A DNA stretch of 64,000 bases from positions 45,573 through 109,572 of the forward strand of contig PMOE01000072.1 in NCBI GenBank assembly GCA_003161575.1, in the 5' to 3' direction. Within the stretch, counting starts at the first letter, position 1. Each line of letters begins with the position of its first letter. The notes beneath the pieces were generated by a model, which ran no database searches, was not told where the DNA came from, and was given only the letters and a program-made list of their open reading frames with translations. The DNA comes from Acidimicrobiaceae bacterium. Its GTDB lineage: Bacteria; Actinomycetota; Acidimicrobiia; Acidimicrobiales; RAAP-2. Made by a program: the position numbers and the translations under genes. Shown here one piece after another: positions 1 through 64,000 of this stretch.

Positions 1-306
1 GTGCCCTACGTCTGGGGCGGGGCCAGCCGCGCCGGTGTCGACTGCTCCGGCCTGACCATGCTGGCCTGGGCCGCTGCCGGCGTCAGCCTCCCCCACTACT
101 CGGGGGGTCAGATGTCCGACAGCACGCCGGTGCCCATCTCGGACCTCGAACCCGGTGACCTTCTCTTCTACGGACCGGGCGGCAGCCAGCACGTGGCCAT
201 GTACATCGGGGGTGGCCAGATGATCGAGGCGCCCTATACCGGTGAACACGTCTGGATCGTCGGGGCCCGCTTCGGTGGGGGCTTTGCGGGGGCTGGCCGG
301 CCCTAG
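1..306 (+). CDS. NlpC/P60 family cell-wall hydrolase, C-terminal part (5' end outside window)
   Basis: This is the catalytic end of a secreted peptidoglycan endopeptidase; the open frame continues upstream of base 1. The NlpC/P60 core is visible: the nucleophile Cys in V-D-C-S-G (about residue 15 of the visible part), a GDLLFYG strand, and the catalytic His in Q-H-V-A-M-Y-I-G. The protein stops soon after the I-E-A-P segment, as usual when the domain is C-terminal. Family members cut D-Glu-mDAP type peptide bonds in the wall. Signal peptide and any N-terminal domains cannot be seen. The first codon is GTG, but it is probably internal rather than the start. Confidence 0.9.
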   Translation: MPYVWGGASRAGVDCSGLTMLAWAAAGVSLPHYSGGQMSDSTPVPISDLEPGDLLFYGPGGSQHVAMYIGGGQMIEAPYTGEHVWIVGARFGGGFAGAGRP

Positions 307-321
307 GCCCCGAGGGCTGAA

Positions 322-335
322 CCGGTTCGAACCGG
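322..335. promoter_or_regulatory. 14-bp perfect palindrome upstream of lgt
   Basis: CCGGTTCGAACCGG is a perfect palindrome lying 28 bp before the lgt start and a few bases before a possible -10 (CATACT, 338-343). It could be an operator, or a hairpin at the end of the preceding NlpC/P60 gene. No T-run follows, so an intrinsic terminator is unlikely. Confidence 0.35.
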
Positions 336-363
336 GCCATACTGGGCGAGGTCCACCGCGCAC

Positions 364-1368
364 ATGAAGCCCATCCCCGTCGCCTTCCACATCGGCCCAC
401 TCGAGGTCCACACCTACGGCATCGGGCTGGCCATCACCTTCTGGTTCGCCTACCGCTACTTCGAACACCGACTGGCCAAGAACGGGTACCGCACGGACTG
501 GGTCGTCGGCATGTTCCTCTGGGTGATCCTGGCCGCCATCGTCGGGGCCCGCGCCCTGCACGTTCTTTCGAATCTCAGCTACTACACCCACAATCTGGGT
601 GACGTCCTGGCCATCTGGCACGGGGGCCTGTCGTCGTTCGGGGGCCTGCTGTTCGCGGTGCCCACCGCCGTCATCCTCACCCGGCGGCGGTGCCCGGAGC
701 TGCCGATACCCCGGGCCTTCGACCTCGTGGCCCCGGTCTTGATGGCGGCGTGGGCCATGGGGCGCCTTCTCGGACCTCAACTCATGGTGGCCGGCGGCGG
801 TCATCCCTCGAACCAATGGTTTTGCATGTACTACGCCGGCCAGCACGGTTGCCGGCTCCCTGTACCGATCTTCCAGGCGCTCGAGGACTTCAGCGTGTTT
901 TGCATCCTCATCCTGATCGAACGGCACCTCAACCGGTGGCCGGACGGCGCCGCCCGCGTCGGTTACCCGAGCGGGGTGGTCATCGGGGCTGGCATGGTCC
1001 TGTGGGGCATCGAGCGCACGCTCGACGAGCATTTATGGCTCGGCGAGGACGGACATCTCGGCTCCCTGCTCGTCCAGATCGCCGGGATCTCCCTGGCGGT
1101 GGCGGGCATCGTGGTGTTGGTGCTGGCCCGACGGCACTGGCGGTCCTGGCTGGCCGCAGGAGCACCGGGGGGGCACCGGCCGCCCTCAGAGGGACCCGAA
1201 CCCGACGAGGGCGCTGCGGACGAGCCCGCCGGGGTGGGAGACAGCGAACGGGGCGCGGACCATGCGAGAGGCGCGGAAGGTCACCCCGACGCCGTCTTGT
1301 CCACGGGCCCGCTGGCGCCGGGTGTCCAGGCGCTCAGTGCTCCGCCGGAGGTCCAACAACTGGACTGA
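364..1368 (+). CDS. lgt: Prolipoprotein diacylglyceryl transferase-like membrane protein (divergent Lgt)
   Basis: Lgt transfers diacylglycerol from phosphatidylglycerol to the lipobox Cys of prelipoproteins in the cytoplasmic membrane. The 334-residue product has the Lgt layout: N-terminal IGP...H-x-YG segment, several hydrophobic helices, an HGGLS..GG loop, a GR motif near residue 138 and the late R-x-x-x-E pair in ERTLDE. Several residues conserved in E. coli Lgt look absent: the His after the HGGLS-type loop is Phe, and the N...E of GR..NFINGE is replaced (GRLLGPQLMV). A hydrophilic acidic tail of about 70 residues follows the last helix. It may be a diverged paralogue, so activity is uncertain even though family membership is fairly clear. 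Possible SD GCGAGG lies 14-19 bp upstream. Confidence 0.8.
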   Translation: MKPIPVAFHIGPLEVHTYGIGLAITFWFAYRYFEHRLAKNGYRTDWVVGMFLWVILAAIVGARALHVLSNLSYYTHNLGDVLAIWHGGLSSFGGLLFAVPTAVILTRRRCPELPIPRAFDLVAPVLMAAWAMGRLLGPQLMVAGGGHPSNQWFCMYYAGQHGCRLPVPIFQALEDFSVFCILILIERHLNRWPDGAARVGYPSGVVIGAGMVLWGIERTLDEHLWLGEDGHLGSLLVQIAGISLAVAGIVVLVLARRHWRSWLAAGAPGGHRPPSEGPEPDEGAADEPAGVGDSERGADHARGAEGHPDAVLSTGPLAPGVQALSAPPEVQQLD

Positions 1369-1452
1369 GCACGACTCGACCACCGCGCTCACGGTCGTCC
1401 CTGGCCACCTCCGGGCCGACCTGGGCCTCAGGACCCGATTGCGGGTGGGGCA

Positions 1453-1492
1453 GAGCTCGGACTTGCCACACGAGCCCGGCGGAGCCGAGCTC
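1453..1492. other. Inverted repeat between convergent genes
   Basis: GAGCTCGG (1453-1460) and CCGAGCTC (1485-1492) form an 8-bp inverted repeat with a GC-rich loop. It sits between the convergent ends of lgt and the SDR gene, so it may help stop transcription, although no T-run is present. Nothing else was seen in 1369-1497. Confidence 0.3.
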
Positions 1493-1497
1493 GGCCT

Positions 1498-2406
1498 TCA
1501 GGCGTTGGGCTTTTCGCCCGACTGTGCCGCGGCGCGGATCTCCTCGAGCCGGTCGATCATTCCCATGCGTTCTTGGCCGACCTCTCGGTCGAGCCGGGTG
1601 GCGATTTCCTCGGGGCTCCAGCGACCCTCGGCGCGCATGGCACGGACCTCGACCGGCTGGTTCCACACGGCGATCTTCGAGCCGACGACCGTGTAGACCT
1701 GCCCGGTTACATGCTTAGCCCGGTCCGAGAGCAGGTACACGACCATCGGAGCGATGTCCTCTGGTTCTCCGTTTTCCGCTAGCTCCGACGGGACGTTGGC
1801 CGACATGCGGGTCCGAGCCACCGGTGCGATGGCGTTGGCGGTAACCCCGTAGCGGTGGAGGCCGACCGCGGCTGAGCGCACGAGCGAAACGATGCCGCCC
1901 TTGGCCGCCGAGTAGTTGGCCTGGGCCACGCTTCCAGCGAAGGCGCCCGAGGTGAATCCGATGAGGGCACCGCCGCCTTCCTGCTTGCGCATGACCGCCG
2001 CGGCGGCCCGGAAGACGGTGAAGTGACCCTTGAGGTGGGTCGCCACCACCGCATCCCACTCGTCCTCGCTCATATTGAACAGCATGCGCTCACGCAGAAT
2101 GCCGGCTACCGCCACGACCCCGTCGATCCGCCCCCAACGGTCGAGAGCGCTTTGGACGATGTGCTGGCCCCCTTCCATGATCGAGACGTCGTCTGCCACC
2201 GCGATTGCCTCACCGCCGGCTTTCTCGATCTCCGCGACGACCCGCTCGGCCACCTCGCTGGTCGGATCCTCACCGGCCATGGACACGCCGATATCGGCGA
2301 CCACCACCTTGGCCCCTTGGGCTGCCGCGGCCAAGGCCACGGCCCGCCCGATGCCACCGCCGCCACCGGTGACCGCCACAACCTTGCCCTCCAAGAACCG
2401 TGCCAT
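1498..2406 (-). CDS. Short-chain dehydrogenase/reductase (3-hydroxyacyl-CoA/steroid type)
   Basis: NAD(P)-dependent oxidoreductase of 302 residues with the classical SDR fold. The nucleotide-binding motif TGGGGGIG is at residues 14-21, followed by VAVAGI, the catalytic Ser in FTSGAF, and the YSAAK active site. A C-terminal extension of about 60 charged residues follows the core. It resembles the mycobacterial Hsd4A/Rv3548c-like SDRs that oxidise 3-hydroxyacyl-CoA intermediates of sterol side chains; substrate assignment is inference. AGGAGG lies 8 bp before the ATG. It is transcribed divergently from the acyl-CoA synthetase, and a KstR-like operator in the shared promoter overlaps its predicted -10. 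Confidence 0.85.
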   Translation of the reverse strand: MARFLEGKVVAVTGGGGGIGRAVALAAAAQGAKVVVADIGVSMAGEDPTSEVAERVVAEIEKAGGEAIAVADDVSIMEGGQHIVQSALDRWGRIDGVVAVAGILRERMLFNMSEDEWDAVVATHLKGHFTVFRAAAAVMRKQEGGGALIGFTSGAFAGSVAQANYSAAKGGIVSLVRSAAVGLHRYGVTANAIAPVARTRMSANVPSELAENGEPEDIAPMVVYLLSDRAKHVTGQVYTVVGSKIAVWNQPVEVRAMRAEGRWSPEEIATRLDREVGQERMGMIDRLEEIRAAAQSGEKPNA

Positions 2407-2491
2407 TGCCTGTGCCTCCTGGCCGTCGTCTTCTTCGCTGTTCGCCGCTCGCGCCGACGCCGTCGGCCCGGGCGGTCGATTGACGAGAAGT

Positions 2492-2505
2492 TAGAACATG
2501 TTCTA
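2492..2505. promoter_or_regulatory. KstR-like operator in divergent SDR / acyl-CoA synthetase promoter
   Basis: TAGAACATGTTCTA is a perfect 14-bp palindrome fitting TNNAACNNGTTNNA, the motif known for the TetR-family sterol-catabolism repressor KstR. On the minus strand its last two bases begin a TANNNT -10 (TAACTT, 2488-2493) for the SDR gene. On the plus strand a -35-like TTGACC (2508-2513) follows immediately, with TTAATG (2531-2536) 17 bp later. A bound repressor would block both promoters. Confidence 0.75.
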
Positions 2506-2596
2506 GCTTGACCCCGGCGACGCCCGCCACTTAATGAGTCGGGTTTGCCCCGACCGGCCCGTCCCGCCCCGGCCAGCGCCAGAACAGGAGGAACCC

Positions 2597-4150
2597 ATGG
2601 GTGATCTCGGATTTTGGGCACTGGCCCAAGAAGACCCGGAGCACTTGGCGCTCGTCGCCCCCGACGGCCAACACCTGAGCGCCGGCAAGCTGTTGGGTCG
2701 GGCCAACCAGGTCGTGCACGCACTCCGGGGCCTCAGCCTGGCTCCGGGCGACGCGGTGGCGACGGTGCTGCCCAACTCCGCCGAAATGATCGAGGTGTAT
2801 CTGGCCGTCGAGCAGGCGGGGTGGTACCTGGTACCGATCAACCACCACCTTGTCGCAGCGGAAATCGCGTACGTCCTGAAGGACTCAGGAGCGAAGGTGT
2901 TCATCGGCCACGAGCGGTTCGCCCAGGCCTGCATCGACGCGGCCAACGAGGCCCAGGTGCCCGACGCCGGCCGCCTGTCGGTGGGTGAGGTGACCGGGTT
3001 CGGCTCTTACGGGGCGGCGCGTGACGCCCAGCCGACTTCGCTACCCGAGGACCGCACCATCGGTGACGTCATGAACTACACATCGGGCACGACGGGAAAC
3101 CCCAAGGGGGTCTACCGGCCCTTGTCGGGCGCCACCCCCGAAGAGGCGGCCCTCGGCCTCGGCGGCATCCTCCTTCTCTTCGGCATCACACCCCAAGACG
3201 GCAACGTCCATATCGTCGGCTCTCCCCTCTACCACACCGCCGTGATGCGCTTCGGCGGGGCATCCATCCACTTCGGACACACCCTCGTCGTGATGGACAA
3301 GTGGCAGCCCGAAGAGATGTTGCGTCTCATCGAGCAGTACAAGGTGACCACCTCGCACATGGTGCCGACCCAGTTCCACCGCTTGCTGTCCCTTCCCGAC
3401 GACGTCCGCGGTCGTTACGACCTCTCGTCGCTCCGCCACATGATCCATGCCGCTGCCCCGTGCCCTGTCGACGTGAAGCACAAGATGATCGAGTGGTGGG
3501 GACCGGTCATCGACGAGTACTACGCCGCGAGCGAGGGCGGAGGCACGCTGGTCACTACCGAAGAATGGCTTGCCAAGCCCGGAACGGTCGGCAAGGCCTG
3601 GCCGATTTCTGAGATCGCCATCTTCGACGATGATGGGAACCAGGTGGGAGAGCCCGGGGTCATCGGCACGGTCTACATGTCCATGCAGACCGGTGACTTC
3701 GAGTACCACAAAGACGAGGCCAAGACCAAGAAGAACCGGATCGGCAGATTCTTCACCGTGGGCGATGTCGGGCTGATCGATGAGGACGGCTACCTCTTCC
3801 TGCGGGACCGCAAGATCGACATGATCATTTCGGGTGGTGCAAACATCTACCCGGCGGAGATCGAGAACGTGCTCCTTTCGCACCCCGCCGTCGGCGATGT
3901 GGCGGTGTTTGGGATTCCCAACGAGGACTGGGGCGAGGAGGTCAAGGCGGTCGTCGAGCCGTCGGACGGGTTCGTCGCCTCCCCTGAGCTGGCCGACGAG
4001 ATCATCGCCTTCTGCGCGGGCAAGCTGGCCAAGTTCAAGACCCCGAAGTCGATCGACTTCACCAACGAAATGCCCCGGGACCCCAACGGGAAGCTCTACA
4101 AACGCAAGCTGCGCGATCCGTACTGGGAGGGCGTGCAGCGGGCACTTTGA
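2597..4150 (+). CDS. Fatty acyl-CoA synthetase (FadD-type, AMP-forming)
   Basis: Activates a carboxylic acid to its CoA thioester through an acyl-adenylate. The ATG at 2597 is chosen over an upstream in-frame start because AGGAGG precedes it by 5 bp; this gives 517 residues, normal for FadD. The P-loop-like motif YTSGTTGNPKG is at about residues 161-171. The adenylation motif YYAASEGG, the hinge region GDVGLIDEDGYLFLRDR and the C-terminal Lys in PNGKLYKRK follow. It lies under the KstR-like operator and next to steroid-type beta-oxidation genes, so a sterol side-chain or branched fatty acid substrate is plausible but inferred. A second, partial relative lies at the far end of the window. Confidence 0.9.
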   Translation: MGDLGFWALAQEDPEHLALVAPDGQHLSAGKLLGRANQVVHALRGLSLAPGDAVATVLPNSAEMIEVYLAVEQAGWYLVPINHHLVAAEIAYVLKDSGAKVFIGHERFAQACIDAANEAQVPDAGRLSVGEVTGFGSYGAARDAQPTSLPEDRTIGDVMNYTSGTTGNPKGVYRPLSGATPEEAALGLGGILLLFGITPQDGNVHIVGSPLYHTAVMRFGGASIHFGHTLVVMDKWQPEEMLRLIEQYKVTTSHMVPTQFHRLLSLPDDVRGRYDLSSLRHMIHAAAPCPVDVKHKMIEWWGPVIDEYYAASEGGGTLVTTEEWLAKPGTVGKAWPISEIAIFDDDGNQVGEPGVIGTVYMSMQTGDFEYHKDEAKTKKNRIGRFFTVGDVGLIDEDGYLFLRDRKIDMIISGGANIYPAEIENVLLSHPAVGDVAVFGIPNEDWGEEVKAVVEPSDGFVASPELADEIIAFCAGKLAKFKTPKSIDFTNEMPRDPNGKLYKRKLRDPYWEGVQRAL

Positions 4151-4190
4151 ACGCAGGGTTGGTCAAGGCCCCGTCGGCCCGGACCGGCCG

Positions 4191-4994
4191 TTAGGCCGGA
4201 TGCGGTCCTTCAGCGCCGAGGGTTCCTTCGGTACCGAGCACGTTCCCACCTTGGTCGACGAATGCCTGCAGGTCGGGGTCGACCACATCGCCCGCCGCCT
4301 CCTTGGCGTTCGCGGTCACGATTGAGAGCATCTTGGTGGGACCGAGCTCGATGAAGATCCCTTCGGCCTCAGCGGTCAGCTCGCCCTCGTGGTAGATACC
4401 ACCCCAGGCGAAAATCTTGCGCCCCTCGGTGTGGGTCTGGCGGGCCACAAGGTCGAGGGGGGTCAACAGCGGGGTTGGCTTGCGGTACTTGACCGTGAGC
4501 GTGCCGGTCATCCCCGCCCGGTTGGTGATGATGTTGGCAGAGCCCAGTAGCTCGTCCATGAGTTCGGCGATGACCCCACCGTGCACACAGGTCGGCGGCC
4601 CTTCATAGGGATACCCGAACACGGCCCGGCCCCGCAGCTCGAGTTTCCCATCCTGTCCATTCACCGCCCACAGCTCGACCGGCGGGGCGATCGGATTGGC
4701 AAAGCCGATCATCGGACTTGTCGGAAAGAAGTCCTGGGGGTGTCCGGTGTTGTCGGGCTGGCCGCGGGGACGCTTGCCCGGTTCGGCCGCCTCCTCGAGA
4801 GAATCAGCCAGCCGTTCGACTTCGTCGGCCATGGCCGCGAGTACCGGGCCCGGGATCGTTCGGCCGACGAGCTGCTCGCTCAGTCGACGGATACCCCCAG
4901 CCGCACGGTTCCGGGGAGTGTCGGCGGTCGAGAGGGGCACACCGTGGAGGGCGGTGGCTTCGGCGGGCAACGGAGCCCGTTCGAGCCGACTCAT
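4191..4994 (-). CDS. PaaI-type hotdog-fold acyl-CoA thioesterase
   Basis: Probably hydrolyses acyl-CoA esters to release CoA. In the 267-residue product the hotdog domain occupies roughly residues 110-225, with the typical PTCVHGGVIAELMDELLG helix and the LTVKYRKPTPL strand. The first 100 residues are charged and not recognised. Its ATG overlaps the stop of the upstream enoyl-CoA hydratase by 4 bp, so the two are translationally coupled and likely share the operator at 5796-5809. Specific substrate cannot be read from the sequence. Confidence 0.8.
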   Translation of the reverse strand: MSRLERAPLPAEATALHGVPLSTADTPRNRAAGGIRRLSEQLVGRTIPGPVLAAMADEVERLADSLEEAAEPGKRPRGQPDNTGHPQDFFPTSPMIGFANPIAPPVELWAVNGQDGKLELRGRAVFGYPYEGPPTCVHGGVIAELMDELLGSANIITNRAGMTGTLTVKYRKPTPLLTPLDLVARQTHTEGRKIFAWGGIYHEGELTAEAEGIFIELGPTKMLSIVTANAKEAAGDVVDPDLQAFVDQGGNVLGTEGTLGAEGPHPA

Positions 4995-5785
4995 CGACGG
5001 CGGTAGTTCGGCGTGCGCTTCTCGGCGAAGGCCTTCTGGCCCTCCGTGGCGTCCGTCGTGGCAAAGATGGGCCAGCCGATCTCGAGTTCACGAGCCAAGC
5101 CCTCTTCTTCGGACATGCCCTCGGTCTCGCGCACCGACCGCTTGATCGCTTCTACCGCAAGCGGGCCGTTGGCCACGATCACCTCGGCGATCTCAAGCGC
5201 GCTCTCGAGCGCCCGGCCGTCGGGGACCACCCGCCCGATCAGGCCGATCCGTAGCGCCTCGTCGGCCGCCACCTCACGGCCAGTGAGCAGCAGATCCATG
5301 GCCATGGTGTAGGGGATCTGGCGGCGCAGGCGAACCGTGGACCCCCCGAGGGGGAACAGCCCACGGCGGGCCTCAAAGACGCCGAATTTCGCCCCTTCGC
5401 CGGCCACCCTGATGTCGGTGGCCTGGAGAATCTCGGTTCCGCCGGCCACCGCCCAGCCCTCGACGGCCGCTATCAGGGGTTTGGTCAGCTGGTAGTGGCG
5501 GAGCAGGGCCTTCCAGTGCAGGTCCGGATCCTCGGCCGTCCGGTGCTGGTATTTCTCGGCATCGGCACCCCCCATGGCCTTGAGGTCCATCCCGGCGCAG
5601 AACGTGCCGCCGGCCCCGGTCAAGATGGCACAGCGGATGTCGTCGTTGGCGTCGATCTCGGCCCAGGCGTCGGCCATGCCCACGAGCATGGGCAGGCTGA
5701 GGGCGTTCTTCGCCGCGGGCCGGTTCATCGTCACGATCGCCGTGGCCCCGTGGCGCTCGTAGGTCAGGTGCTCAGTTGATTCCAC
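4991..5785 (-). CDS. echA19: Enoyl-CoA hydratase, EchA19-like
   Basis: Crotonase-fold enzyme that hydrates 2-enoyl-CoA in beta-oxidation. The 264-residue protein has the oxyanion-hole segment GTFCAGMDLKA (about residues 60-70), the AVEGWAVAGGTEILQATDIRVA helix/strand and FAEKRTPNYRRR at the C-terminus. The overall sequence recalls mycobacterial EchA19 (Rv3516), a KstR-regulated enzyme of cholesterol side-chain degradation; orthology is judged from recall, not alignment. The start is GTG (5783-5785). A -10-like TAGTGT ends 6 bp before it, suggesting a leaderless transcript. Coupled to the thioesterase downstream. Confidence 0.85.
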   Translation of the reverse strand: MESTEHLTYERHGATAIVTMNRPAAKNALSLPMLVGMADAWAEIDANDDIRCAILTGAGGTFCAGMDLKAMGGADAEKYQHRTAEDPDLHWKALLRHYQLTKPLIAAVEGWAVAGGTEILQATDIRVAGEGAKFGVFEARRGLFPLGGSTVRLRRQIPYTMAMDLLLTGREVAADEALRIGLIGRVVPDGRALESALEIAEVIVANGPLAVEAIKRSVRETEGMSEEEGLARELEIGWPIFATTDATEGQKAFAEKRTPNYRRR

Positions 5786-5795
5786 GAGCTGACAC

Positions 5796-5809
5796 TAGAA
5801 CAGGTGCCA
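5796..5809. promoter_or_regulatory. Degenerate KstR-like operator at echA promoter
   Basis: TAGAACAGGTGCCA matches TNNAACNNGTTNNA with one mismatch (the T of GTT is G). Read on the minus strand, the intact TAGAAC half supplies the TA that opens the -10 TAGTGT (5792-5797). This -10 lies 6 bp from the GTG start of the hydratase. The layout matches the other two sites in this region. Confidence 0.6.
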
Positions 5810-5876
5810 AATCGGGCGAAAACCGGCCGCCCCTGCGGACGCCCGGCGTGAACGACGACCCTCTTGGGTGGGCGAT

Positions 5877-7223
<1,347 letters not shown>

Positions 7224-8372
7224 CTAGCCCAGGAGTTGTTTGGCGACGACGACCCGTTGGATCTGATTGGTTCCCTCGTAGATCTGGGTGATTTTGGCGT
7301 CCCGCATGAATCGCTCAACCGGGAAGTCCTTGGTGTAGCCGTAGCCTCCCAACAGCTGCACGGCGTCGGTGGTCACCGACATGGCCGTATCCGACGCGAA
7401 GCACTTGGCCATGGCGCCAAACATGCTGAGCTCCCCAGAGGGGTCCTCATCGACCAGCGCGCAGGCCCGATAGACCAGAGCTCGTGCCGCCTCAGTCCGA
7501 ATCGCCATGTCGGCCAGCATGAAGCGCAGACCCTGGAACTCGGCGATTGGGGCTCCGAAGGCCCGGCGTTGTTTCATGTAGCCCGCGGCATAATCGATGG
7601 CGCCCTGGGCGATGCCGACCGCTTGGGCCCCGATGGTAGGTCGACTTCGGTCGAGGGTATGCATGGCGATGTGGAACCCCCGACCTTCCTCTCCGACCAG
7701 ATTCGCGGCGGGCACCCGCACCTCGTCAAGGATGATCTCCCCCGTCGGACTTCCCCGTAGGCCGAGTTTGTCCTCGTGCTTGGCAACCTTCACCCCCCAG
7801 TCGGTCTCAACGAGGAAACAAGAGACCCCCCGGTGTCCAGCGGCCGGGTCCGTTTTGGCGAAGATGGTGTAGGTGTCCGAGATGCCGGCATTGGTGATCC
7901 AATACTTCGACCCGGTGAGCACGTAGCTGTCCCCGTCCTTCACGGCCCGACAACGCATGGCCGCCACATCGCTCCCGGCGTCGGCCTCGGACAGGCAGTA
8001 ACTCGACTGCGCTTCGCCGGCAGCGACCCGGGGGATGTACTTGCGCTTCAGTTCTTCAGAACCCCAGTTCATCAGGGGCAACATGCCGAGTTTGTTGATC
8101 AGGAGCGTGATGGAGGTGGAGGCACATACCCGAGCCAGCTCTTCGACGGCGATCGCTTGGGTGACCATGTCGGCCCCCGCACCTCCATACGCCTCGGGCA
8201 TGCCCAACGCGGGCAGTTCGATCTCCCGGCAGGCCGCGAACGATTCCCATGGATACTGAGCGGTGCGGTCCGCCTCGGCCGCGTGAGGCGCCACTCGGTC
8301 CTCGCAGAACTGCCGGAGGGTGTCGCGGAACTGACGTTGCGTGTCGCTGAGGGCGAACGGGGACTCTTGCAT
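7224..8372 (-). CDS. Acyl-CoA dehydrogenase
   Basis: FAD enzyme catalysing the first step of beta-oxidation (acyl-CoA to 2-enoyl-CoA). The 382 residues are full length for the family. Visible motifs are [11 protein letters not shown] and KYWITNAG in the middle domain, [13 protein letters not shown] in the C-terminal bundle, and the catalytic Glu in [11 protein letters not shown] near the end. It lies upstream of the thiolase on the same strand, 174 bp away, with the thiolase promoter between them. No KstR-like site was seen before its own start. FadE25-type general acyl-CoA dehydrogenase is the nearest comparison I can make. Confidence 0.92.
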
Positions 8373-8415
8373 CCAGACAGTCTTTCAGACCGCCGCAAGG
8401 TCCGGGCATGCCCGG

Positions 8416-9276
8416 TCAGGTCGACGCGAGATGGTCGAGCAGGAGCCGGCCCAGCTCATCGGGGGCCTGTTCAGGAACCCAATGACTCACTCCGTCGAGC
8501 ACCTCGAAACGGTAACTGCCGGCCACGTACTCGGCCGTCGCTTCGGCGGCCACTCGACCGAGTGCGGGGTCGCCGGTGGACCAGACGTAAAGCGTCGGGA
8601 CGACGATCGGGGGGAGGCCATCGACATCGGACGCTCGCATGGCCCGGTACCAGTTGAGCGCAGCCGTCATGGCGCCAGGCTCGGTAAGCACGGCCACGTA
8701 CTCGTCGGCCATGGTCGGATCAAGCCCCGAGCTCTCGAACAGGGTCCGTAGCCCCGATCCGCTGCCGTCCTCTCCCAACAGCAGTCGTTCGGGCTCGTCG
8801 GGTCGCCGGAACATTTCCATGTATCCGGACCGTTCCACCTGGTCGGGATCGTCACCCACGAGCGCTCCTCTGAGGGCCTCAGGATGGGGGGTCGAAACCA
8901 CGCACAGGCTCCGTACCCGGTCAGAGTGTCGGGCCGCGGTGACCCAGGACACCATTCCCCCCCAGTCGTGCCCGACCAGATCGAACGTGGCCATCTCCAT
9001 GGTGTCGGCGATGGCCAACACGTCGTCCACCAGGTGAGGGGTGGCATAGTCGGAGATGGCCGTCGGGCGGGCGTCCGGCGAGTACCCGCGCTGGTCTGGG
9101 GCGACGGCCCGATATCCGGCCTCCCCCAATTGGGTGAGTAGGACGCGCCAGCTCCATGACGTCTCTGGGAAGCCATGGAGCAAGAGGAGAGGGCGACCGT
9201 CATGGGGCCCTGCCGCCCGGGCCGAGAAGGTGAAGCCGTTGGCGTCGATCTCGAGACGCTCGATGTCCGACGCCAT
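8416..9276 (-). CDS. Epoxide-hydrolase-like alpha/beta hydrolase
   Basis: 286-residue alpha/beta hydrolase with an Asp nucleophile: the elbow is LVGHDWGGMVSW, as in epoxide hydrolases and haloalkane dehalogenases, rather than the Ser of lipases. The HGFPETSWSWR oxyanion segment and RGYSPDARP also fit epoxide hydrolases. The catalytic His is probably in GVSHWVPEQAPDE. The ATG at 9276 (MASDIERLE) is preferred to an upstream in-frame start because it avoids overlap with the next gene and fits the family N-terminus. Substrate unknown; the position beside beta-oxidation genes suggests a lipid-derived or xenobiotic epoxide. Confidence 0.82.
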   Translation of the reverse strand: MASDIERLEIDANGFTFSARAAGPHDGRPLLLLHGFPETSWSWRVLLTQLGEAGYRAVAPDQRGYSPDARPTAISDYATPHLVDDVLAIADTMEMATFDLVGHDWGGMVSWVTAARHSDRVRSLCVVSTPHPEALRGALVGDDPDQVERSGYMEMFRRPDEPERLLLGEDGSGSGLRTLFESSGLDPTMADEYVAVLTEPGAMTAALNWYRAMRASDVDGLPPIVVPTLYVWSTGDPALGRVAAEATAEYVAGSYRFEVLDGVSHWVPEQAPDELGRLLLDHLAST

Positions 9277-9322
9277 CACGCACCTAGCGCGTCCGGTAAC
9301 GGCCCGTGCGCGGGCGCGCCGT

Positions 9323-9859
9323 TCACCCCGGTGCGACAGCCTGGACGGGGGGAAGCAGTTGACGCCAGCCACCAGCCGCCAGCCAGTCGGCGACCTGCTC
9401 GGGGCTCAGTGCAAGCGTCTCCTCTTCAACCCGGTCCGCGATCTCGAGTTGCACGACGTAGTCGTGGGCGGCCGAGCGGAATAACCGGACCCGCTCGGCC
9501 ACCAGCTCAGCGGGAACGTCTTGGAGGAATCCCCACAAAGAGAAGGCCACCGTGAGGTCGTACACACACGGGGCGCGTCCGAAGAGCCCGGCGCGGCGCG
9601 AGGCAACAAGGGCGCAACCGACCACGGCATCCTCGACCGACTCGCCGGGAGTCAGGCGGAGCTTGTCCTCGAATCGGTGGCCCAGCAGCAGAGCGAACCC
9701 CTGATCCGGTCCCGGCCTGCCGACGCCGCGACCAGATTGCAGCCGCGGGATCGCCAACTCGGCTGGCCGCTCCGCTACCCAGTGGCCGGGCACCTGGAGG
9801 TGACGAGCCGCGCGAACCTGGTCGGCCTCTGCGACGGGAACAAAGCTCGGTTGGGTCAT
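9323..9859 (-). CDS. Conserved actinobacterial protein of unknown function
   Basis: 178-residue soluble protein with no recognised catalytic motif. It contains a GPDQGFALLLGHRFEDKL segment and a hydrophobic DLTVAFSLWGFLQDVPAELV stretch; I recall similar proteins in other Actinomycetota but no assigned role. ATG start at 9859; it ends 46 bp before the start chosen for the hydrolase. Coding is supported by its length, strand agreement with neighbours and absence of a better frame. Confidence 0.65.
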   Translation of the reverse strand: MTQPSFVPVAEADQVRAARHLQVPGHWVAERPAELAIPRLQSGRGVGRPGPDQGFALLLGHRFEDKLRLTPGESVEDAVVGCALVASRRAGLFGRAPCVYDLTVAFSLWGFLQDVPAELVAERVRLFRSAAHDYVVQLEIADRVEEETLALSPEQVADWLAAGGWRQLLPPVQAVAPG

Positions 9860-9902
9860 AACCCCCGAAGGCTACCGTACGGCCCGTGAGCGCTCGAAGT
9901 TC

Positions 9903-11591
9903 TCACCCGTTGGTCGGGGCGTGGAGCAGGCCGAAGATGATCGAGTCGTAGAGCGCCTGCCAGCTCGCTTCGATGATGTTCTCTGAAACCCCGATGGTCG
10001 TCCACGTACGCTCCCCGTCCGTGCTGTCGACAAGCACGCGGGTGACCGCGCCGGTCCCGTGACCGGTGTCGAGCACACGAACTCGGTAATCGGTGAGGTG
10101 GACACGGGAAAGGGCCGGATAAAGCGAGCCGATGGCCTGGCGCAACGCCGCGTCAAGGGCGTTGACCGGGCCATTCCCCTCGGCGGTCGCAACCATCCGC
10201 TCGGTACCGATGCAAACTTTGACCGTGGCCTCGGTGGTCGCATCCGGGGCTCCAGCGAGACCCGGTGTCCCAACACCGGCCGAGCGGGCACCGTGGTCGG
10301 TGATCACTCGGAATGACTCCACACTGAAATAGTCGGGTTCCCAGCCAGCAGCCCGCCGGAGCAGGAGCTCTAAAGACCCGTCGGCCACTTCGAAGTGATA
10401 GCCCTCGTGCTCGAGTCGCTTGAGCTCGTCGAGTACCCGCCCCAATATTTCGCCGTCGAGCTCGAGACCCAGCTCAGTCGCCTTCATGTCAAGGGTCGAG
10501 CGACCCGATAGCTCTGAGACCACCACCCTCGGGCCGTTGCCAACCAAGGTTGGCTCGACATGTTCGTAGAGGTCCCGTCGGCGGGCCATCGCACTCGAAT
10601 GCAGGCCTGCCTTTGTGGCGAATACCGAGGAACCAACGTAAGGCTGCTGGGGATTCGGGGCGATATTGACAAGTTCGGCAATGTGGTGGGACACCGGCGT
10701 CAACCGCTCCAGCCGTTCGGGCGGAATGGTTCGGATGTTGAGTTTCATGGACAGGTTGGGGATGGCTGCGGAAAGGTCGGCATTGCCGGCCCGCTCCCCG
10801 TAACCGTTCACGCAACCCTGCACCTGGGTGGCACCAGCCTGCACCGCGGTGATCGAGTTGGCCACCGCGCACCCAGCGTCGTTGTGGCAGTGGATGCCGA
10901 CCTGAACATTGGAGCGGGAATGCACGTCGGCGACCGCTAGGCCAATATCGTCGGGGAGATTCCCGCCGTTGGTGTCACAGAGGACGACCGACTCGGCACC
11001 GGCCACCTCCGCAGCCTCTACAACGCGCAGTGCGAAGTCGCGATTGTGGTGATGGCCGTCGAAGAAATGCTCCGCGTCCACGAAAACCCGCTTGTCGTAG
11101 CGGCGGAGGAACTCCACCGAGTCGGCCACCATGGCCACCGCTTCGTCAAGGGAGGTCCGCAGGGCGTCGGTGACGTGGCGGTCCCAGCTCTTGGCCACAA
11201 TACAGACCACCGAGGTGTGGGCTTCGATCAGTTTTCGCAAAGTGTCATCGTCCTCCGTCCGCACCCCGGCCCGGCGGGTGGAGCCGAAGGCGACCAAAGT
11301 CGAGGTGGTGAGTTTCAGCTCGCTCGGGGCGCGTCGGAAGAATTCGTCATCTTTGGGGTTGGCACCCGGCCACCCACCCTCAATAAATGTGACACCGAGA
11401 TGGTCGAGCTGCTCGGCTACCCGCAGCTTGTCATTGACGGTCAGGGAGAGTCCCTCTTGCTGACTGCCGTCGCGCAGGGTGGTATCAAAGATGTCGACCG
11501 ACTCGGGCAGGTTCGGCAGTTCATAGCTGTGCGACACCGCCGAGTGGGAATGGTCCCCCGGGCCGTGATCGTGGAGATGGTCAGTCGACAT
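9903..11591 (-). CDS. cimA: (R)-citramalate synthase
   Basis: Condenses pyruvate and acetyl-CoA to citramalate, which opens the threonine-independent route to 2-ketobutyrate and isoleucine. The 562-residue product has the DIFDTTLRDGSQQEGLSL metal/substrate motif, the HCHNDAGCAVANS motif and a C-terminal LeuA-type regulatory domain (KVCIGTERMVATAEGNGPVNALDAALR). GGWPGANPKD is typical of the TIGR00977 citramalate synthase clade rather than of isopropylmalate synthase. The ATG at 11591 overlaps the end of ilvE by 11 bp and is followed by a His-rich tail before the catalytic domain. It is the last gene of leuB-ilvE-cimA, under the attenuator at 13688-13819. Confidence 0.9.
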   Translation of the reverse strand: MSTDHLHDHGPGDHSHSAVSHSYELPNLPESVDIFDTTLRDGSQQEGLSLTVNDKLRVAEQLDHLGVTFIEGGWPGANPKDDEFFRRAPSELKLTTSTLVAFGSTRRAGVRTEDDDTLRKLIEAHTSVVCIVAKSWDRHVTDALRTSLDEAVAMVADSVEFLRRYDKRVFVDAEHFFDGHHHNRDFALRVVEAAEVAGAESVVLCDTNGGNLPDDIGLAVADVHSRSNVQVGIHCHNDAGCAVANSITAVQAGATQVQGCVNGYGERAGNADLSAAIPNLSMKLNIRTIPPERLERLTPVSHHIAELVNIAPNPQQPYVGSSVFATKAGLHSSAMARRRDLYEHVEPTLVGNGPRVVVSELSGRSTLDMKATELGLELDGEILGRVLDELKRLEHEGYHFEVADGSLELLLRRAAGWEPDYFSVESFRVITDHGARSAGVGTPGLAGAPDATTEATVKVCIGTERMVATAEGNGPVNALDAALRQAIGSLYPALSRVHLTDYRVRVLDTGHGTGAVTRVLVDSTDGERTWTTIGVSENIIEASWQALYDSIIFGLLHAPTNG

Positions 11592-12510
11592 AGTCGAGCC
11601 AGTCCTTGTAGCGGTCAAGCTCTCCGCGCACCGCCGCGAAATACGTTTGCTGGATCTCCGTGGTGATCGGACCCGGCCTGCCGGTGCCGATCGGGCGGTC
11701 ATCGACGGCCCGAATCGGAACAACCTCGGCGGCCGTTCCAGTCAGGAACGCCTCGTCGGCCAGGTAGAGGTCAGTACGGATCAACTGGTCATGGGAGACC
11801 TCGACGCCGAGATCACGAGCGATTGCCTCGACCGAGTCCTGGGTGATCCCGTCGAGGGCCCCGGCATCCGAGGTCGGCGGGGTGATGAGCCGCCCGTCAC
11901 GCACGATGAAAATGTTCTCCCCCGTGCACTCGCTGACCCGGCCATCCGAGGCGAGCAGGATCGCCTCGTCGTATCCCCCCTTGATCGCCTCCACCTTGGC
12001 CAGAGAGGAGTTGACGTACATGCCGGTGCTCTTGGCCGCCGTCGGGACCGCGTTGGGGTCGTGGCGCCGCCACGAGCTGATCTTCACCGAAACGCCGTTG
12101 GCCACGCCTTCGTCGCCCAAATAGGTGCCCCACGGCCACGCGGCGACGGAGACGTTCACCGGGCAGGGCAGCGGGTTCAGGCCCATCTCGCCATAGCCCA
12201 AGTACACCAATGGCCGCAGGTAGCAGCCGTCGTGCAATTCGTTGACCCGCACCACCTCGCGGGTGGCCTCCACGATCTGATCCTCGGTAAAGGGAACGTC
12301 GATCATGAAGATCCGGGCGGAGGCAAACAGCCGGTGGATGTGGTCACCCAGCCGAAACACGGCCACGCCGTTCGAGGTCGGATAGGCGCGGATCCCCTCA
12401 AAGACGCCGGAGCCGTAGTGCATGGTGTGGGTCAGAACATGGACGGTGGCGTCGGCCCAATCGACGAGCTCGCCGTCCATCCAAATTTTCTCGGTCGGAG
12501 TGATGGACAC
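11581..12510 (-). CDS. ilvE: Branched-chain amino acid aminotransferase
   Basis: PLP enzyme that makes Leu, Ile and Val from their 2-keto acids. The 309 residues are the normal length for the class IV fold. The EKIWMDGELVDWADATVHVLTHTMHYGSGVFEGIRAY start is characteristic, the Schiff-base Lys is in AAKSTGMYVNSS, and ECTGENIFIV and FLTGTAAEVVPI bind the cofactor phosphate. Three bases separate it from leuB and it overlaps cimA, so the three genes form one operon feeding Leu and Ile synthesis. Confidence 0.95.
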   Translation of the reverse strand: MSITPTEKIWMDGELVDWADATVHVLTHTMHYGSGVFEGIRAYPTSNGVAVFRLGDHIHRLFASARIFMIDVPFTEDQIVEATREVVRVNELHDGCYLRPLVYLGYGEMGLNPLPCPVNVSVAAWPWGTYLGDEGVANGVSVKISSWRRHDPNAVPTAAKSTGMYVNSSLAKVEAIKGGYDEAILLASDGRVSECTGENIFIVRDGRLITPPTSDAGALDGITQDSVEAIARDLGVEVSHDQLIRTDLYLADEAFLTGTAAEVVPIRAVDDRPIGTGRPGPITTEIQQTYFAAVRGELDRYKDWLDYVD

Positions 12511-12513
12511 GAT

Positions 12514-13557
12514 TCAGAGCCTTTCTGCAATGGCGTCGCCGATGGCAGCGGTGGACGCGGTCGAGCTGGCCGAGACGCCAGCGTGGTCGGATGCGATGTA
12601 CTCGTTGATGGCTTTGTGTACTCGGGTGGCCGCGTCCATCTCACCGAGGAAGTCGAGCATCAAGGCGGCCGAATGAATGGCGGCTAGTGGGTTGGCAATG
12701 CCCTTTCCTGCAATGTCGTGCGCCGCTCCGTGAACGGGCTCGAAGAGTGAAGGCCCGCTGCGGGCCGGGTTCAAATTGGCCGAAGCGGCGAAGCCGATGC
12801 CGCCGCTCACCGCACCCGCGAGGTCTGTCAGGATGTCACCGAAGAGGTTATCGGTCACGATTACGTCGTAGCGCGAGGGCTGCTCGACCAGGTAGATGCA
12901 CGCGGCATCCACGTGGTTGTAGTCGACAGCAACCTCGGGGAATTCTATTGCGACCTCGTTTACAGTGCGCTGCCAGAGGTCGCCGGCAAACGTCAACACG
13001 TTGGTCTTGTGGACGAGGGTCAGCTTGCGCGTCGGGCGACCCTGGGCGAGCTCGAAGGCGAACCGGGCGCATCGCTCGGCCCCCATCCGGGTGTTCACCG
13101 ACCCTTGGGTTGCGATCTCTTGAGGCGTCCCCTTCCGGAGGAAGCCACCCTCCCCGGCGTAGGTCCCTTCGGTATTCTCGCGGATGACTACAAAGTCGGC
13201 ACCTTCGGCGATGGAACCCGGCACCCCGATGAACGGACGGAGGTTCACATAAAGGTCGAGCTCGAAGCGGAGGCGCAGGAGCAGCCCCCGTTCAAGGGTC
13301 CCCGGCGGCACAGTGGTGTCCCCTACAGGCGGACCAACCGCTCCGAGCAAAATCGCTTCGAATCCGCGGAGCTCTTCGAGCACATTGTCGGAGAGCACTT
13401 CGCCGGTACGGACGTAACGGTCCGCCCCCAAGTCGTATTCGACGGTAGTCAGGACCGCTCCGGCGGCGGCCACCACCTTGAGCGCTTCGGCGAGGACCTC
13501 GGGTCCAATTCCATCCCCCCCGATTACCGCGATCTCGTGGTCTTTATCGCTGCTCAT
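12514..13557 (-). CDS. leuB: 3-isopropylmalate dehydrogenase
   Basis: Oxidatively decarboxylates 3-isopropylmalate in leucine synthesis; homologues also act on the methylmalate of the citramalate route. The start at 13557 (347 residues) fits the family length; an in-frame ATG at 13626 would add 23 polar residues. Motifs: [13 protein letters not shown] at the N-terminus, [10 protein letters not shown], the Lys/Asp catalytic pair in VHKTNVL and VDAACIYLV, and [13 protein letters not shown]. It is the first gene of leuB-ilvE-cimA and follows a transcription attenuator whose leader peptide carries Val-Val-Ile-Ile codons. Confidence 0.95.
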
Positions 13558-13687
13558 CGTGCTCGATCCCTTGCCTTCGATCCGTCCCTGCTCATTACCG
13601 CTCGATTCGTATCCGTCAGACGTCATGGTCCAATTCCCAGCAATTATCCCTGTTCCGGACCTATTTCAACCGGCGCGCCGGAAATTG

Positions 13688-13713
13688 AAAAAACCGCCCA
13701 CCAAATGGACGGT
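13688..13713 (-). terminator. Attenuator terminator before leuB
   Basis: On the minus strand ACCGTCC-ATTTGGT-GGGCGGT forms a 7-bp stem with one G-U pair, followed by TTTTTT. It lies between a short leader ORF and leuB, so it is a conditional (attenuation) terminator rather than the end of a gene. Confidence 0.75.
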
Positions 13714-13719
13714 CTTAGA

Positions 13720-13743
13720 GGCGCGCACCGGTTGGTACGCGCC
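13720..13743 (-). promoter_or_regulatory. Leader hairpin touching the leuB leader stop codon
   Basis: GGCGCGTACC-AACC-GGTGCGCGCC on the minus strand forms a 10-bp stem with one G-U pair. Its 5' arm shares a base with the leader TAG, so a ribosome halted or finishing there would decide whether the hairpin forms. The ilvB leader has the same arrangement and the leuA leader has a similar hairpin 1 bp past its stop codon. Confidence 0.65.
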
Positions 13744-13790
13744 TAGGCAATAATGACTACTGAGTACAGGGCCATGGTCATCACGGGCAT
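13743..13790 (-). CDS. Leader peptide of leuB-ilvE-cimA attenuator
   Basis: Fifteen-codon ORF encoding MPVMTMALYSVVIIA, ending in Val-Val-Ile-Ile-Ala just before a stable hairpin and terminator. This is the hallmark of ribosome-mediated attenuation by branched-chain aminoacyl-tRNA supply. The codons sense Val and Ile rather than Leu, which suits an operon holding ilvE and cimA. Translation may start at the first ATG or at the fourth codon (ATG, 13779-13781); the latter keeps the same 9-bp distance from the -10 as in the ilvB and leuA leaders. Confidence 0.75.
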   Translation of the reverse strand: MPVMTMALYSVVIIA

Positions 13791-13819
13791 AGTTTCCCCC
13801 AGAGATCGGGCGGAGTCAA
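13791..13819 (-). promoter_or_regulatory. Predicted promoter of leuB leader
   Basis: On the minus strand TTGACT (13814-13819) and GAAACT (13791-13796) are separated by 17 bp. The start point would fall close to the leader start codon, giving a very short or absent 5' untranslated region. The -10 is weak; support comes from identical geometry at the other two leaders. Confidence 0.5.
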
Positions 13820-13856
13820 TCCCTGAATAGTCGACCGGTGCAATGATCACCAGGCA

Positions 13857-15467
13857 ATGTGGCCACGACAACGGCAACCTGAACCGCACGGACCGAGTGC
13901 CCGGACTGACGGTCCGTCGGCTCCGATTTCAGGTCTCGGACGGAATCTGATCTGGCGTGCGATCGCCCTCCTTGTTCCCCTCATTCAGACCCTCCTTGTT
14001 ACCTCCTACGCTTTTCGGCGTCTCGGTGCCTCGGCGTTCGGGATATTCGCTCTCACTCTGACGCTTACGAGTGTCCTCCTCGTAGTGGATTTTGGACTGT
14101 CGACTGCAGCGACTCGATCCACCGCCCAAGATGACGTGCATTTTAGCGAGACTCAAAGAGCCGCCGCCCGTCGATCTGTCCAAGCAACCCACAGCGCATA
14201 TTTGGGGTGCGGCCTCGTGGCTCTATTGGCAACCGCGATCCTCTCACTATGTCTGCCGTTCGTAACGTCGGCACACTCAGCCTCGACCGCCCAGGATCAA
14301 GCGCTCGTTGTTCTCGTTGGAGTATCGGCCGCGATCTACCTGGCTACCGCCACTCTCGACGGCATTGCGGCTGGTCGGCAGCGATTCGAAGTGCAAGCGG
14401 CTGGCGCAGTCGTCGGCTCGATTGCCAACCTGACTGTCGTCATCTTAACGCTCGGTCCAATTGGTATCGTTGCGCTCGGCTGGGGCCAACTGGCCTTTGT
14501 CTTGGGCAACCGCGTCGTTTCCGTGACCTGGGTCTCATTGCGCGAACGATGGTTCAACATCGTGCCCCAGAGAGTCACGCGCTCGGAACTGCGGGCCGTC
14601 GTGGGTTTTGCCATCCCCATTCTTGTGATGACTGTCGGACTCCAGGTGATTGGCGCGACTGACCTACTCGTCGTCGGCGTGGTGTCCAGTACGGCAGCTG
14701 TGGCCCTCTATCGTGTCGGTACTCTCGCGCCAAACGGAGCCGTCGCCCTGATCTTCACGGGCTATGACACCGTCTTTCCAGGTCTATCCGCGACGCCCGA
14801 CGCGGAAACCCAAGACGACATCACGCGATTTCTCACACGAGCTGTTTGCTTCATGGGTGGGGCGATTTTCGGAGCACTGATCCTCCTTCGAAACGACGTT
14901 GTTCTTCTCCTCTCTGGGAGCAATTCACATCTCGCCGCCTCCATTACCATCGTATTTTCTGCAGTATGGCTAGTGAATTTACCGGTTCACGGCATGTCGC
15001 TGTTGCTCATCGCACGCGGGAGACAACGCCTTCTCGTCCCCCTGATTGTCTCGGAAGTTGTGGTGAATGTTGGTTTAACGATCGCCTTTGTCTTTGCTTT
15101 CGGACCGATAGGTGCCGCGATCGCCACTCTGGTCGAGTTCTCGATCGCCGACCTCTTGGTCTTTCCGTGGCTCGTCCGCCACGAATTCGGATATTCTCCG
15201 ATGCGCGTGATCTGGCTTGAGGGTGTTCCCGCCATTGCTTTGGGTCTCGCGGCGGCCGCCGTGAGCGTTGGTCCATTCGTCGAACTGTCACCCAGCATCG
15301 AGCGGCTACTTCTCGGCTCTGGGACCACGCTGATCATCAGCGTGACGGCTGGATTGCTGCTCCTGGGGCAGGGCGGTCGACACCGAGTGGTCGCACTATT
15401 GCGTCGAAGGGCCACAGGTGCTTCCCTGCCGATGCCGATCGATCCATTTGTCGCAGGAATGGAATGA
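13857..15467 (+). CDS. Polysaccharide flippase (Wzx/MOP superfamily)
   Basis: Integral membrane protein of 536 residues with about 12-14 hydrophobic segments spread along its length, in the pattern of MOP-superfamily lipid-linked oligosaccharide flippases. It probably flips undecaprenyl-linked repeat units across the membrane for surface-polysaccharide assembly. Typical family segments are FRRLGASAFGIFAL near the N-terminus and FGPIGAAIATLVEF late in the protein. It opens a + strand run with a GT2 (4-bp overlap) and a methyltransferase. Base composition is visibly more A+T-rich than in the flanking leu/ilv genes, suggesting transfer. It starts 66 bp from the divergent leuB leader. Confidence 0.82.
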   Translation: MWPRQRQPEPHGPSARTDGPSAPISGLGRNLIWRAIALLVPLIQTLLVTSYAFRRLGASAFGIFALTLTLTSVLLVVDFGLSTAATRSTAQDDVHFSETQRAAARRSVQATHSAYLGCGLVALLATAILSLCLPFVTSAHSASTAQDQALVVLVGVSAAIYLATATLDGIAAGRQRFEVQAAGAVVGSIANLTVVILTLGPIGIVALGWGQLAFVLGNRVVSVTWVSLRERWFNIVPQRVTRSELRAVVGFAIPILVMTVGLQVIGATDLLVVGVVSSTAAVALYRVGTLAPNGAVALIFTGYDTVFPGLSATPDAETQDDITRFLTRAVCFMGGAIFGALILLRNDVVLLLSGSNSHLAASITIVFSAVWLVNLPVHGMSLLLIARGRQRLLVPLIVSEVVVNVGLTIAFVFAFGPIGAAIATLVEFSIADLLVFPWLVRHEFGYSPMRVIWLEGVPAIALGLAAAAVSVGPFVELSPSIERLLLGSGTTLIISVTAGLLLLGQGGRHRVVALLRRRATGASLPMPIDPFVAGME

Positions 15468-16312
15468 TCCCCGAGATGAGGATGATGCAACTTCCTATCA
15501 ATCGCGGCTCATCTTTCAAGGACTATCTCGGCCGTCGATTGATGGCCTCAAGACATCCGGTTCAAATGACTGGCGAATTCATCCGCGAATGGACAGCCAC
15601 AGCCGAGGAGCGGCGGCTTCTGACTCAGGTGCGGCAGGGGTCCAGCGCGTGTTGGAGGCCCGATGATGAGCCTCATCCACTTGTCACGGTTCGAATCGCT
15701 ACCTACGACCGGGGCCCTATCGTTGCCGAGCGCTCTCTAGCGTCGGCCATCCGTCAGACATACGAACGCCTCGAGATACTCGTCATCGGCGATCATTGCG
15801 ACGGGGCCACCGAAGAAGCCGTCCGGTCGGTCCGGGATCCAAGAATTCGATTTGTAAACCTTCCGGCTCGAGGTAACTATCCCTCCGATCCCCGGCTGCG
15901 CTGGATGGTCGCCGGGTGCGCACCGATGAACGTTGCGCTGACCATTGCCAAAGGAAAATGGATTGCTCCATGCGATGACGACGATGAGCTTACCGATGAT
16001 CACGTGGCCTTACTCCTCGATAGAACGCGAGAAGCCGGCCGCGAATTCTCCTGGAGCATGGCGTCCATGGAGACCACCCCCGGCAACTGGGATCTAGTTG
16101 GGATGAATCGCCTTCGACACGGGTTCGTCACGCACGGATCAGTGCTTTACTCATCGGCACTTCGTTTCTTTACACATAACGCTCTGTCTTGGAAACTATT
16201 CGAACCCGCCGACTGGAATTTGTGGCGACGAATGCGACGAGCCGGGGTTGCGATGGGATTTGTCGACGAGATGACCTATCTCCACTACCTGGAACGGCGC
16301 ATAGAGCCGTGA
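15464..16312 (+). CDS. Family 2 glycosyltransferase
   Basis: GT-A fold nucleotide-sugar transferase of 282 residues. After about 70 N-terminal residues the GT2 core is visible: VTVRIATYDRGPIVAERSLASAIRQTYERLEILVIGDHCDG, then the metal-binding acidic cluster PCDDDDELTDDH. It probably adds one sugar to a lipid-linked repeat unit on the cytoplasmic face. Its start overlaps the flippase stop by 4 bp and its stop overlaps the GTG of the methyltransferase (GTGA), so the three are coupled. Donor and acceptor cannot be inferred. Confidence 0.8.
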   Translation: MIPEMRMMQLPINRGSSFKDYLGRRLMASRHPVQMTGEFIREWTATAEERRLLTQVRQGSSACWRPDDEPHPLVTVRIATYDRGPIVAERSLASAIRQTYERLEILVIGDHCDGATEEAVRSVRDPRIRFVNLPARGNYPSDPRLRWMVAGCAPMNVALTIAKGKWIAPCDDDDELTDDHVALLLDRTREAGREFSWSMASMETTPGNWDLVGMNRLRHGFVTHGSVLYSSALRFFTHNALSWKLFEPADWNLWRRMRRAGVAMGFVDEMTYLHYLERRIEP

Positions 16313-16956
16313 CGATTACCACAGGTGCAATTTACAGGAGGCTCGAGAAATCTGGGAGCCGAGCTTGGTGGTACGTGCAGCGCAGTCGTTCGGCGCGGCG
16401 TCTATTGCGGGACGTTCCCACCGGATCGCAACTCCATCTAGGCTGCGGCCAGGTGCATTTTGACGGATGGCTTAACCTAGATAGAGACTTTCGGTCGTCC
16501 CCCGATATTCGGCTAGATCTCCGAGCAGGTTTGCCCGTCGCATCGGGTACCGTCTCATTCATCTACAGCGAACATCTTATCGAACACCTCACGCTCTCCG
16601 CGGGCACTCGACTGTTCGTCGATGCTGCGGCCGGGCTTGAGAAGGGCGGCGTCTTCCGGATTGCGATGCCCGACCTCGGCTACCTCGTTCAGAAGTACCT
16701 TAGGAACTGGCAAGACCAAGAATGGCTAGCAGACCCCGTATACCGGTCCATCGACTCCGCCGCACACATGCTGAACTACTCCGTTCGCGAATGGGGACAC
16801 CTTTATCTTTACGATCTCGACGATCTGAGTAGTCGCCTGCGAACCGCTGGATTCGACTTTGTCGCGCAGAGGCAATGGGGAGAGTCCCCGCACAAAGAGC
16901 TCCGAGATCTCGAACGACGCCATGACTCGAAGCTTATTGTGGAGGCTACGAAATGA
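16309..16956 (+). CDS. SAM-dependent methyltransferase, likely polysaccharide-modifying
   Basis: 215-residue class I methyltransferase-like protein. The AdoMet motif is LHLGCGQVHFDGWLNLD near residue 43, followed by SEHLIEHL, the conserved E-H-x-x-E/H-H region of predicted sugar or lipid methyltransferases. GTG at 16309 is chosen because it overlaps the preceding stop in the usual GTGA coupling; a longer in-frame start would lie well inside the GT2 gene. Role inferred from context: methylation of a glycan or its reducing-end unit. Confidence 0.78.
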   Translation: MTITTGAIYRRLEKSGSRAWWYVQRSRSARRLLRDVPTGSQLHLGCGQVHFDGWLNLDRDFRSSPDIRLDLRAGLPVASGTVSFIYSEHLIEHLTLSAGTRLFVDAAAGLEKGGVFRIAMPDLGYLVQKYLRNWQDQEWLADPVYRSIDSAAHMLNYSVREWGHLYLYDLDDLSSRLRTAGFDFVAQRQWGESPHKELRDLERRHDSKLIVEATK

Positions 16957-17220
16957 CGCATGACCATGCCGCAAGCAGTGCTCCTTGCGTGGCGAGGTAG
17001 CAAAGTTCTCCGTGAAAGGGCCCCTCAAGCTCGGGATTCTCGGCTCACCCGGAGTTGCCGTTCGTTGTCTCTCGGCTCAAACCTGTGCACCATCAGGCCA
17101 AAAGACCAACGGCTCCCTCATCGACGGCGGCTTCTTGACGGAACTGCTGATTCATCCGCGGGAGCGGTCCCCGTATCATCCGCGTCTTTGCCTCGGACTC
17201 GCGATCGGTTCTCGACGCGT

Positions 17221-18342
17221 CTACTCGGCGCCCCAACGAGTCGCACAATCCTGGACCGCGCGGATAACGCGTTCAACCTCATCATGATGTAGTCCACCGA
17301 TTGGAAGAGAGATGATCCGAGCAGCGATCTTGGCCGTTGTCTCCAGTCCACCCACTCGGGGGGAACTGGCGAACACATCGTGGGTATCGACGGGCGGGTT
17401 GTAGTAACACCGAGATTCGATGTGGTGGATTGACAGCTCTTTCATCAGCAAGTCTCTGCTCTCGCAAGAAGGCATGACTGCCGAAACGAACGGCAGCGCA
17501 GAATGTTGCTCAAGTGGGGGCGTCCAGACATCTATCTCATCGAGTGCATTCTTATATAGCGCGAAGAACTCACGCCGTTGCTGGAGCAGGGCGTGCAGTT
17601 CGGCCAACTGGCGCAACCCGATAGCCGAACTGAGCTCAGGTAGTTTCGCGTTTGTACCCAACTGGCGCGCCACTCCGGACGTATCGAAACCGAAATTCTT
17701 GAGTTGCACCAACCGCTCGATGAGATTGGGATCTCGAGACGAGATCGCGCCGCCCTCGCCGATGGCAAGGGCCTTTGTGGCATGTAGCGAAAAAATCTCA
17801 CAGTCTCCACTTGCGCCCAGACTCTTTCCGGATGGAAACGCGGATCCGAAGCCTGCGGCTGAATCAATGATCAGTGGAACATTGAATTCGAATGCGAGAT
17901 CTTCCCAGAAACCGATCTCAACATTCGGAATCCCGAACGTGTTGGTGAGAAGTATGCCGCCGACCGACTGCGAAGAATTCTCCAGTACCCCGCGGGCTTG
18001 CGAAAGATCCGGCTGTAGGTCATTTTCTGAAATGTCAATAAAGATCGGCTCGTACCCACATAGTTTGAGCATCAAAGGTCCAGCAGCAAAGGTAAAGGAC
18101 GCCACGAGTGCACGACGACGCGGAAGAAATAGTGCTTGGATTGCGAGCTGCAACCCGGCCGTTCCGCTCGACACGAGTGCAACACCGACATCTTGTCCAA
18201 TCCAATTCGCGAGAGCCAAGGAGAAGTTATGTTCGACTGGACCCGAATTGGTGAAGATCCCGCTGAGTCGGATCCGATCGTAGTCTTCGGCTACTACGGC
18301 GGCCGATGGAAAGGTAGGTCTCATGAATGGTATGCGACTCAT
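17221..18342 (-). CDS. DegT/DnrJ/EryC1 family nucleotide-sugar aminotransferase
   Basis: PLP-dependent sugar aminotransferase of 373 residues. The PLP Lys is in FSLHATKALAIGEGGAI; the ALVSSGTAGLQLAIQAL cofactor-phosphate motif and DSAAGFGS (PLP-ring Asp) precede it. Such enzymes convert a keto-sugar nucleotide to an amino sugar. The start overlaps the stop of the acyltransferase by 4 bp, so the pair probably makes an N-acylated amino sugar for the surface polysaccharide. No dehydratase for the keto-sugar precursor lies in the window. It is more A+T-rich than flanking genes. Confidence 0.88.
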   Translation of the reverse strand: MSRIPFMRPTFPSAAVVAEDYDRIRLSGIFTNSGPVEHNFSLALANWIGQDVGVALVSSGTAGLQLAIQALFLPRRRALVASFTFAAGPLMLKLCGYEPIFIDISENDLQPDLSQARGVLENSSQSVGGILLTNTFGIPNVEIGFWEDLAFEFNVPLIIDSAAGFGSAFPSGKSLGASGDCEIFSLHATKALAIGEGGAISSRDPNLIERLVQLKNFGFDTSGVARQLGTNAKLPELSSAIGLRQLAELHALLQQRREFFALYKNALDEIDVWTPPLEQHSALPFVSAVMPSCESRDLLMKELSIHHIESRCYYNPPVDTHDVFASSPRVGGLETTAKIAARIISLPIGGLHHDEVERVIRAVQDCATRWGAE

Positions 18343-18980
18343 GGTGGTGGACCTAGATATCGCGCATGGCGAGCCGGTACGCCTTGTACTACTTCTTGTT
18401 CTTCCACGTCTCGGATAACAACTGCCCCGGCGGCCACATACGCGTAGCTTCCGACCCGAATGTGATCAATTAGTGTCGCTCCAATACCGATGAAGGATCC
18501 GACTCCAATCTCGACGGCTCCTCCAAGTGTCGCGGCTGGACACAACGTTGCGAAGTCTCCAATATTCGAGTCATGGCTGACATTAGAGCCGGCATTGATT
18601 AGGACATGCTTTCCGATAACCGCCTTTCGGTTCACGGTTACAGCCGGTCCAATGGTTGTGCCGGTCCCGACAACGACGTCGTGGGCAAGCCACGCGGTCG
18701 GTGCTACTGGACTCGCGAAGGCCGGGAAGGGCCATTGGCTTACCATGCGGCGCTTCACTTTCGGGTCTCCGACCGCGACGACAGCGGGATGGCCCGCGAA
18801 GCGTCCCAGGTCATCGGCAAAAGTCAGAATTGGCGCGCCATAGTCAGTGAGTTCCCGATCGTAAGCAGGTGGGTGCTCTTCGATAAACGCAACTACTCGA
18901 TGTCCCAATTCGGCGCAGTACTCACTCGTCTCAAGGGCTTGACGGCCCGCACCAAGGAGGACGATGAGCATGTCATCCAC
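18339..18980 (-). CDS. NeuD/PglD-type sugar O/N-acyltransferase
   Basis: 213-residue acyltransferase with an N-terminal Rossmann-like PglD_N domain (LIVLLGAGRQALETSEY) and a C-terminal left-handed beta-helix of hexapeptide repeats (VVVGTGTTIGPAVTV... VIGKHVLINAGSN...). His in NVSHDSNIGDFATLCP is in the position of the catalytic base of this family. It is the upstream partner of the DegT aminotransferase, as in bacillosamine- or Qui-type pathways, so N-acylation of the new amino group is the likely job. The exact sugar is unknown. Confidence 0.85.
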   Translation of the reverse strand: MDDMLIVLLGAGRQALETSEYCAELGHRVVAFIEEHPPAYDRELTDYGAPILTFADDLGRFAGHPAVVAVGDPKVKRRMVSQWPFPAFASPVAPTAWLAHDVVVGTGTTIGPAVTVNRKAVIGKHVLINAGSNVSHDSNIGDFATLCPAATLGGAVEIGVGSFIGIGATLIDHIRVGSYAYVAAGAVVIRDVEEQEVVQGVPARHARYLGPPP

Positions 18981-19309
18981 GATACATAGTCTTCCTGACG
19001 TATTTGGTCATTCTTGACGGACTGAAGACCGTTGGTCTCACGGCGCGCTGCGGAATCAGTCAGGCGCCCTATATTCCGAGTCAAACAGGGGACCGCTTGC
19101 AGCCGTCATGTACACCAAGACGCACGAGACGGCGAGATAATTGACGACCGAGATGTCGGGTAATCACCACCGGAGCGACCTGGAGCAAACAGTTACGGGC
19201 AATAGTGGTTCCTTCGATGCCTCCGGGTTCTTCAACGCCGGCTATCGATTCGGTGGTTGTGATACCCGGAACGCTGGATGGACTCAGAATGCGCGCGAGG
19301 ATTGGCGGG
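18981..19309. other. Divergent intergenic region without recognisable gene
   Basis: About 330 bp between the acyltransferase and the large glycosyltransferase, which point away from each other. It should hold both promoters. Open frames exist on both strands but show no recognisable domain. The start of the glycosyltransferase could lie as early as 19205, which would shorten this gap. Confidence 0.5.
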
Positions 19310-21544
19310 ATGATCCAGGACGGCGTCAACCCCGATCGCAAAGGCTCTTCCAGCACGCAAGAGGGGCTGGCCCGGAACGTACAGAGAAATGACTCGACTG
19401 GGAAAGCGACAGTCATTGTGGTTGCCTACGGCGTGGATCACCTCAATCTGTCGTGGGTTCCCGCAGACGTCCCCGTCGTCGTGGTGCACAACGATCATCG
19501 CCTCGGTCGAGACATGCGGAGCCATCCGAACGCCCTCCACCTCTTTCCCCAGCAGAACATTGGATTCGCCGCCGGCGTCAATCTTGCCCTCACCAAAGTC
19601 CGAACCCCTCGCCTAGTCCTGGTCAACCCCGACGTCGCAGGCACGCCTCGGCATTGGGAGGTCCTCGCGGCGGGCATGGCTGATCAGATCGTTGCTGTCG
19701 ACCAGGTCGACGGCCAAGGCAGGCCGACCTCGGTGATCAACCGTTTCCCCACTCCGGCCTCGGCGCTCCTCACGGCGCTGCGCGTCGGCCAGCTGGCCCC
19801 GAGGGGAACCAGGCGGCGTCGCTGGCTTTCGTCTTTTTTGGGCCCGTGGGGAGCTGATCACCGCCGGTCGCTCGAATCAACCACCGGAAGTCGCATAATG
19901 TCTATCGAGAGCCATTGGGCCACTGGTGCCCTTCTTTCGATAGACACCGAAGTTCTTCGATCGGTCGGTGGCTTCGACCCCGGCTTCTTCCTCTACTACG
20001 AAGACGCTGACCTGGCAGCCCGGCTCGCGCTCGCCCGCCCGGGCATCACCATTGTCGTTGCCGACGTAGCGCCTGCCGTACATCTTGTCGGTGGCTCCGC
20101 CGCTGACCGCAGAACCCGCGCTTTCGTACGCGCTCACCGTTGGCGCTCTGCTGCGCGCTACGCGGACCGTCGTGAGGGCGGCGCCTGGACGGCGACGACG
20201 CTCGTGCTCAAGGTCGGGGCCGCGGCTACCGCCCGGACGAGTCCGTTCCCAGTTCTCAGCCCGCGGCCCTTGCTCGACGCCCGGACAAGCGAAGTGCGCC
20301 CAGTCTCGGTTGCCGTTGTCCATACCGCCCGACGTGCTTCGGGGGAATCGCGTCGGGTACAGGGCTGGCTCGAGCTTTTAAAGGCCGCCGGCTTCGAGCC
20401 CTACAGCGTGCCTCTTCTCGGGGACAATCTGCATGGGCATGGGCGGCGCACCTCCAAGTACCACCCGTCGTGGCCGGGATCCGCAGCTCTTTTGGAAGTC
20501 GTACGCGGTTCAGCCAGCCCCGAGACCCTGGTGTGGAATCGTCGCCGGCTCGATCTCACGTTGGCGGAGCTCGATCCGGACATCGTTCTTTGTGTAACCC
20601 TGCGAGCGTTTTCGCCCCGCCTGGCTCGCAAGCACCCGGTGGTCCTCGACCTCGTCGACCCGTTGAGCCAGAGCTATCGCCAACGCGGTGCAATTTCCGA
20701 GCGTGTCACCGGCCGGTTCGGTTTCAGACTGCTCGCAAGCGCCGTCGGACGGGCCGAACGGTATGCGCCAGGACTCGTCCCGACGACAGCGGCTGGGTGG
20801 TCAGATGCCCAGAGACTCGGACTCGCTTGGATCCCCAGTCCGGTGTCAAAACCCTCCCTCACGGGGCCATCCCCGATCCGAGCGCTTAACGCACCTGACG
20901 CAACGAATCGATCGTGGGACGCCCTGTTCGTGGGCACACTTGACTACCCTCCCAACATCGACGCGGTCACCCGGCTAGTCACCGGCATCTGGCCCAGGGT
21001 GCGGTCCCAGGTCCCAGAGGCGGTGTTGGGCATCGCCGGCCGACGCCCAACCCCTCGCGTGGAGAAACTGACGACTGCTGCGGGGATCGAACTGGTGGCG
21101 GATTTCGATGACCTGGGCGAGCTGGTGGGTAGGGCGCACCTCGCCGTTGCCCCCTTGCGCCACGCCACCGGATTCCAGTTCAAGGTGCTCGATGCCGCCG
21201 CCTACGGGCTCCCCCAGGTCATCACCCCCCCTGCAGCGGCGGGCTTCGAGCCGGGCCTTCCGGTCCTTGTGGCTCAGACCGACGAGGCGTTCGCCGAGGC
21301 GGTGGTGCACTTGCTTGGCCACCCCGACGAGGCGGTGGACCTCGCGGCGCGGGCACGGGCCCACGTAGAGGAGCACTATGGAGTCGACCGCTGGGCACGG
21401 TGGCTGCGTGAGTACCTGGGCGCAGTGGTCGGAGGAGGGATCGCCGACCGTCCTGCTCCAGGCGCGTCAGCCGGTAGCCTCGGGGGTACGCCACCGGCCG
21501 CCCAATCGCGCGGCGGTGAGCCCCCGCCGGAGGAGGAGCAGTGA
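19310..21544 (+). CDS. Two-domain glycosyltransferase (GT2 fused to GT4)
   Basis: Long fusion of 744 residues. An N-terminal GT2 rhamnosyltransferase-like domain begins near residue 34 (TVIVVAYG), with LVNPDV at the donor site and the acceptor-side FDPGFFLYYEDADLAARL. After a linker, a GT-B domain starts near residue 340; its GT4 half shows ALFVGTLDYPPNIDAV and the nucleotide-sugar binding F-Q-F-K-V-L-D-A-A-A-Y-G-L-P. Two consecutive sugars could be added by one protein. The true start is uncertain (19205, 19289 and 19310 are in frame); 19310 is a compromise close to the domain. The C-terminal 40 residues are Pro/Gly-rich. Its stop overlaps the GTG of greA. Confidence 0.8.
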   Translation: MIQDGVNPDRKGSSSTQEGLARNVQRNDSTGKATVIVVAYGVDHLNLSWVPADVPVVVVHNDHRLGRDMRSHPNALHLFPQQNIGFAAGVNLALTKVRTPRLVLVNPDVAGTPRHWEVLAAGMADQIVAVDQVDGQGRPTSVINRFPTPASALLTALRVGQLAPRGTRRRRWLSSFLGPWGADHRRSLESTTGSRIMSIESHWATGALLSIDTEVLRSVGGFDPGFFLYYEDADLAARLALARPGITIVVADVAPAVHLVGGSAADRRTRAFVRAHRWRSAARYADRREGGAWTATTLVLKVGAAATARTSPFPVLSPRPLLDARTSEVRPVSVAVVHTARRASGESRRVQGWLELLKAAGFEPYSVPLLGDNLHGHGRRTSKYHPSWPGSAALLEVVRGSASPETLVWNRRRLDLTLAELDPDIVLCVTLRAFSPRLARKHPVVLDLVDPLSQSYRQRGAISERVTGRFGFRLLASAVGRAERYAPGLVPTTAAGWSDAQRLGLAWIPSPVSKPSLTGPSPIRALNAPDATNRSWDALFVGTLDYPPNIDAVTRLVTGIWPRVRSQVPEAVLGIAGRRPTPRVEKLTTAAGIELVADFDDLGELVGRAHLAVAPLRHATGFQFKVLDAAAYGLPQVITPPAAAGFEPGLPVLVAQTDEAFAEAVVHLLGHPDEAVDLAARARAHVEEHYGVDRWARWLREYLGAVVGGGIADRPAPGASAGSLGGTPPAAQSRGGEPPPEEEQ

Positions 21545-22041
21545 CCAACACCTCGAAGAACGACGCCGAGCCAACCCGGCTCACCCGCGGGACATACGAG
21601 CGTCTCCAAGCCGAACTCGAGGACCTGACCACCCGGGGTCGAGTCGAAATCGCCCAGGCCATCGAGACTGCGCGAGCTTTGGGCGATCTCTCCGAGAACG
21701 GTGACTACCACGCGGCCAAAGACGCCCAGGGGAAAATGGAATCCCGGGTCCGCATGCTCCAGCGGATGTTGAAGACGGCCCAGGTAGTCGATGACGCGGG
21801 TTCGAGAGACGGTACGGTCACCCACGGGACCACGGTGACCCTGCGCTACGAAGGTGACGACGTGGACGACGTCCAAGACTTCTTCGTCGGCTCCATTGAG
21901 GAGCACCCGGGAGACACGCCGGTCGTTTCGCCGATCGCCCCGCTCGGCCAAGCCTTGATTGGTCGCTCGGCCGGTGACACAGTTGAGTACCAGGCACCCG
22001 GAGGCACGCTCCGGGTCGAGATCGTGAAGGTGGGCGACTGA
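21541..22041 (+). CDS. greA: Transcription elongation factor GreA
   Basis: Binds the RNA polymerase secondary channel and stimulates cleavage of backtracked RNA. The 166 residues have the N-terminal coiled coil with the acidic tip [13 protein letters not shown] and a C-terminal FKBP-like globular domain. The GTG start at 21541 overlaps the preceding TGA, and the stop shares one base with the ATG of leuC. GreA is thus embedded in a run that continues into leuCD. Confidence 0.93.
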
Positions 22042-23462
22042 TGTCCAGGTCGTCATCGGGACCCCGAACCCTGGCCGACAAGGTCTGGGATGCCCATGTA
22101 GTCCACGCGACCGAGGGCGAGCCGGATCTGCTCTTCATCGACCTCCACCTCGTCCATGAGGTCACATCCCCCCAAGCCTTCGACGCGATCCGACTTGCCG
22201 GCCGCTCGGTACGCCGTCCAGACCTGACCCTCGCGACGGCCGACCACAACGTCCCGACCATTGACATCAACAAGCCTCTGGTCGATCGGGTCTCGGCCAA
22301 GCAGCTGGAGGTTCTCTCGAGCAACTGCGCCGAATTCGGGATCATTTGCTACCCAATGGGGCACGACAATCAAGGGATCGTCCACATCATCGGACCCGAG
22401 CAAGGCCTCACCCAGCCGGGAATGACGATCGTCTGCGGTGACAGCCACACGTCCACCCACGGCGCGTTCGGTGCACTGGCCTTCGGCATCGGCACGAGCG
22501 AGGTCGAGCACGTGCTCGCCACCCAGACACTCCCCGAGCAGCGACCCGAAACCATGGCCGTCAACATCGAAGGCGAGTTGCCGCCGGGGGTGACGGCCAA
22601 GGACATCGTGCTGGCCGTGATCGGAAAGATCGGAACCGGCGGCGGAATGGGTCACGTGATCGAGTTCAGAGGAGCGGCCATTCGGGCTCTGTCGATGGAG
22701 GGTCGGATGACGGTGTGCAACATGAGTATCGAAGGCGGTGCCCGGGCCGGCATGGTCGCTCCTGACCAGACCACTTTCGACTATCTCGAGAGACGCCCTC
22801 ACGCGCCGAAGGGCGCGGATTGGGGGGACGCGGTTGAATACTGGCGGTCACTGCCGACCGACGAAGGTGCCACCTTTGACAAAGAGGTCCACCTTGATGC
22901 GACAACTCTCATGCCTTATGTAACCTGGGGTACCAACCCAGCGCAGGTCGTCCCGATCGACGGCGCGGTACCCGACCCCTCCTCCTTGGCCGGGGCCGAG
23001 GACCGCGACGCTGCCGCTCGGGCGCTGGACTATATGGGCCTGACCTCGGGCACCCCGATCCGAGAGATCGTGGTGGACACTGTTTTTCTCGGTTCGTGCA
23101 CGAATTCGCGCATCGAAGACCTCCGAGCCGCTGCCGCCGTGCTCGACGGTCGCCGGATCCGCTTCGGGCTCCGGGCCATAGCCGTCCCCGGATCGCGTCG
23201 GGTCAAGGATCAAGCCGAGGCCGAGGGACTTGACAAGATCTTCACGACGTCTGGCTTCGAGTGGCGGGAGCCGGGTTGTTCGATGTGTCTCGCCATGAAT
23301 CCCGACAAGCTGGCCCCGGGGGAACGGTGCGCGTCTACTTCAAACCGGAACTTCGAAGGCCGCCAGGGGCGCGGTGGACGCACCCACCTCGTCTCCCCCG
23401 CGGTGGCCGCGGCCACGGCGGTGGCCGGACATTTCGCCACTCCAGAGGACCTCGACCGATGA
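22041..23462 (+). CDS. leuC: 3-isopropylmalate dehydratase large subunit
   Basis: [4Fe-4S] aconitase-fold subunit that isomerises 2- to 3-isopropylmalate with LeuD. The 473 residues are full length. Cluster ligands are visible in [14 protein letters not shown] and [19 protein letters not shown] near residue 74 and [12 protein letters not shown] are substrate-site motifs. The ATG overlaps the greA stop by one base, and the stop overlaps leuD by 4 bp. No attenuator like those of leuA, leuB and ilvB was seen in front of it, so it is probably carried by the greA transcript. Confidence 0.97.
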
Positions 23463-24052
23463 AACCAGTCACCGTGATCACGGGTCGGGCGGTCCCCCTC
23501 GACCGCTCCGACGTCGACACCGACCAGATCATCCCGTCGGATTGGCTCAAGCGAGTTGAGCGCACTGGCTTTGGGGCCGGCCTCTTCGCCGAGTGGCGAG
23601 ACGACCGGGATTTCATCCTCAACAATCAAGACTTCGTTGGGGCGAACATCCTCGTAGCCGGGCATAACTTTGGGACCGGCTCTTCACGAGAACACGCGGT
23701 CTGGGCGCTGCTGGACTACGGGTTCGAGGCAGTGGTGTCTTCCCAGTTCGCCGACATCTTCCACAACAACTCCATCTTGCAAGGGCTCCTGCCAGTTACG
23801 GTCAGCCAACAGGTCGATCGGGCCCTCCTCGATGCCGTCCAGGCCGACCCGACCCTCGAACTGACGATCGATGTGGCCCGCGGGACCATCGAGGCGCCAG
23901 CAGCCGGCATCACTGCGACCTTTTCTCTCGATGAGTTCACCCGAGAACGGCTGTTGAACGGCTGGGATGAAATCGGCCTGTCCCTACGCCACGAGGCCGA
24001 CATCGATAAGTTCGAGGCCCGACGCCCAGACTGGCTCCCCACCACCGTCTAG
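23459..24052 (+). CDS. leuD: 3-isopropylmalate dehydratase small subunit
   Basis: Small (swivel) subunit of isopropylmalate isomerase, 197 residues. [22 protein letters not shown] near the start and the [17 protein letters not shown] substrate-recognition loop are diagnostic. The ATG at 23459 is chosen because it overlaps the leuC stop (ATGA) and fits the family length; an open frame extends further upstream but inside leuC. Ends 26 bp from the convergent adenine deaminase. Confidence 0.97.
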
Positions 24053-24078
24053 TCCTGCGCCAGGGCGCGGCTGACGGG

Positions 24079-25806
24079 TCAGCCGTCGACGGTAACCGAA
24101 ACAAGCTCGAACGCACCCACGTCCACCAACCCCTTGTCGGTGAGCCGGAGTTCGGGGATCACCGACAGCCCGAGGAAGCTCAGCTGCATGAATGGGGCAG
24201 GGATCGTCACCCCGAGCCCCGCCACAGCGCGGACGAGTCGGTCGAGCCCGTTGGCCACCGCGGCGGCCCGAAGATCGCTCATGAGCCCGCCTATCGGCAG
24301 TGCCAACTCGGCCACGATCCGGCCGTTCTCGTCGACTGCCACCTGTCCGCCGCCAATCTCAGCCAGGCGGGACACTGCCGCAGCCATGGCCCGAGGGCCG
24401 TTCAATCCCTGAGCCCCCACCACCATGCAGTTGTGGGCATCGTGACCGACCGTGGATGCGAGTGCTCCGCGAGCCAGGCCGAACCCGTGCACCCATCCGA
24501 GCCCGATCCGGCCTGTCCGGTGGTGTCGCTCGACGACCGCCAGCCGGGCCACCTGCTCGGAAGGAAGGGACGGGTCGGTCACGAGCGAGCGGGTCGACAA
24601 CGATCCGGCCTCGATTCCGATGGTCCTGGCCCGAGAGCCCGGAGAAGAGGGGAGTTCGAAGTCCGATGCGACCGGGTCTGTCCGAAGATGGACTGACTCG
24701 CGCATCCACTCAGGCGCGGGGGCGGCCGGCACGGCGTCGGGAACCACGGTGCCATTCACGGCCACCAACCGACCCGCCTGCCACACCCGGGACGGTTCGA
24801 ACCCCTCCAGGCTGTCGAAGCACAAGATGTCGGCCTGGTAGCCAGGCCCGAGCGCACCGAGTTCGGAGAAGCCGTGATACTCGGCTGGGTTCGCCGTGGC
24901 CATCACGAGCGCGTCGATCTCGGAGACCCCTGCGGCCACGGCCAGGGCCACGCAATCGTTCATGTGTCCCGCACCGAGCAGCGTGTCGGGCTCTCGGTCG
25001 TCGGTACACAGAGCCACGTGATCGGTCCCGTGGCGCAGCACCGTCGGGACCAGGGCGAGGAGGTTCTGGCTGGCCGATCCTTGGCGAATGAAGACCCACA
25101 TACCCTTTCGGCGTTTCTCTTCGGCCTCTTCGAGTTCTGTGCATTCGTGGTCCGATTCGACCCCGGCGGCCAGATACGCGTCAAGAGCTCGACCACCAAG
25201 TCCCGGAGCGTGCCCATCGACCCGCCGACGCCCGGCGGTGGCGATCCGGGCCAGCATCTCGGGATCCCCGGCAATCACTCCGGGGAAGTTCATGACCTCG
25301 GCCACCCCGATCGCCCCGTAGCGGTCCAGCAACTCCCGAACGTCGTCGGCGAAGAGCTCGGCCCCCGAGCTTTCAAACGGGGACGCCGGAACGCAGCTCG
25401 ATGCGCAGATACCGAAAGTTAAGGGGAGCTCGGCGGCGGCCTCGGCCAAGGCGGCCACACCGCGGACGCCGAAGACATTGGCGATCTCATGCGGATCGGC
25501 GGCCACCGCCGTGGTGCCCAAGGGCAGCACCGTCCGGACAAACTCGTCGACCCACAACTTGGTGGACTCGAGGTGCATGTGTGCATCGATGAATCCCGCG
25601 GTGAGGGCGGCGCCGTCGAGGTCGATGACCTCGGCTGCGTCGCGGCTCCCCCACCCCGCGATGACGCCGTCGGCGATGGCCAGGTCGGTCTTCACCCATT
25701 CGCGGGTGGCCGGGCTCAACACCCTGGCCCCGCTCAACACAAGGTCGGCCGGCCGCTCGCCCCGGGCTACCGCCAACACAGAAGGACTGGCTGGGCGCCT
25801 GGCCAT
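24079..25806 (-). CDS. ade: Adenine deaminase
   Basis: Amidohydrolase converting adenine to hypoxanthine and ammonia in purine salvage. The 575 residues match the Ade family. Metal and active-site motifs in order: FIDAHMHLES (about residue 73), ADPHEIANV, DGHAPGLGG, SDHECTE and CTDDREPD. The C-terminal domain with GHDAHNCMVVG and MQLSFLGLSVIPELRLTDKGLVDV is typical of Ade rather than other amidohydrolases. No link to the neighbouring leucine genes is evident. Confidence 0.92.
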   Translation of the reverse strand: MARRPASPSVLAVARGERPADLVLSGARVLSPATREWVKTDLAIADGVIAGWGSRDAAEVIDLDGAALTAGFIDAHMHLESTKLWVDEFVRTVLPLGTTAVAADPHEIANVFGVRGVAALAEAAAELPLTFGICASSCVPASPFESSGAELFADDVRELLDRYGAIGVAEVMNFPGVIAGDPEMLARIATAGRRRVDGHAPGLGGRALDAYLAAGVESDHECTELEEAEEKRRKGMWVFIRQGSASQNLLALVPTVLRHGTDHVALCTDDREPDTLLGAGHMNDCVALAVAAGVSEIDALVMATANPAEYHGFSELGALGPGYQADILCFDSLEGFEPSRVWQAGRLVAVNGTVVPDAVPAAPAPEWMRESVHLRTDPVASDFELPSSPGSRARTIGIEAGSLSTRSLVTDPSLPSEQVARLAVVERHHRTGRIGLGWVHGFGLARGALASTVGHDAHNCMVVGAQGLNGPRAMAAAVSRLAEIGGGQVAVDENGRIVAELALPIGGLMSDLRAAAVANGLDRLVRAVAGLGVTIPAPFMQLSFLGLSVIPELRLTDKGLVDVGAFELVSVTVDG

Positions 25807-25975
25807 CCACGCATCGTGGTGCGGACCCGGCCAACCGTCAAACGTGACCCGAAGCGACGCTGGTGGCAGCCTCAGGGACTGTGCCAGCCCAAGAACAACC
25901 GGGCCGAGGCGCGGCTCGCTCGGCGGTCGCAGCGGTTCCGATCACGGAGCGTTTCAAGTTGAAACGGGGTCGCTG

Positions 25976-28212
<2,237 letters not shown>

Positions 28213-28232
28213 TCACAGCGCACCGATCCAAT

Positions 28233-28266
28233 AAAAAACCCCCTGGGCCTTGCGGCGCAGGAGGTT
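28233..28266 (-). terminator. Attenuator terminator before leuA
   Basis: On the minus strand AACCTCCTG pairs with CAGGGGGTT (9 bp, one G-U) and TTTTTT overlaps the 3' end. It lies between the Leu-rich leader ORF and leuA and would end transcription when Leu-tRNA is plentiful. Confidence 0.8.
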
Positions 28267-28269
28267 GCG

Positions 28270-28293
28270 GGCGAACGCGATGTGGCGTTCGCC
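28270..28293 (-). promoter_or_regulatory. Leader hairpin between leuL and terminator
   Basis: GGCGAACGC-CACATC-GCGTTCGCC is a perfect 9-bp stem starting 1 bp after the leader stop codon. It is the counterpart of the hairpins at the ilvB and leuB leaders. Confidence 0.7.
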
Positions 28294-28294
28294 G

Positions 28295-28333
28295 TCAAGT
28301 AAGCAGCAGGTCCGAGGTCGGTGCTCTGTACAT
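28295..28333 (-). CDS. leuL: leuA leader peptide
   Basis: Twelve-codon ORF, MYRAPTSDLLLT, with three successive Leu codons (CTG CTG CTT) two codons before the TGA stop. A ribosome stalling on these under Leu limitation would alter folding of the hairpin that begins one base after the stop. GGAGG lies 4 bp before the ATG on the DNA. The leader follows the end of the upstream membrane-protein gene by 34 bp. Confidence 0.85.
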   Translation of the reverse strand: MYRAPTSDLLLT

Positions 28334-28342
28334 TATGCCTCC

Positions 28343-28371
28343 ATGGTGCCAGGAGGGAGTGGGCTCGTCAA
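28343..28371 (-). promoter_or_regulatory. Predicted promoter of leuA leader
   Basis: TTGACG (28366-28371) includes the stop codon of the membrane-protein gene. It is followed after 17 bp by CACCAT (28343-28348), and the leader ATG comes 9 bp later. If this is right, the RNA starts only a few bases before the leader codon and the GGAGG is largely untranscribed. Confidence 0.5.
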
Positions 28372-29624
28372 GGTGTCCCGACCGCCCGACTGACCGGGTC
28401 GGGCCGCCCGGGGGACTGAACCGGCGCTGCTCTTCGGACGTGCGCTCCTCGCCGGCCACTTCTCGGCCACGCAATGACGACCACGGCCAGCGAGCCACCG
28501 GCCACGACAATTGGCCAGAGCCATTCGCCCCCGGGGCCAGCCTTGGCGTACACCGTGACGAACGTCGCCAGCACCCCGACGGCGGCGAAGCGCCAGCGCC
28601 CGGCCGTCGCAGCGACCAGGAGGCCCACAGCCAACGGTGGAAAGACGTAGTAGCTCACGAGCACCGGGTCCACGAGGCAGCGGATGACCAGAGCGGCGGC
28701 CACCGACGCCAAGACGACCACCAGCGACGGCCGGCGGCGGCAGACAACCACGCAAAGGACGAATCCAAGCAAGGTGGCGGCCGAGCGCAGCGGCGCCGCC
28801 GAGACCGATGCCCCGGAGAGCCGCGGTGCGAGGTGGGCCCACGGTGTCACGTGGTCTCGGACCAGTGACGCGGGCTGCAGGTGCAGCGTACGAAAGGCTT
28901 CGTGCCAGTTGGCGATCAGGGGCCCGACGACGACCACCAAGGGGGCCACCACGATCCGAGCACCGAGCCCCAGCCAGCGGCGGGCCGGTGCGAAGGCAAA
29001 GGCGACCCCCACCACGGCCAGCACGATCGGCTGGAGGGCGATGGCGACGCCGAAGAGCCAGCCGCAGCGGGCCCAGCGTCCGTCGGTGGCGTCGACGACG
29101 GCGAAGAGCATGAACGAAAGGGCCAAGGGGTATTCGGGATGGCCGTACCAGAACGCAACGTTCCAGAGCACCACCACTTCGAGTGCGGCCAAGACCCACC
29201 GACGCCTCGAGCCCACCCCCAGGCGCCGTGAGAGCGCATCGGCGGCGAAGAGCACAGAGGCCGACAACAAGAGCACCCACAGTTCCATCACCGGCCACGC
29301 GGTGGGGGCCTGCACGATGGAAAGGGAGCCGCCTACCGAGAGGTGCAGGGATTGGCTGAGAGCCACCGCTGGGACGAGCACCAGTAGCGCTCCGGGGAGG
29401 CCGATCAAGCCCGATGAGGTCGAGTAGACCTGCGCCAGGTGGCCATTGAGAATCTGGTCGGTCACCCCGTAACTCCGCCACACATCGAAGGCGCCGGCAA
29501 AGCCCATAGAGCCGTGCAGCGGGTTCCATTCGATGCCGACGTTCACCCCCACCACCAAGAGGACGGCGGCTGCAACGAGCGGGATAACCCGGGTGGTCGC
29601 CCACCTCCGCAATCTCTTGTCCAC
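28368..29624 (-). CDS. Multi-pass membrane protein, possibly a GT-C (GT87/DUF2029-like) glycosyltransferase
   Basis: 418-residue protein with about 10-12 hydrophobic segments. The GTG at 29624 (VDKRLRRW, followed at once by a first TM helix) is chosen because GGGAGG lies about 5 bp upstream; the frame before it is not membrane-like. The loop WRSYGVTDQILNGHLAQVYS after the first helix and the later WLFGVAIALQPIVL helix recall polyprenol-dependent GT-C mannosyltransferases, but no decisive catalytic motif is seen. If so, it would add sugars outside the membrane. Its stop codon lies in the -35 of the leuA leader promoter. Confidence 0.7.
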   Translation of the reverse strand: MDKRLRRWATTRVIPLVAAAVLLVVGVNVGIEWNPLHGSMGFAGAFDVWRSYGVTDQILNGHLAQVYSTSSGLIGLPGALLVLVPAVALSQSLHLSVGGSLSIVQAPTAWPVMELWVLLLSASVLFAADALSRRLGVGSRRRWVLAALEVVVLWNVAFWYGHPEYPLALSFMLFAVVDATDGRWARCGWLFGVAIALQPIVLAVVGVAFAFAPARRWLGLGARIVVAPLVVVVGPLIANWHEAFRTLHLQPASLVRDHVTPWAHLAPRLSGASVSAAPLRSAATLLGFVLCVVVCRRRPSLVVVLASVAAALVIRCLVDPVLVSYYVFPPLAVGLLVAATAGRWRFAAVGVLATFVTVYAKAGPGGEWLWPIVVAGGSLAVVVIAWPRSGRRGAHVRRAAPVQSPGRPDPVSRAVGTP

Positions 29625-29713
29625 CTCGCCTCCCGAACCGTTTGCGGTCGCCAGGGGGTGACCGGTTGCCGTCCAATCATGCACCGCCCGTGCAGGCGTG
29701 CTCGGCCAACGAT

Positions 29714-29719
29714 TAGCGT
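29714..29719 (+). promoter_or_regulatory. -10 box for leaderless transcript of small TM protein
   Basis: TAGCGT fits TANNNT and ends 7 bp before the ATG at 29727. No ribosome binding site is visible, which is the usual arrangement of a leaderless actinobacterial gene. Confidence 0.5.
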
Positions 29720-29726
29720 GAGCCAA

Positions 29727-29909
29727 ATGAAGCGCCTGTCCCGACTGGTGCTCCTCTTGGCCCTGGCCATAGGTGTCACCGTGCTCGTTCGCAAGCTGGC
29801 CGCCGAACGGGCACCCACCCACGGACTCAACGGATCGGGCCACGCGCCGGGGAGCTTGGACACCTGGCCGCCCGTGCCCCGTAAGCCGGCCGGGGCCGCG
29901 AGAAATTGA
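29727..29909 (+). CDS. Small single-TM protein, unknown function
   Basis: Sixty residues: a positively charged start (MKRLSRL), one hydrophobic helix (residues 7-20), then a short polar tail ending in SLDTWPPVPRKPAGAARN. The N-in, tail-out topology follows the positive-inside rule. The D-T-W-P-P-V-P-R-K-P ending looks like a conserved motif and I recall similar tails in actinobacterial small proteins, which would argue that the gene is real despite its size. Transcribed away from the GT-C-like gene, and convergent with serA. Confidence 0.6.
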   Translation: MKRLSRLVLLLALAIGVTVLVRKLAAERAPTHGLNGSGHAPGSLDTWPPVPRKPAGAARN

Positions 29910-29966
29910 CGAACGCGTTTTTCGGTTGACCACCAGGTCCTGGGGAACCCGGTCAGCCCTCGGTGA

Positions 29967-31538
29967 TCAGAGGTTTACGAGGTGCAGGTCGAAGATGCCG
30001 TCGTCGGCCCGGAGCTGAGCGAGCGATTCATCAGGAACCGGCCGGTCGCACGTGAGAACCATGAGCGCCGAACCCGTGTCGCGGCTCGGGCCCACGGCCA
30101 TCGACGAGATGGAGATCCCGGCGTCGCCAAGGACCACACCGACCACACCGATCATCCCGGGTCGATCATCGTTGCGCACCACCAGCATGTGCTTTGATGG
30201 GGGTACCTCGACGGTGTGGTCGTCGACCATCACCACCCTCGGCTCGACCCGTACGCCGGCCCCGGTCAAGGTGCCGGCCACCGAGTGGGAGTCCGACCGC
30301 AACACGATGAGGTTCTTGTAGTCGTGTGAGGTGATCGTGGACGTCTCGCGAATCTCGAGTCCTCGCTGTTCGGCCAGCTGGGGGGCGTTGACGTAGGACA
30401 CCGGTTCCTCGGTCGAACTCGCAAAGAGGCCCTTTAGTGCGGACAGGGTCAGGATTCCGGTCCCGGTCCCCGCCAGTTGTCCTTGGTACTCGATCCCGAG
30501 ATGGTCGGGAAGCCCATCGTGCAGGCAACCGAAGAACCGACCGAGTTGTTCGGCCAGGGGCATGAACGGGCGCACGGTCTCGGAGACGTCGGTCGCGGCC
30601 ACGTTGACTGCGTAAGGGACGAAGTCCCCGGCCAAGGCCAGCAGCACCTGTTCGGCGATCGTCACCCCGGCCTTATCCTGGGCCTCGGCCGTCGATGCCC
30701 CGAGGTGGGGGCTCACCACGACCGACTCGAGTGCAAAGAGCGGCGAATCGGTGGTTGGTTCCTTCGCGAACACGTCGATCCCCGCACCCTGGACGGCGCC
30801 GTCGCGTATGGCCTCGGCCAATGCGGCCTCGTCGACGATGCCGCCGCGCCCGGCGTTGATGAGACGCAAGCCGGGCTTGGCCTTGGCCAGCAGGTCCCGC
30901 CCGATGAGCCCGACTGTCTCGGGAGTCTTCACCGCGTGGATCGTCACAAAGTCCGCTTCGCCCACGAGCTCTTCGAGGGACCGCAACTCAACGTTCATGT
31001 GACGAGCTCGATCAGCCGACACATAGGGGTCGTAGGCGATGAGGCGCATGCCGAAGGCCAGGGCCCGCTGCGCCACCAACGCCCCGATGCGGCCGAGTCC
31101 GACAATACCGAGCGTCTTGCCGTGGAGCTCCACACCCTCCCACTTGGAGCGTTCCCACTTGCCGGCCACCAGGGCCGAGTGAGCCTGGGGGATGTTGCGG
31201 GCTTGGGCCAGCATGAGGGCCATGGCCTGTTCGGCCGCCGACAGGATGTTCGATTGGGGGGCGTTGACCACCATGACGCCGCGGGCGGTCGCCGCCTCGA
31301 TATCGACATTGTCGAGTCCGATGCCGGCCCGGCCAACCACGATGAGGTCGCCGGCTGCGGCCAGCGCCTCGGCGGTCACCTGGGTGGCCGAGCGGATGAT
31401 CAGAGCCTGGGCACCAGGGAGGGTCGCTATCAACTCCTCGGGACTCAGGCCCTCACGCACATCGACCTCATGGCCCGCCTCGGCCAATTGGTCGAGCCCG
31501 CGCTGGGCAATCTTCTCGGTAACCAACACCCGTGCCAT
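29967..31538 (-). CDS. serA: D-3-phosphoglycerate dehydrogenase
   Basis: First step of serine synthesis. The 523-residue long form has the NAD domain (GIVGLGRIGALVAQRALAFGMRLIAYDPY), the catalytic Arg/Glu/His set ending in SPHLGASTAEAQDKAG, an intervening ASB-type domain, and a C-terminal ACT domain (MLVVRNDDRPGMIGVVGVVLGDAGISISSMAVG) for serine feedback, as in mycobacterial SerA. Start at 31538 (MARVLVTEK) with GAGGAG upstream; an earlier in-frame start adds 11 atypical residues. An aminotransferase and serC lie just upstream. Confidence 0.96.
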   Translation of the reverse strand: MARVLVTEKIAQRGLDQLAEAGHEVDVREGLSPEELIATLPGAQALIIRSATQVTAEALAAAGDLIVVGRAGIGLDNVDIEAATARGVMVVNAPQSNILSAAEQAMALMLAQARNIPQAHSALVAGKWERSKWEGVELHGKTLGIVGLGRIGALVAQRALAFGMRLIAYDPYVSADRARHMNVELRSLEELVGEADFVTIHAVKTPETVGLIGRDLLAKAKPGLRLINAGRGGIVDEAALAEAIRDGAVQGAGIDVFAKEPTTDSPLFALESVVVSPHLGASTAEAQDKAGVTIAEQVLLALAGDFVPYAVNVAATDVSETVRPFMPLAEQLGRFFGCLHDGLPDHLGIEYQGQLAGTGTGILTLSALKGLFASSTEEPVSYVNAPQLAEQRGLEIRETSTITSHDYKNLIVLRSDSHSVAGTLTGAGVRVEPRVVMVDDHTVEVPPSKHMLVVRNDDRPGMIGVVGVVLGDAGISISSMAVGPSRDTGSALMVLTCDRPVPDESLAQLRADDGIFDLHLVNL

Positions 31539-31586
31539 CAGGACCCGCTCCTCAATCCCCCACTGCCGCAATCTCTTTTGACGTTG

Positions 31587-33987
<2,401 letters not shown>

Positions 33988-34137
33988 GGCTTGGGTGGGC
34001 CGAGCTCCCACTTGCGTATCATTGGAAAGCACAAGGCGTCTCTTCTCCGCCACGCCGGGTCGAGCGATCCGCCATCGCGTCCCAGGCTGCGTCTTTCGCC
34101 CCCCACCCACCCCCGTCGGGCAACGCGCTGTTATCGC

Positions 34138-35784
34138 TCAGAGAGGTTTGCCCCCGGGACACCACGCGTTGGCGGGGACACCTCGGCAGGGATTGGGCAT
34201 CGAGGGCAGCCCCTTGGGCACAGGGTGCAAGACGACCCCGGTGGCCTGTGGATACTTGGCCCCGGCCGGGCAGCCCGCGAACCCGGTGTCACACAAGACC
34301 TGGGCGAGGAGCGGACCGCCGGTGTTGGCTGCAGTCGTGGTCTTGGCGCAGGTGGGCTGGATCACTTCAAGGTTGGGAGGGGCGCTCCCATTCGGGGCGA
34401 TGTTGCCGGCGAAGCAGTTCTGGGGCTGACCGGCTGAGATCGTGATCTGCCCGAAGTCGCCGTTGCTCGGGTTCCCGAAGTACCCGTTGTGGACAAAGGT
34501 GTTGTGCAGCAACGCGTCGCCCTCGGGATCATAGACACAACCCAGACCGGATTGCTCCACACCACCGCTCCCGCGACACGTTTGTCCGAAAGACGGTTTG
34601 TCAGAGTCGGGATAGGGGACGAAGAGGGTTCCCCAGGCGCCATTGTTGGAGAACGTGTTGTCCATCACCGTGTCATTGCGCCCGCCCGATACGGTCATCC
34701 CTGTGCCGGTTGGACCAGCACTGGCGCCCCCGGCTTTGGGGACGTTGGGGTTGTTATTGTCGTGGACATTGTTGTGAAGGAAGACCCAGCATGAATGGGT
34801 ATGGGTGATCGGGCTGATGCCGCCATTCGGGCAGTCGCCGTTCTGGGGCGCCGGCGGGTCACCGCCGATCTGGGTGTTGGTGTCCAGACCGTCCTGATTG
34901 TTGTCGAATTGCGAATTCTCGATGACGATCGCGCCGCCGGAGTTCGTACCCGAGTACCCGAGCGCGTTGTACTCCATCCAGGCATGATTGATGGTCACCC
35001 CGCAGACCTGTCGGCAGCCGCCGACGTACATGCCCGAATCATTGAAATTGCTGGCGTAGAGCTGATCCCACGAGCCGGGCCCGTGGGCGTTCGAAGAGAA
35101 GATGCCGTACTGGGCGCCTGTACTCTCCCCGTCGAAGTACGTCGTGGTGGCCGTGAGGTAGCTACCCGAGTAACCGTGGAGCCCGATCTTTCCCGAGCCG
35201 TCACCACCGTTCCACCAGACCCCGTTGCCCGAGTCCCCGCTCCCACCTAAGAAGTTGCATGTCGTGAGGTTGTCGACGCTCACGTTGTCGGCCTTCCACA
35301 CCACGATGCCGTTGCGGCCGTAGGGTTTGCCGCTCGGATCGAGCGGGCCCAGGTTCTGCCGGCTCGCTGATGCGTTGCACGATCCAGTCGAACCGGACTT
35401 CGTGCCATCCACGATCACCGAGTTGCGGTCCATACCCCGCAAGTGGAGGTTCGACGTGGTGATAATGACTCCGCCTGATCCCCCCTCTGCTGGGTCGGGC
35501 GGGCGGTGCGTCTCGTCCGCCGTCTCGTGGTAATCACCGGGAGCCACCAGGATCCAGTCGCCCGGCTGGGCCGCGGCCACGGCGGCCCCGATGGTCTTGT
35601 AGTGGCCGGCGTGGCCCTTGAAGGTCCCGACGAGCAGGACGGCGCCCGAAGACCCGCCGGGCCCCGCGGCCGCACCCGCGCTCGGCGACGAGCTACCCAA
35701 ACTGAGCACCGCTGCGGCCACGACACAACCACCCAACGCGACGGAGATCCGCCAAGTCCGCCCCGCTCGCATCCCCCCACCCAT
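34138..35784 (-). CDS. Secreted right-handed parallel beta-helix protein
   Basis: 548-residue exported protein. The start at 35784 has GGAGAGGG upstream; residues 6-40 form a Sec-type signal peptide (RAGRTWRIS then a hydrophobic core, ending near SAGAAAG). The body has many short strands with N-rich turns (VIVDGT, NVSVDNLTT, AIVIENSQFDNNQDGLD, FLHNNVHDNNNPN, VMDNTFSNNG), as in pectate-lyase-like beta-helix proteins. It begins with a TIGAAVAAAQPGDWILVAPGDYHE segment of the PbH1/DUF1565 type. More than ten Cys residues suggest disulfides outside the cell. No lyase active site is recognised, so surface binding or carbohydrate processing are both possible. Confidence 0.75.
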   Translation of the reverse strand: MGGGMRAGRTWRISVALGGCVVAAAVLSLGSSSPSAGAAAGPGGSSGAVLLVGTFKGHAGHYKTIGAAVAAAQPGDWILVAPGDYHETADETHRPPDPAEGGSGGVIITTSNLHLRGMDRNSVIVDGTKSGSTGSCNASASRQNLGPLDPSGKPYGRNGIVVWKADNVSVDNLTTCNFLGGSGDSGNGVWWNGGDGSGKIGLHGYSGSYLTATTTYFDGESTGAQYGIFSSNAHGPGSWDQLYASNFNDSGMYVGGCRQVCGVTINHAWMEYNALGYSGTNSGGAIVIENSQFDNNQDGLDTNTQIGGDPPAPQNGDCPNGGISPITHTHSCWVFLHNNVHDNNNPNVPKAGGASAGPTGTGMTVSGGRNDTVMDNTFSNNGAWGTLFVPYPDSDKPSFGQTCRGSGGVEQSGLGCVYDPEGDALLHNTFVHNGYFGNPSNGDFGQITISAGQPQNCFAGNIAPNGSAPPNLEVIQPTCAKTTTAANTGGPLLAQVLCDTGFAGCPAGAKYPQATGVVLHPVPKGLPSMPNPCRGVPANAWCPGGKPL

Positions 35785-36062
35785 GCCATCCCTCTCCGTT
35801 CTGCGCCGAGGGCAGCACACGGTGGCCACGGGTGGCCACGCTCGCCTGCCGCTCTCCCGCCCGGTGACGTTACCAAGGACATGGCCTCGGGCCACGAAAG
35901 CAAAGCGCAGCCTTTTGCGGGACGGCCCCGACCGGCGACGCCGTGTCGCTGTGGGCCACCGACGCCCACACCTTCCCCGCGGCCGCGACGTGCTCGGGAC
36001 CGGTGACCGAGGGACGGTGGTGGCCGGGATCCTGCGGCGTCGCGCGCTCAACCGATGCCGAT

Positions 36063-37088
<1,026 letters not shown>

Positions 37089-37118
37089 GGCTTTGTCTCT
37101 TCTCCCTGGTACCGGTCG

Positions 37119-37682
37119 TCAGCCGGCTGCGCCGGTGACGGATTGAGGACGATCGGATTGGCGCTCCAGCTTAGGCAGGGCGACGCGCCCGGTCCGTTGG
37201 AGCTCGATCACCTCATAGTTTTCGAGCAGCCCTTCGAAGTCATCGATCTTTTCGGGCCGGCCAGCCAGCATGACCGTCAACCGGTCGCCGCCCACGTTCA
37301 CGACCTCACCGCCGAAGACTCCCACCAACTGGATCACCTGGGACCGTTCGGTCGGCCCGACGGCGACCGTGGCCAGCAGGAGTTCCCGTTCGACGGCCTC
37401 TGCCGGCGCGAGCTGGGAGATCGAGACGACGTTGACCAGCTTGTCGAGTTGGTGAACCACCTGTTCGAGTGGGGCGGACTCCACGTCGACGACGATCGTG
37501 ATGCGGCTGAGATGCTCGTGTTCGTCGGTCGGGGCGACAGCCAACGAGTAGATGTTGAAGCCGCGACGGCTGAAGAGACCGGCCACTCGGGCGAGCACAC
37601 CGGCCTTGTTCTCCACCAGCACCGACAAGATGTGGTGGCGCGGAGCCTTGCTCCCGGCCAGACTCGCCAGCTTTGCGCTCAT
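37119..37682 (-). CDS. ilvN: Acetolactate synthase small (regulatory) subunit
   Basis: Valine-sensing subunit of acetohydroxyacid synthase, 187 residues. The N-terminal ACT domain reads [38 protein letters not shown], and the second, ALS_ss_C domain is at [28 protein letters not shown]. The ATG at 37682 overlaps the ilvB stop (ATGA), which supports it over a much longer in-frame extension inside ilvB. Confidence 0.96.
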
Positions 37683-39463
37683 TGGGCCCTCCGCTCCTGA
37701 TCGGGGTGAACCACGATGGCATCGTTGGAGGCACCAGCGGGCACCATTGGGTACACCTTCTCGAAGGCGTCGGTCCGGAAGTCGATGACCACCGGACGGT
37801 CGTCGATGGCGTTGGCCTTCTCGATGGCCGGGGTCACCTCCTCGGGCGATTCGGCTCGGATGCCCACACACCCCATGGCTTCGGCCCATTTGACGTAGTC
37901 GGGCAGATCGGGCGAGAGGTAGACCTCGGAGTACCGCTCTTCGTAGAACATCTCCTGCCACTGGCGGACCATGCCGAGATAGGCGTTGTTCAAGATGGCC
38001 ACCTTGATCGGGATCTGCTCAGCGGTGGCGGTGACCAGTTCCTGGGCCGTCATCTGGAAGCAGCCGTCCCCGTCGATGGCCCAGACGGTCCGGTCCGGTC
38101 GGCCCACCTTGGCCCCAATGGCGGCCGGAACGGCGAAGCCCATCGTGCCCGCGCCCCCAGAGTTGACCCAGGTGTAGGGATAGTCGAAGCGCCAGTACTG
38201 CGAGGCCCACATCTGGTGCTGGCCAACCCCGGCCACCACCACCGAGTCAGCCGGTGAGGCGTCCCGCAACGTCTCGACCACCATTTCGGGCTTGATCGGC
38301 CCGCCTTCGGTGTCCTCGTAATAGAGCGGGAACCGCTCCTGCCACCCGTGGAGCTGGTCCCACCACGCGTTGAGATCCGGTCGGGCCGCGGCGCGGCTAT
38401 TGGGGGCCGCGGTCGCACCGGCGGTTCCGGCCGGCCGGCCGCTCGAAAGACCGAGGGCATCGAGCGCGGTGAGCAGCTCTTCGATGACCAGGCGGCAGTC
38501 CCCGGCGATGCCCACGTCGGGCCGTCGCACCTTGCCCAGCTCGGCGGGGTCGATGTCCACATGGATCACCTTGGCGCCCGGAGCGAAGGCGTCGATCTTG
38601 CCGGTCACCCGGTCGTCGAATCGTGAACCCAGCGCAATCAAAAGATCCGAGCGCTGCATCGCGGTAACCGCCGTGTAGTTGCCGTGCATCCCGGGCATAC
38701 CCAGGCACAGCGCATGGGAGTCGGGGAAGGCACCGCGCGCCATGAGCGTGGTGACCACCGGGATCCCGGTGCGCTCGGCCAGCTCCCGCAGCGCATCGGC
38801 GGCCCTGGCCTTCAAGATGCCACCGCCGGCGTAGATGACCGGGCGCTCGGCGGCCAACAGCAACTCCGCCGCGGTCCGAACCTGCTCGGGGTCGCCCACC
38901 GAGACCGGGTGGTAGCCGGGAAGATCGAGGTCCTCGACCGAGGTGGGCCAATACCACTCCATGGTGGCGTTCGAGATGTCCTTGGGCATGTCGATGAGCA
39001 CGGGGCCGGGGCGCCCGGTCGTGGCCACATGGAAGGCGGCGGCCACCACCCGGGGAATGTCGTCGACATCTTTGATGAGCCAGTTGTGCTTGGTGATGCC
39101 CATGGTCACGCCGGTGATGTCGCACTCCTGGAAGGCGTCGGTGCCGATCGATTGGGTGGCCACTTGTCCGGACACCACCACGAGCGGCGTCGAGTCCATG
39201 TAGGCGTTGGACAGGGGGGTCACGATGTTGGTGGCCCCCGGACCGCTGGTCACGATGGCCACGCCTGGTCGCCCCGTCACCATGGCGTACCCCTCGGCCA
39301 TGTGGCCCGCCCCCTGCTCGTGGCGGACCAAGATGTGGCGGATGGAGGAGTCGATGATGGGGTCGTAGACCGGCAGGATGGCGCCGCCGGGGAGGCCGAA
39401 CATGACCTCGACGCCCTGCATCTCGAGGCTCTTGATGAGGGCCTGGGCTCCGGTGAGTCGCAT
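37679..39463 (-). CDS. ilvB: Acetolactate synthase large (catalytic) subunit
   Basis: TPP/FAD enzyme making acetolactate and acetohydroxybutyrate. The 594 residues have the catalytic Glu in [15 protein letters not shown], the FAD/central domain [14 protein letters not shown] and the TPP-Mg motif [43 protein letters not shown] precedes the ATG by about 7 bp. Preceded by a leader peptide and terminator (39533-39643) and followed by coupled ilvN. Confidence 0.97.
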
Positions 39464-39532
39464 GGTCGTTTCCTTCGTGATCGATGTTGCCGATGGGTGT
39501 GAGGGTGCTTCAGGGTTCGGTCGCAGGCCCTG

Positions 39533-39562
39533 GAATTGAAACGACCTCCCATCTGGGAGGCC
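39533..39562 (-). terminator. Attenuator terminator before ilvB
   Basis: On the minus strand GGCCTCCCA-GA-TGGGAGGTC forms a 9-bp stem with a 2-nt loop in the DNA (the RNA loop would open to 4 nt), allowing one G-U pair, followed by a short interrupted T-run (GTTTCAATT). The weak U-tract makes it less certain than the leuA and leuB terminators, but position and partner hairpin agree. Confidence 0.65.
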
Positions 39563-39567
39563 GGAAA

Positions 39568-39593
39568 GCGCGCGACGAGATGCGGTCGCGCGC
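39568..39593 (-). promoter_or_regulatory. Leader hairpin touching the ilvB leader stop codon
   Basis: GCGCGCGAC-CGCATCTC-GTCGCGCGC is a perfect 9-bp stem whose first base is the last base of the leader TAG. Same arrangement as in the leuB leader. Confidence 0.65.
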
Positions 39594-39643
39594 TAGCGAA
39601 CGAGTACCAGGGTGATTGGGCGGGTAAAGGCTGCTGTGCTCAT
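39593..39643 (-). CDS. ilvBNC leader peptide
   Basis: Sixteen-codon ORF, MSTAAFTRPITLVLVR, with Ile, Leu, Val, Leu, Val codons among its last seven, directly before a hairpin and terminator. It fits ribosome-mediated attenuation by all three branched-chain amino acids, known for ilvBNC in other Actinomycetota such as Corynebacterium. GGAG lies 3 bp before the ATG on the DNA but may be only partly transcribed. Confidence 0.82.
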   Translation of the reverse strand: MSTAAFTRPITLVLVR

Positions 39644-39652
39644 GACTCCGAC

Positions 39653-39681
39653 ATTCTGGCACGTCCCGGCCGCGTCGACAA
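39653..39681 (-). promoter_or_regulatory. Predicted promoter of ilvBNC leader
   Basis: TTGTCG (39676-39681), 17-bp spacer, CAGAAT (39653-39658) preceded by TG at -15/-14, then 9 bp to the leader ATG. Nothing else is recognised in 39682-39927 upstream. Confidence 0.6.
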
Positions 39682-39927
39682 GCCCTCCCACCTGCCACCT
39701 GCCACGGCGCGCTCGCGTGCGGTTGTTTGAGCTCCGAGACGCTGAGTCACCACCGCCAGCGCCTGGGAGCTCGTCTCGACCATGAACGACCTCACCCTGA
39801 CCCCGTTGGCGACGTCGAGCGGTGGGGCTCACCTCGCAAACGAACACGGACACCTGATCTACCGACCCGAGCTGGCCGATGTTCGGGTGCCCCTGGTCGC
39901 CGTCCCTCGGGGACAGTGCTCAGGCAC

Positions 39928-41025
39928 TCACCGATCGTAGAAACGCTGATTGGCTTCCACGCTGGCCCGGATGTCGGCCGGGAGCTCGGGGCGGCCGAGC
40001 AGGTACTGGCACAGGGCGCGTCCGCGGGCCGTCTCGCCCACGTAGTAGGCACAAATCGACCGCTCGTACGCCAGCCGCCAGGCGAACACGTCGGTGTGGA
40101 CAAACAGCCGGTCGGCGTCGGGCCGGTCCCCGGCCCCGTCCGGCTCGGCTGCCGTATGGCGGCGGGCCAGCTCGCAGACCTCCCAGCACAGTCGCCAGCG
40201 CTCGTTCTCGCGGTAATGCGTGGCCAGTGTCCAGAGCGGTTCGGGGCGCCAGGTCCGCTCGCCCCAGGCATCGAAGAGCACCCCGCAGCCCTGCTCGGTG
40301 GCCCCAGCGGCCACCAGACACACGCCCAGCCGCCAGCGCGAGTACCACAACTCCTCATCCCAACCACCGAGCGCAAGCCGGCGGCGGTACCACTCGGCCG
40401 CGTGCGGCCGGTCGCCGGCATCATCGTGGGTGCGGGCGAGATAGAAGCATGTCCGAGAGTCGGTCGGGTCCTCCTCGAAGTCGGCCTCCAATAGTGCTCG
40501 CTCCCGATCGAACTTGTCGCCCCGGTTCCCACCGTCGGCGTGGTGGAGCACGTAGAACCGATCGGTGCGGGCCATAGACGGCGTGGCCTCGCCCAAGCTC
40601 AGGTACTCGTGGGCCCCGCCGTGCCAGCGCCAGTTGGCCGCACTGCGGATGAGAAAGGGCCTCCACAAGCGCAGGTCTTCGTGGTGGAGCTCGGCTTCGA
40701 TGCCGTCGAGGTCGTCCCCAAGCAGGTCACGGCACACTTCGCCCTCGAAGGTGTCGTCGGCGTCGAGCAGGAGGAGCCAATCGGCGTGAAGACGTCCCGC
40801 CTCGAGAGCGACCATGCGTGACGGACCGAAGCCGCGCCACTCGTCCTCGAGGACCTCGCCTTCTACGCCCTCGAACGCATGACGGGCGACGGCCACGGTG
40901 TCGTCGGTGCTGCCGGTGTCGACGATGATCCAGTAGTCGATTTGTTCTCGCACCGACGCAGCCAAGCGCGGCAGCGTCAGCGCCTCGTTCTTTACGATCA
41001 TGCTCAGACCGACGGTCACGCCCAT
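39928..41025 (-). CDS. Family 2 glycosyltransferase with C-terminal TPR-like region
   Basis: 365-residue protein. The N-terminal 120 residues are a GT2 domain of the SunS/WaaE-like type: LSMIVKNEALTLPRLAASV, DTGSTDDTVAVA and the DxD in LLLLDADDTFEG. The rest is Trp/Arg-rich helical repeat (FYLARTHDDAGDRPHAAEWYRRRL...). Such two-part proteins glycosylate peptides or glycans, but the target is unknown here. Start at 41025 (MGVTVGLSM) is preferred because the GT2 domain begins at once. A TPR lipoprotein lies 16 bp upstream. Confidence 0.8.
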   Translation of the reverse strand: MGVTVGLSMIVKNEALTLPRLAASVREQIDYWIIVDTGSTDDTVAVARHAFEGVEGEVLEDEWRGFGPSRMVALEAGRLHADWLLLLDADDTFEGEVCRDLLGDDLDGIEAELHHEDLRLWRPFLIRSAANWRWHGGAHEYLSLGEATPSMARTDRFYVLHHADGGNRGDKFDRERALLEADFEEDPTDSRTCFYLARTHDDAGDRPHAAEWYRRRLALGGWDEELWYSRWRLGVCLVAAGATEQGCGVLFDAWGERTWRPEPLWTLATHYRENERWRLCWEVCELARRHTAAEPDGAGDRPDADRLFVHTDVFAWRLAYERSICAYYVGETARGRALCQYLLGRPELPADIRASVEANQRFYDR

Positions 41026-41041
41026 CTTTGATTCCCTAACG

Positions 41042-41620
41042 TCAGGACCGGTTGGCCGGTGCGGCCTGCGCCCCATGAGCGAGCCTCGGGTCGAGCTTCA
41101 GCGCGTGGGTGATCTCGGACCGACCTTGAGCCTCCCGCCCGATCGATTCGAGTGCGAGCCCCAGATTGAAGTGCGCCGCCGCGTCAGCCGGCGACAGCTT
41201 GATGACCTGCTCGTAAGTGAGCACCGCTGCAGCGGGGTCCGTCGCCGCCTCGATTGTGGCGAGGTTGAAGAGCGCGGGCACGTACCGCCGGTTGGCCAAC
41301 ACTGCCTGGCGGTAGTCGTTCGCGGCCCCCGACGCGTCGCCGCGGTGCTGGGCGATCAACCCGAGGTTGTACCAGGCGTAGACGTTGGAGCGGTCGATCC
41401 TGAGCACACCGAGGTAGTCCGCATCGGCTTGGGCCAGGTGGCCGAGCCGCTCAGCGGTGAGACCCTCGAACAGGAGCGAGTTCGCACGCGTCGATGCACC
41501 GCTCGTCGTCGGGGCCGCCGCCCCGCAGGCGGCCAAGCTTAGGGCCGCGACCAGGGAGGATGCGACTCCCAGGATCGGCCAAACCGGTCGTCGTCGCGGC
41601 CGTTGAGAGACCTGATTCAT
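41042..41620 (-). CDS. TPR-repeat lipoprotein
   Basis: 192 residues. MNQVSQRPRRRPVWPILGVASSLVAALSLAACG is a signal peptide with a lipobox (L-A-A-C), so the mature protein should be anchored outside the membrane. The remainder holds about three tetratricopeptide repeats (AWYNLGLIAQHRGDASGAANDYRQAV, ALFNLATIEAATDPAAAVLTYEQVI, AHFNLGLALESIGREAQGRSEI). TPRs mediate protein contacts. The start at 41620 is set by the signal peptide; an in-frame GTG at 41704 adds unrelated sequence. Confidence 0.78.
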   Translation of the reverse strand: MNQVSQRPRRRPVWPILGVASSLVAALSLAACGAAAPTTSGASTRANSLLFEGLTAERLGHLAQADADYLGVLRIDRSNVYAWYNLGLIAQHRGDASGAANDYRQAVLANRRYVPALFNLATIEAATDPAAAVLTYEQVIKLSPADAAAHFNLGLALESIGREAQGRSEITHALKLDPRLAHGAQAAPANRS

Positions 41621-41718
41621 CCGCGTCGTCACTTCGTTTTCGCTGCGCGACGCTACGAGGAGGCGCTGGAGAGCGGTGAGGTCGGCGGCGGTCTCGTGCA
41701 CCACGCCCGTCGGATCGC

Positions 41719-43434
41719 CTAGGGCTCGGTGACGGCACCGCGTTCGGCGCCCGTGACCAGGCGGGCGAATTTGGCCAGCACGCCGGTCGTGTAACGGGGT
41801 TCGAACGCTTTGAGGTCGGTGGTCCGCCGGGCCAACTCGTCCTCGTCGACCAGCAGATCGATGCGGTGCGCCTTGACGTCGATGGCGATCCGGTCGCCGT
41901 CGGCCACCAGGGCGATCGGGCCCCCGGCGACCGCTTCAGGAGCGACATGGCCGATACAGAATCCATGGGTCCCGCCCGAGAAGCGCCCGTCGGTGACCAA
42001 CGCGCAGTCCCCTCCCCGGCCAACCCCTTTCATGGCGCCGGTGACCGCCAGCATCTCCCGCATACCGGGACCGCCCTTGGGGCCCTCGTAGCGGATGACT
42101 AGGACGGTCCCGGGCTCGATGGACCCGGCCATGATCGCCTCCATGGCTGCGGGCTCACCATCAAAGACCCGGGCTGTGCCGGTGAAGGTGAGCTCGTCGA
42201 TGCCCGCCACCTTCACGACCGAGCCCTTCGGAGCCAGCGAGCCGGTGAGGATGGCGATACCACCGTCGGCGTGGATGGGGTCGGTGATCGAGTGGATCAC
42301 TGTGCCGTCGGGGGCGGGGGGGTCGAGGTCGGCGAGGTTCTCGGCCACCGTGCGCCCGGTCACGGTCATGGCGTCTCCATGCAAGAGGCCGGCTTCCAAG
42401 AGCTCGCGCATGACCACGGGAATACCGCCGATGCGGTCGATGTCGTACATGTGGAACCGCCCGTGGGGCTTGGTGTCCGCCAGGTGCGGGACCCGGGCCG
42501 CCACCTTGTTGAAGTCGTCCAACTCGAGCTCGACCCGGGCCTCGTTGGCGATGGCCAGCAGGTGGAGCACGGCGTTGGTCGAGCCCCCGAGGGCCATGAC
42601 CACCGCGATGGCGTTCTCGAAGGCGTCCTTCGTCATGATCTGACGGGGGCGCAGTCCCGAAGCGAGCATGCCGACGACTGCTCGCCCGGACTGGTACGCC
42701 AGGTCGTCGAGGCGCCGGTCCACGGCCGGCACCGATGCACTCCCGGGGAGCGACATGCCGAGCGCCTCTGCCACCGAGGCCATGGTGTTGGCGGTGAACA
42801 TGCCGGCGCACGAGCCCACCGTCGGACAGGCGTTGCGTTCGATGAGCCCCAGTTCCTCGTCGCTCAGTGCGGCGACGGCGTTGGCGCCGACCGCCTCGAA
42901 AACGCTCACGATGTCGAGGGACTGGTCGCGCAGGCGGCCCGGCAGGATCGAGCCGCCGTAGAGAAAGACGCTCGGCAGATTGACCCGGGCCGCGGCCATG
43001 AGCATGCCCGGCAGGGACTTGTCGCAGCCGGCGAAGGTGAGCAGGCCGTCGAAACGCTCGGCGTGCATCATCGTCTCCACCGAATCAGCGATGATCTCGC
43101 GGCTGACCAGCGACGCCCGCATGCCTTCGTGGCCCATCGAGATACCGTCGGAGACGGCGATGGTCATGAATTCGAGCGGGAATCCGCCGGCCGCCCGGAC
43201 CCCGTCCTTCGAGCGCTTCGCCAGGCGGTCGAGCGACATGTTGCACGGGGTCACCTCGTTCCAGCTCGAGGCCACGCCGATCTGCGGCTTGTCCCAGTCG
43301 TCGTCGGTCATTCCGACGGCCCGCAACATGGCCCGGGCCGGCGCCCGGGCCGGGCCCTCGGTCACCTCGTAGCTCCGGGGCTTCATCCCGGGTCGCTCGG
43401 GGCTTAGTTCGTTGCCGGTGCGGGGGTCGGTCAT
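41719..43434 (-). CDS. ilvD: Dihydroxy-acid dehydratase
   Basis: Third step of Val/Ile synthesis; a cluster-dependent enzyme of 571 residues. Cluster Cys residues are in [11 protein letters not shown] and [45 protein letters not shown] and [20 protein letters not shown] are family motifs. No ribosome binding site precedes the ATG; TATGCT lies 6 bp upstream, so the transcript is probably leaderless. No leader peptide or terminator was found here, unlike the other ilv/leu units. Confidence 0.96.
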
Positions 43435-43440
43435 GAAGAG

Positions 43441-43446
43441 AGCATA
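43441..43446 (-). promoter_or_regulatory. -10 box of leaderless ilvD
   Basis: TATGCT on the minus strand ends 6 bp before the ilvD ATG, the spacing seen for leaderless actinobacterial genes. No convincing -35. Confidence 0.55.
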
Positions 43447-43556
43447 CGGTCCCGATCAGAACTGGACTGCTGTCGGGTCCGTGCGGCCAGGCCTCGACGT
43501 CCACTTCGACCCCGAGGATCGGCACCCCCTGGTCGAATCAGCGCGGCAACCACCAG

Positions 43557-43907
43557 TTAGCCCGAGAGGTCCGTCGATGCGCCGATACCTGCGGTCTCCC
43601 CACCCACCGCCGCCATCACACCGGTGCCCGATATGGCCGCCGGGGCCACCTCGTACGCAACGTCCGCACCAGCTGGGTCTGTGCCGCCTGGGGCGAGATC
43701 GTCGGGTCAACGACGAGGAGCGCCTCACTGCAGGCCGCGTTGAACTGCGGGGACGCCACAGGGCCACTCCGGGGGTGGCCGTGATGGCCTCGGCCAGCCG
43801 GCGCACGACCGACGGGGGAGCGGCCGCCGCCTTCTCGCTGGCCACGATGAGCGGCCCGTTGCATCCGGGCCCGAATCTTCGGCCAAAAGATCGCCACCGG
43901 CGAACTC
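43557..43907 (-). pseudogene. MMPL/RND-type transporter fragment with frameshifts
   Basis: Reading across frames gives a continuous MMPL periplasmic-domain sequence: EFAGGDLLAE, then FGPGCNGPLIVASEKAAAAPP...AEAITATPGVA, then VASPQFNAACSEALLVVDPTISPQAAQTQLVRTLR, then EVAPAAISGTGVMAAVGGETAGIGASTDLSG and a stop. Frame changes at about 43876, 43760 and 43653 each leave two bases where a codon is expected, as if one base were lost. Both ends of the roughly 700-residue or longer transporter are missing. It lies between gatB and the ilvD promoter. Family assignment rests on FGPG-NGPL and SPQ-NAA...PT-SPQ motifs typical of MmpL proteins. Confidence 0.75.
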
Positions 43908-43931
43908 GACTGAACGGTCGAACGGCGGGGT

Positions 43932-45380
43932 TCAGCCCCGCAGCCGTTGCAGCTCGGCATCCACCGCTTTGCCGTTGGCCTGACCCTTGGTGGCTTTCAT
44001 CACTTGCCCGGTGAAGAATCCGGTCAGCTTGTTGTCGCCGGCCACAAACCGTTCCCATTCGGCGGGGTGCGCGGCCACGATGCCGGCAATGATCTGAGCA
44101 AGCGACTCCTCGGCCAGCGACTCGAACCCCTTGGCCGCGGCGATAGCCGCCGGGTCACCGCCCCCGTTGGCCAAGAGGTCGGCCAGCACCGTCTTGGCTT
44201 GGGTGGCTGACAGTTTCTCGGACTCTTCTAAGGCCAACAGGTCGGCGAACGCGCTCGGGTCGAGGGCCCGACCGGCCTCCACATCGGCTGCCACCTCATT
44301 GGCCGTGCGCACAAGGGCGAGCGGGGCGGCCACCCCGCGTGCCACCGCCGCGGTGACCAGGCCGTCGAGTTGCTGGTCGACCACAGCATGCACTTGGTCA
44401 AGTTCGGCGTCGGTCGGAGACCCTCCAAGAAGAGCGACCAGTGCGACCCGGCGCTCTGCGGGCAATGGGCCGATGGCCGCGGTCACCCGAGCCCGCAGCT
44501 CCTCGTCGGGCACGACGGGCACCAGGTCGGGCTCGGGGAAGTAGCGGTAGTCGTAGGCCTCTTCCTTCGAGCGCATCGTCACGGTCCGGCCCGCCCCCTC
44601 GTCCCAGTGCCGGGTCTCTTGGACCACCCGCTCCCCCGCCTCGATGAGGGCGATCTGTCGGACCGCCTCGTATTCGATGGCTCGAGCCAGCGAGCGCAAC
44701 GAGTTGAGGTTCTTGATCTCACACCGAGTGCCGAACTCGCTCGATCCCACCGGACGGACCGACACGTTGGCATCGACTCGCATCGAGCCTTCCTCCATCC
44801 GGCCGTCCGAGGCACCCGTGGCAATCAAGATGGCCCGCAGCTCACTGGCATACGCCCGAGCCTGGGAGGCAGACCGCATGTCGGGCTCGCTCACGATTTC
44901 GACGAGGGGCACCCCTGAGCGGTTGTAGTCGACCAGAGAGTTCTCAGCCGAGTGCATCCGACCGCCCGCGCCGAGATGGGTGGTCTTGCCGGTGTCCTCT
45001 TCGATGTGGGCCCGGGTCACCCCGACGCGCACGCCGTCGGGCAGCTCCAGCCAACCCCCTACGTTGATCGGCTCGTCGAACTGGCTGATCTGGTAGTCCT
45101 TGGGCATGTCCGGGTAGAAGTAATTCTTGCGGGCGAAACTCGACGCCTTGATCTCGGAGTGCAGGGCGGTGCCGATCCGCATGGCGAATTCGACGGCTCG
45201 TTCGTTAAGGACCGGCAGCGAGCCCGGGAGTCCGAGACAGACCGGGCAAATGTTCGTGTTGGGCTCGTCCCCAAAGACATTGGGGCAGCCGCAGAACAAC
45301 TTGGTGGCGGTCTGAAGTTCGCAGTGCACCTCCAACCCGATGACGGTCTCCCACTCCCTCACGTCGGCCGCCCCGCTCAT
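43932..45380 (-). CDS. gatB: Asp-tRNA(Asn)/Glu-tRNA(Gln) amidotransferase subunit B
   Basis: tRNA-binding and kinase subunit of GatCAB, which converts Glu-tRNA(Gln) or Asp-tRNA(Asn) to the amide form. The 482 residues have the signature [46 protein letters not shown] with two Cys pairs, [19 protein letters not shown], and a C-terminal YqeY-like tail domain ([23 protein letters not shown]). Overlaps gatA by 4 bp. Confidence 0.97.
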
Positions 45381-46858
45381 CGGGCGGTGTCCGACCGGGC
45401 GGCGGTGGAGTGGGCAGCGGCCTCGACGGCGGCGGCGACGCGGAACATCTCGGCTTCGCCCCGCGCGTTGGCCAAGATCTGCACGCCGACGGGCAGTCCG
45501 TCGTCACCCAGGCCGAAGGGTACCGACATCGCCGGATGCCCCGACAGATTCGAAGGGATGGTGCAGACGTCGGAGAGGTACATGGCCAACGGGTCGTCCA
45601 CCTTGGCCCCGAGACCGAAGGCGGTCGAGGGCGCCGTGGCCCCGATGAGCACATCGGCTTCGGCATAGGCACGGCCGAAGGCCTCGATGACCAGAGTGCG
45701 GACCCGTTGGGCCTGACCGTAGAAAGCGTCGTAGTACCCCGCCGAGAGGGCGTAGGTGCCGAGCATGATGCGACGCTTCACTTCATCGCCGAACCCGGCC
45801 GTCCGGGTGGCGGTGTTCATGGCGGCGACGTCGGGACCGTCCACTCTGAGTCCGTAGCGCACCCCGTCGTAGCGCGAGAGGTTGGACGAGGCCTCAGCCG
45901 GGGCGATCAGGTAGTACGCCGACAACCCGTAGCGCAGCTCGGGGATCGACACCTCGCGCACCGTGGCGCCGGCTGCTTCCAGAGCCGACGCGGCCTGGCT
46001 CACCCGCTCGGCCACATCGGGGGCCACGCCTTCCACCAGCTCGGCCACCACCGCGACCCGCAGTCCGGCCGCGCCCCCGTCGGCCATTGCCCGGGTCACC
46101 GCTCGGGGCGGCTCGGGCAGCGACGTGGTGTCCCGTGGGTCATGGCCACCAATGGCCTCGTAGAGGGCGGCGGCGTCGCCGACACTGGTGGCGAATGGAC
46201 CGATCTGGTCGAGCGAGCTGGCGAAGGCCACCAGGCCATAGCGCGAGACGCCGCCGTAGGTCGGCTTCATCCCCACGACACCGCAGAGCGCGGCCGGTTG
46301 GCGAATGGAACCCCCGGTGTCCGAGCCGAGAGCCAAGGGCACAAAACCGGCGGCCACCGCGGCGGCCGAACCGCCCGAAGAGCCCCCGGGGACCCGGCTC
46401 GGATCGCGGGGGTTCTTCGTCGGCCCGAAAGCCGAGTTCTCTGTCGACGAGCCCATGGCGAACTCGTCCATGTTTGTTTTGCCGACGATCACCGCGCCGG
46501 ACGCCCGGAGCCGCTCGACCACTGTCGCGTCGTAGGGCGGTCGCCATCCCTCGAGGATCTTGGACCCGCACGTGGTCGGGACCCCGTGCACGCACAGGTT
46601 GTCCTTCAGCGCGACGGGTACCCCGGCCAGGGGGCCAGGATCCCGACCGGCCCCGACAGCCGCATCGACCTCGTCGGCCGCGGCCAACGCTTCGTCGCCG
46701 AGCACACGCAAGAACGCGTGGATGTCACCATCGCCCCGAGCGATGACGCTCAGCGCGTCTTCGACGACCGAGCGGGCCGACCGCTCGCCGTCGCGCACCG
46801 AGGAGGCCAACGCCAATGCCGGAGAGGCGCGCATCGCTTCGCCGCCGGTCGTGCTCAC
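45377..46858 (-). CDS. gatA: Asp-tRNA(Asn)/Glu-tRNA(Gln) amidotransferase subunit A
   Basis: Glutaminase subunit of GatCAB, an amidase-signature enzyme of 493 residues. The Ser-cisSer-Lys triad is in [11 protein letters not shown] (Lys), [18 protein letters not shown] (cis-Ser) and [17 protein letters not shown] (nucleophile Ser). Start overlaps the gatC stop, end overlaps gatB. Confidence 0.97.
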
Positions 46859-47172
46859 GGGGCATCGCCGACGATGCGGGGGACCCGAAACCGATGGTCT
46901 TCGACATCGGGGGCAGCCGCCAGCACCTCTTCGCGGTCAATCGAAGGTTGGGGCTGGTCGGCGCGAAAGACGTTGCGCACCGGCAGGGGATGGGCGGTAG
47001 GCACGACCGCGGAGAGATCGAGCGCGGCGACATCGGCGGCGTGGCCCAGCACCTCACCGAGTTGGCTGGTGAAGCGCTCGAGCTCTTCGTCGGTCAGTCT
47101 CAGGCGGGCCAATAGGGCCACGTGGGCCACCTCGGCCGGGGTGAGCCCACGTGGGTTCTCCTTTGCCGTCAC
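46855..47172 (-). CDS. gatC: Asp-tRNA(Asn)/Glu-tRNA(Gln) amidotransferase subunit C
   Basis: Small assembly subunit that wraps the GatA-GatB interface. 105 residues with the typical [33 protein letters not shown] and the later [10 protein letters not shown] segment. The GTG start at 47172 overlaps the stop of the hydrolase gene by 4 bp, so all four genes of this unit are chained. Confidence 0.95.
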
Positions 47173-47933
47173 GACTCCCCCTCGGCGTCGACGGCTGCGA
47201 CAAAGGCCACCGTCCGCTCCTCGATCTCGTCGCGGTCGTAGTCGAGCGTGGCCACGTGATAGCTGCGCTCGAGACGGATCCTCTCGAACGGACCACTCAC
47301 CGAGGCCTCCACCAGATCCCCATTGGAAGGGGTCACCACGTGATCCTCGGTGCTCGAGAACAAAAGAACCGGACAGCTGATGCGGCCGAGCCCGAGGGCC
47401 ACCTCCTCTGCCCCTTCGAATAGGGAGAGCACTGCGGCCAGCGGGGTGCCGGCGTAGGAGAGCTCGAGGACCCCGGGCTTGGCGATGTCCGAGCCGATCC
47501 CCGGCGCCACCTCGGTCCCCGATTCGTATAATTGCGCGATGGCGGTGCGAAACTCGTCGGTCGGCGGTTCGACCAGAGGATTCACCAGAACGATCCCGTT
47601 GATCTCAGGGTGCCGTTCGGCCAGCCAACAGGTCAGCGTGCCTCCCATAGAGAGTCCGACCACCACCACCGTGTTGCAACGGGCGGCCAGATCGAGATAC
47701 GCCTCTTCGGCTGCACCACAGAAGTCCGACCAACGGGCCGGGATCAGGTCCTCGAGAGCCGTCCCATGCCCGGGCAGGAGCGGGAGTTCGACACTGAGGC
47801 CGGCGTCGGCCAGCTGTTCGGCGATGCCCCTCATGGAGTCAGGACTACCAGTGAAACCGTGCAGCACCAGCGCGCCATGAGGGCCGCCGACGGCCGAGAA
47901 TGGCTCGGAACCAGCCTGAATAGGAGCAGTCAC
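47169..47933 (-). CDS. Est30-like carboxylesterase / monoacylglycerol lipase-type hydrolase
   Basis: 254-residue alpha/beta hydrolase with Ser nucleophile in VVGLSMGGTLTCWLAE, Asp in LLFSSTEDHVVTP and His in SYHVATLDYD, the Est30/carboxylesterase pattern. ALVLHGFTGSPDSMRGIAEQLADAGLSVELPLLPGHG is the N-terminal strand and oxyanion loop. The GTG at 47933 fits the family length; the upstream frame would run into the divergent SCP2 gene. Its stop overlaps gatC, so it is the first gene of the gat unit, although no functional tie is known. Confidence 0.85.
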   Translation of the reverse strand: MTAPIQAGSEPFSAVGGPHGALVLHGFTGSPDSMRGIAEQLADAGLSVELPLLPGHGTALEDLIPARWSDFCGAAEEAYLDLAARCNTVVVVGLSMGGTLTCWLAERHPEINGIVLVNPLVEPPTDEFRTAIAQLYESGTEVAPGIGSDIAKPGVLELSYAGTPLAAVLSLFEGAEEVALGLGRISCPVLLFSSTEDHVVTPSNGDLVEASVSGPFERIRLERSYHVATLDYDRDEIEERTVAFVAAVDAEGES

Positions 47934-48014
47934 GCCAGGGCATGCTACTGGCGGCGCGGCTAACGTACCGGCGGCCAACGGTGGTATCGGGCGAGGGTCA
48001 AGGAGCACACGAGC

Positions 48015-48425
48015 ATGGCATACCCGTTCTTGAGCGACGAGTGGATCGAGGAAGCAAAGAGGATCCGCGGCGAGTACAAGGGGAAGACACCGCCGATGGC
48101 CCACTCGGTGCGGATGAACCTGGTCGTCACCGAAGTGCCCTTCGGCGACGGACACACGACACTCGATGCGCACATGGACACGAGTTCGGGCGACCTCGAG
48201 CTCGACCTCGGCCACATCGACGAACAGGATCTCAAGGTGACCGTCGATTACACCACCGCCAAGGCCATCTTGGTAGAGGGCAATCCGCAAGCGGGGATGC
48301 AGGCCTTCATGGCGGGCAAGGTCCGAGTGGAAGGGGACATGGCCAAACTCATGGCCCTACAGGGCGGTCCCCCAGACGAGTCGGCCCAGGAGATCGCCAC
48401 CCGACTGCGGGAGATCACCGAGTAG
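48015..48425 (+). CDS. SCP2 sterol-carrier-domain protein
   Basis: 136-residue stand-alone SCP2 domain: MAYPFLSDEWIEEAKRIRGEY opening, LDLGHIDEQDLKVTVDYTTAKAILVEGNPQAGMQAFMAGKVRVEGDMAKLMAL core. These small proteins bind acyl chains or sterols in a hydrophobic tunnel. AAGGAG lies about 10 bp upstream of the ATG. Divergent from the hydrolase. It could serve the lipid-degradation genes elsewhere in the window, but no KstR-like site was seen before it. Confidence 0.85.
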   Translation: MAYPFLSDEWIEEAKRIRGEYKGKTPPMAHSVRMNLVVTEVPFGDGHTTLDAHMDTSSGDLELDLGHIDEQDLKVTVDYTTAKAILVEGNPQAGMQAFMAGKVRVEGDMAKLMALQGGPPDESAQEIATRLREITE

Positions 48426-48485
48426 CGCTGCCCGGGCGGCCACCATGGTGGCGTGCAGACTGGCGGAATCGACGATGGACTCCCC

Positions 48486-50405
48486 ATGACCGAGGCTGCA
48501 CGCAGCGTTGCCCTGAGGGCTGACGCCGGATCCCAGCCCACCTCCAGGACCGACGGGGTCGATCCGGTCGCTGCGGCCACTCGTCTCGGATTGGCTGTCG
48601 CCGTCGGGGCACTCCTCCTCTCGGTGGCAGATCTCCCCGAGCTCTCCTCGGGGGTGTGGGCTCCGAAGATGGCCGTCCTGGTCGTGCTGGGCGCGGCCGG
48701 ACTGCCCCTGCTCGTCGCCCTTGCCGCCGGAAAGTCGCCGGCCCCTCGGGGCCGCGTAGAGTTCTGGGCGGCCCGCGCCGCGGTGGCATTCGTGCTTGTC
48801 GCCACCGTTTCGACCCTCATGGCGACAAGTTCGCTGGCCGCTCTGGTTGGCCCCTACGACCAGGGGACCGGTCTCGTCTTTGTCATTGCCCTGGCCGGTT
48901 GCTGGGCGTTGGGCACGGGCCTCGGGCCCGCTGATCGCCGGGTACTCATCACCGCACTTATCGCCGGCGCGCTGGTGAACGCGATCGTGGCCATATTCCA
49001 ACAGCTCTTCGGGCTCGGTCAGATCGGCATCTCGGGCTACCAGGGAGTCCCGAGCGGACTCCTCGGCAACCCCGTCCATCTCGGCGCGCTCCTCGCGGGG
49101 TCCCTCGCCCTCCTCGGAGCGCGATTGGTGAGCGGTCAGGAGCGGTGGTGGGCCGCAACCGTGACGATAGGAATCGGGCTCGGTGTCTGCGGGGAACGCC
49201 TCCCCGCCGGGGTCGGCCTGGCCGTCGTGATTTGGCAGCTCTGGAAGGTCCATCGAGCCCGGGCCGAGCACCCTGAGGAGTGGCGACGGGGTCTTCGCTT
49301 CAGCGGTCTTGCCGTCGGCGGATTGATCGCCGGCGCGGTCCTCGCCCGAGTGATCGGGAACGGCGGCGGCCTCGGTGGTCATGTGGCGACGTCCACCTCA
49401 TCGGAGACGTTCGGCCAACGGATCTACGCGTGGCAGGCGGCACTGCACGCCATCGCCCATCGTCCGGTCTTCGGGTACGGGCCCGGCCAGTTCCAGGCCG
49501 CTACCGAGGCGCGGTTCCCACTGTCGTACTGGCACGCCTTCCCGGGCTTGTTCTTCACCGACGCACACAACATCCTCATCGAGTACGCCACAACCACCGG
49601 GATTCTCGGCCTGGTGCTGTTGAGTGCCTGGCTGGTTCTTGCCCTCATCGGACGCCGCGGACCCCTCATGGCCTTCGCCCTCGTGCTGGTGGCCTGCGAG
49701 CTGGCCGAGCCGCTGAACGTCGCCAATACCCCGCTGGCGTTTCTGGCCCTCGGGGCGGCCGCGGTCATTACCCCCCCAGGCGATCGCGCGACGCCCGACG
49801 TCGGGGCTCGATGGCCGAGATGGCTCTGGCCGCTGAGCGCGATCTTCGCCGCCCTGGCGCTCGTCCCCGCCGGGATCCTCATCGTGGGCGACGTCGCTCT
49901 GCAACGCAGCGGGTCCCAATACGACGTGGCTCAGGAGGGGCTGGCAATTGCGAGCGGATCCACCGCCAACCTGTTGCTCGCGCCGTGGCCCGACCCCGCC
50001 GAGCTCCTCTCCCAGATCCAGACGTACCTCGCGCTCGACAACAAGCCTGGGGCGAAGGCCAAGGCGGTCTACTGGTCGACGATCGCGACAAAGCGCAACC
50101 CCTCGGGCCCAAGCCTGTGGCTCAGCCTGGCCGACGCGCAGCTCCGCGCCGATCGGGTTGGCCCGGCGCGGGCCTCTGCGCTGCGGGCGGTGATGCTCTC
50201 ACCTTGGGACGTGGGCACCAATGACCTCCTGGCGAACATCGCCTTATGGCGCCACGATCCGGTCCAGGCCCGATACTGGTTCGGACGATCGCTCACCGCC
50301 GACGCACACCAACCAGTCGTCCGCGAAGAGCTCAAGGGTCGCTGCATCCCGGTCCCCCCATGGCAGCGGGGATTCTCCCCTACCTGCAACTTCACCTCGC
50401 GCTGA
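48486..50405 (+). CDS. O-antigen ligase/polymerase-like membrane protein with TPR-like tail
   Basis: 639 residues. About 10-12 TM segments in the first 440 residues with the Wzy/WaaL-type periplasmic loop: QRIYAWQAALHAIAHRPVFGYGPGQFQ and FTDAHNILIEYATTTGILGLVLL (PF04932 pattern). The last 180 residues form a soluble helical tail with TPR-like pairs. Such proteins polymerise or ligate lipid-linked glycans outside the membrane. The start is either ATG 48486 or GTG 48453. A sugar-phosphate transferase follows 70 bp later, suggesting a surface-glycan unit. Confidence 0.8.
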   Translation: MTEAARSVALRADAGSQPTSRTDGVDPVAAATRLGLAVAVGALLLSVADLPELSSGVWAPKMAVLVVLGAAGLPLLVALAAGKSPAPRGRVEFWAARAAVAFVLVATVSTLMATSSLAALVGPYDQGTGLVFVIALAGCWALGTGLGPADRRVLITALIAGALVNAIVAIFQQLFGLGQIGISGYQGVPSGLLGNPVHLGALLAGSLALLGARLVSGQERWWAATVTIGIGLGVCGERLPAGVGLAVVIWQLWKVHRARAEHPEEWRRGLRFSGLAVGGLIAGAVLARVIGNGGGLGGHVATSTSSETFGQRIYAWQAALHAIAHRPVFGYGPGQFQAATEARFPLSYWHAFPGLFFTDAHNILIEYATTTGILGLVLLSAWLVLALIGRRGPLMAFALVLVACELAEPLNVANTPLAFLALGAAAVITPPGDRATPDVGARWPRWLWPLSAIFAALALVPAGILIVGDVALQRSGSQYDVAQEGLAIASGSTANLLLAPWPDPAELLSQIQTYLALDNKPGAKAKAVYWSTIATKRNPSGPSLWLSLADAQLRADRVGPARASALRAVMLSPWDVGTNDLLANIALWRHDPVQARYWFGRSLTADAHQPVVREELKGRCIPVPPWQRGFSPTCNFTSR

Positions 50406-50475
50406 CCCTTCACGCCGCAACCGCCCCGTTGACCGGTGGCGCGCGCCACACGGCCCGGCGTAGTTGAATTGGCCC

Positions 50476-51786
50476 GTGCGGACATCGGTGCGTTGGGGAG
50501 TGGTCTTGGCACCGGTCGCGGTGGTGATCGCCCTGGGTGAACTCCACGCCCACCTCATCGGCCACTACGCCTTCACCGGCACCAGCCGGTTCTCTTGGAC
50601 CATCGCCTACATCGTCCTACTCGAGCTCGGGGCCTACGTGATGGGCCTGCTGGAGGTACCGCGCACAACTCTGGGAGCCTTCCTCTCCGCCCTCGGCGCC
50701 ACCGTCTCGGCGGCCGTCGTCATCTCGCTCATCCAGCTCGTCTCGGGCTCGCTCCTCCTCCCCCGTGAGGTGGTCCTCGGGTCGGCTCTCCTGCTCACCG
50801 GGATCTACGGCCTCCTGGCCCTGGCCGCCGAGCGGATCCGCCAGAAGGGCACCGGAGAAGACCGGGTCCTCGCGGTCATCGGCCCCGATGAGGGGGCGGC
50901 CCTCGACGCCGATCTCCTTTCGGGCCCCGAACGATCGGCCCACCTCATCGGCGTCGTCTCCCCGGCACAGGCCGCCCAGACCGGCCGGCCCCTCCTTGCC
51001 AGGGCCGAGCACGAGCGCGTCTCGGTGCTCGTCTTAGGGCGAGAAGCCCAGACCGATGAGGCGATCGTGGCCCAGGCAGCCGTCCTGCACGGACGGGGGA
51101 CCCGGATCCGCACCCTCACCCTCTTTTACGACGAATGGCTGGGGAAGCTCCCTCTGTCCGAGCTCGAGCCGGTCTCACTCATGTTCGACATCCAAGAGCT
51201 CCACGCCCCGCGTTACGCCCGTCTCAAGCGCATCTTCGACCTCGTCGCCGGTGCTATCGGCGTGGTGGCCCTGGCCGCGACGATCCCACCCATCTGGGTG
51301 CTGGACCAGTTCGCGAACCGCGGTCCGCTCTTCTTCCGCCAGGATCGGGTGGGCAAGGGCGGGCGGGAATTCACCATCTTGAAATTCCGCACCATGGGGC
51401 CCGACACACCGAGCGGTGAGTGGACCGAGGATGATGATCCCCGTATACCTCCCTTCGGGCGCTGGCTCCGGCGGACCCATCTTGACGAGCTGCCCCAGGC
51501 CGTCAACGTGTTGCGCGGGGAACTCTCGCTCGTCGGACCCCGTCCCGAACAGCCTCGTTACGTGGCCGAGCTCGAGGACAAGATCCCCTTCTACGAACTA
51601 CGCCATCTCGTCCAACCCGGTGTCACCGGCTGGGCCCAGGTCAAGTTCCCCTACGGTGCCAGCGTTGACGACGCCCTGGAGAAACTCCAGTACGAGTTCT
51701 TCTACCTACGCCACCAAGGTCCGGTACTCGACGCCCGGATACTGGCCCGCACCCTGCGCTCCGTCCTGCGTCACGAGGGCCGCTGA
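50476..51786 (+). CDS. Polyprenyl-phosphate sugar-1-phosphate transferase (WcaJ/WbaP family)
   Basis: Starts glycan assembly by moving a sugar-1-phosphate from UDP-sugar to undecaprenyl phosphate. The 436-residue protein has four N-terminal TM segments, a CoA-binding-like middle, then the catalytic domain: KRIFDLVAGAIGVV membrane hairpin, DRVGKGGREFTILKFRTM, DELPQAVNVLRGELSLVGPRPEQP and PGVTGWAQV. GTG at 50476 is chosen; TTG at 50464 is possible. Convergent with the MFS gene. Confidence 0.9.
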   Translation: MRTSVRWGVVLAPVAVVIALGELHAHLIGHYAFTGTSRFSWTIAYIVLLELGAYVMGLLEVPRTTLGAFLSALGATVSAAVVISLIQLVSGSLLLPREVVLGSALLLTGIYGLLALAAERIRQKGTGEDRVLAVIGPDEGAALDADLLSGPERSAHLIGVVSPAQAAQTGRPLLARAEHERVSVLVLGREAQTDEAIVAQAAVLHGRGTRIRTLTLFYDEWLGKLPLSELEPVSLMFDIQELHAPRYARLKRIFDLVAGAIGVVALAATIPPIWVLDQFANRGPLFFRQDRVGKGGREFTILKFRTMGPDTPSGEWTEDDDPRIPPFGRWLRRTHLDELPQAVNVLRGELSLVGPRPEQPRYVAELEDKIPFYELRHLVQPGVTGWAQVKFPYGASVDDALEKLQYEFFYLRHQGPVLDARILARTLRSVLRHEGR

Positions 51787-51813
51787 GACTGCTCTGGGGG
51801 ACCGACCCTGCGT

Positions 51814-53451
51814 TCACGAGGCGGTAGCGACCCCGGGGCGTCTGGCCCGCCTTGTGCGGGGAAGGTCCTTGATGAACACCGAACACGCCACCCCGGCGAC
51901 CGCCACCGCGGCCCCGACCCAGAAGGCGTCTTGGAAGGGCCCGAGCAGGGCGACTCCGTGATGGACGTCGGTCAACCCGGCCCGCTTTACCGACGACTCT
52001 TGCACCGTGATCAGGATCTGGATGCCGGCCACCTCGCCCACCTGGGTCGCCAACTGCTGGGCGGCGCTCATCACCCCGAACTCGGAGGGATCGACTTCGT
52101 TGGCCTGACTCGACGACGTCGAGGGCGACACCACCCCCATGCCGAGACCGGCCAGGCACAGGGCGATCACGATCACCACAATCGAAGGCGCCGTCCCGAA
52201 CTCGGCGAAGATCACCATCGAAGCGAGCACGCATACCGACCCGAACGTTGCACTTATTCGCTCGCCGATGTGCACTGCGACATACCCGGCGATCGGTGCG
52301 CTCACCGAGAACAACAAGGGCCGGGCGATGGAGATGAGACCCACACTGGTCACGCTGTAGCCGTAGACCTCCTCCATCATCAAAGGAAAGAGGAAGAAGG
52401 CGCCGAAGTAGGCAAACATCGTGAAGGCCCGCGTCCCCATGGGCAGCATGAAGTTGCGCCGACGGAAGTACCGAGGAGGAATGAGGGGGGTGGAGCAGGT
52501 GCGCTCTCGGTGCACGAAGACGATGATCGCCACTACGGCAACACCGGCGGGGATGAGGACGGCGGCCGAGCTCCAACCGAGGACCGGGCCGATACTGAGA
52601 GAGAGCATCACCCCGGTCACCGCCCCCGACAGGCTCCAGCTACCGACCCAGTCCATGCCCTGCCAGCGGCCGGCCGGGGTCGGCGCCTGATCGTCGACGG
52701 CGCGCCTGCCGTGCGAGGGCAGCACGAGAGCGACCACGGCGAGGGAGACCAGGAGCAAGCCGAGCTGGACCCAAAACAGGGTCCGCCATCCGAAGTACTG
52801 GATGATCGGCGCACCGAGGGTGACACCGATCACCGGGCCGCCCGCCCCTACCATCGACCACCAGCCCATGGCCTTGACCCGATCCTCGGGCGCGAACATC
52901 CGCAAAATGAGGGCCATCGACGCGGTACCGGTCGCCGCGCCCTGGATGCCGTCGAGACAACGGGCGAAGAGCAGCACACCCACGTTGGGCGCCGTGGCGG
53001 TCAGGACGGCGGCGACCATGGCACCGCCCAGCCCCCACAGGTACAGGCGGCGGTACCCGAAGAGGTCGCCGGCCTTTCCGAACAGCGGCGCAGCCAAACC
53101 GAACGCGAGCAGGGGGCCGGTCGAGACCCAGGTCAGTACCGAGTAATTGGTATGGAATTCCCCTTTGATGGTGGGCAGGGCCACCACAAAGACGGTGAAG
53201 GTGAAGTTAAGGGCGAAGAGCCCGGCCAAGAGGGCGACGAGCACCCACCACTGGTAGCGGGGGCTGCGCTGGGCCCGCCGCTCCACGCGACGGCGCAGCA
53301 TGATCGGCCAGGGCAGGTCGACCGAGGCTTCCGAACCGGTGGTCCCGAGCGATGCGCCGCCGGGATCGGTGGCGGGGTCGAGCACCACCGAGGGGTCGTC
53401 GATGAGCGGGAGCTCGGGGTCCCCGCTGTTGGCGCGAGCGGCCCGGCTCAT
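51814..53451 (-). CDS. MFS drug exporter, DHA2 (EmrB/QacA) family
   Basis: 545-residue proton-driven exporter with 14 predicted TM segments after an N-terminal cytoplasmic region of about 70 residues. Motif A is in FGKAGDLFGYRRLYLWG and motif C-like Gly/Pro-rich sequence is in GAGGPVIGVTLGAPIIQYFGWR, typical of antiporters. Substrate unknown. Its start overlaps the SDR stop by 4 bp, so the pair is co-translated; the oxidoreductase may make or alter the exported compound, which is speculative. Confidence 0.88.
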   Translation of the reverse strand: MSRAARANSGDPELPLIDDPSVVLDPATDPGGASLGTTGSEASVDLPWPIMLRRRVERRAQRSPRYQWWVLVALLAGLFALNFTFTVFVVALPTIKGEFHTNYSVLTWVSTGPLLAFGLAAPLFGKAGDLFGYRRLYLWGLGGAMVAAVLTATAPNVGVLLFARCLDGIQGAATGTASMALILRMFAPEDRVKAMGWWSMVGAGGPVIGVTLGAPIIQYFGWRTLFWVQLGLLLVSLAVVALVLPSHGRRAVDDQAPTPAGRWQGMDWVGSWSLSGAVTGVMLSLSIGPVLGWSSAAVLIPAGVAVVAIIVFVHRERTCSTPLIPPRYFRRRNFMLPMGTRAFTMFAYFGAFFLFPLMMEEVYGYSVTSVGLISIARPLLFSVSAPIAGYVAVHIGERISATFGSVCVLASMVIFAEFGTAPSIVVIVIALCLAGLGMGVVSPSTSSSQANEVDPSEFGVMSAAQQLATQVGEVAGIQILITVQESSVKRAGLTDVHHGVALLGPFQDAFWVGAAVAVAGVACSVFIKDLPRTRRARRPGVATAS

Positions 53452-54347
53452 GTGCCCCGGGCCGGGGCATCACCTACCCCGAGCCTGGGCATCTCGGCTT
53501 GTAGTTCGGCAACTGTCCAGCGGTCCGACTTCTCGATGGTGTCCCCCATCGTCCAGTTCGTAAATGTGCGTACGGTGCCGCCTTGGACAAAGAACACCCG
53601 ACCGGTGGCCGGACACCCCTCGGTCGCCAGATAGGCGACCAGCGGGGAGATGTTGGCGGGGTTCCACACGTCGAACTGGTCCTCGCCGGGCGCCTTGACG
53701 ATGTCGGACAATCCCGGCGTCGACTCGGTCATGCGGGTCCGCGCCGCTGGGGCGATGGCGTTGACCCGCACGCCATAACGGATCAGCTCTTGGGCCGCGA
53801 TGACCGTGAAGGCACCGAGGCCGGCCTTGGCCGCCCCATAGTTGGTCTGGCCCGGATTCCCGAGCAGCCCCGACGTCGACGAGGTGTTGATCACCGCCGC
53901 TTTCACTTCCCGGCCGGCCTTGGACTGCTCGCGCCAGTAAGCCGCGGCGTGGCGGGTAGGGACGAAATGACCCTTGAGGTGGACGTGGATGACGCTGTCC
54001 CAATCCTCTTCGGTCATGTTGACGAGCACCCGGTCGCGCAGGATCCCGGCGTTGTTCACCAGCACGTGCAGCTCGCCGAAGGCGTCGACGGCCGAGTCGA
54101 TCAGGCGCTTCCCCCCGGCCCAGTCCGCCACATCGTCATCGTTGGCGATGGCCTCGCCCCCGGCAGCGGTGATCTCGGCCACCACCTGTTCGGCCGCGGT
54201 GCGGTCGTCGCCGGACCCGTCGACCGCTCCACCGAGATCGTTGACCACGACCTTGGCCCCTTCGGCGGCGAAGAGCAGGGCGTGCTCTCGCCCGATGCCC
54301 CGTCCCGCCCCGGTGATGATGGCCACGCGCCCGTCGAGTGCACCCAT
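53448..54347 (-). CDS. Short-chain dehydrogenase/reductase (Hsd4A-like)
   Basis: 299-residue SDR: TGAGRGIG cofactor motif, VNNAGILRDRVLVNMTEEDWDSVIHVHLKGHF, catalytic Ser in NTSSTSG and YGAAK. NDLGGAVDGSG and GNPGQTNYGAAK strongly recall the steroid/hydroxyacyl-CoA SDRs such as mycobacterial Hsd4A (Rv3502c) and MFE-2-like enzymes. It resembles the SDR at 1498-2406 but is closer to that group. ATG at 54347 fits the family start; an upstream start adds 13 odd residues. No KstR-like operator was seen. Confidence 0.87.
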   Translation of the reverse strand: MGALDGRVAIITGAGRGIGREHALLFAAEGAKVVVNDLGGAVDGSGDDRTAAEQVVAEITAAGGEAIANDDDVADWAGGKRLIDSAVDAFGELHVLVNNAGILRDRVLVNMTEEDWDSVIHVHLKGHFVPTRHAAAYWREQSKAGREVKAAVINTSSTSGLLGNPGQTNYGAAKAGLGAFTVIAAQELIRYGVRVNAIAPAARTRMTESTPGLSDIVKAPGEDQFDVWNPANISPLVAYLATEGCPATGRVFFVQGGTVRTFTNWTMGDTIEKSDRWTVAELQAEMPRLGVGDAPARGT

Positions 54348-54458
54348 GGGTTCGTTTGCTCCTGTCTGCCGGCCGCGACGGTTCACACCTCGGTGAGGGG
54401 AGTCCTGCCGATTGTCAGCCCAGGGTAGTTGGGGTACCGGCCGGGTCGCGCCGGGGCC

Positions 54459-54767
54459 TCAGCGACGCCCAAAGCGCCGGAACCACCAGTTCGGGTCCCG
54501 GGCGTGGGCGTGGAAGTGGTCGGGAATCTGGCGCATCACCCGGTCGAGCGACCAACCGTCGGCTCCGAACCGCTCGTCGGCCACTCTCGAGAGCTCGACC
54601 ACCATGTGCTCGAGCGCCTCGGCCGACGGATCGGCGCTGTGCACCTTCCACACCACCATGGGGACATCACAGATCTCGCAGTCCGCCACCCAGCAGACCT
54701 CGTCTTCGTGGTGCCACGGTGTGATGCGCGCCGCCTCGCAGAGGTCGCACCCCGGCGGCGTCACCAT
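54459..54767 (-). CDS. Small conserved protein with two CxxC pairs
   Basis: 102 residues. CDLCEAARITPWHHEDEVCWVADCEIC gives two C-x-x-C pairs separated by an extra Cys, a layout suited to Zn2+ binding, then HMVVELSRVADERFGADGW and an aromatic C-terminus (DPNWWFRRFGRR). I recall similar proteins in Actinomycetota without a proven function; a link to HIT-like proteins is possible because of the E-H-M-V-V-E-L helix. 46 bp before the end of the kinase gene on the same strand. Confidence 0.7.
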   Translation of the reverse strand: MVTPPGCDLCEAARITPWHHEDEVCWVADCEICDVPMVVWKVHSADPSAEALEHMVVELSRVADERFGADGWSLDRVMRQIPDHFHAHARDPNWWFRRFGRR

Positions 54768-54813
54768 CCTTCGCCAGTGGAGGGGCCCGCCGGGGCCCGA
54801 AGGCCGGGAGCGC

Positions 54814-56802
54814 TCACTGGGTGTACAAGTTGACGGTGCTGCCCTCGAGGACCGACTGGCCAGACAGGGGCGCGGTGGTGAACACGGTGCCCGCGGCCGG
54901 ACCGTAGACCTGTCCGACAGTGAGACCGGCCCCTTGGAGGGCGTTCGCGGCGGTACTCACGCTGTCGCCGGTGACGTTGGGAATGTTGACCATCGGTGGG
55001 CCCGTCGAAAGGGTGACGGTCACCGTGGTGCCCGGGGGCACCGGCGTGCCGGCCGCAGGGGTGGTCCCGATCACCTGGCCGGCCGGGACGGTCGCAGACG
55101 CTTGGGCGGTGCCCTGGGTGGACTTCAACCCGGCTCCTTGCAACGCGGCGGAAGCCTGGCCGTAGGAGCCGTCGCCGGCGACCGAGGGGACCGGGATCGG
55201 GGCCACCCCCTTGGAGATGGCGATCAGGATGGTGCCACCGTAGAGGGCGGTCTTCGGGTCCAGCTGGTTGTTGTAGGACCAGTTGAGGACCTGGCCGCTC
55301 GGCACAGTGGCGCTGAAGGCCTGCAACTGGGGGCACGCAGCCTTGAGGTGGACCGTGGCCAGCAGCCGGCTCGCCCCGGGGCAGCCGAGCCCGGCGAGGG
55401 AGGGCACGGGGACCGGCGGGGGGCCTTTGGAGGCGACAACGTGGACCGTGCTGCCCTGCTTGAGGGAGGCCGTGGCCCGGGGTTGCTGGGAGGCGACCCG
55501 GCCGACGGGAACCGACGTCGAGTAGGCCGGGGGGCTGACGGCCATGGTCAGGTGATGCTGGGTGATCGCGTGTCGGGCGGCGGCAATGGTCTTGCCCGTC
55601 AGCGCGGGGACCGACCGGGTCGGGGTGAACACCTTTTCCTGGTTCGCCACCGCCACACCGACCGCCACCGCCACGACCAGGACGACGGCGCCGAGGACCC
55701 ACGGCCACCGGGGCCGGCGGCGGCGGGCGATGACCGGGGCCGCGGGTGAACCGCCCCTCGGCGCGACGGCGGGGGCGGGAGTGAGGACGAGATCGGCCAC
55801 CTCAATGTCGAAGACCTCTTCGGGCGAGGCTGCAGCAACGGTGGTGGTGTCGTCTGCGAAGCGACGGGTGAAGTTCGGCACGATCGCGGTGACATCGTCG
55901 GCAACAGGGCCAGGCACCGGGGCATAGCGCCGGGACGGATCGCCCGAGTCGATCCGCATCGGCAGTGGGGCGGCGGGCGGCAGGGAGGCACCGATGGCCT
56001 CCAGCCGGGCGGCCAAGCCGGCCGCAGTCAGGCGGGCTTCGGCGTCGGGGGCGGCGGCTCGGGCCAGCACGTCGTCGAGCCGTCCGAGTGCGGGGTGGCG
56101 GGGCAGGGTGGCGCCCACCCTGGCCATGAGGGTGCCGAGCGTGGTGTCCGAGACAAAGGGCACATCACCGGTCAGGCACTCATAGAGCACGAGGGCGAGC
56201 GAGTAGACGTCGGCCCGTCCGTCCACCCGACGGCCCTCGGCCTGTTCGGGCGACGCGTAGCGAGCAGTACCGACCATGGCTCCGGCCGGTTCGGTCCACG
56301 CGGCTTCGGCCAGGGCCCGGGCCACACCGAAGTCGGCGATACGCACCCGCCCCTCTTCGTCGAAGAGGAGGTTGGCCGGTTTGATGTCGCGGTGGACCAA
56401 CCCGCGGGCGTGTGCGTACGCCAGCCCGTGGGCCACCTCGACGCCGAGCTGGGTCGCCTGGGCGTCACTTAAGCGGAAGTCTCGGTCAAGGATGTCGCGC
56501 AAGCTGCCACCGTGGAGGTACTCGAGGACCAGATACGGGCCGTCGGTGTCCTCACCCCAGTCAAAGACACGCAACACGTTGGGATGGTTGAGCTGGGCCA
56601 CCGCCCGGGCCTCGGCCCCGAACCGTTTGAGGAACGACTCATCATTCACCAGGGCCGGCTGGAGGACCTTGACTGCGACGCGACGCTGAAGCGACACATC
56701 TTCGGCCAAAAAGACGTGCGCAGAGGCACCGGTGCCGAGGGCGGAGACCAGCCGGTACCGCTTCCCGAGAACCCGGCCGATGGAGTCGGAGATGAGGGGC
56801 AT
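54814..56802 (-). CDS. Ser/Thr protein kinase with PASTA domains (PknB-like)
   Basis: Membrane-spanning Hanks-type kinase of 662 residues. Kinase domain at about 15-275: LGTGASAHVFLAED, Lys in VAVKVLQPA, HRDIKPANLL, DFGVA and ASPEQ. A juxtamembrane acidic linker precedes one TM helix (PWVLGAVVLVVAVAVGVAVA, about 380-400) and four extracellular PASTA repeats that bind peptidoglycan fragments. The second PASTA has two Cys. The start at 56802 is preferred to one 69 bp upstream because the kinase domain begins immediately. Unlike typical pknB it is next to ligA, not in the ftsW-pbp cluster. Confidence 0.92.
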   Translation of the reverse strand: MPLISDSIGRVLGKRYRLVSALGTGASAHVFLAEDVSLQRRVAVKVLQPALVNDESFLKRFGAEARAVAQLNHPNVLRVFDWGEDTDGPYLVLEYLHGGSLRDILDRDFRLSDAQATQLGVEVAHGLAYAHARGLVHRDIKPANLLFDEEGRVRIADFGVARALAEAAWTEPAGAMVGTARYASPEQAEGRRVDGRADVYSLALVLYECLTGDVPFVSDTTLGTLMARVGATLPRHPALGRLDDVLARAAAPDAEARLTAAGLAARLEAIGASLPPAAPLPMRIDSGDPSRRYAPVPGPVADDVTAIVPNFTRRFADDTTTVAAASPEEVFDIEVADLVLTPAPAVAPRGGSPAAPVIARRRRPRWPWVLGAVVLVVAVAVGVAVANQEKVFTPTRSVPALTGKTIAAARHAITQHHLTMAVSPPAYSTSVPVGRVASQQPRATASLKQGSTVHVVASKGPPPVPVPSLAGLGCPGASRLLATVHLKAACPQLQAFSATVPSGQVLNWSYNNQLDPKTALYGGTILIAISKGVAPIPVPSVAGDGSYGQASAALQGAGLKSTQGTAQASATVPAGQVIGTTPAAGTPVPPGTTVTVTLSTGPPMVNIPNVTGDSVSTAANALQGAGLTVGQVYGPAAGTVFTTAPLSGQSVLEGSTVNLYTQ

Positions 56803-56905
56803 TGAGCGCTTCCAGGCTACTTCGTGCGTACGTGAATTGAAGTGATCACGGCCCTGGGCCTCGTGGGCCATCTTTCAGGGCGAACGGACCCACAACTCGG
56901 CCTCG

Positions 56906-60117
<3,212 letters not shown>

Positions 60118-60173
60118 GCCCGAAGTTTGGCACCTGGGCGGGGCGGCGCGGTCCTCGCCCCGGCTTCGGGTCT

Positions 60174-61367
60174 TCAGCGGCGCAGCCGGGCGACCGCGGC
60201 GGGAACTGTCGCCAAAGCGCGATCGACGTCTTCGTCGGTGCTCGAGTGCCCGAGGGTGAACCGGATCGCACTCGCCGCTTCTGGCGCGGGCACCCCCATG
60301 GCCACCAGCACGTGGCTCGGTTCGAGAGCCCCGCTGGCGCACGCCGCGCCGGCCGACGCGCAAATACCGGCATCGTCGAGGAGGACCAGCAACTCCTCTT
60401 GCTCGCAGCCGGCAAAACGCAGGTGGCAGTGCCCGGACAGGACGCGGTCCCGGTCGGCGCTCTCGAGCGAGTCACCAATGGAGCCGAGCAACCCGTCGGC
60501 CAGCCGGTCGCGCAGGCCCGCCACCCGCTTTTCTTCGCTGATCCGTTCACGGGCGCAGAGTTCGAGTGCGGTGGCCAGGCCGATCGCGCCGGCGACGTCG
60601 TGGGTGCCGCTGCGTCGCTCGCGCTCTTGACCACCCCCGAAGAAAATGGGTGCGAGCGGGGTCCCCTCTCGCACCACAAGGGCGCCGACCCCCTTCGGAC
60701 CGCCGATCTTGTGGGCACTGACCGAGACGAGATCGGCGTCGGCGGTGGCGGTGGCCACGTCGAGGTAGGCCACTGCTTGGATGGCGTCGGTGTGCACCGT
60801 CGCCGCCGGAGCGTGGTGGCGGACCAACCGGGCGACGGCACCGACCGGCTGGACCGTCCCCACCTCGTTGTTGGCGAGCATGACCGACACAAAGCACACC
60901 TCTGGCCCCAAGAGCCGGGCCAACGCCTCCAGGTCGACCACGCCGTTGCGGTCGACCGGAGCCTCACGGAGCTCGCGCGGTGGGACCCCAAGCACCCGAC
61001 CGTTGCTCAGCGCCCGGCACGGCTCGAGTACGGCTGCGTGTTCGATGGCGCTGCAGACGATCACCCCGAGCTCACCCTGCTCGGCCTGGGCGGCCACCGC
61101 GCCTACGACGGCCAGGTTGTCCGCTTCGGTCCCGCCGCCGGTGAAGACCACCTCGGCCGGTACGGCACCGAGGGCGGCGGCCACCAGTTCACGGGCCTCT
61201 TCCAACGCCTGGCGGGCCTGGCGGGCCAGGCGGTGGCTGCCCGACGCGTTGCCGTAACGCTGGGCGGCGAAGGGAGCCATGGCCTGGGCTACCTCGGGGC
61301 GCACCGGGGTGGACGAGGCGTGATCGAGGTAGGTGATCGGCGGATCGGCGTCAGCCGCCTCGTTCAT
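60174..61367 (-). CDS. Cysteine desulfurase (IscS/NifS type)
   Basis: PLP enzyme releasing persulfide sulfur from cysteine. 397 residues: YLDHASSTPVRPEVAQAM start, PLP Lys in SAHKIGGPKGVGALVV, RSGTHDVAG and the active Cys in SAGAACASGALEPSHVL. The loop length fits group I (IscS-like). The next gene downstream is mnmA, so it probably supplies sulfur for tRNA thiolation. Its ATG overlaps the stop of the aldehyde dehydrogenase by 4 bp. Confidence 0.93.
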   Translation of the reverse strand: MNEAADADPPITYLDHASSTPVRPEVAQAMAPFAAQRYGNASGSHRLARQARQALEEARELVAAALGAVPAEVVFTGGGTEADNLAVVGAVAAQAEQGELGVIVCSAIEHAAVLEPCRALSNGRVLGVPPRELREAPVDRNGVVDLEALARLLGPEVCFVSVMLANNEVGTVQPVGAVARLVRHHAPAATVHTDAIQAVAYLDVATATADADLVSVSAHKIGGPKGVGALVVREGTPLAPIFFGGGQERERRSGTHDVAGAIGLATALELCARERISEEKRVAGLRDRLADGLLGSIGDSLESADRDRVLSGHCHLRFAGCEQEELLVLLDDAGICASAGAACASGALEPSHVLVAMGVPAPEAASAIRFTLGHSSTDEDVDRALATVPAAVARLRR

Positions 61368-62728
61368 GCGATCCAGACCCCCTTGGCGTTGCAGAACTCT
61401 TTGATGCCGAGCTCGGAGAGTTCCCGACCGTAGCCGGAACGCTTGATCCCGCCGAAGGGCATCTCGGGCGTGGAGGCCACCATGGCGTTGACGAAGACCT
61501 GTCCCGCGTCGATCTCGTCGATGAACCGCTGGCGTTCTGAGTCCTCTGTGGTCCACACACTCGCCCCGAGTCCGTAGACCGTGGCGTTGGCCAGGGCTAT
61601 CGCCTCGTCGAGACCGGTGGCAGATTCAACCACCGCGACCGGGCCGAAGACCTCCTCGGAAAAGACCCGCATTTCTTTGCTTACCCCGCTCAGCACCGTC
61701 GGCGGGTAGTAGAACCCCGGACCGTTCGGGACCTCGGCCCCGCATCCCACGGCTGCTCCCTTGTCGATGGCGTCGTCGACTTGGGCGACCACCTCGTGGC
61801 GTTGGGCCGCCGAATTGAGCGGACCCACGTTGGTGGCGGGGTCCATCGGGTCCCCCACCACCAACGCGGCCATACCCGCGCAGAAACGCTCGTAGAACTC
61901 CTCGTAGATCGATCTGTCGATGATGAACCGCTTGGCCGCGATGCAGGACTGCCCCGCATTCTGGGTGCGGGCGGTGACCGCCGTCGACACCGCCTGGTCG
62001 AGGTCGGCCGACGGCATCACCACGAAGGGGTCAGATCCGCCGAGTTCGAGCACGCATTTTTTCAGCGCGTCGCCCGCCGCGGCGCCCACCGACTGGCCGG
62101 CCCGCTCGCTCCCGGTCAAGGTGACCGCGGCGATCCGGTCGTCGGCGATGACCGCGGCCACGTCTTTGGACTCGATCAGCAAGGTGGTGAAGGCCCCGTC
62201 GGGATAGCCGGCCCGGCGAAACACGTCTTCGAGCACGAGCGCGGTCTGGGGCACGTTCGACGCGTGCTTGAGAAGGCCGACATTGCCGACCATCAGGGCC
62301 GGCGCGGCGAAGCGGATCACCTGCCACATGGGGAAATTCCAGGGCATGATGGCCAGCACCGGACCGAGCGGCTGATAACGCACCAGGCTCTTGGTGGCCG
62401 AGGACTCGATCTCTTGGTCGGCCAGCAAGGACTCGGCGTGTTCGGCGAACCAGCGCAGGGCCAGCGCGCACTTGGAGACCTCGCCCTTGGCCGAGGCGAA
62501 GGTCTTGCCCATTTCCGTCGTGACGACGCGGGCCACGTCGGGCACTTCTGCTTCCAACAAGTCGGCCGCAGTGATCATGAGACGGGCCCGCTCGGCAAAG
62601 GTCGTTCTGCGGAACTGGGCGAAGGTTTCGGCGGCTTGGGCCAGGCGCGCCTCCACCTCCTCGGGCGTGTGGCTGTCGAAGGTCTTCTCGATCTCGCCGG
62701 TCGCCGGGTTGGTTGTGGTGAAGGACAT
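61364..62728 (-). CDS. gabD1: Succinate-semialdehyde dehydrogenase (NADP+), GabD1-like
   Basis: 454-residue aldehyde dehydrogenase. NPATGEIEKTFDSHTPEEVEARL opening, IMPWNFPMWQVIRFAAPALMVGNVGLLKHASNVPQTAL, the Glu general base in VLELGGSDPFVVM and the nucleophile Cys in QNAGQSCIAAKRFI closely match mycobacterial GabD1. It oxidises succinic semialdehyde to succinate. The ATG at 62728 is fixed by the family N-terminus. Coupled to the cysteine desulfurase without a known functional link. Confidence 0.9.
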   Translation of the reverse strand: MSFTTTNPATGEIEKTFDSHTPEEVEARLAQAAETFAQFRRTTFAERARLMITAADLLEAEVPDVARVVTTEMGKTFASAKGEVSKCALALRWFAEHAESLLADQEIESSATKSLVRYQPLGPVLAIMPWNFPMWQVIRFAAPALMVGNVGLLKHASNVPQTALVLEDVFRRAGYPDGAFTTLLIESKDVAAVIADDRIAAVTLTGSERAGQSVGAAAGDALKKCVLELGGSDPFVVMPSADLDQAVSTAVTARTQNAGQSCIAAKRFIIDRSIYEEFYERFCAGMAALVVGDPMDPATNVGPLNSAAQRHEVVAQVDDAIDKGAAVGCGAEVPNGPGFYYPPTVLSGVSKEMRVFSEEVFGPVAVVESATGLDEAIALANATVYGLGASVWTTEDSERQRFIDEIDAGQVFVNAMVASTPEMPFGGIKRSGYGRELSELGIKEFCNAKGVWIA

Positions 62729-62808
62729 GGGACGATTCTTACCCGCCCGAGGCCCTTGGGGTTCGTGCCCCCGACGGTGCCACCGCACCGACCCCTCTTG
62801 CGACAGAT

Positions 62809-64000
62809 TCAGTCGTCGGTCCCCAGCCCGAGATGTTCGGGCACCGCCCGGCGGAGCAGCTTGCCCGTGGCGGTGTGGGGAAGGTCGGCCACCATCAGAT
62901 ACTGCTTCGGGCGTTTGTAGGGGGCGAGGCGCTGCGACGCCTCGGCCCGCACGGTGGCGATGTCGAGCCCCGGCCCGACGACCGCCGCACACACCCGTTG
63001 CCCCCAGGTCTCGTCGGGGAGGGCGAATACCGCCACCTCGGCCACCCCGGGGACTTCGGCGAGCACCGCTTCGACCTCGGCCGGGTAGACGTTGACCCCC
63101 CCGGTGATGATCAGGTCGTGACGTCGACCGGACAAGAAGAGATACCCCTGCGCATCGAGGTGCCCGACGTCACCCACGCTGAAGGCGTCGCCACGCCAGG
63201 CCGCGAGGGTGGCCGCTTCGTCGCCGAAGTAGGAGAACCGGGCGAACGGCGGAACCGTGCACCAGATCGTCCCGACCCCGGTGGTCTCGGCTCGAGGGCC
63301 ACGGAGCCCGAGAGATGGCCCGTCGTCGTCGCCTGCCGGGTCTTCGATGGAGAGCACCCGCCCGGGTCGGGCCCGCCCGACGGTGCCCGGACGGGCCAGC
63401 CACTCCTCGGGCGAGCAGGCCGTGAACTGGCCTTCGGTGGCGCCGTAGAACTCCCAGAGCGCGGGCGGTGCGACTCGTGTCATGGCGGCCCGCTTGAGCA
63501 CCGGTGGACACGGGGCCCCGGCATGGGCGAGGAGCCGGAGCGAGCCGAAGCGCTCGTCGGCCCCGAGATCCGCCAAGGCCAGCAGCCTCTGGAGGTGGGT
63601 CGGCACCAAAAACGCCGTGGTCGGTCGGTGCTGGCGCAGCACGCCGAGGGCGCAGGAGGCGTCATATTGAGAAAGGATGACCACAGATCCGCCGCGCAAC
63701 ACGGTGCCCGCAGCGAAGCGGATCGACACGGTGTGATACATCGGCGAGCACACCATGTGCAGGTCGCCAGCGTCGAATCCCCACTGGTCGGCCTCGTCGT
63801 CAAAAACCTCTTGGGCCCGTCGGTCGTCCCAAATACCCGTGGTCACCCCTTTCGGGTGACCGGTGGTCCCCGAGCTGTAGTGCATCGGCCGGGTCAACGG
63901 GTATTGAGCGAGGTCGGCCGGGGGCCCGGCCAACACAGCGGCCAGTGCGGCTCGGTCGAACACGCGCAGCGACGGCTCGGCGTCGGCCACCAGCAGGTCC
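62809..64000 (-). CDS. Acyl-CoA synthetase, C-terminal part (5' end outside window)
   Basis: About 397 residues of an AMP-forming acyl-CoA synthetase; the frame is open at the window edge, so the N-terminal domain is missing from view. MHYSSGTTGHPKGV is the ATP-binding motif, WEFYGATEGQFT the adenylation motif, GDVGHLDAQGYLFLSGRRHD the hinge, and the C-terminal Lys is in ATGKLLRR. It resembles the FadD-type enzyme at 2597-4150 in pattern (same M/H-Y-S/T-S-G-T-T-G form). Substrate not inferable. Confidence 0.9.
   Translation of the reverse strand, partial: DLLVADAEPSLRVFDRAALAAVLAGPPADLAQYPLTRPMHYSSGTTGHPKGVTTGIWDDRRAQEVFDDEADQWGFDAGDLHMVCSPMYHTVSIRFAAGTVLRGGSVVILSQYDASCALGVLRQHRPTTAFLVPTHLQRLLALADLGADERFGSLRLLAHAGAPCPPVLKRAAMTRVAPPALWEFYGATEGQFTACSPEEWLARPGTVGRARPGRVLSIEDPAGDDDGPSLGLRGPRAETTGVGTIWCTVPPFARFSYFGDEAATLAAWRGDAFSVGDVGHLDAQGYLFLSGRRHDLIITGGVNVYPAEVEAVLAEVPGVAEVAVFALPDETWGQRVCAAVVGPGLDIATVRAEASQRLAPYKRPKQYLMVADLPHTATGKLLRRAVPEHLGLGTDD

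Follow-up and report, generated by a model that had tools for sequence, protein, structure and literature searches.

The DNA analysed here, a stretch of 64,000 nucleotides referred to as the window, carries on its minus strand an operon of leuB, ilvE and cimA preceded by a short leader ORF and two hairpins. A reading made from the sequence alone had proposed that this leader is an attenuator sensing valine and isoleucine. The locus raises two questions: why a leader in front of a leucine gene would carry valine and isoleucine codons, and how a ribosome on that leader could influence the terminator behind it. Our results support, at a probability of about 0.86, a ribosome-mediated transcription attenuator that would set the expression of leuB-ilvE-cimA according to the supply of valine and isoleucine. 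The support comes from the presence of the parts, from control codons matched to the downstream genes and from the geometry of the leader, and the regulation itself is predicted from these.

Promoter, leader and hairpins before leuB

On the minus strand the elements follow each other in the 5′ to 3′ direction as -35 hexamer, -10 hexamer, leader ORF, first hairpin (P1), second hairpin (P2), leuB, ilvE and cimA:

13814..13819, minus strand: -35 hexamer TTGACT, recognized from the sequence
13791..13796, minus strand: -10 hexamer GAAACT, 17-nt spacer from the -35 hexamer, 9 nt ahead of the leader ATG
13743..13781, minus strand: leader ORF MTMALYSVVIIA with its stop, 12 codons and TAG, probably leaderless
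13749..13760, minus strand: control codons GTA GTC ATT ATT (Val-Val-Ile-Ile), separated from the stop by one codon; 131 copies conserve Val/Ile here
13719..13744, minus strand: P1 hairpin AGGCGCGTACC / AACC / GGTGCGCGCCT, beginning inside the stop codon, identified by folding and covariation
13688..13714, minus strand: P2 intrinsic terminator GACCGTCCAT TTG GTGGGCGGTT TTTT, 4 nt 3′ of P1
12514..13557, minus strand: leuB, 3-isopropylmalate dehydrogenase (NF002898, 488.7 bits, cut-off 393); the ORF may start at 13626
11581..12510, minus strand: ilvE, branched-chain aminotransferase (NF005146, 432 bits, cut-off 279)
9903..11723, minus strand: cimA, citramalate synthase (TIGR00977, 647 bits, cut-off 450); the gene probably starts within the listed ORF

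All parts lie where the sequence-only reading had placed them, on the minus strand, with a leader ending in V-V-I-I-A-TAG followed by a hairpin and then a terminator. The ORF closes with ...SVVIIA-TAG, in which the TAG occupies 13745-13743. This stop codon stands as proposed, but the proposed start (MPVM...) lies too far upstream: its ATG at 13790-13788 touches the -10 hexamer GAAACT and is therefore probably 5′ of the transcript start. The usual start among relatives corresponds to the ATG at 13781-13779, 12 codons ahead of the stop. Twelve codons is also the most frequent leader length among 197 copies of the element, in which the distance from the end of the -10 hexamer to the leader start is mostly 6-10 nt, with a mode of 9 nt. 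A generic sigma-70 scan gave no match at the leader promoter, since the -10 hexamer is GAAACT. A strict arrangement of TTGAC, a spacer of 17 or 18 nt, xAxxxT and an in-frame start 6 to 12 nt further on is present in 105 of the 197 copies, compared with a mean of 0.16 in shuffled sequences. This promoter position implies that the leader mRNA is most likely leaderless, with its start codon placed at the 5′ end of the transcript or close to it. In keeping with the earlier proposal, no promoter-like site lies between terminator and gene in 123 copies.

Both proposed hairpins exist, each with a longer stem than had been described. P1, reported as a 10-bp hairpin at the stop codon, has a stem of 11 bp (13744-13734 with 13729-13719; dG -21.4 kcal/mol). 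The P2 stem comprises 10-12 bp rather than 7, with a core formed by 13714-13705 and 13701-13692 (dG -15.1), and it does end in the six Ts that had been noted (13693-13688). Folding of the 121-nt leader gives a z-score of -3.55, as good in 1 of 200 shuffles, and P1 and P2 coexist in its minimum-energy fold. Just 3′ of the T run lies a palindrome, CCGGCGCGCCGG (13681-13670), that can pair with the 3′ arm of P1. This pairing was rejected as a candidate alternative fold: it occurs in the window only, is absent in the relatives looked at, and would surround the terminator rather than break it.

The identities of leuB, ilvE and cimA given by the sequence-only reading are confirmed by NCBIfam equivalogs above cut-off. 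LeuB of the window is up to 82% identical to proteins from Acidimicrobiia MAGs and 69% identical to that of the cultured Acidithrix ferrooxidans. The gene order leuB-ilvE-cimA is found in 40 of the 41 element-bearing leuB loci with room for testing. LeuB, IlvE and CimA act jointly in isoleucine synthesis via citramalate. Since the three enzymes serve this route, valine and isoleucine control codons without leucine make sense, even though leuB belongs to leucine synthesis as well. A second LeuB-like protein (41% identity) is encoded elsewhere in the genome (G000:C37:7390-8433).

Distribution, covariation and control codons

A covariance model built from 46 sequences matches in 166 of 296 Acidimicrobiia genomes, and its matches outside the class are weak. 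The 197 distinct copies comprise 131 before leuB, 47 before cimA alone, 18 before ilvB and one unassigned. By a simple rule the element is found at 49 of the 79 LeuB loci examined, in addition to the window, and three further LeuB loci carry it on inspection (L022 from Acidithrix ferrooxidans, L023 and L025). Related genomes bear out the expectation of conserved Val/Ile codons and compensatory stem changes. In an alignment of 46 relatives 67 cells have changed on both sides of a pair, compared with 16.5 in shuffles, and none of 500 shuffles reaches 67. Across the whole structure 93.8% of cells are paired, and sliding by 1-3 columns drops pairing to 35-54%. The covariation of P1 is strong, exceeding all shuffles and slides. 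Rfam, including the T-box family, gave no match at gathering; the best hit at a relaxed threshold scored 18.2 bits, where the gathering score is 52.

Some candidates were set aside. The weak second matches of the model in the window's own genome (≤22 bits) were represented by the best one, which on inspection is not this kind of attenuator. A possible other leader before leuB in Ilumatobacteraceae, "TGGCGGCGTGGTAGTCGCCATTTTCTTT", appears from its position and conservation to belong to a divergent upstream gene. Four records (L005, L044, L057 and L058) titled Burkholderiales, Acidobacteriota or Bifidobacterium breve have Acidimicrobiia-like leuB loci, and are probably mislabelled MAGs. A P1 abutting the stop codon with an adjacent terminator is also seen outside the class, upstream of ilvB at L306, L311, L314, L317, L321 and L323 from other actinobacterial families, where a simple stem search gives a P1-P2 spacer of 0 nt. 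This similar layout before ilvB in some of the other families sampled suggests that the scaffold is probably older than Acidimicrobiia.

The leader is a translatable ORF with clustered codons for amino acids of the pathway. At the four control positions of the leuB class, 254 of 524 codons (131 copies) are Ile, 184 are Val and 3 are Leu (48%, 35% and 0.6%), which upholds the claim that isoleucine and valine, not leucine, are read here. The codons are swapped accordingly in the other classes. Before cimA, 167 of 188 control codons are Ile (89%), typically as Ile-Ile-Ile-Ile, and before ilvB they are 24% Ile, 39% Val and 36% Leu (26 of 72; Fisher P 4e-23 for Leu in ilvB versus leuB). The cimA-only attenuator, with three or four consecutive Ile codons, is widespread in Acidimicrobiia (47 loci, e.g. 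L227, L238 and L247). The match between codons and gene also holds inside single genomes, 12 of which carry two classes, for example TIIIIA before cimA and LVLILM before ilvB. Rare synonyms are enriched at the control positions: GTA makes up 54% compared with 4.5% in leuB genes, and ATT 48% compared with 12%.

The window itself contains a second attenuator of the same design, before ilvB:

-35 at 39681-39676 and -10 at 39658-39653, minus strand: promoter of the ilvB leader
39593..39643, minus strand: leader MSTAAFTRPITLVLVR with its stop, control codons L-V-L-V
39538..39594, minus strand: P1 and P2 of the ilvB attenuator
37712..39457, minus strand: ilvB, acetolactate synthase large subunit (TIGR00118, 754 bits, cut-off 538; corresponding to G000:C32:83284-85029)

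Its promoter has a 17-nt spacer and 9 nt from the -10 hexamer to the ATG, matching the leuB leader.

From ribosome position to terminator

The geometry of the element is rigid. In all 196 parsed copies the distance between the start of P1 and the first base of the stop codon is 0-4 nt, and P2 follows P1 after 0-6 nt, with no shared nucleotides. Unlike the first hairpin of classical trp/thr/his-type attenuators, P1 neither includes nor overlaps the control codons, but lies after them. A bacterial ribosome footprint reaches about 12-15 nt past the first P-site base. A ribosome stalled at the Val/Ile codons therefore extends roughly as far as the stop codon and does not obstruct P1, while one whose A site holds the stop codon occludes P1's 5′ arm. 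By this geometry P1 marks the stalled ribosome.

The sequence-only reading implied classical antiterminator logic, which did not hold up. We compared the pairing of upstream segments with the 5′ arm of the terminator against shuffled sequences, with P1 as a positive control. The P1 pairing gives mean z-scores of -4.5 to -4.9, and all other segment pairings lie between -0.4 and +1.1 across the 196 copies. For pairing with the terminator arm, the 3′ arm of P1 has mean z-scores of +0.19, +0.71 and +1.13 in the three classes; the whole upstream region, tested against the terminator arm and loop, has +0.50, +0.53 and +0.71, with no copy out of 196 below -2. Leaders from E. coli used as controls gave -5.5 (thrL), -2.8 (hisL), -1.35 (leuL) and -1.1 (trpL); given the only mildly negative values for leu and trp, the test has little power on a single leader, but over 196 copies it is strong. 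A classical antiterminator that excludes the terminator by base pairing is therefore absent, and P1 and P2 are two independent hairpins placed side by side.

We propose the following mechanism. (a) Transcription would start at or within a few nucleotides of the leader start codon, and a 70S ribosome would load on the leaderless mRNA. (b) When charged tRNA-Val and tRNA-Ile are ample, the ribosome would reach the TAG with its footprint on the 5′ arm of P1, so that P1 is blocked and P2 terminates. (c) When valine or isoleucine is short, the ribosome would wait at V-V-I-I with its front edge at about the stop codon, where P1 begins, and P1 would form. (d) P1, whose stem of roughly 10 bp lies 0-6 nt 5′ of P2, might then hinder completion of the P2 stem in the exit channel of RNA polymerase, giving more read-through. 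Structure prediction does not explain the step from ribosome position to read-through, as P1 and P2 fold together without mutual exclusion by pairing. Step (d) is an inference, as the search for another base pairing able to provide this link found none. We tentatively favour the view that P1 obstructs P2 sterically or by contact, since this has the right sign and explains both why P1 abuts its neighbours on either side and why cross-pairing is lacking.

The next explanation has the opposite sign, and we consider it unlikely. P1 would form only once the ribosome has gone, and would protect P2 or pause the polymerase and thereby favour termination; a stall on the last Ile codon would open the base of P1 and reduce termination. 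The coexistence of P1 and P2 in the minimum-energy fold agrees with this, and P1 is placed as expected for a pause hairpin that gives the ribosome time to catch up. However, P1 would be disrupted still further by a ribosome that has reached the stop codon than by a stalled one, which would leave regulation to fast release alone. Rather improbable is a classical three-part attenuator, in which a stalled ribosome would free the 3′ arm of P1 for a 2:3 antiterminator pairing with P2's 5′ arm. Weak nascent pairings of this kind do occur, for example between CGGU and ACCG in the window at about -3.6 kcal/mol, but this and the other segment pairings tried are near chance or worse, no upstream segment in the 196 copies pairs with the terminator arm beyond shuffles, and the footprint geometry leaves P1 largely intact beside a stalled ribosome, which is the wrong sign.

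The P2 stem has a further property. An intrinsic terminator consisting of P2 and a T run lies between leader and first gene, with a mean energy of about -16 kcal/mol that is alike in the leuB, cimA and ilvB classes. In 129 of 131 leuB-class copies the stem core reads CCGNCC..GGNCGG, and its central pair is non-Watson-Crick in 118 of the 129. As a general motif of its own genome this stem pattern occurs once, at this site. The leuB-class stem is kept in sequence more than a plain terminator requires, and this fits none of the proposed mechanisms well. It could point to a protein that recognizes the stem and thereby determines termination, the leader peptide playing a secondary part, and a conserved terminator without antiterminator in the rimP leader has been interpreted as protein-read (PMC2965389). 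Such a reader is nevertheless hard to credit here, as gene-matched control codons and rigid stop-P1 geometry require no protein, and the cimA and ilvB copies differ from the leuB class in stem sequence, yet have an equal mean P2 energy. Finally, an unregulated pair of hairpins that serves as terminator or insulator, with an ORF that arose by chance, is very improbable in view of the class-wide conservation of codons and promoter spacing and the covariation.

If P1 does hinder P2, ribosome-mediated attenuation would come in a second physical type, used across a bacterial class and re-targeted by codon swaps. The position of the ribosome might gate a free-standing hairpin at the stop codon, which in turn could act on the terminator next to it, within the polymerase, through contact or steric exclusion and without alternative pairing; we put this forward as a tentative proposal. 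Should experiments confirm that an antiterminator is absent, the textbook requirement for mutually exclusive RNA folds would be incomplete, and attenuator searches that require an antiterminator would overlook such elements. The element is also a natural experiment: a single RNA scaffold is combined with Ile, Val/Ile or Leu/Val/Ile codons that match the operon behind it.

Comparison with known attenuators

The papers searched, mostly from outside subscription journals, describe no element of this kind ahead of leuB-ilvE-cimA or cimA, and none from Acidimicrobiia. Leader-peptide attenuation would extend to the citramalate route to isoleucine and to Acidimicrobiia. The E. coli leaders thrL, hisL, leuL and trpL share with the present element a leader peptide with control codons, an intrinsic terminator and an amino-acid biosynthesis operon. 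Those leaders, however, contain an antiterminator that can pair with the terminator arm (z -1.1 to -5.5), and here there is none. In classical leaders the antiterminator forms beside the stalled ribosome, as P1 would here. The LEU element of actinobacterial leuA (PMC1262725) is also a leader ORF before a leucine-pathway gene, but it combines Leu codons with a pseudoknot that pairs with the Shine-Dalgarno box, whereas here there are Val/Ile codons and a terminator, and a run of Leu codons is lacking (3 of 524).

The closest relatives in design precede ilvB. In the ilvBNC attenuator of C. glutamicum and the ilvB-II motif (PMC10272879, PMC11857589), the transcript starts 1 nt from the start codon and the antiterminator and terminator bases are adjacent, as are P1 and P2. 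There, however, the stems share a GCC trinucleotide and the hairpin spans the uORF, while the present P1 starts at the stop codon and shares nothing with P2; in the copies P1 and P2 have no boundary GCC in common, and P1 does not span the uORF. Leader-peptide attenuators of ilvB are known in Actinobacteria (Seliverstov 2005, PMC1262725; M. tuberculosis ilvB1, PMC13236596). The M. tuberculosis ilvB1 attenuator has the codons LVVI and reporter support, and a ribosome at the stop codon has been proposed to mask its anti-terminator (PMC13236596). That model invokes mutually exclusive folds, whereas the folds of the Acidimicrobiia element are independent. Codons for branched-chain amino acids shortly before the stop, an intrinsic terminator and ribosome-at-stop logic are shared with the actinobacterial ilvB attenuators; unlike in these, the first genes here also include leuB-ilvE-cimA or cimA, each with matched control codons.
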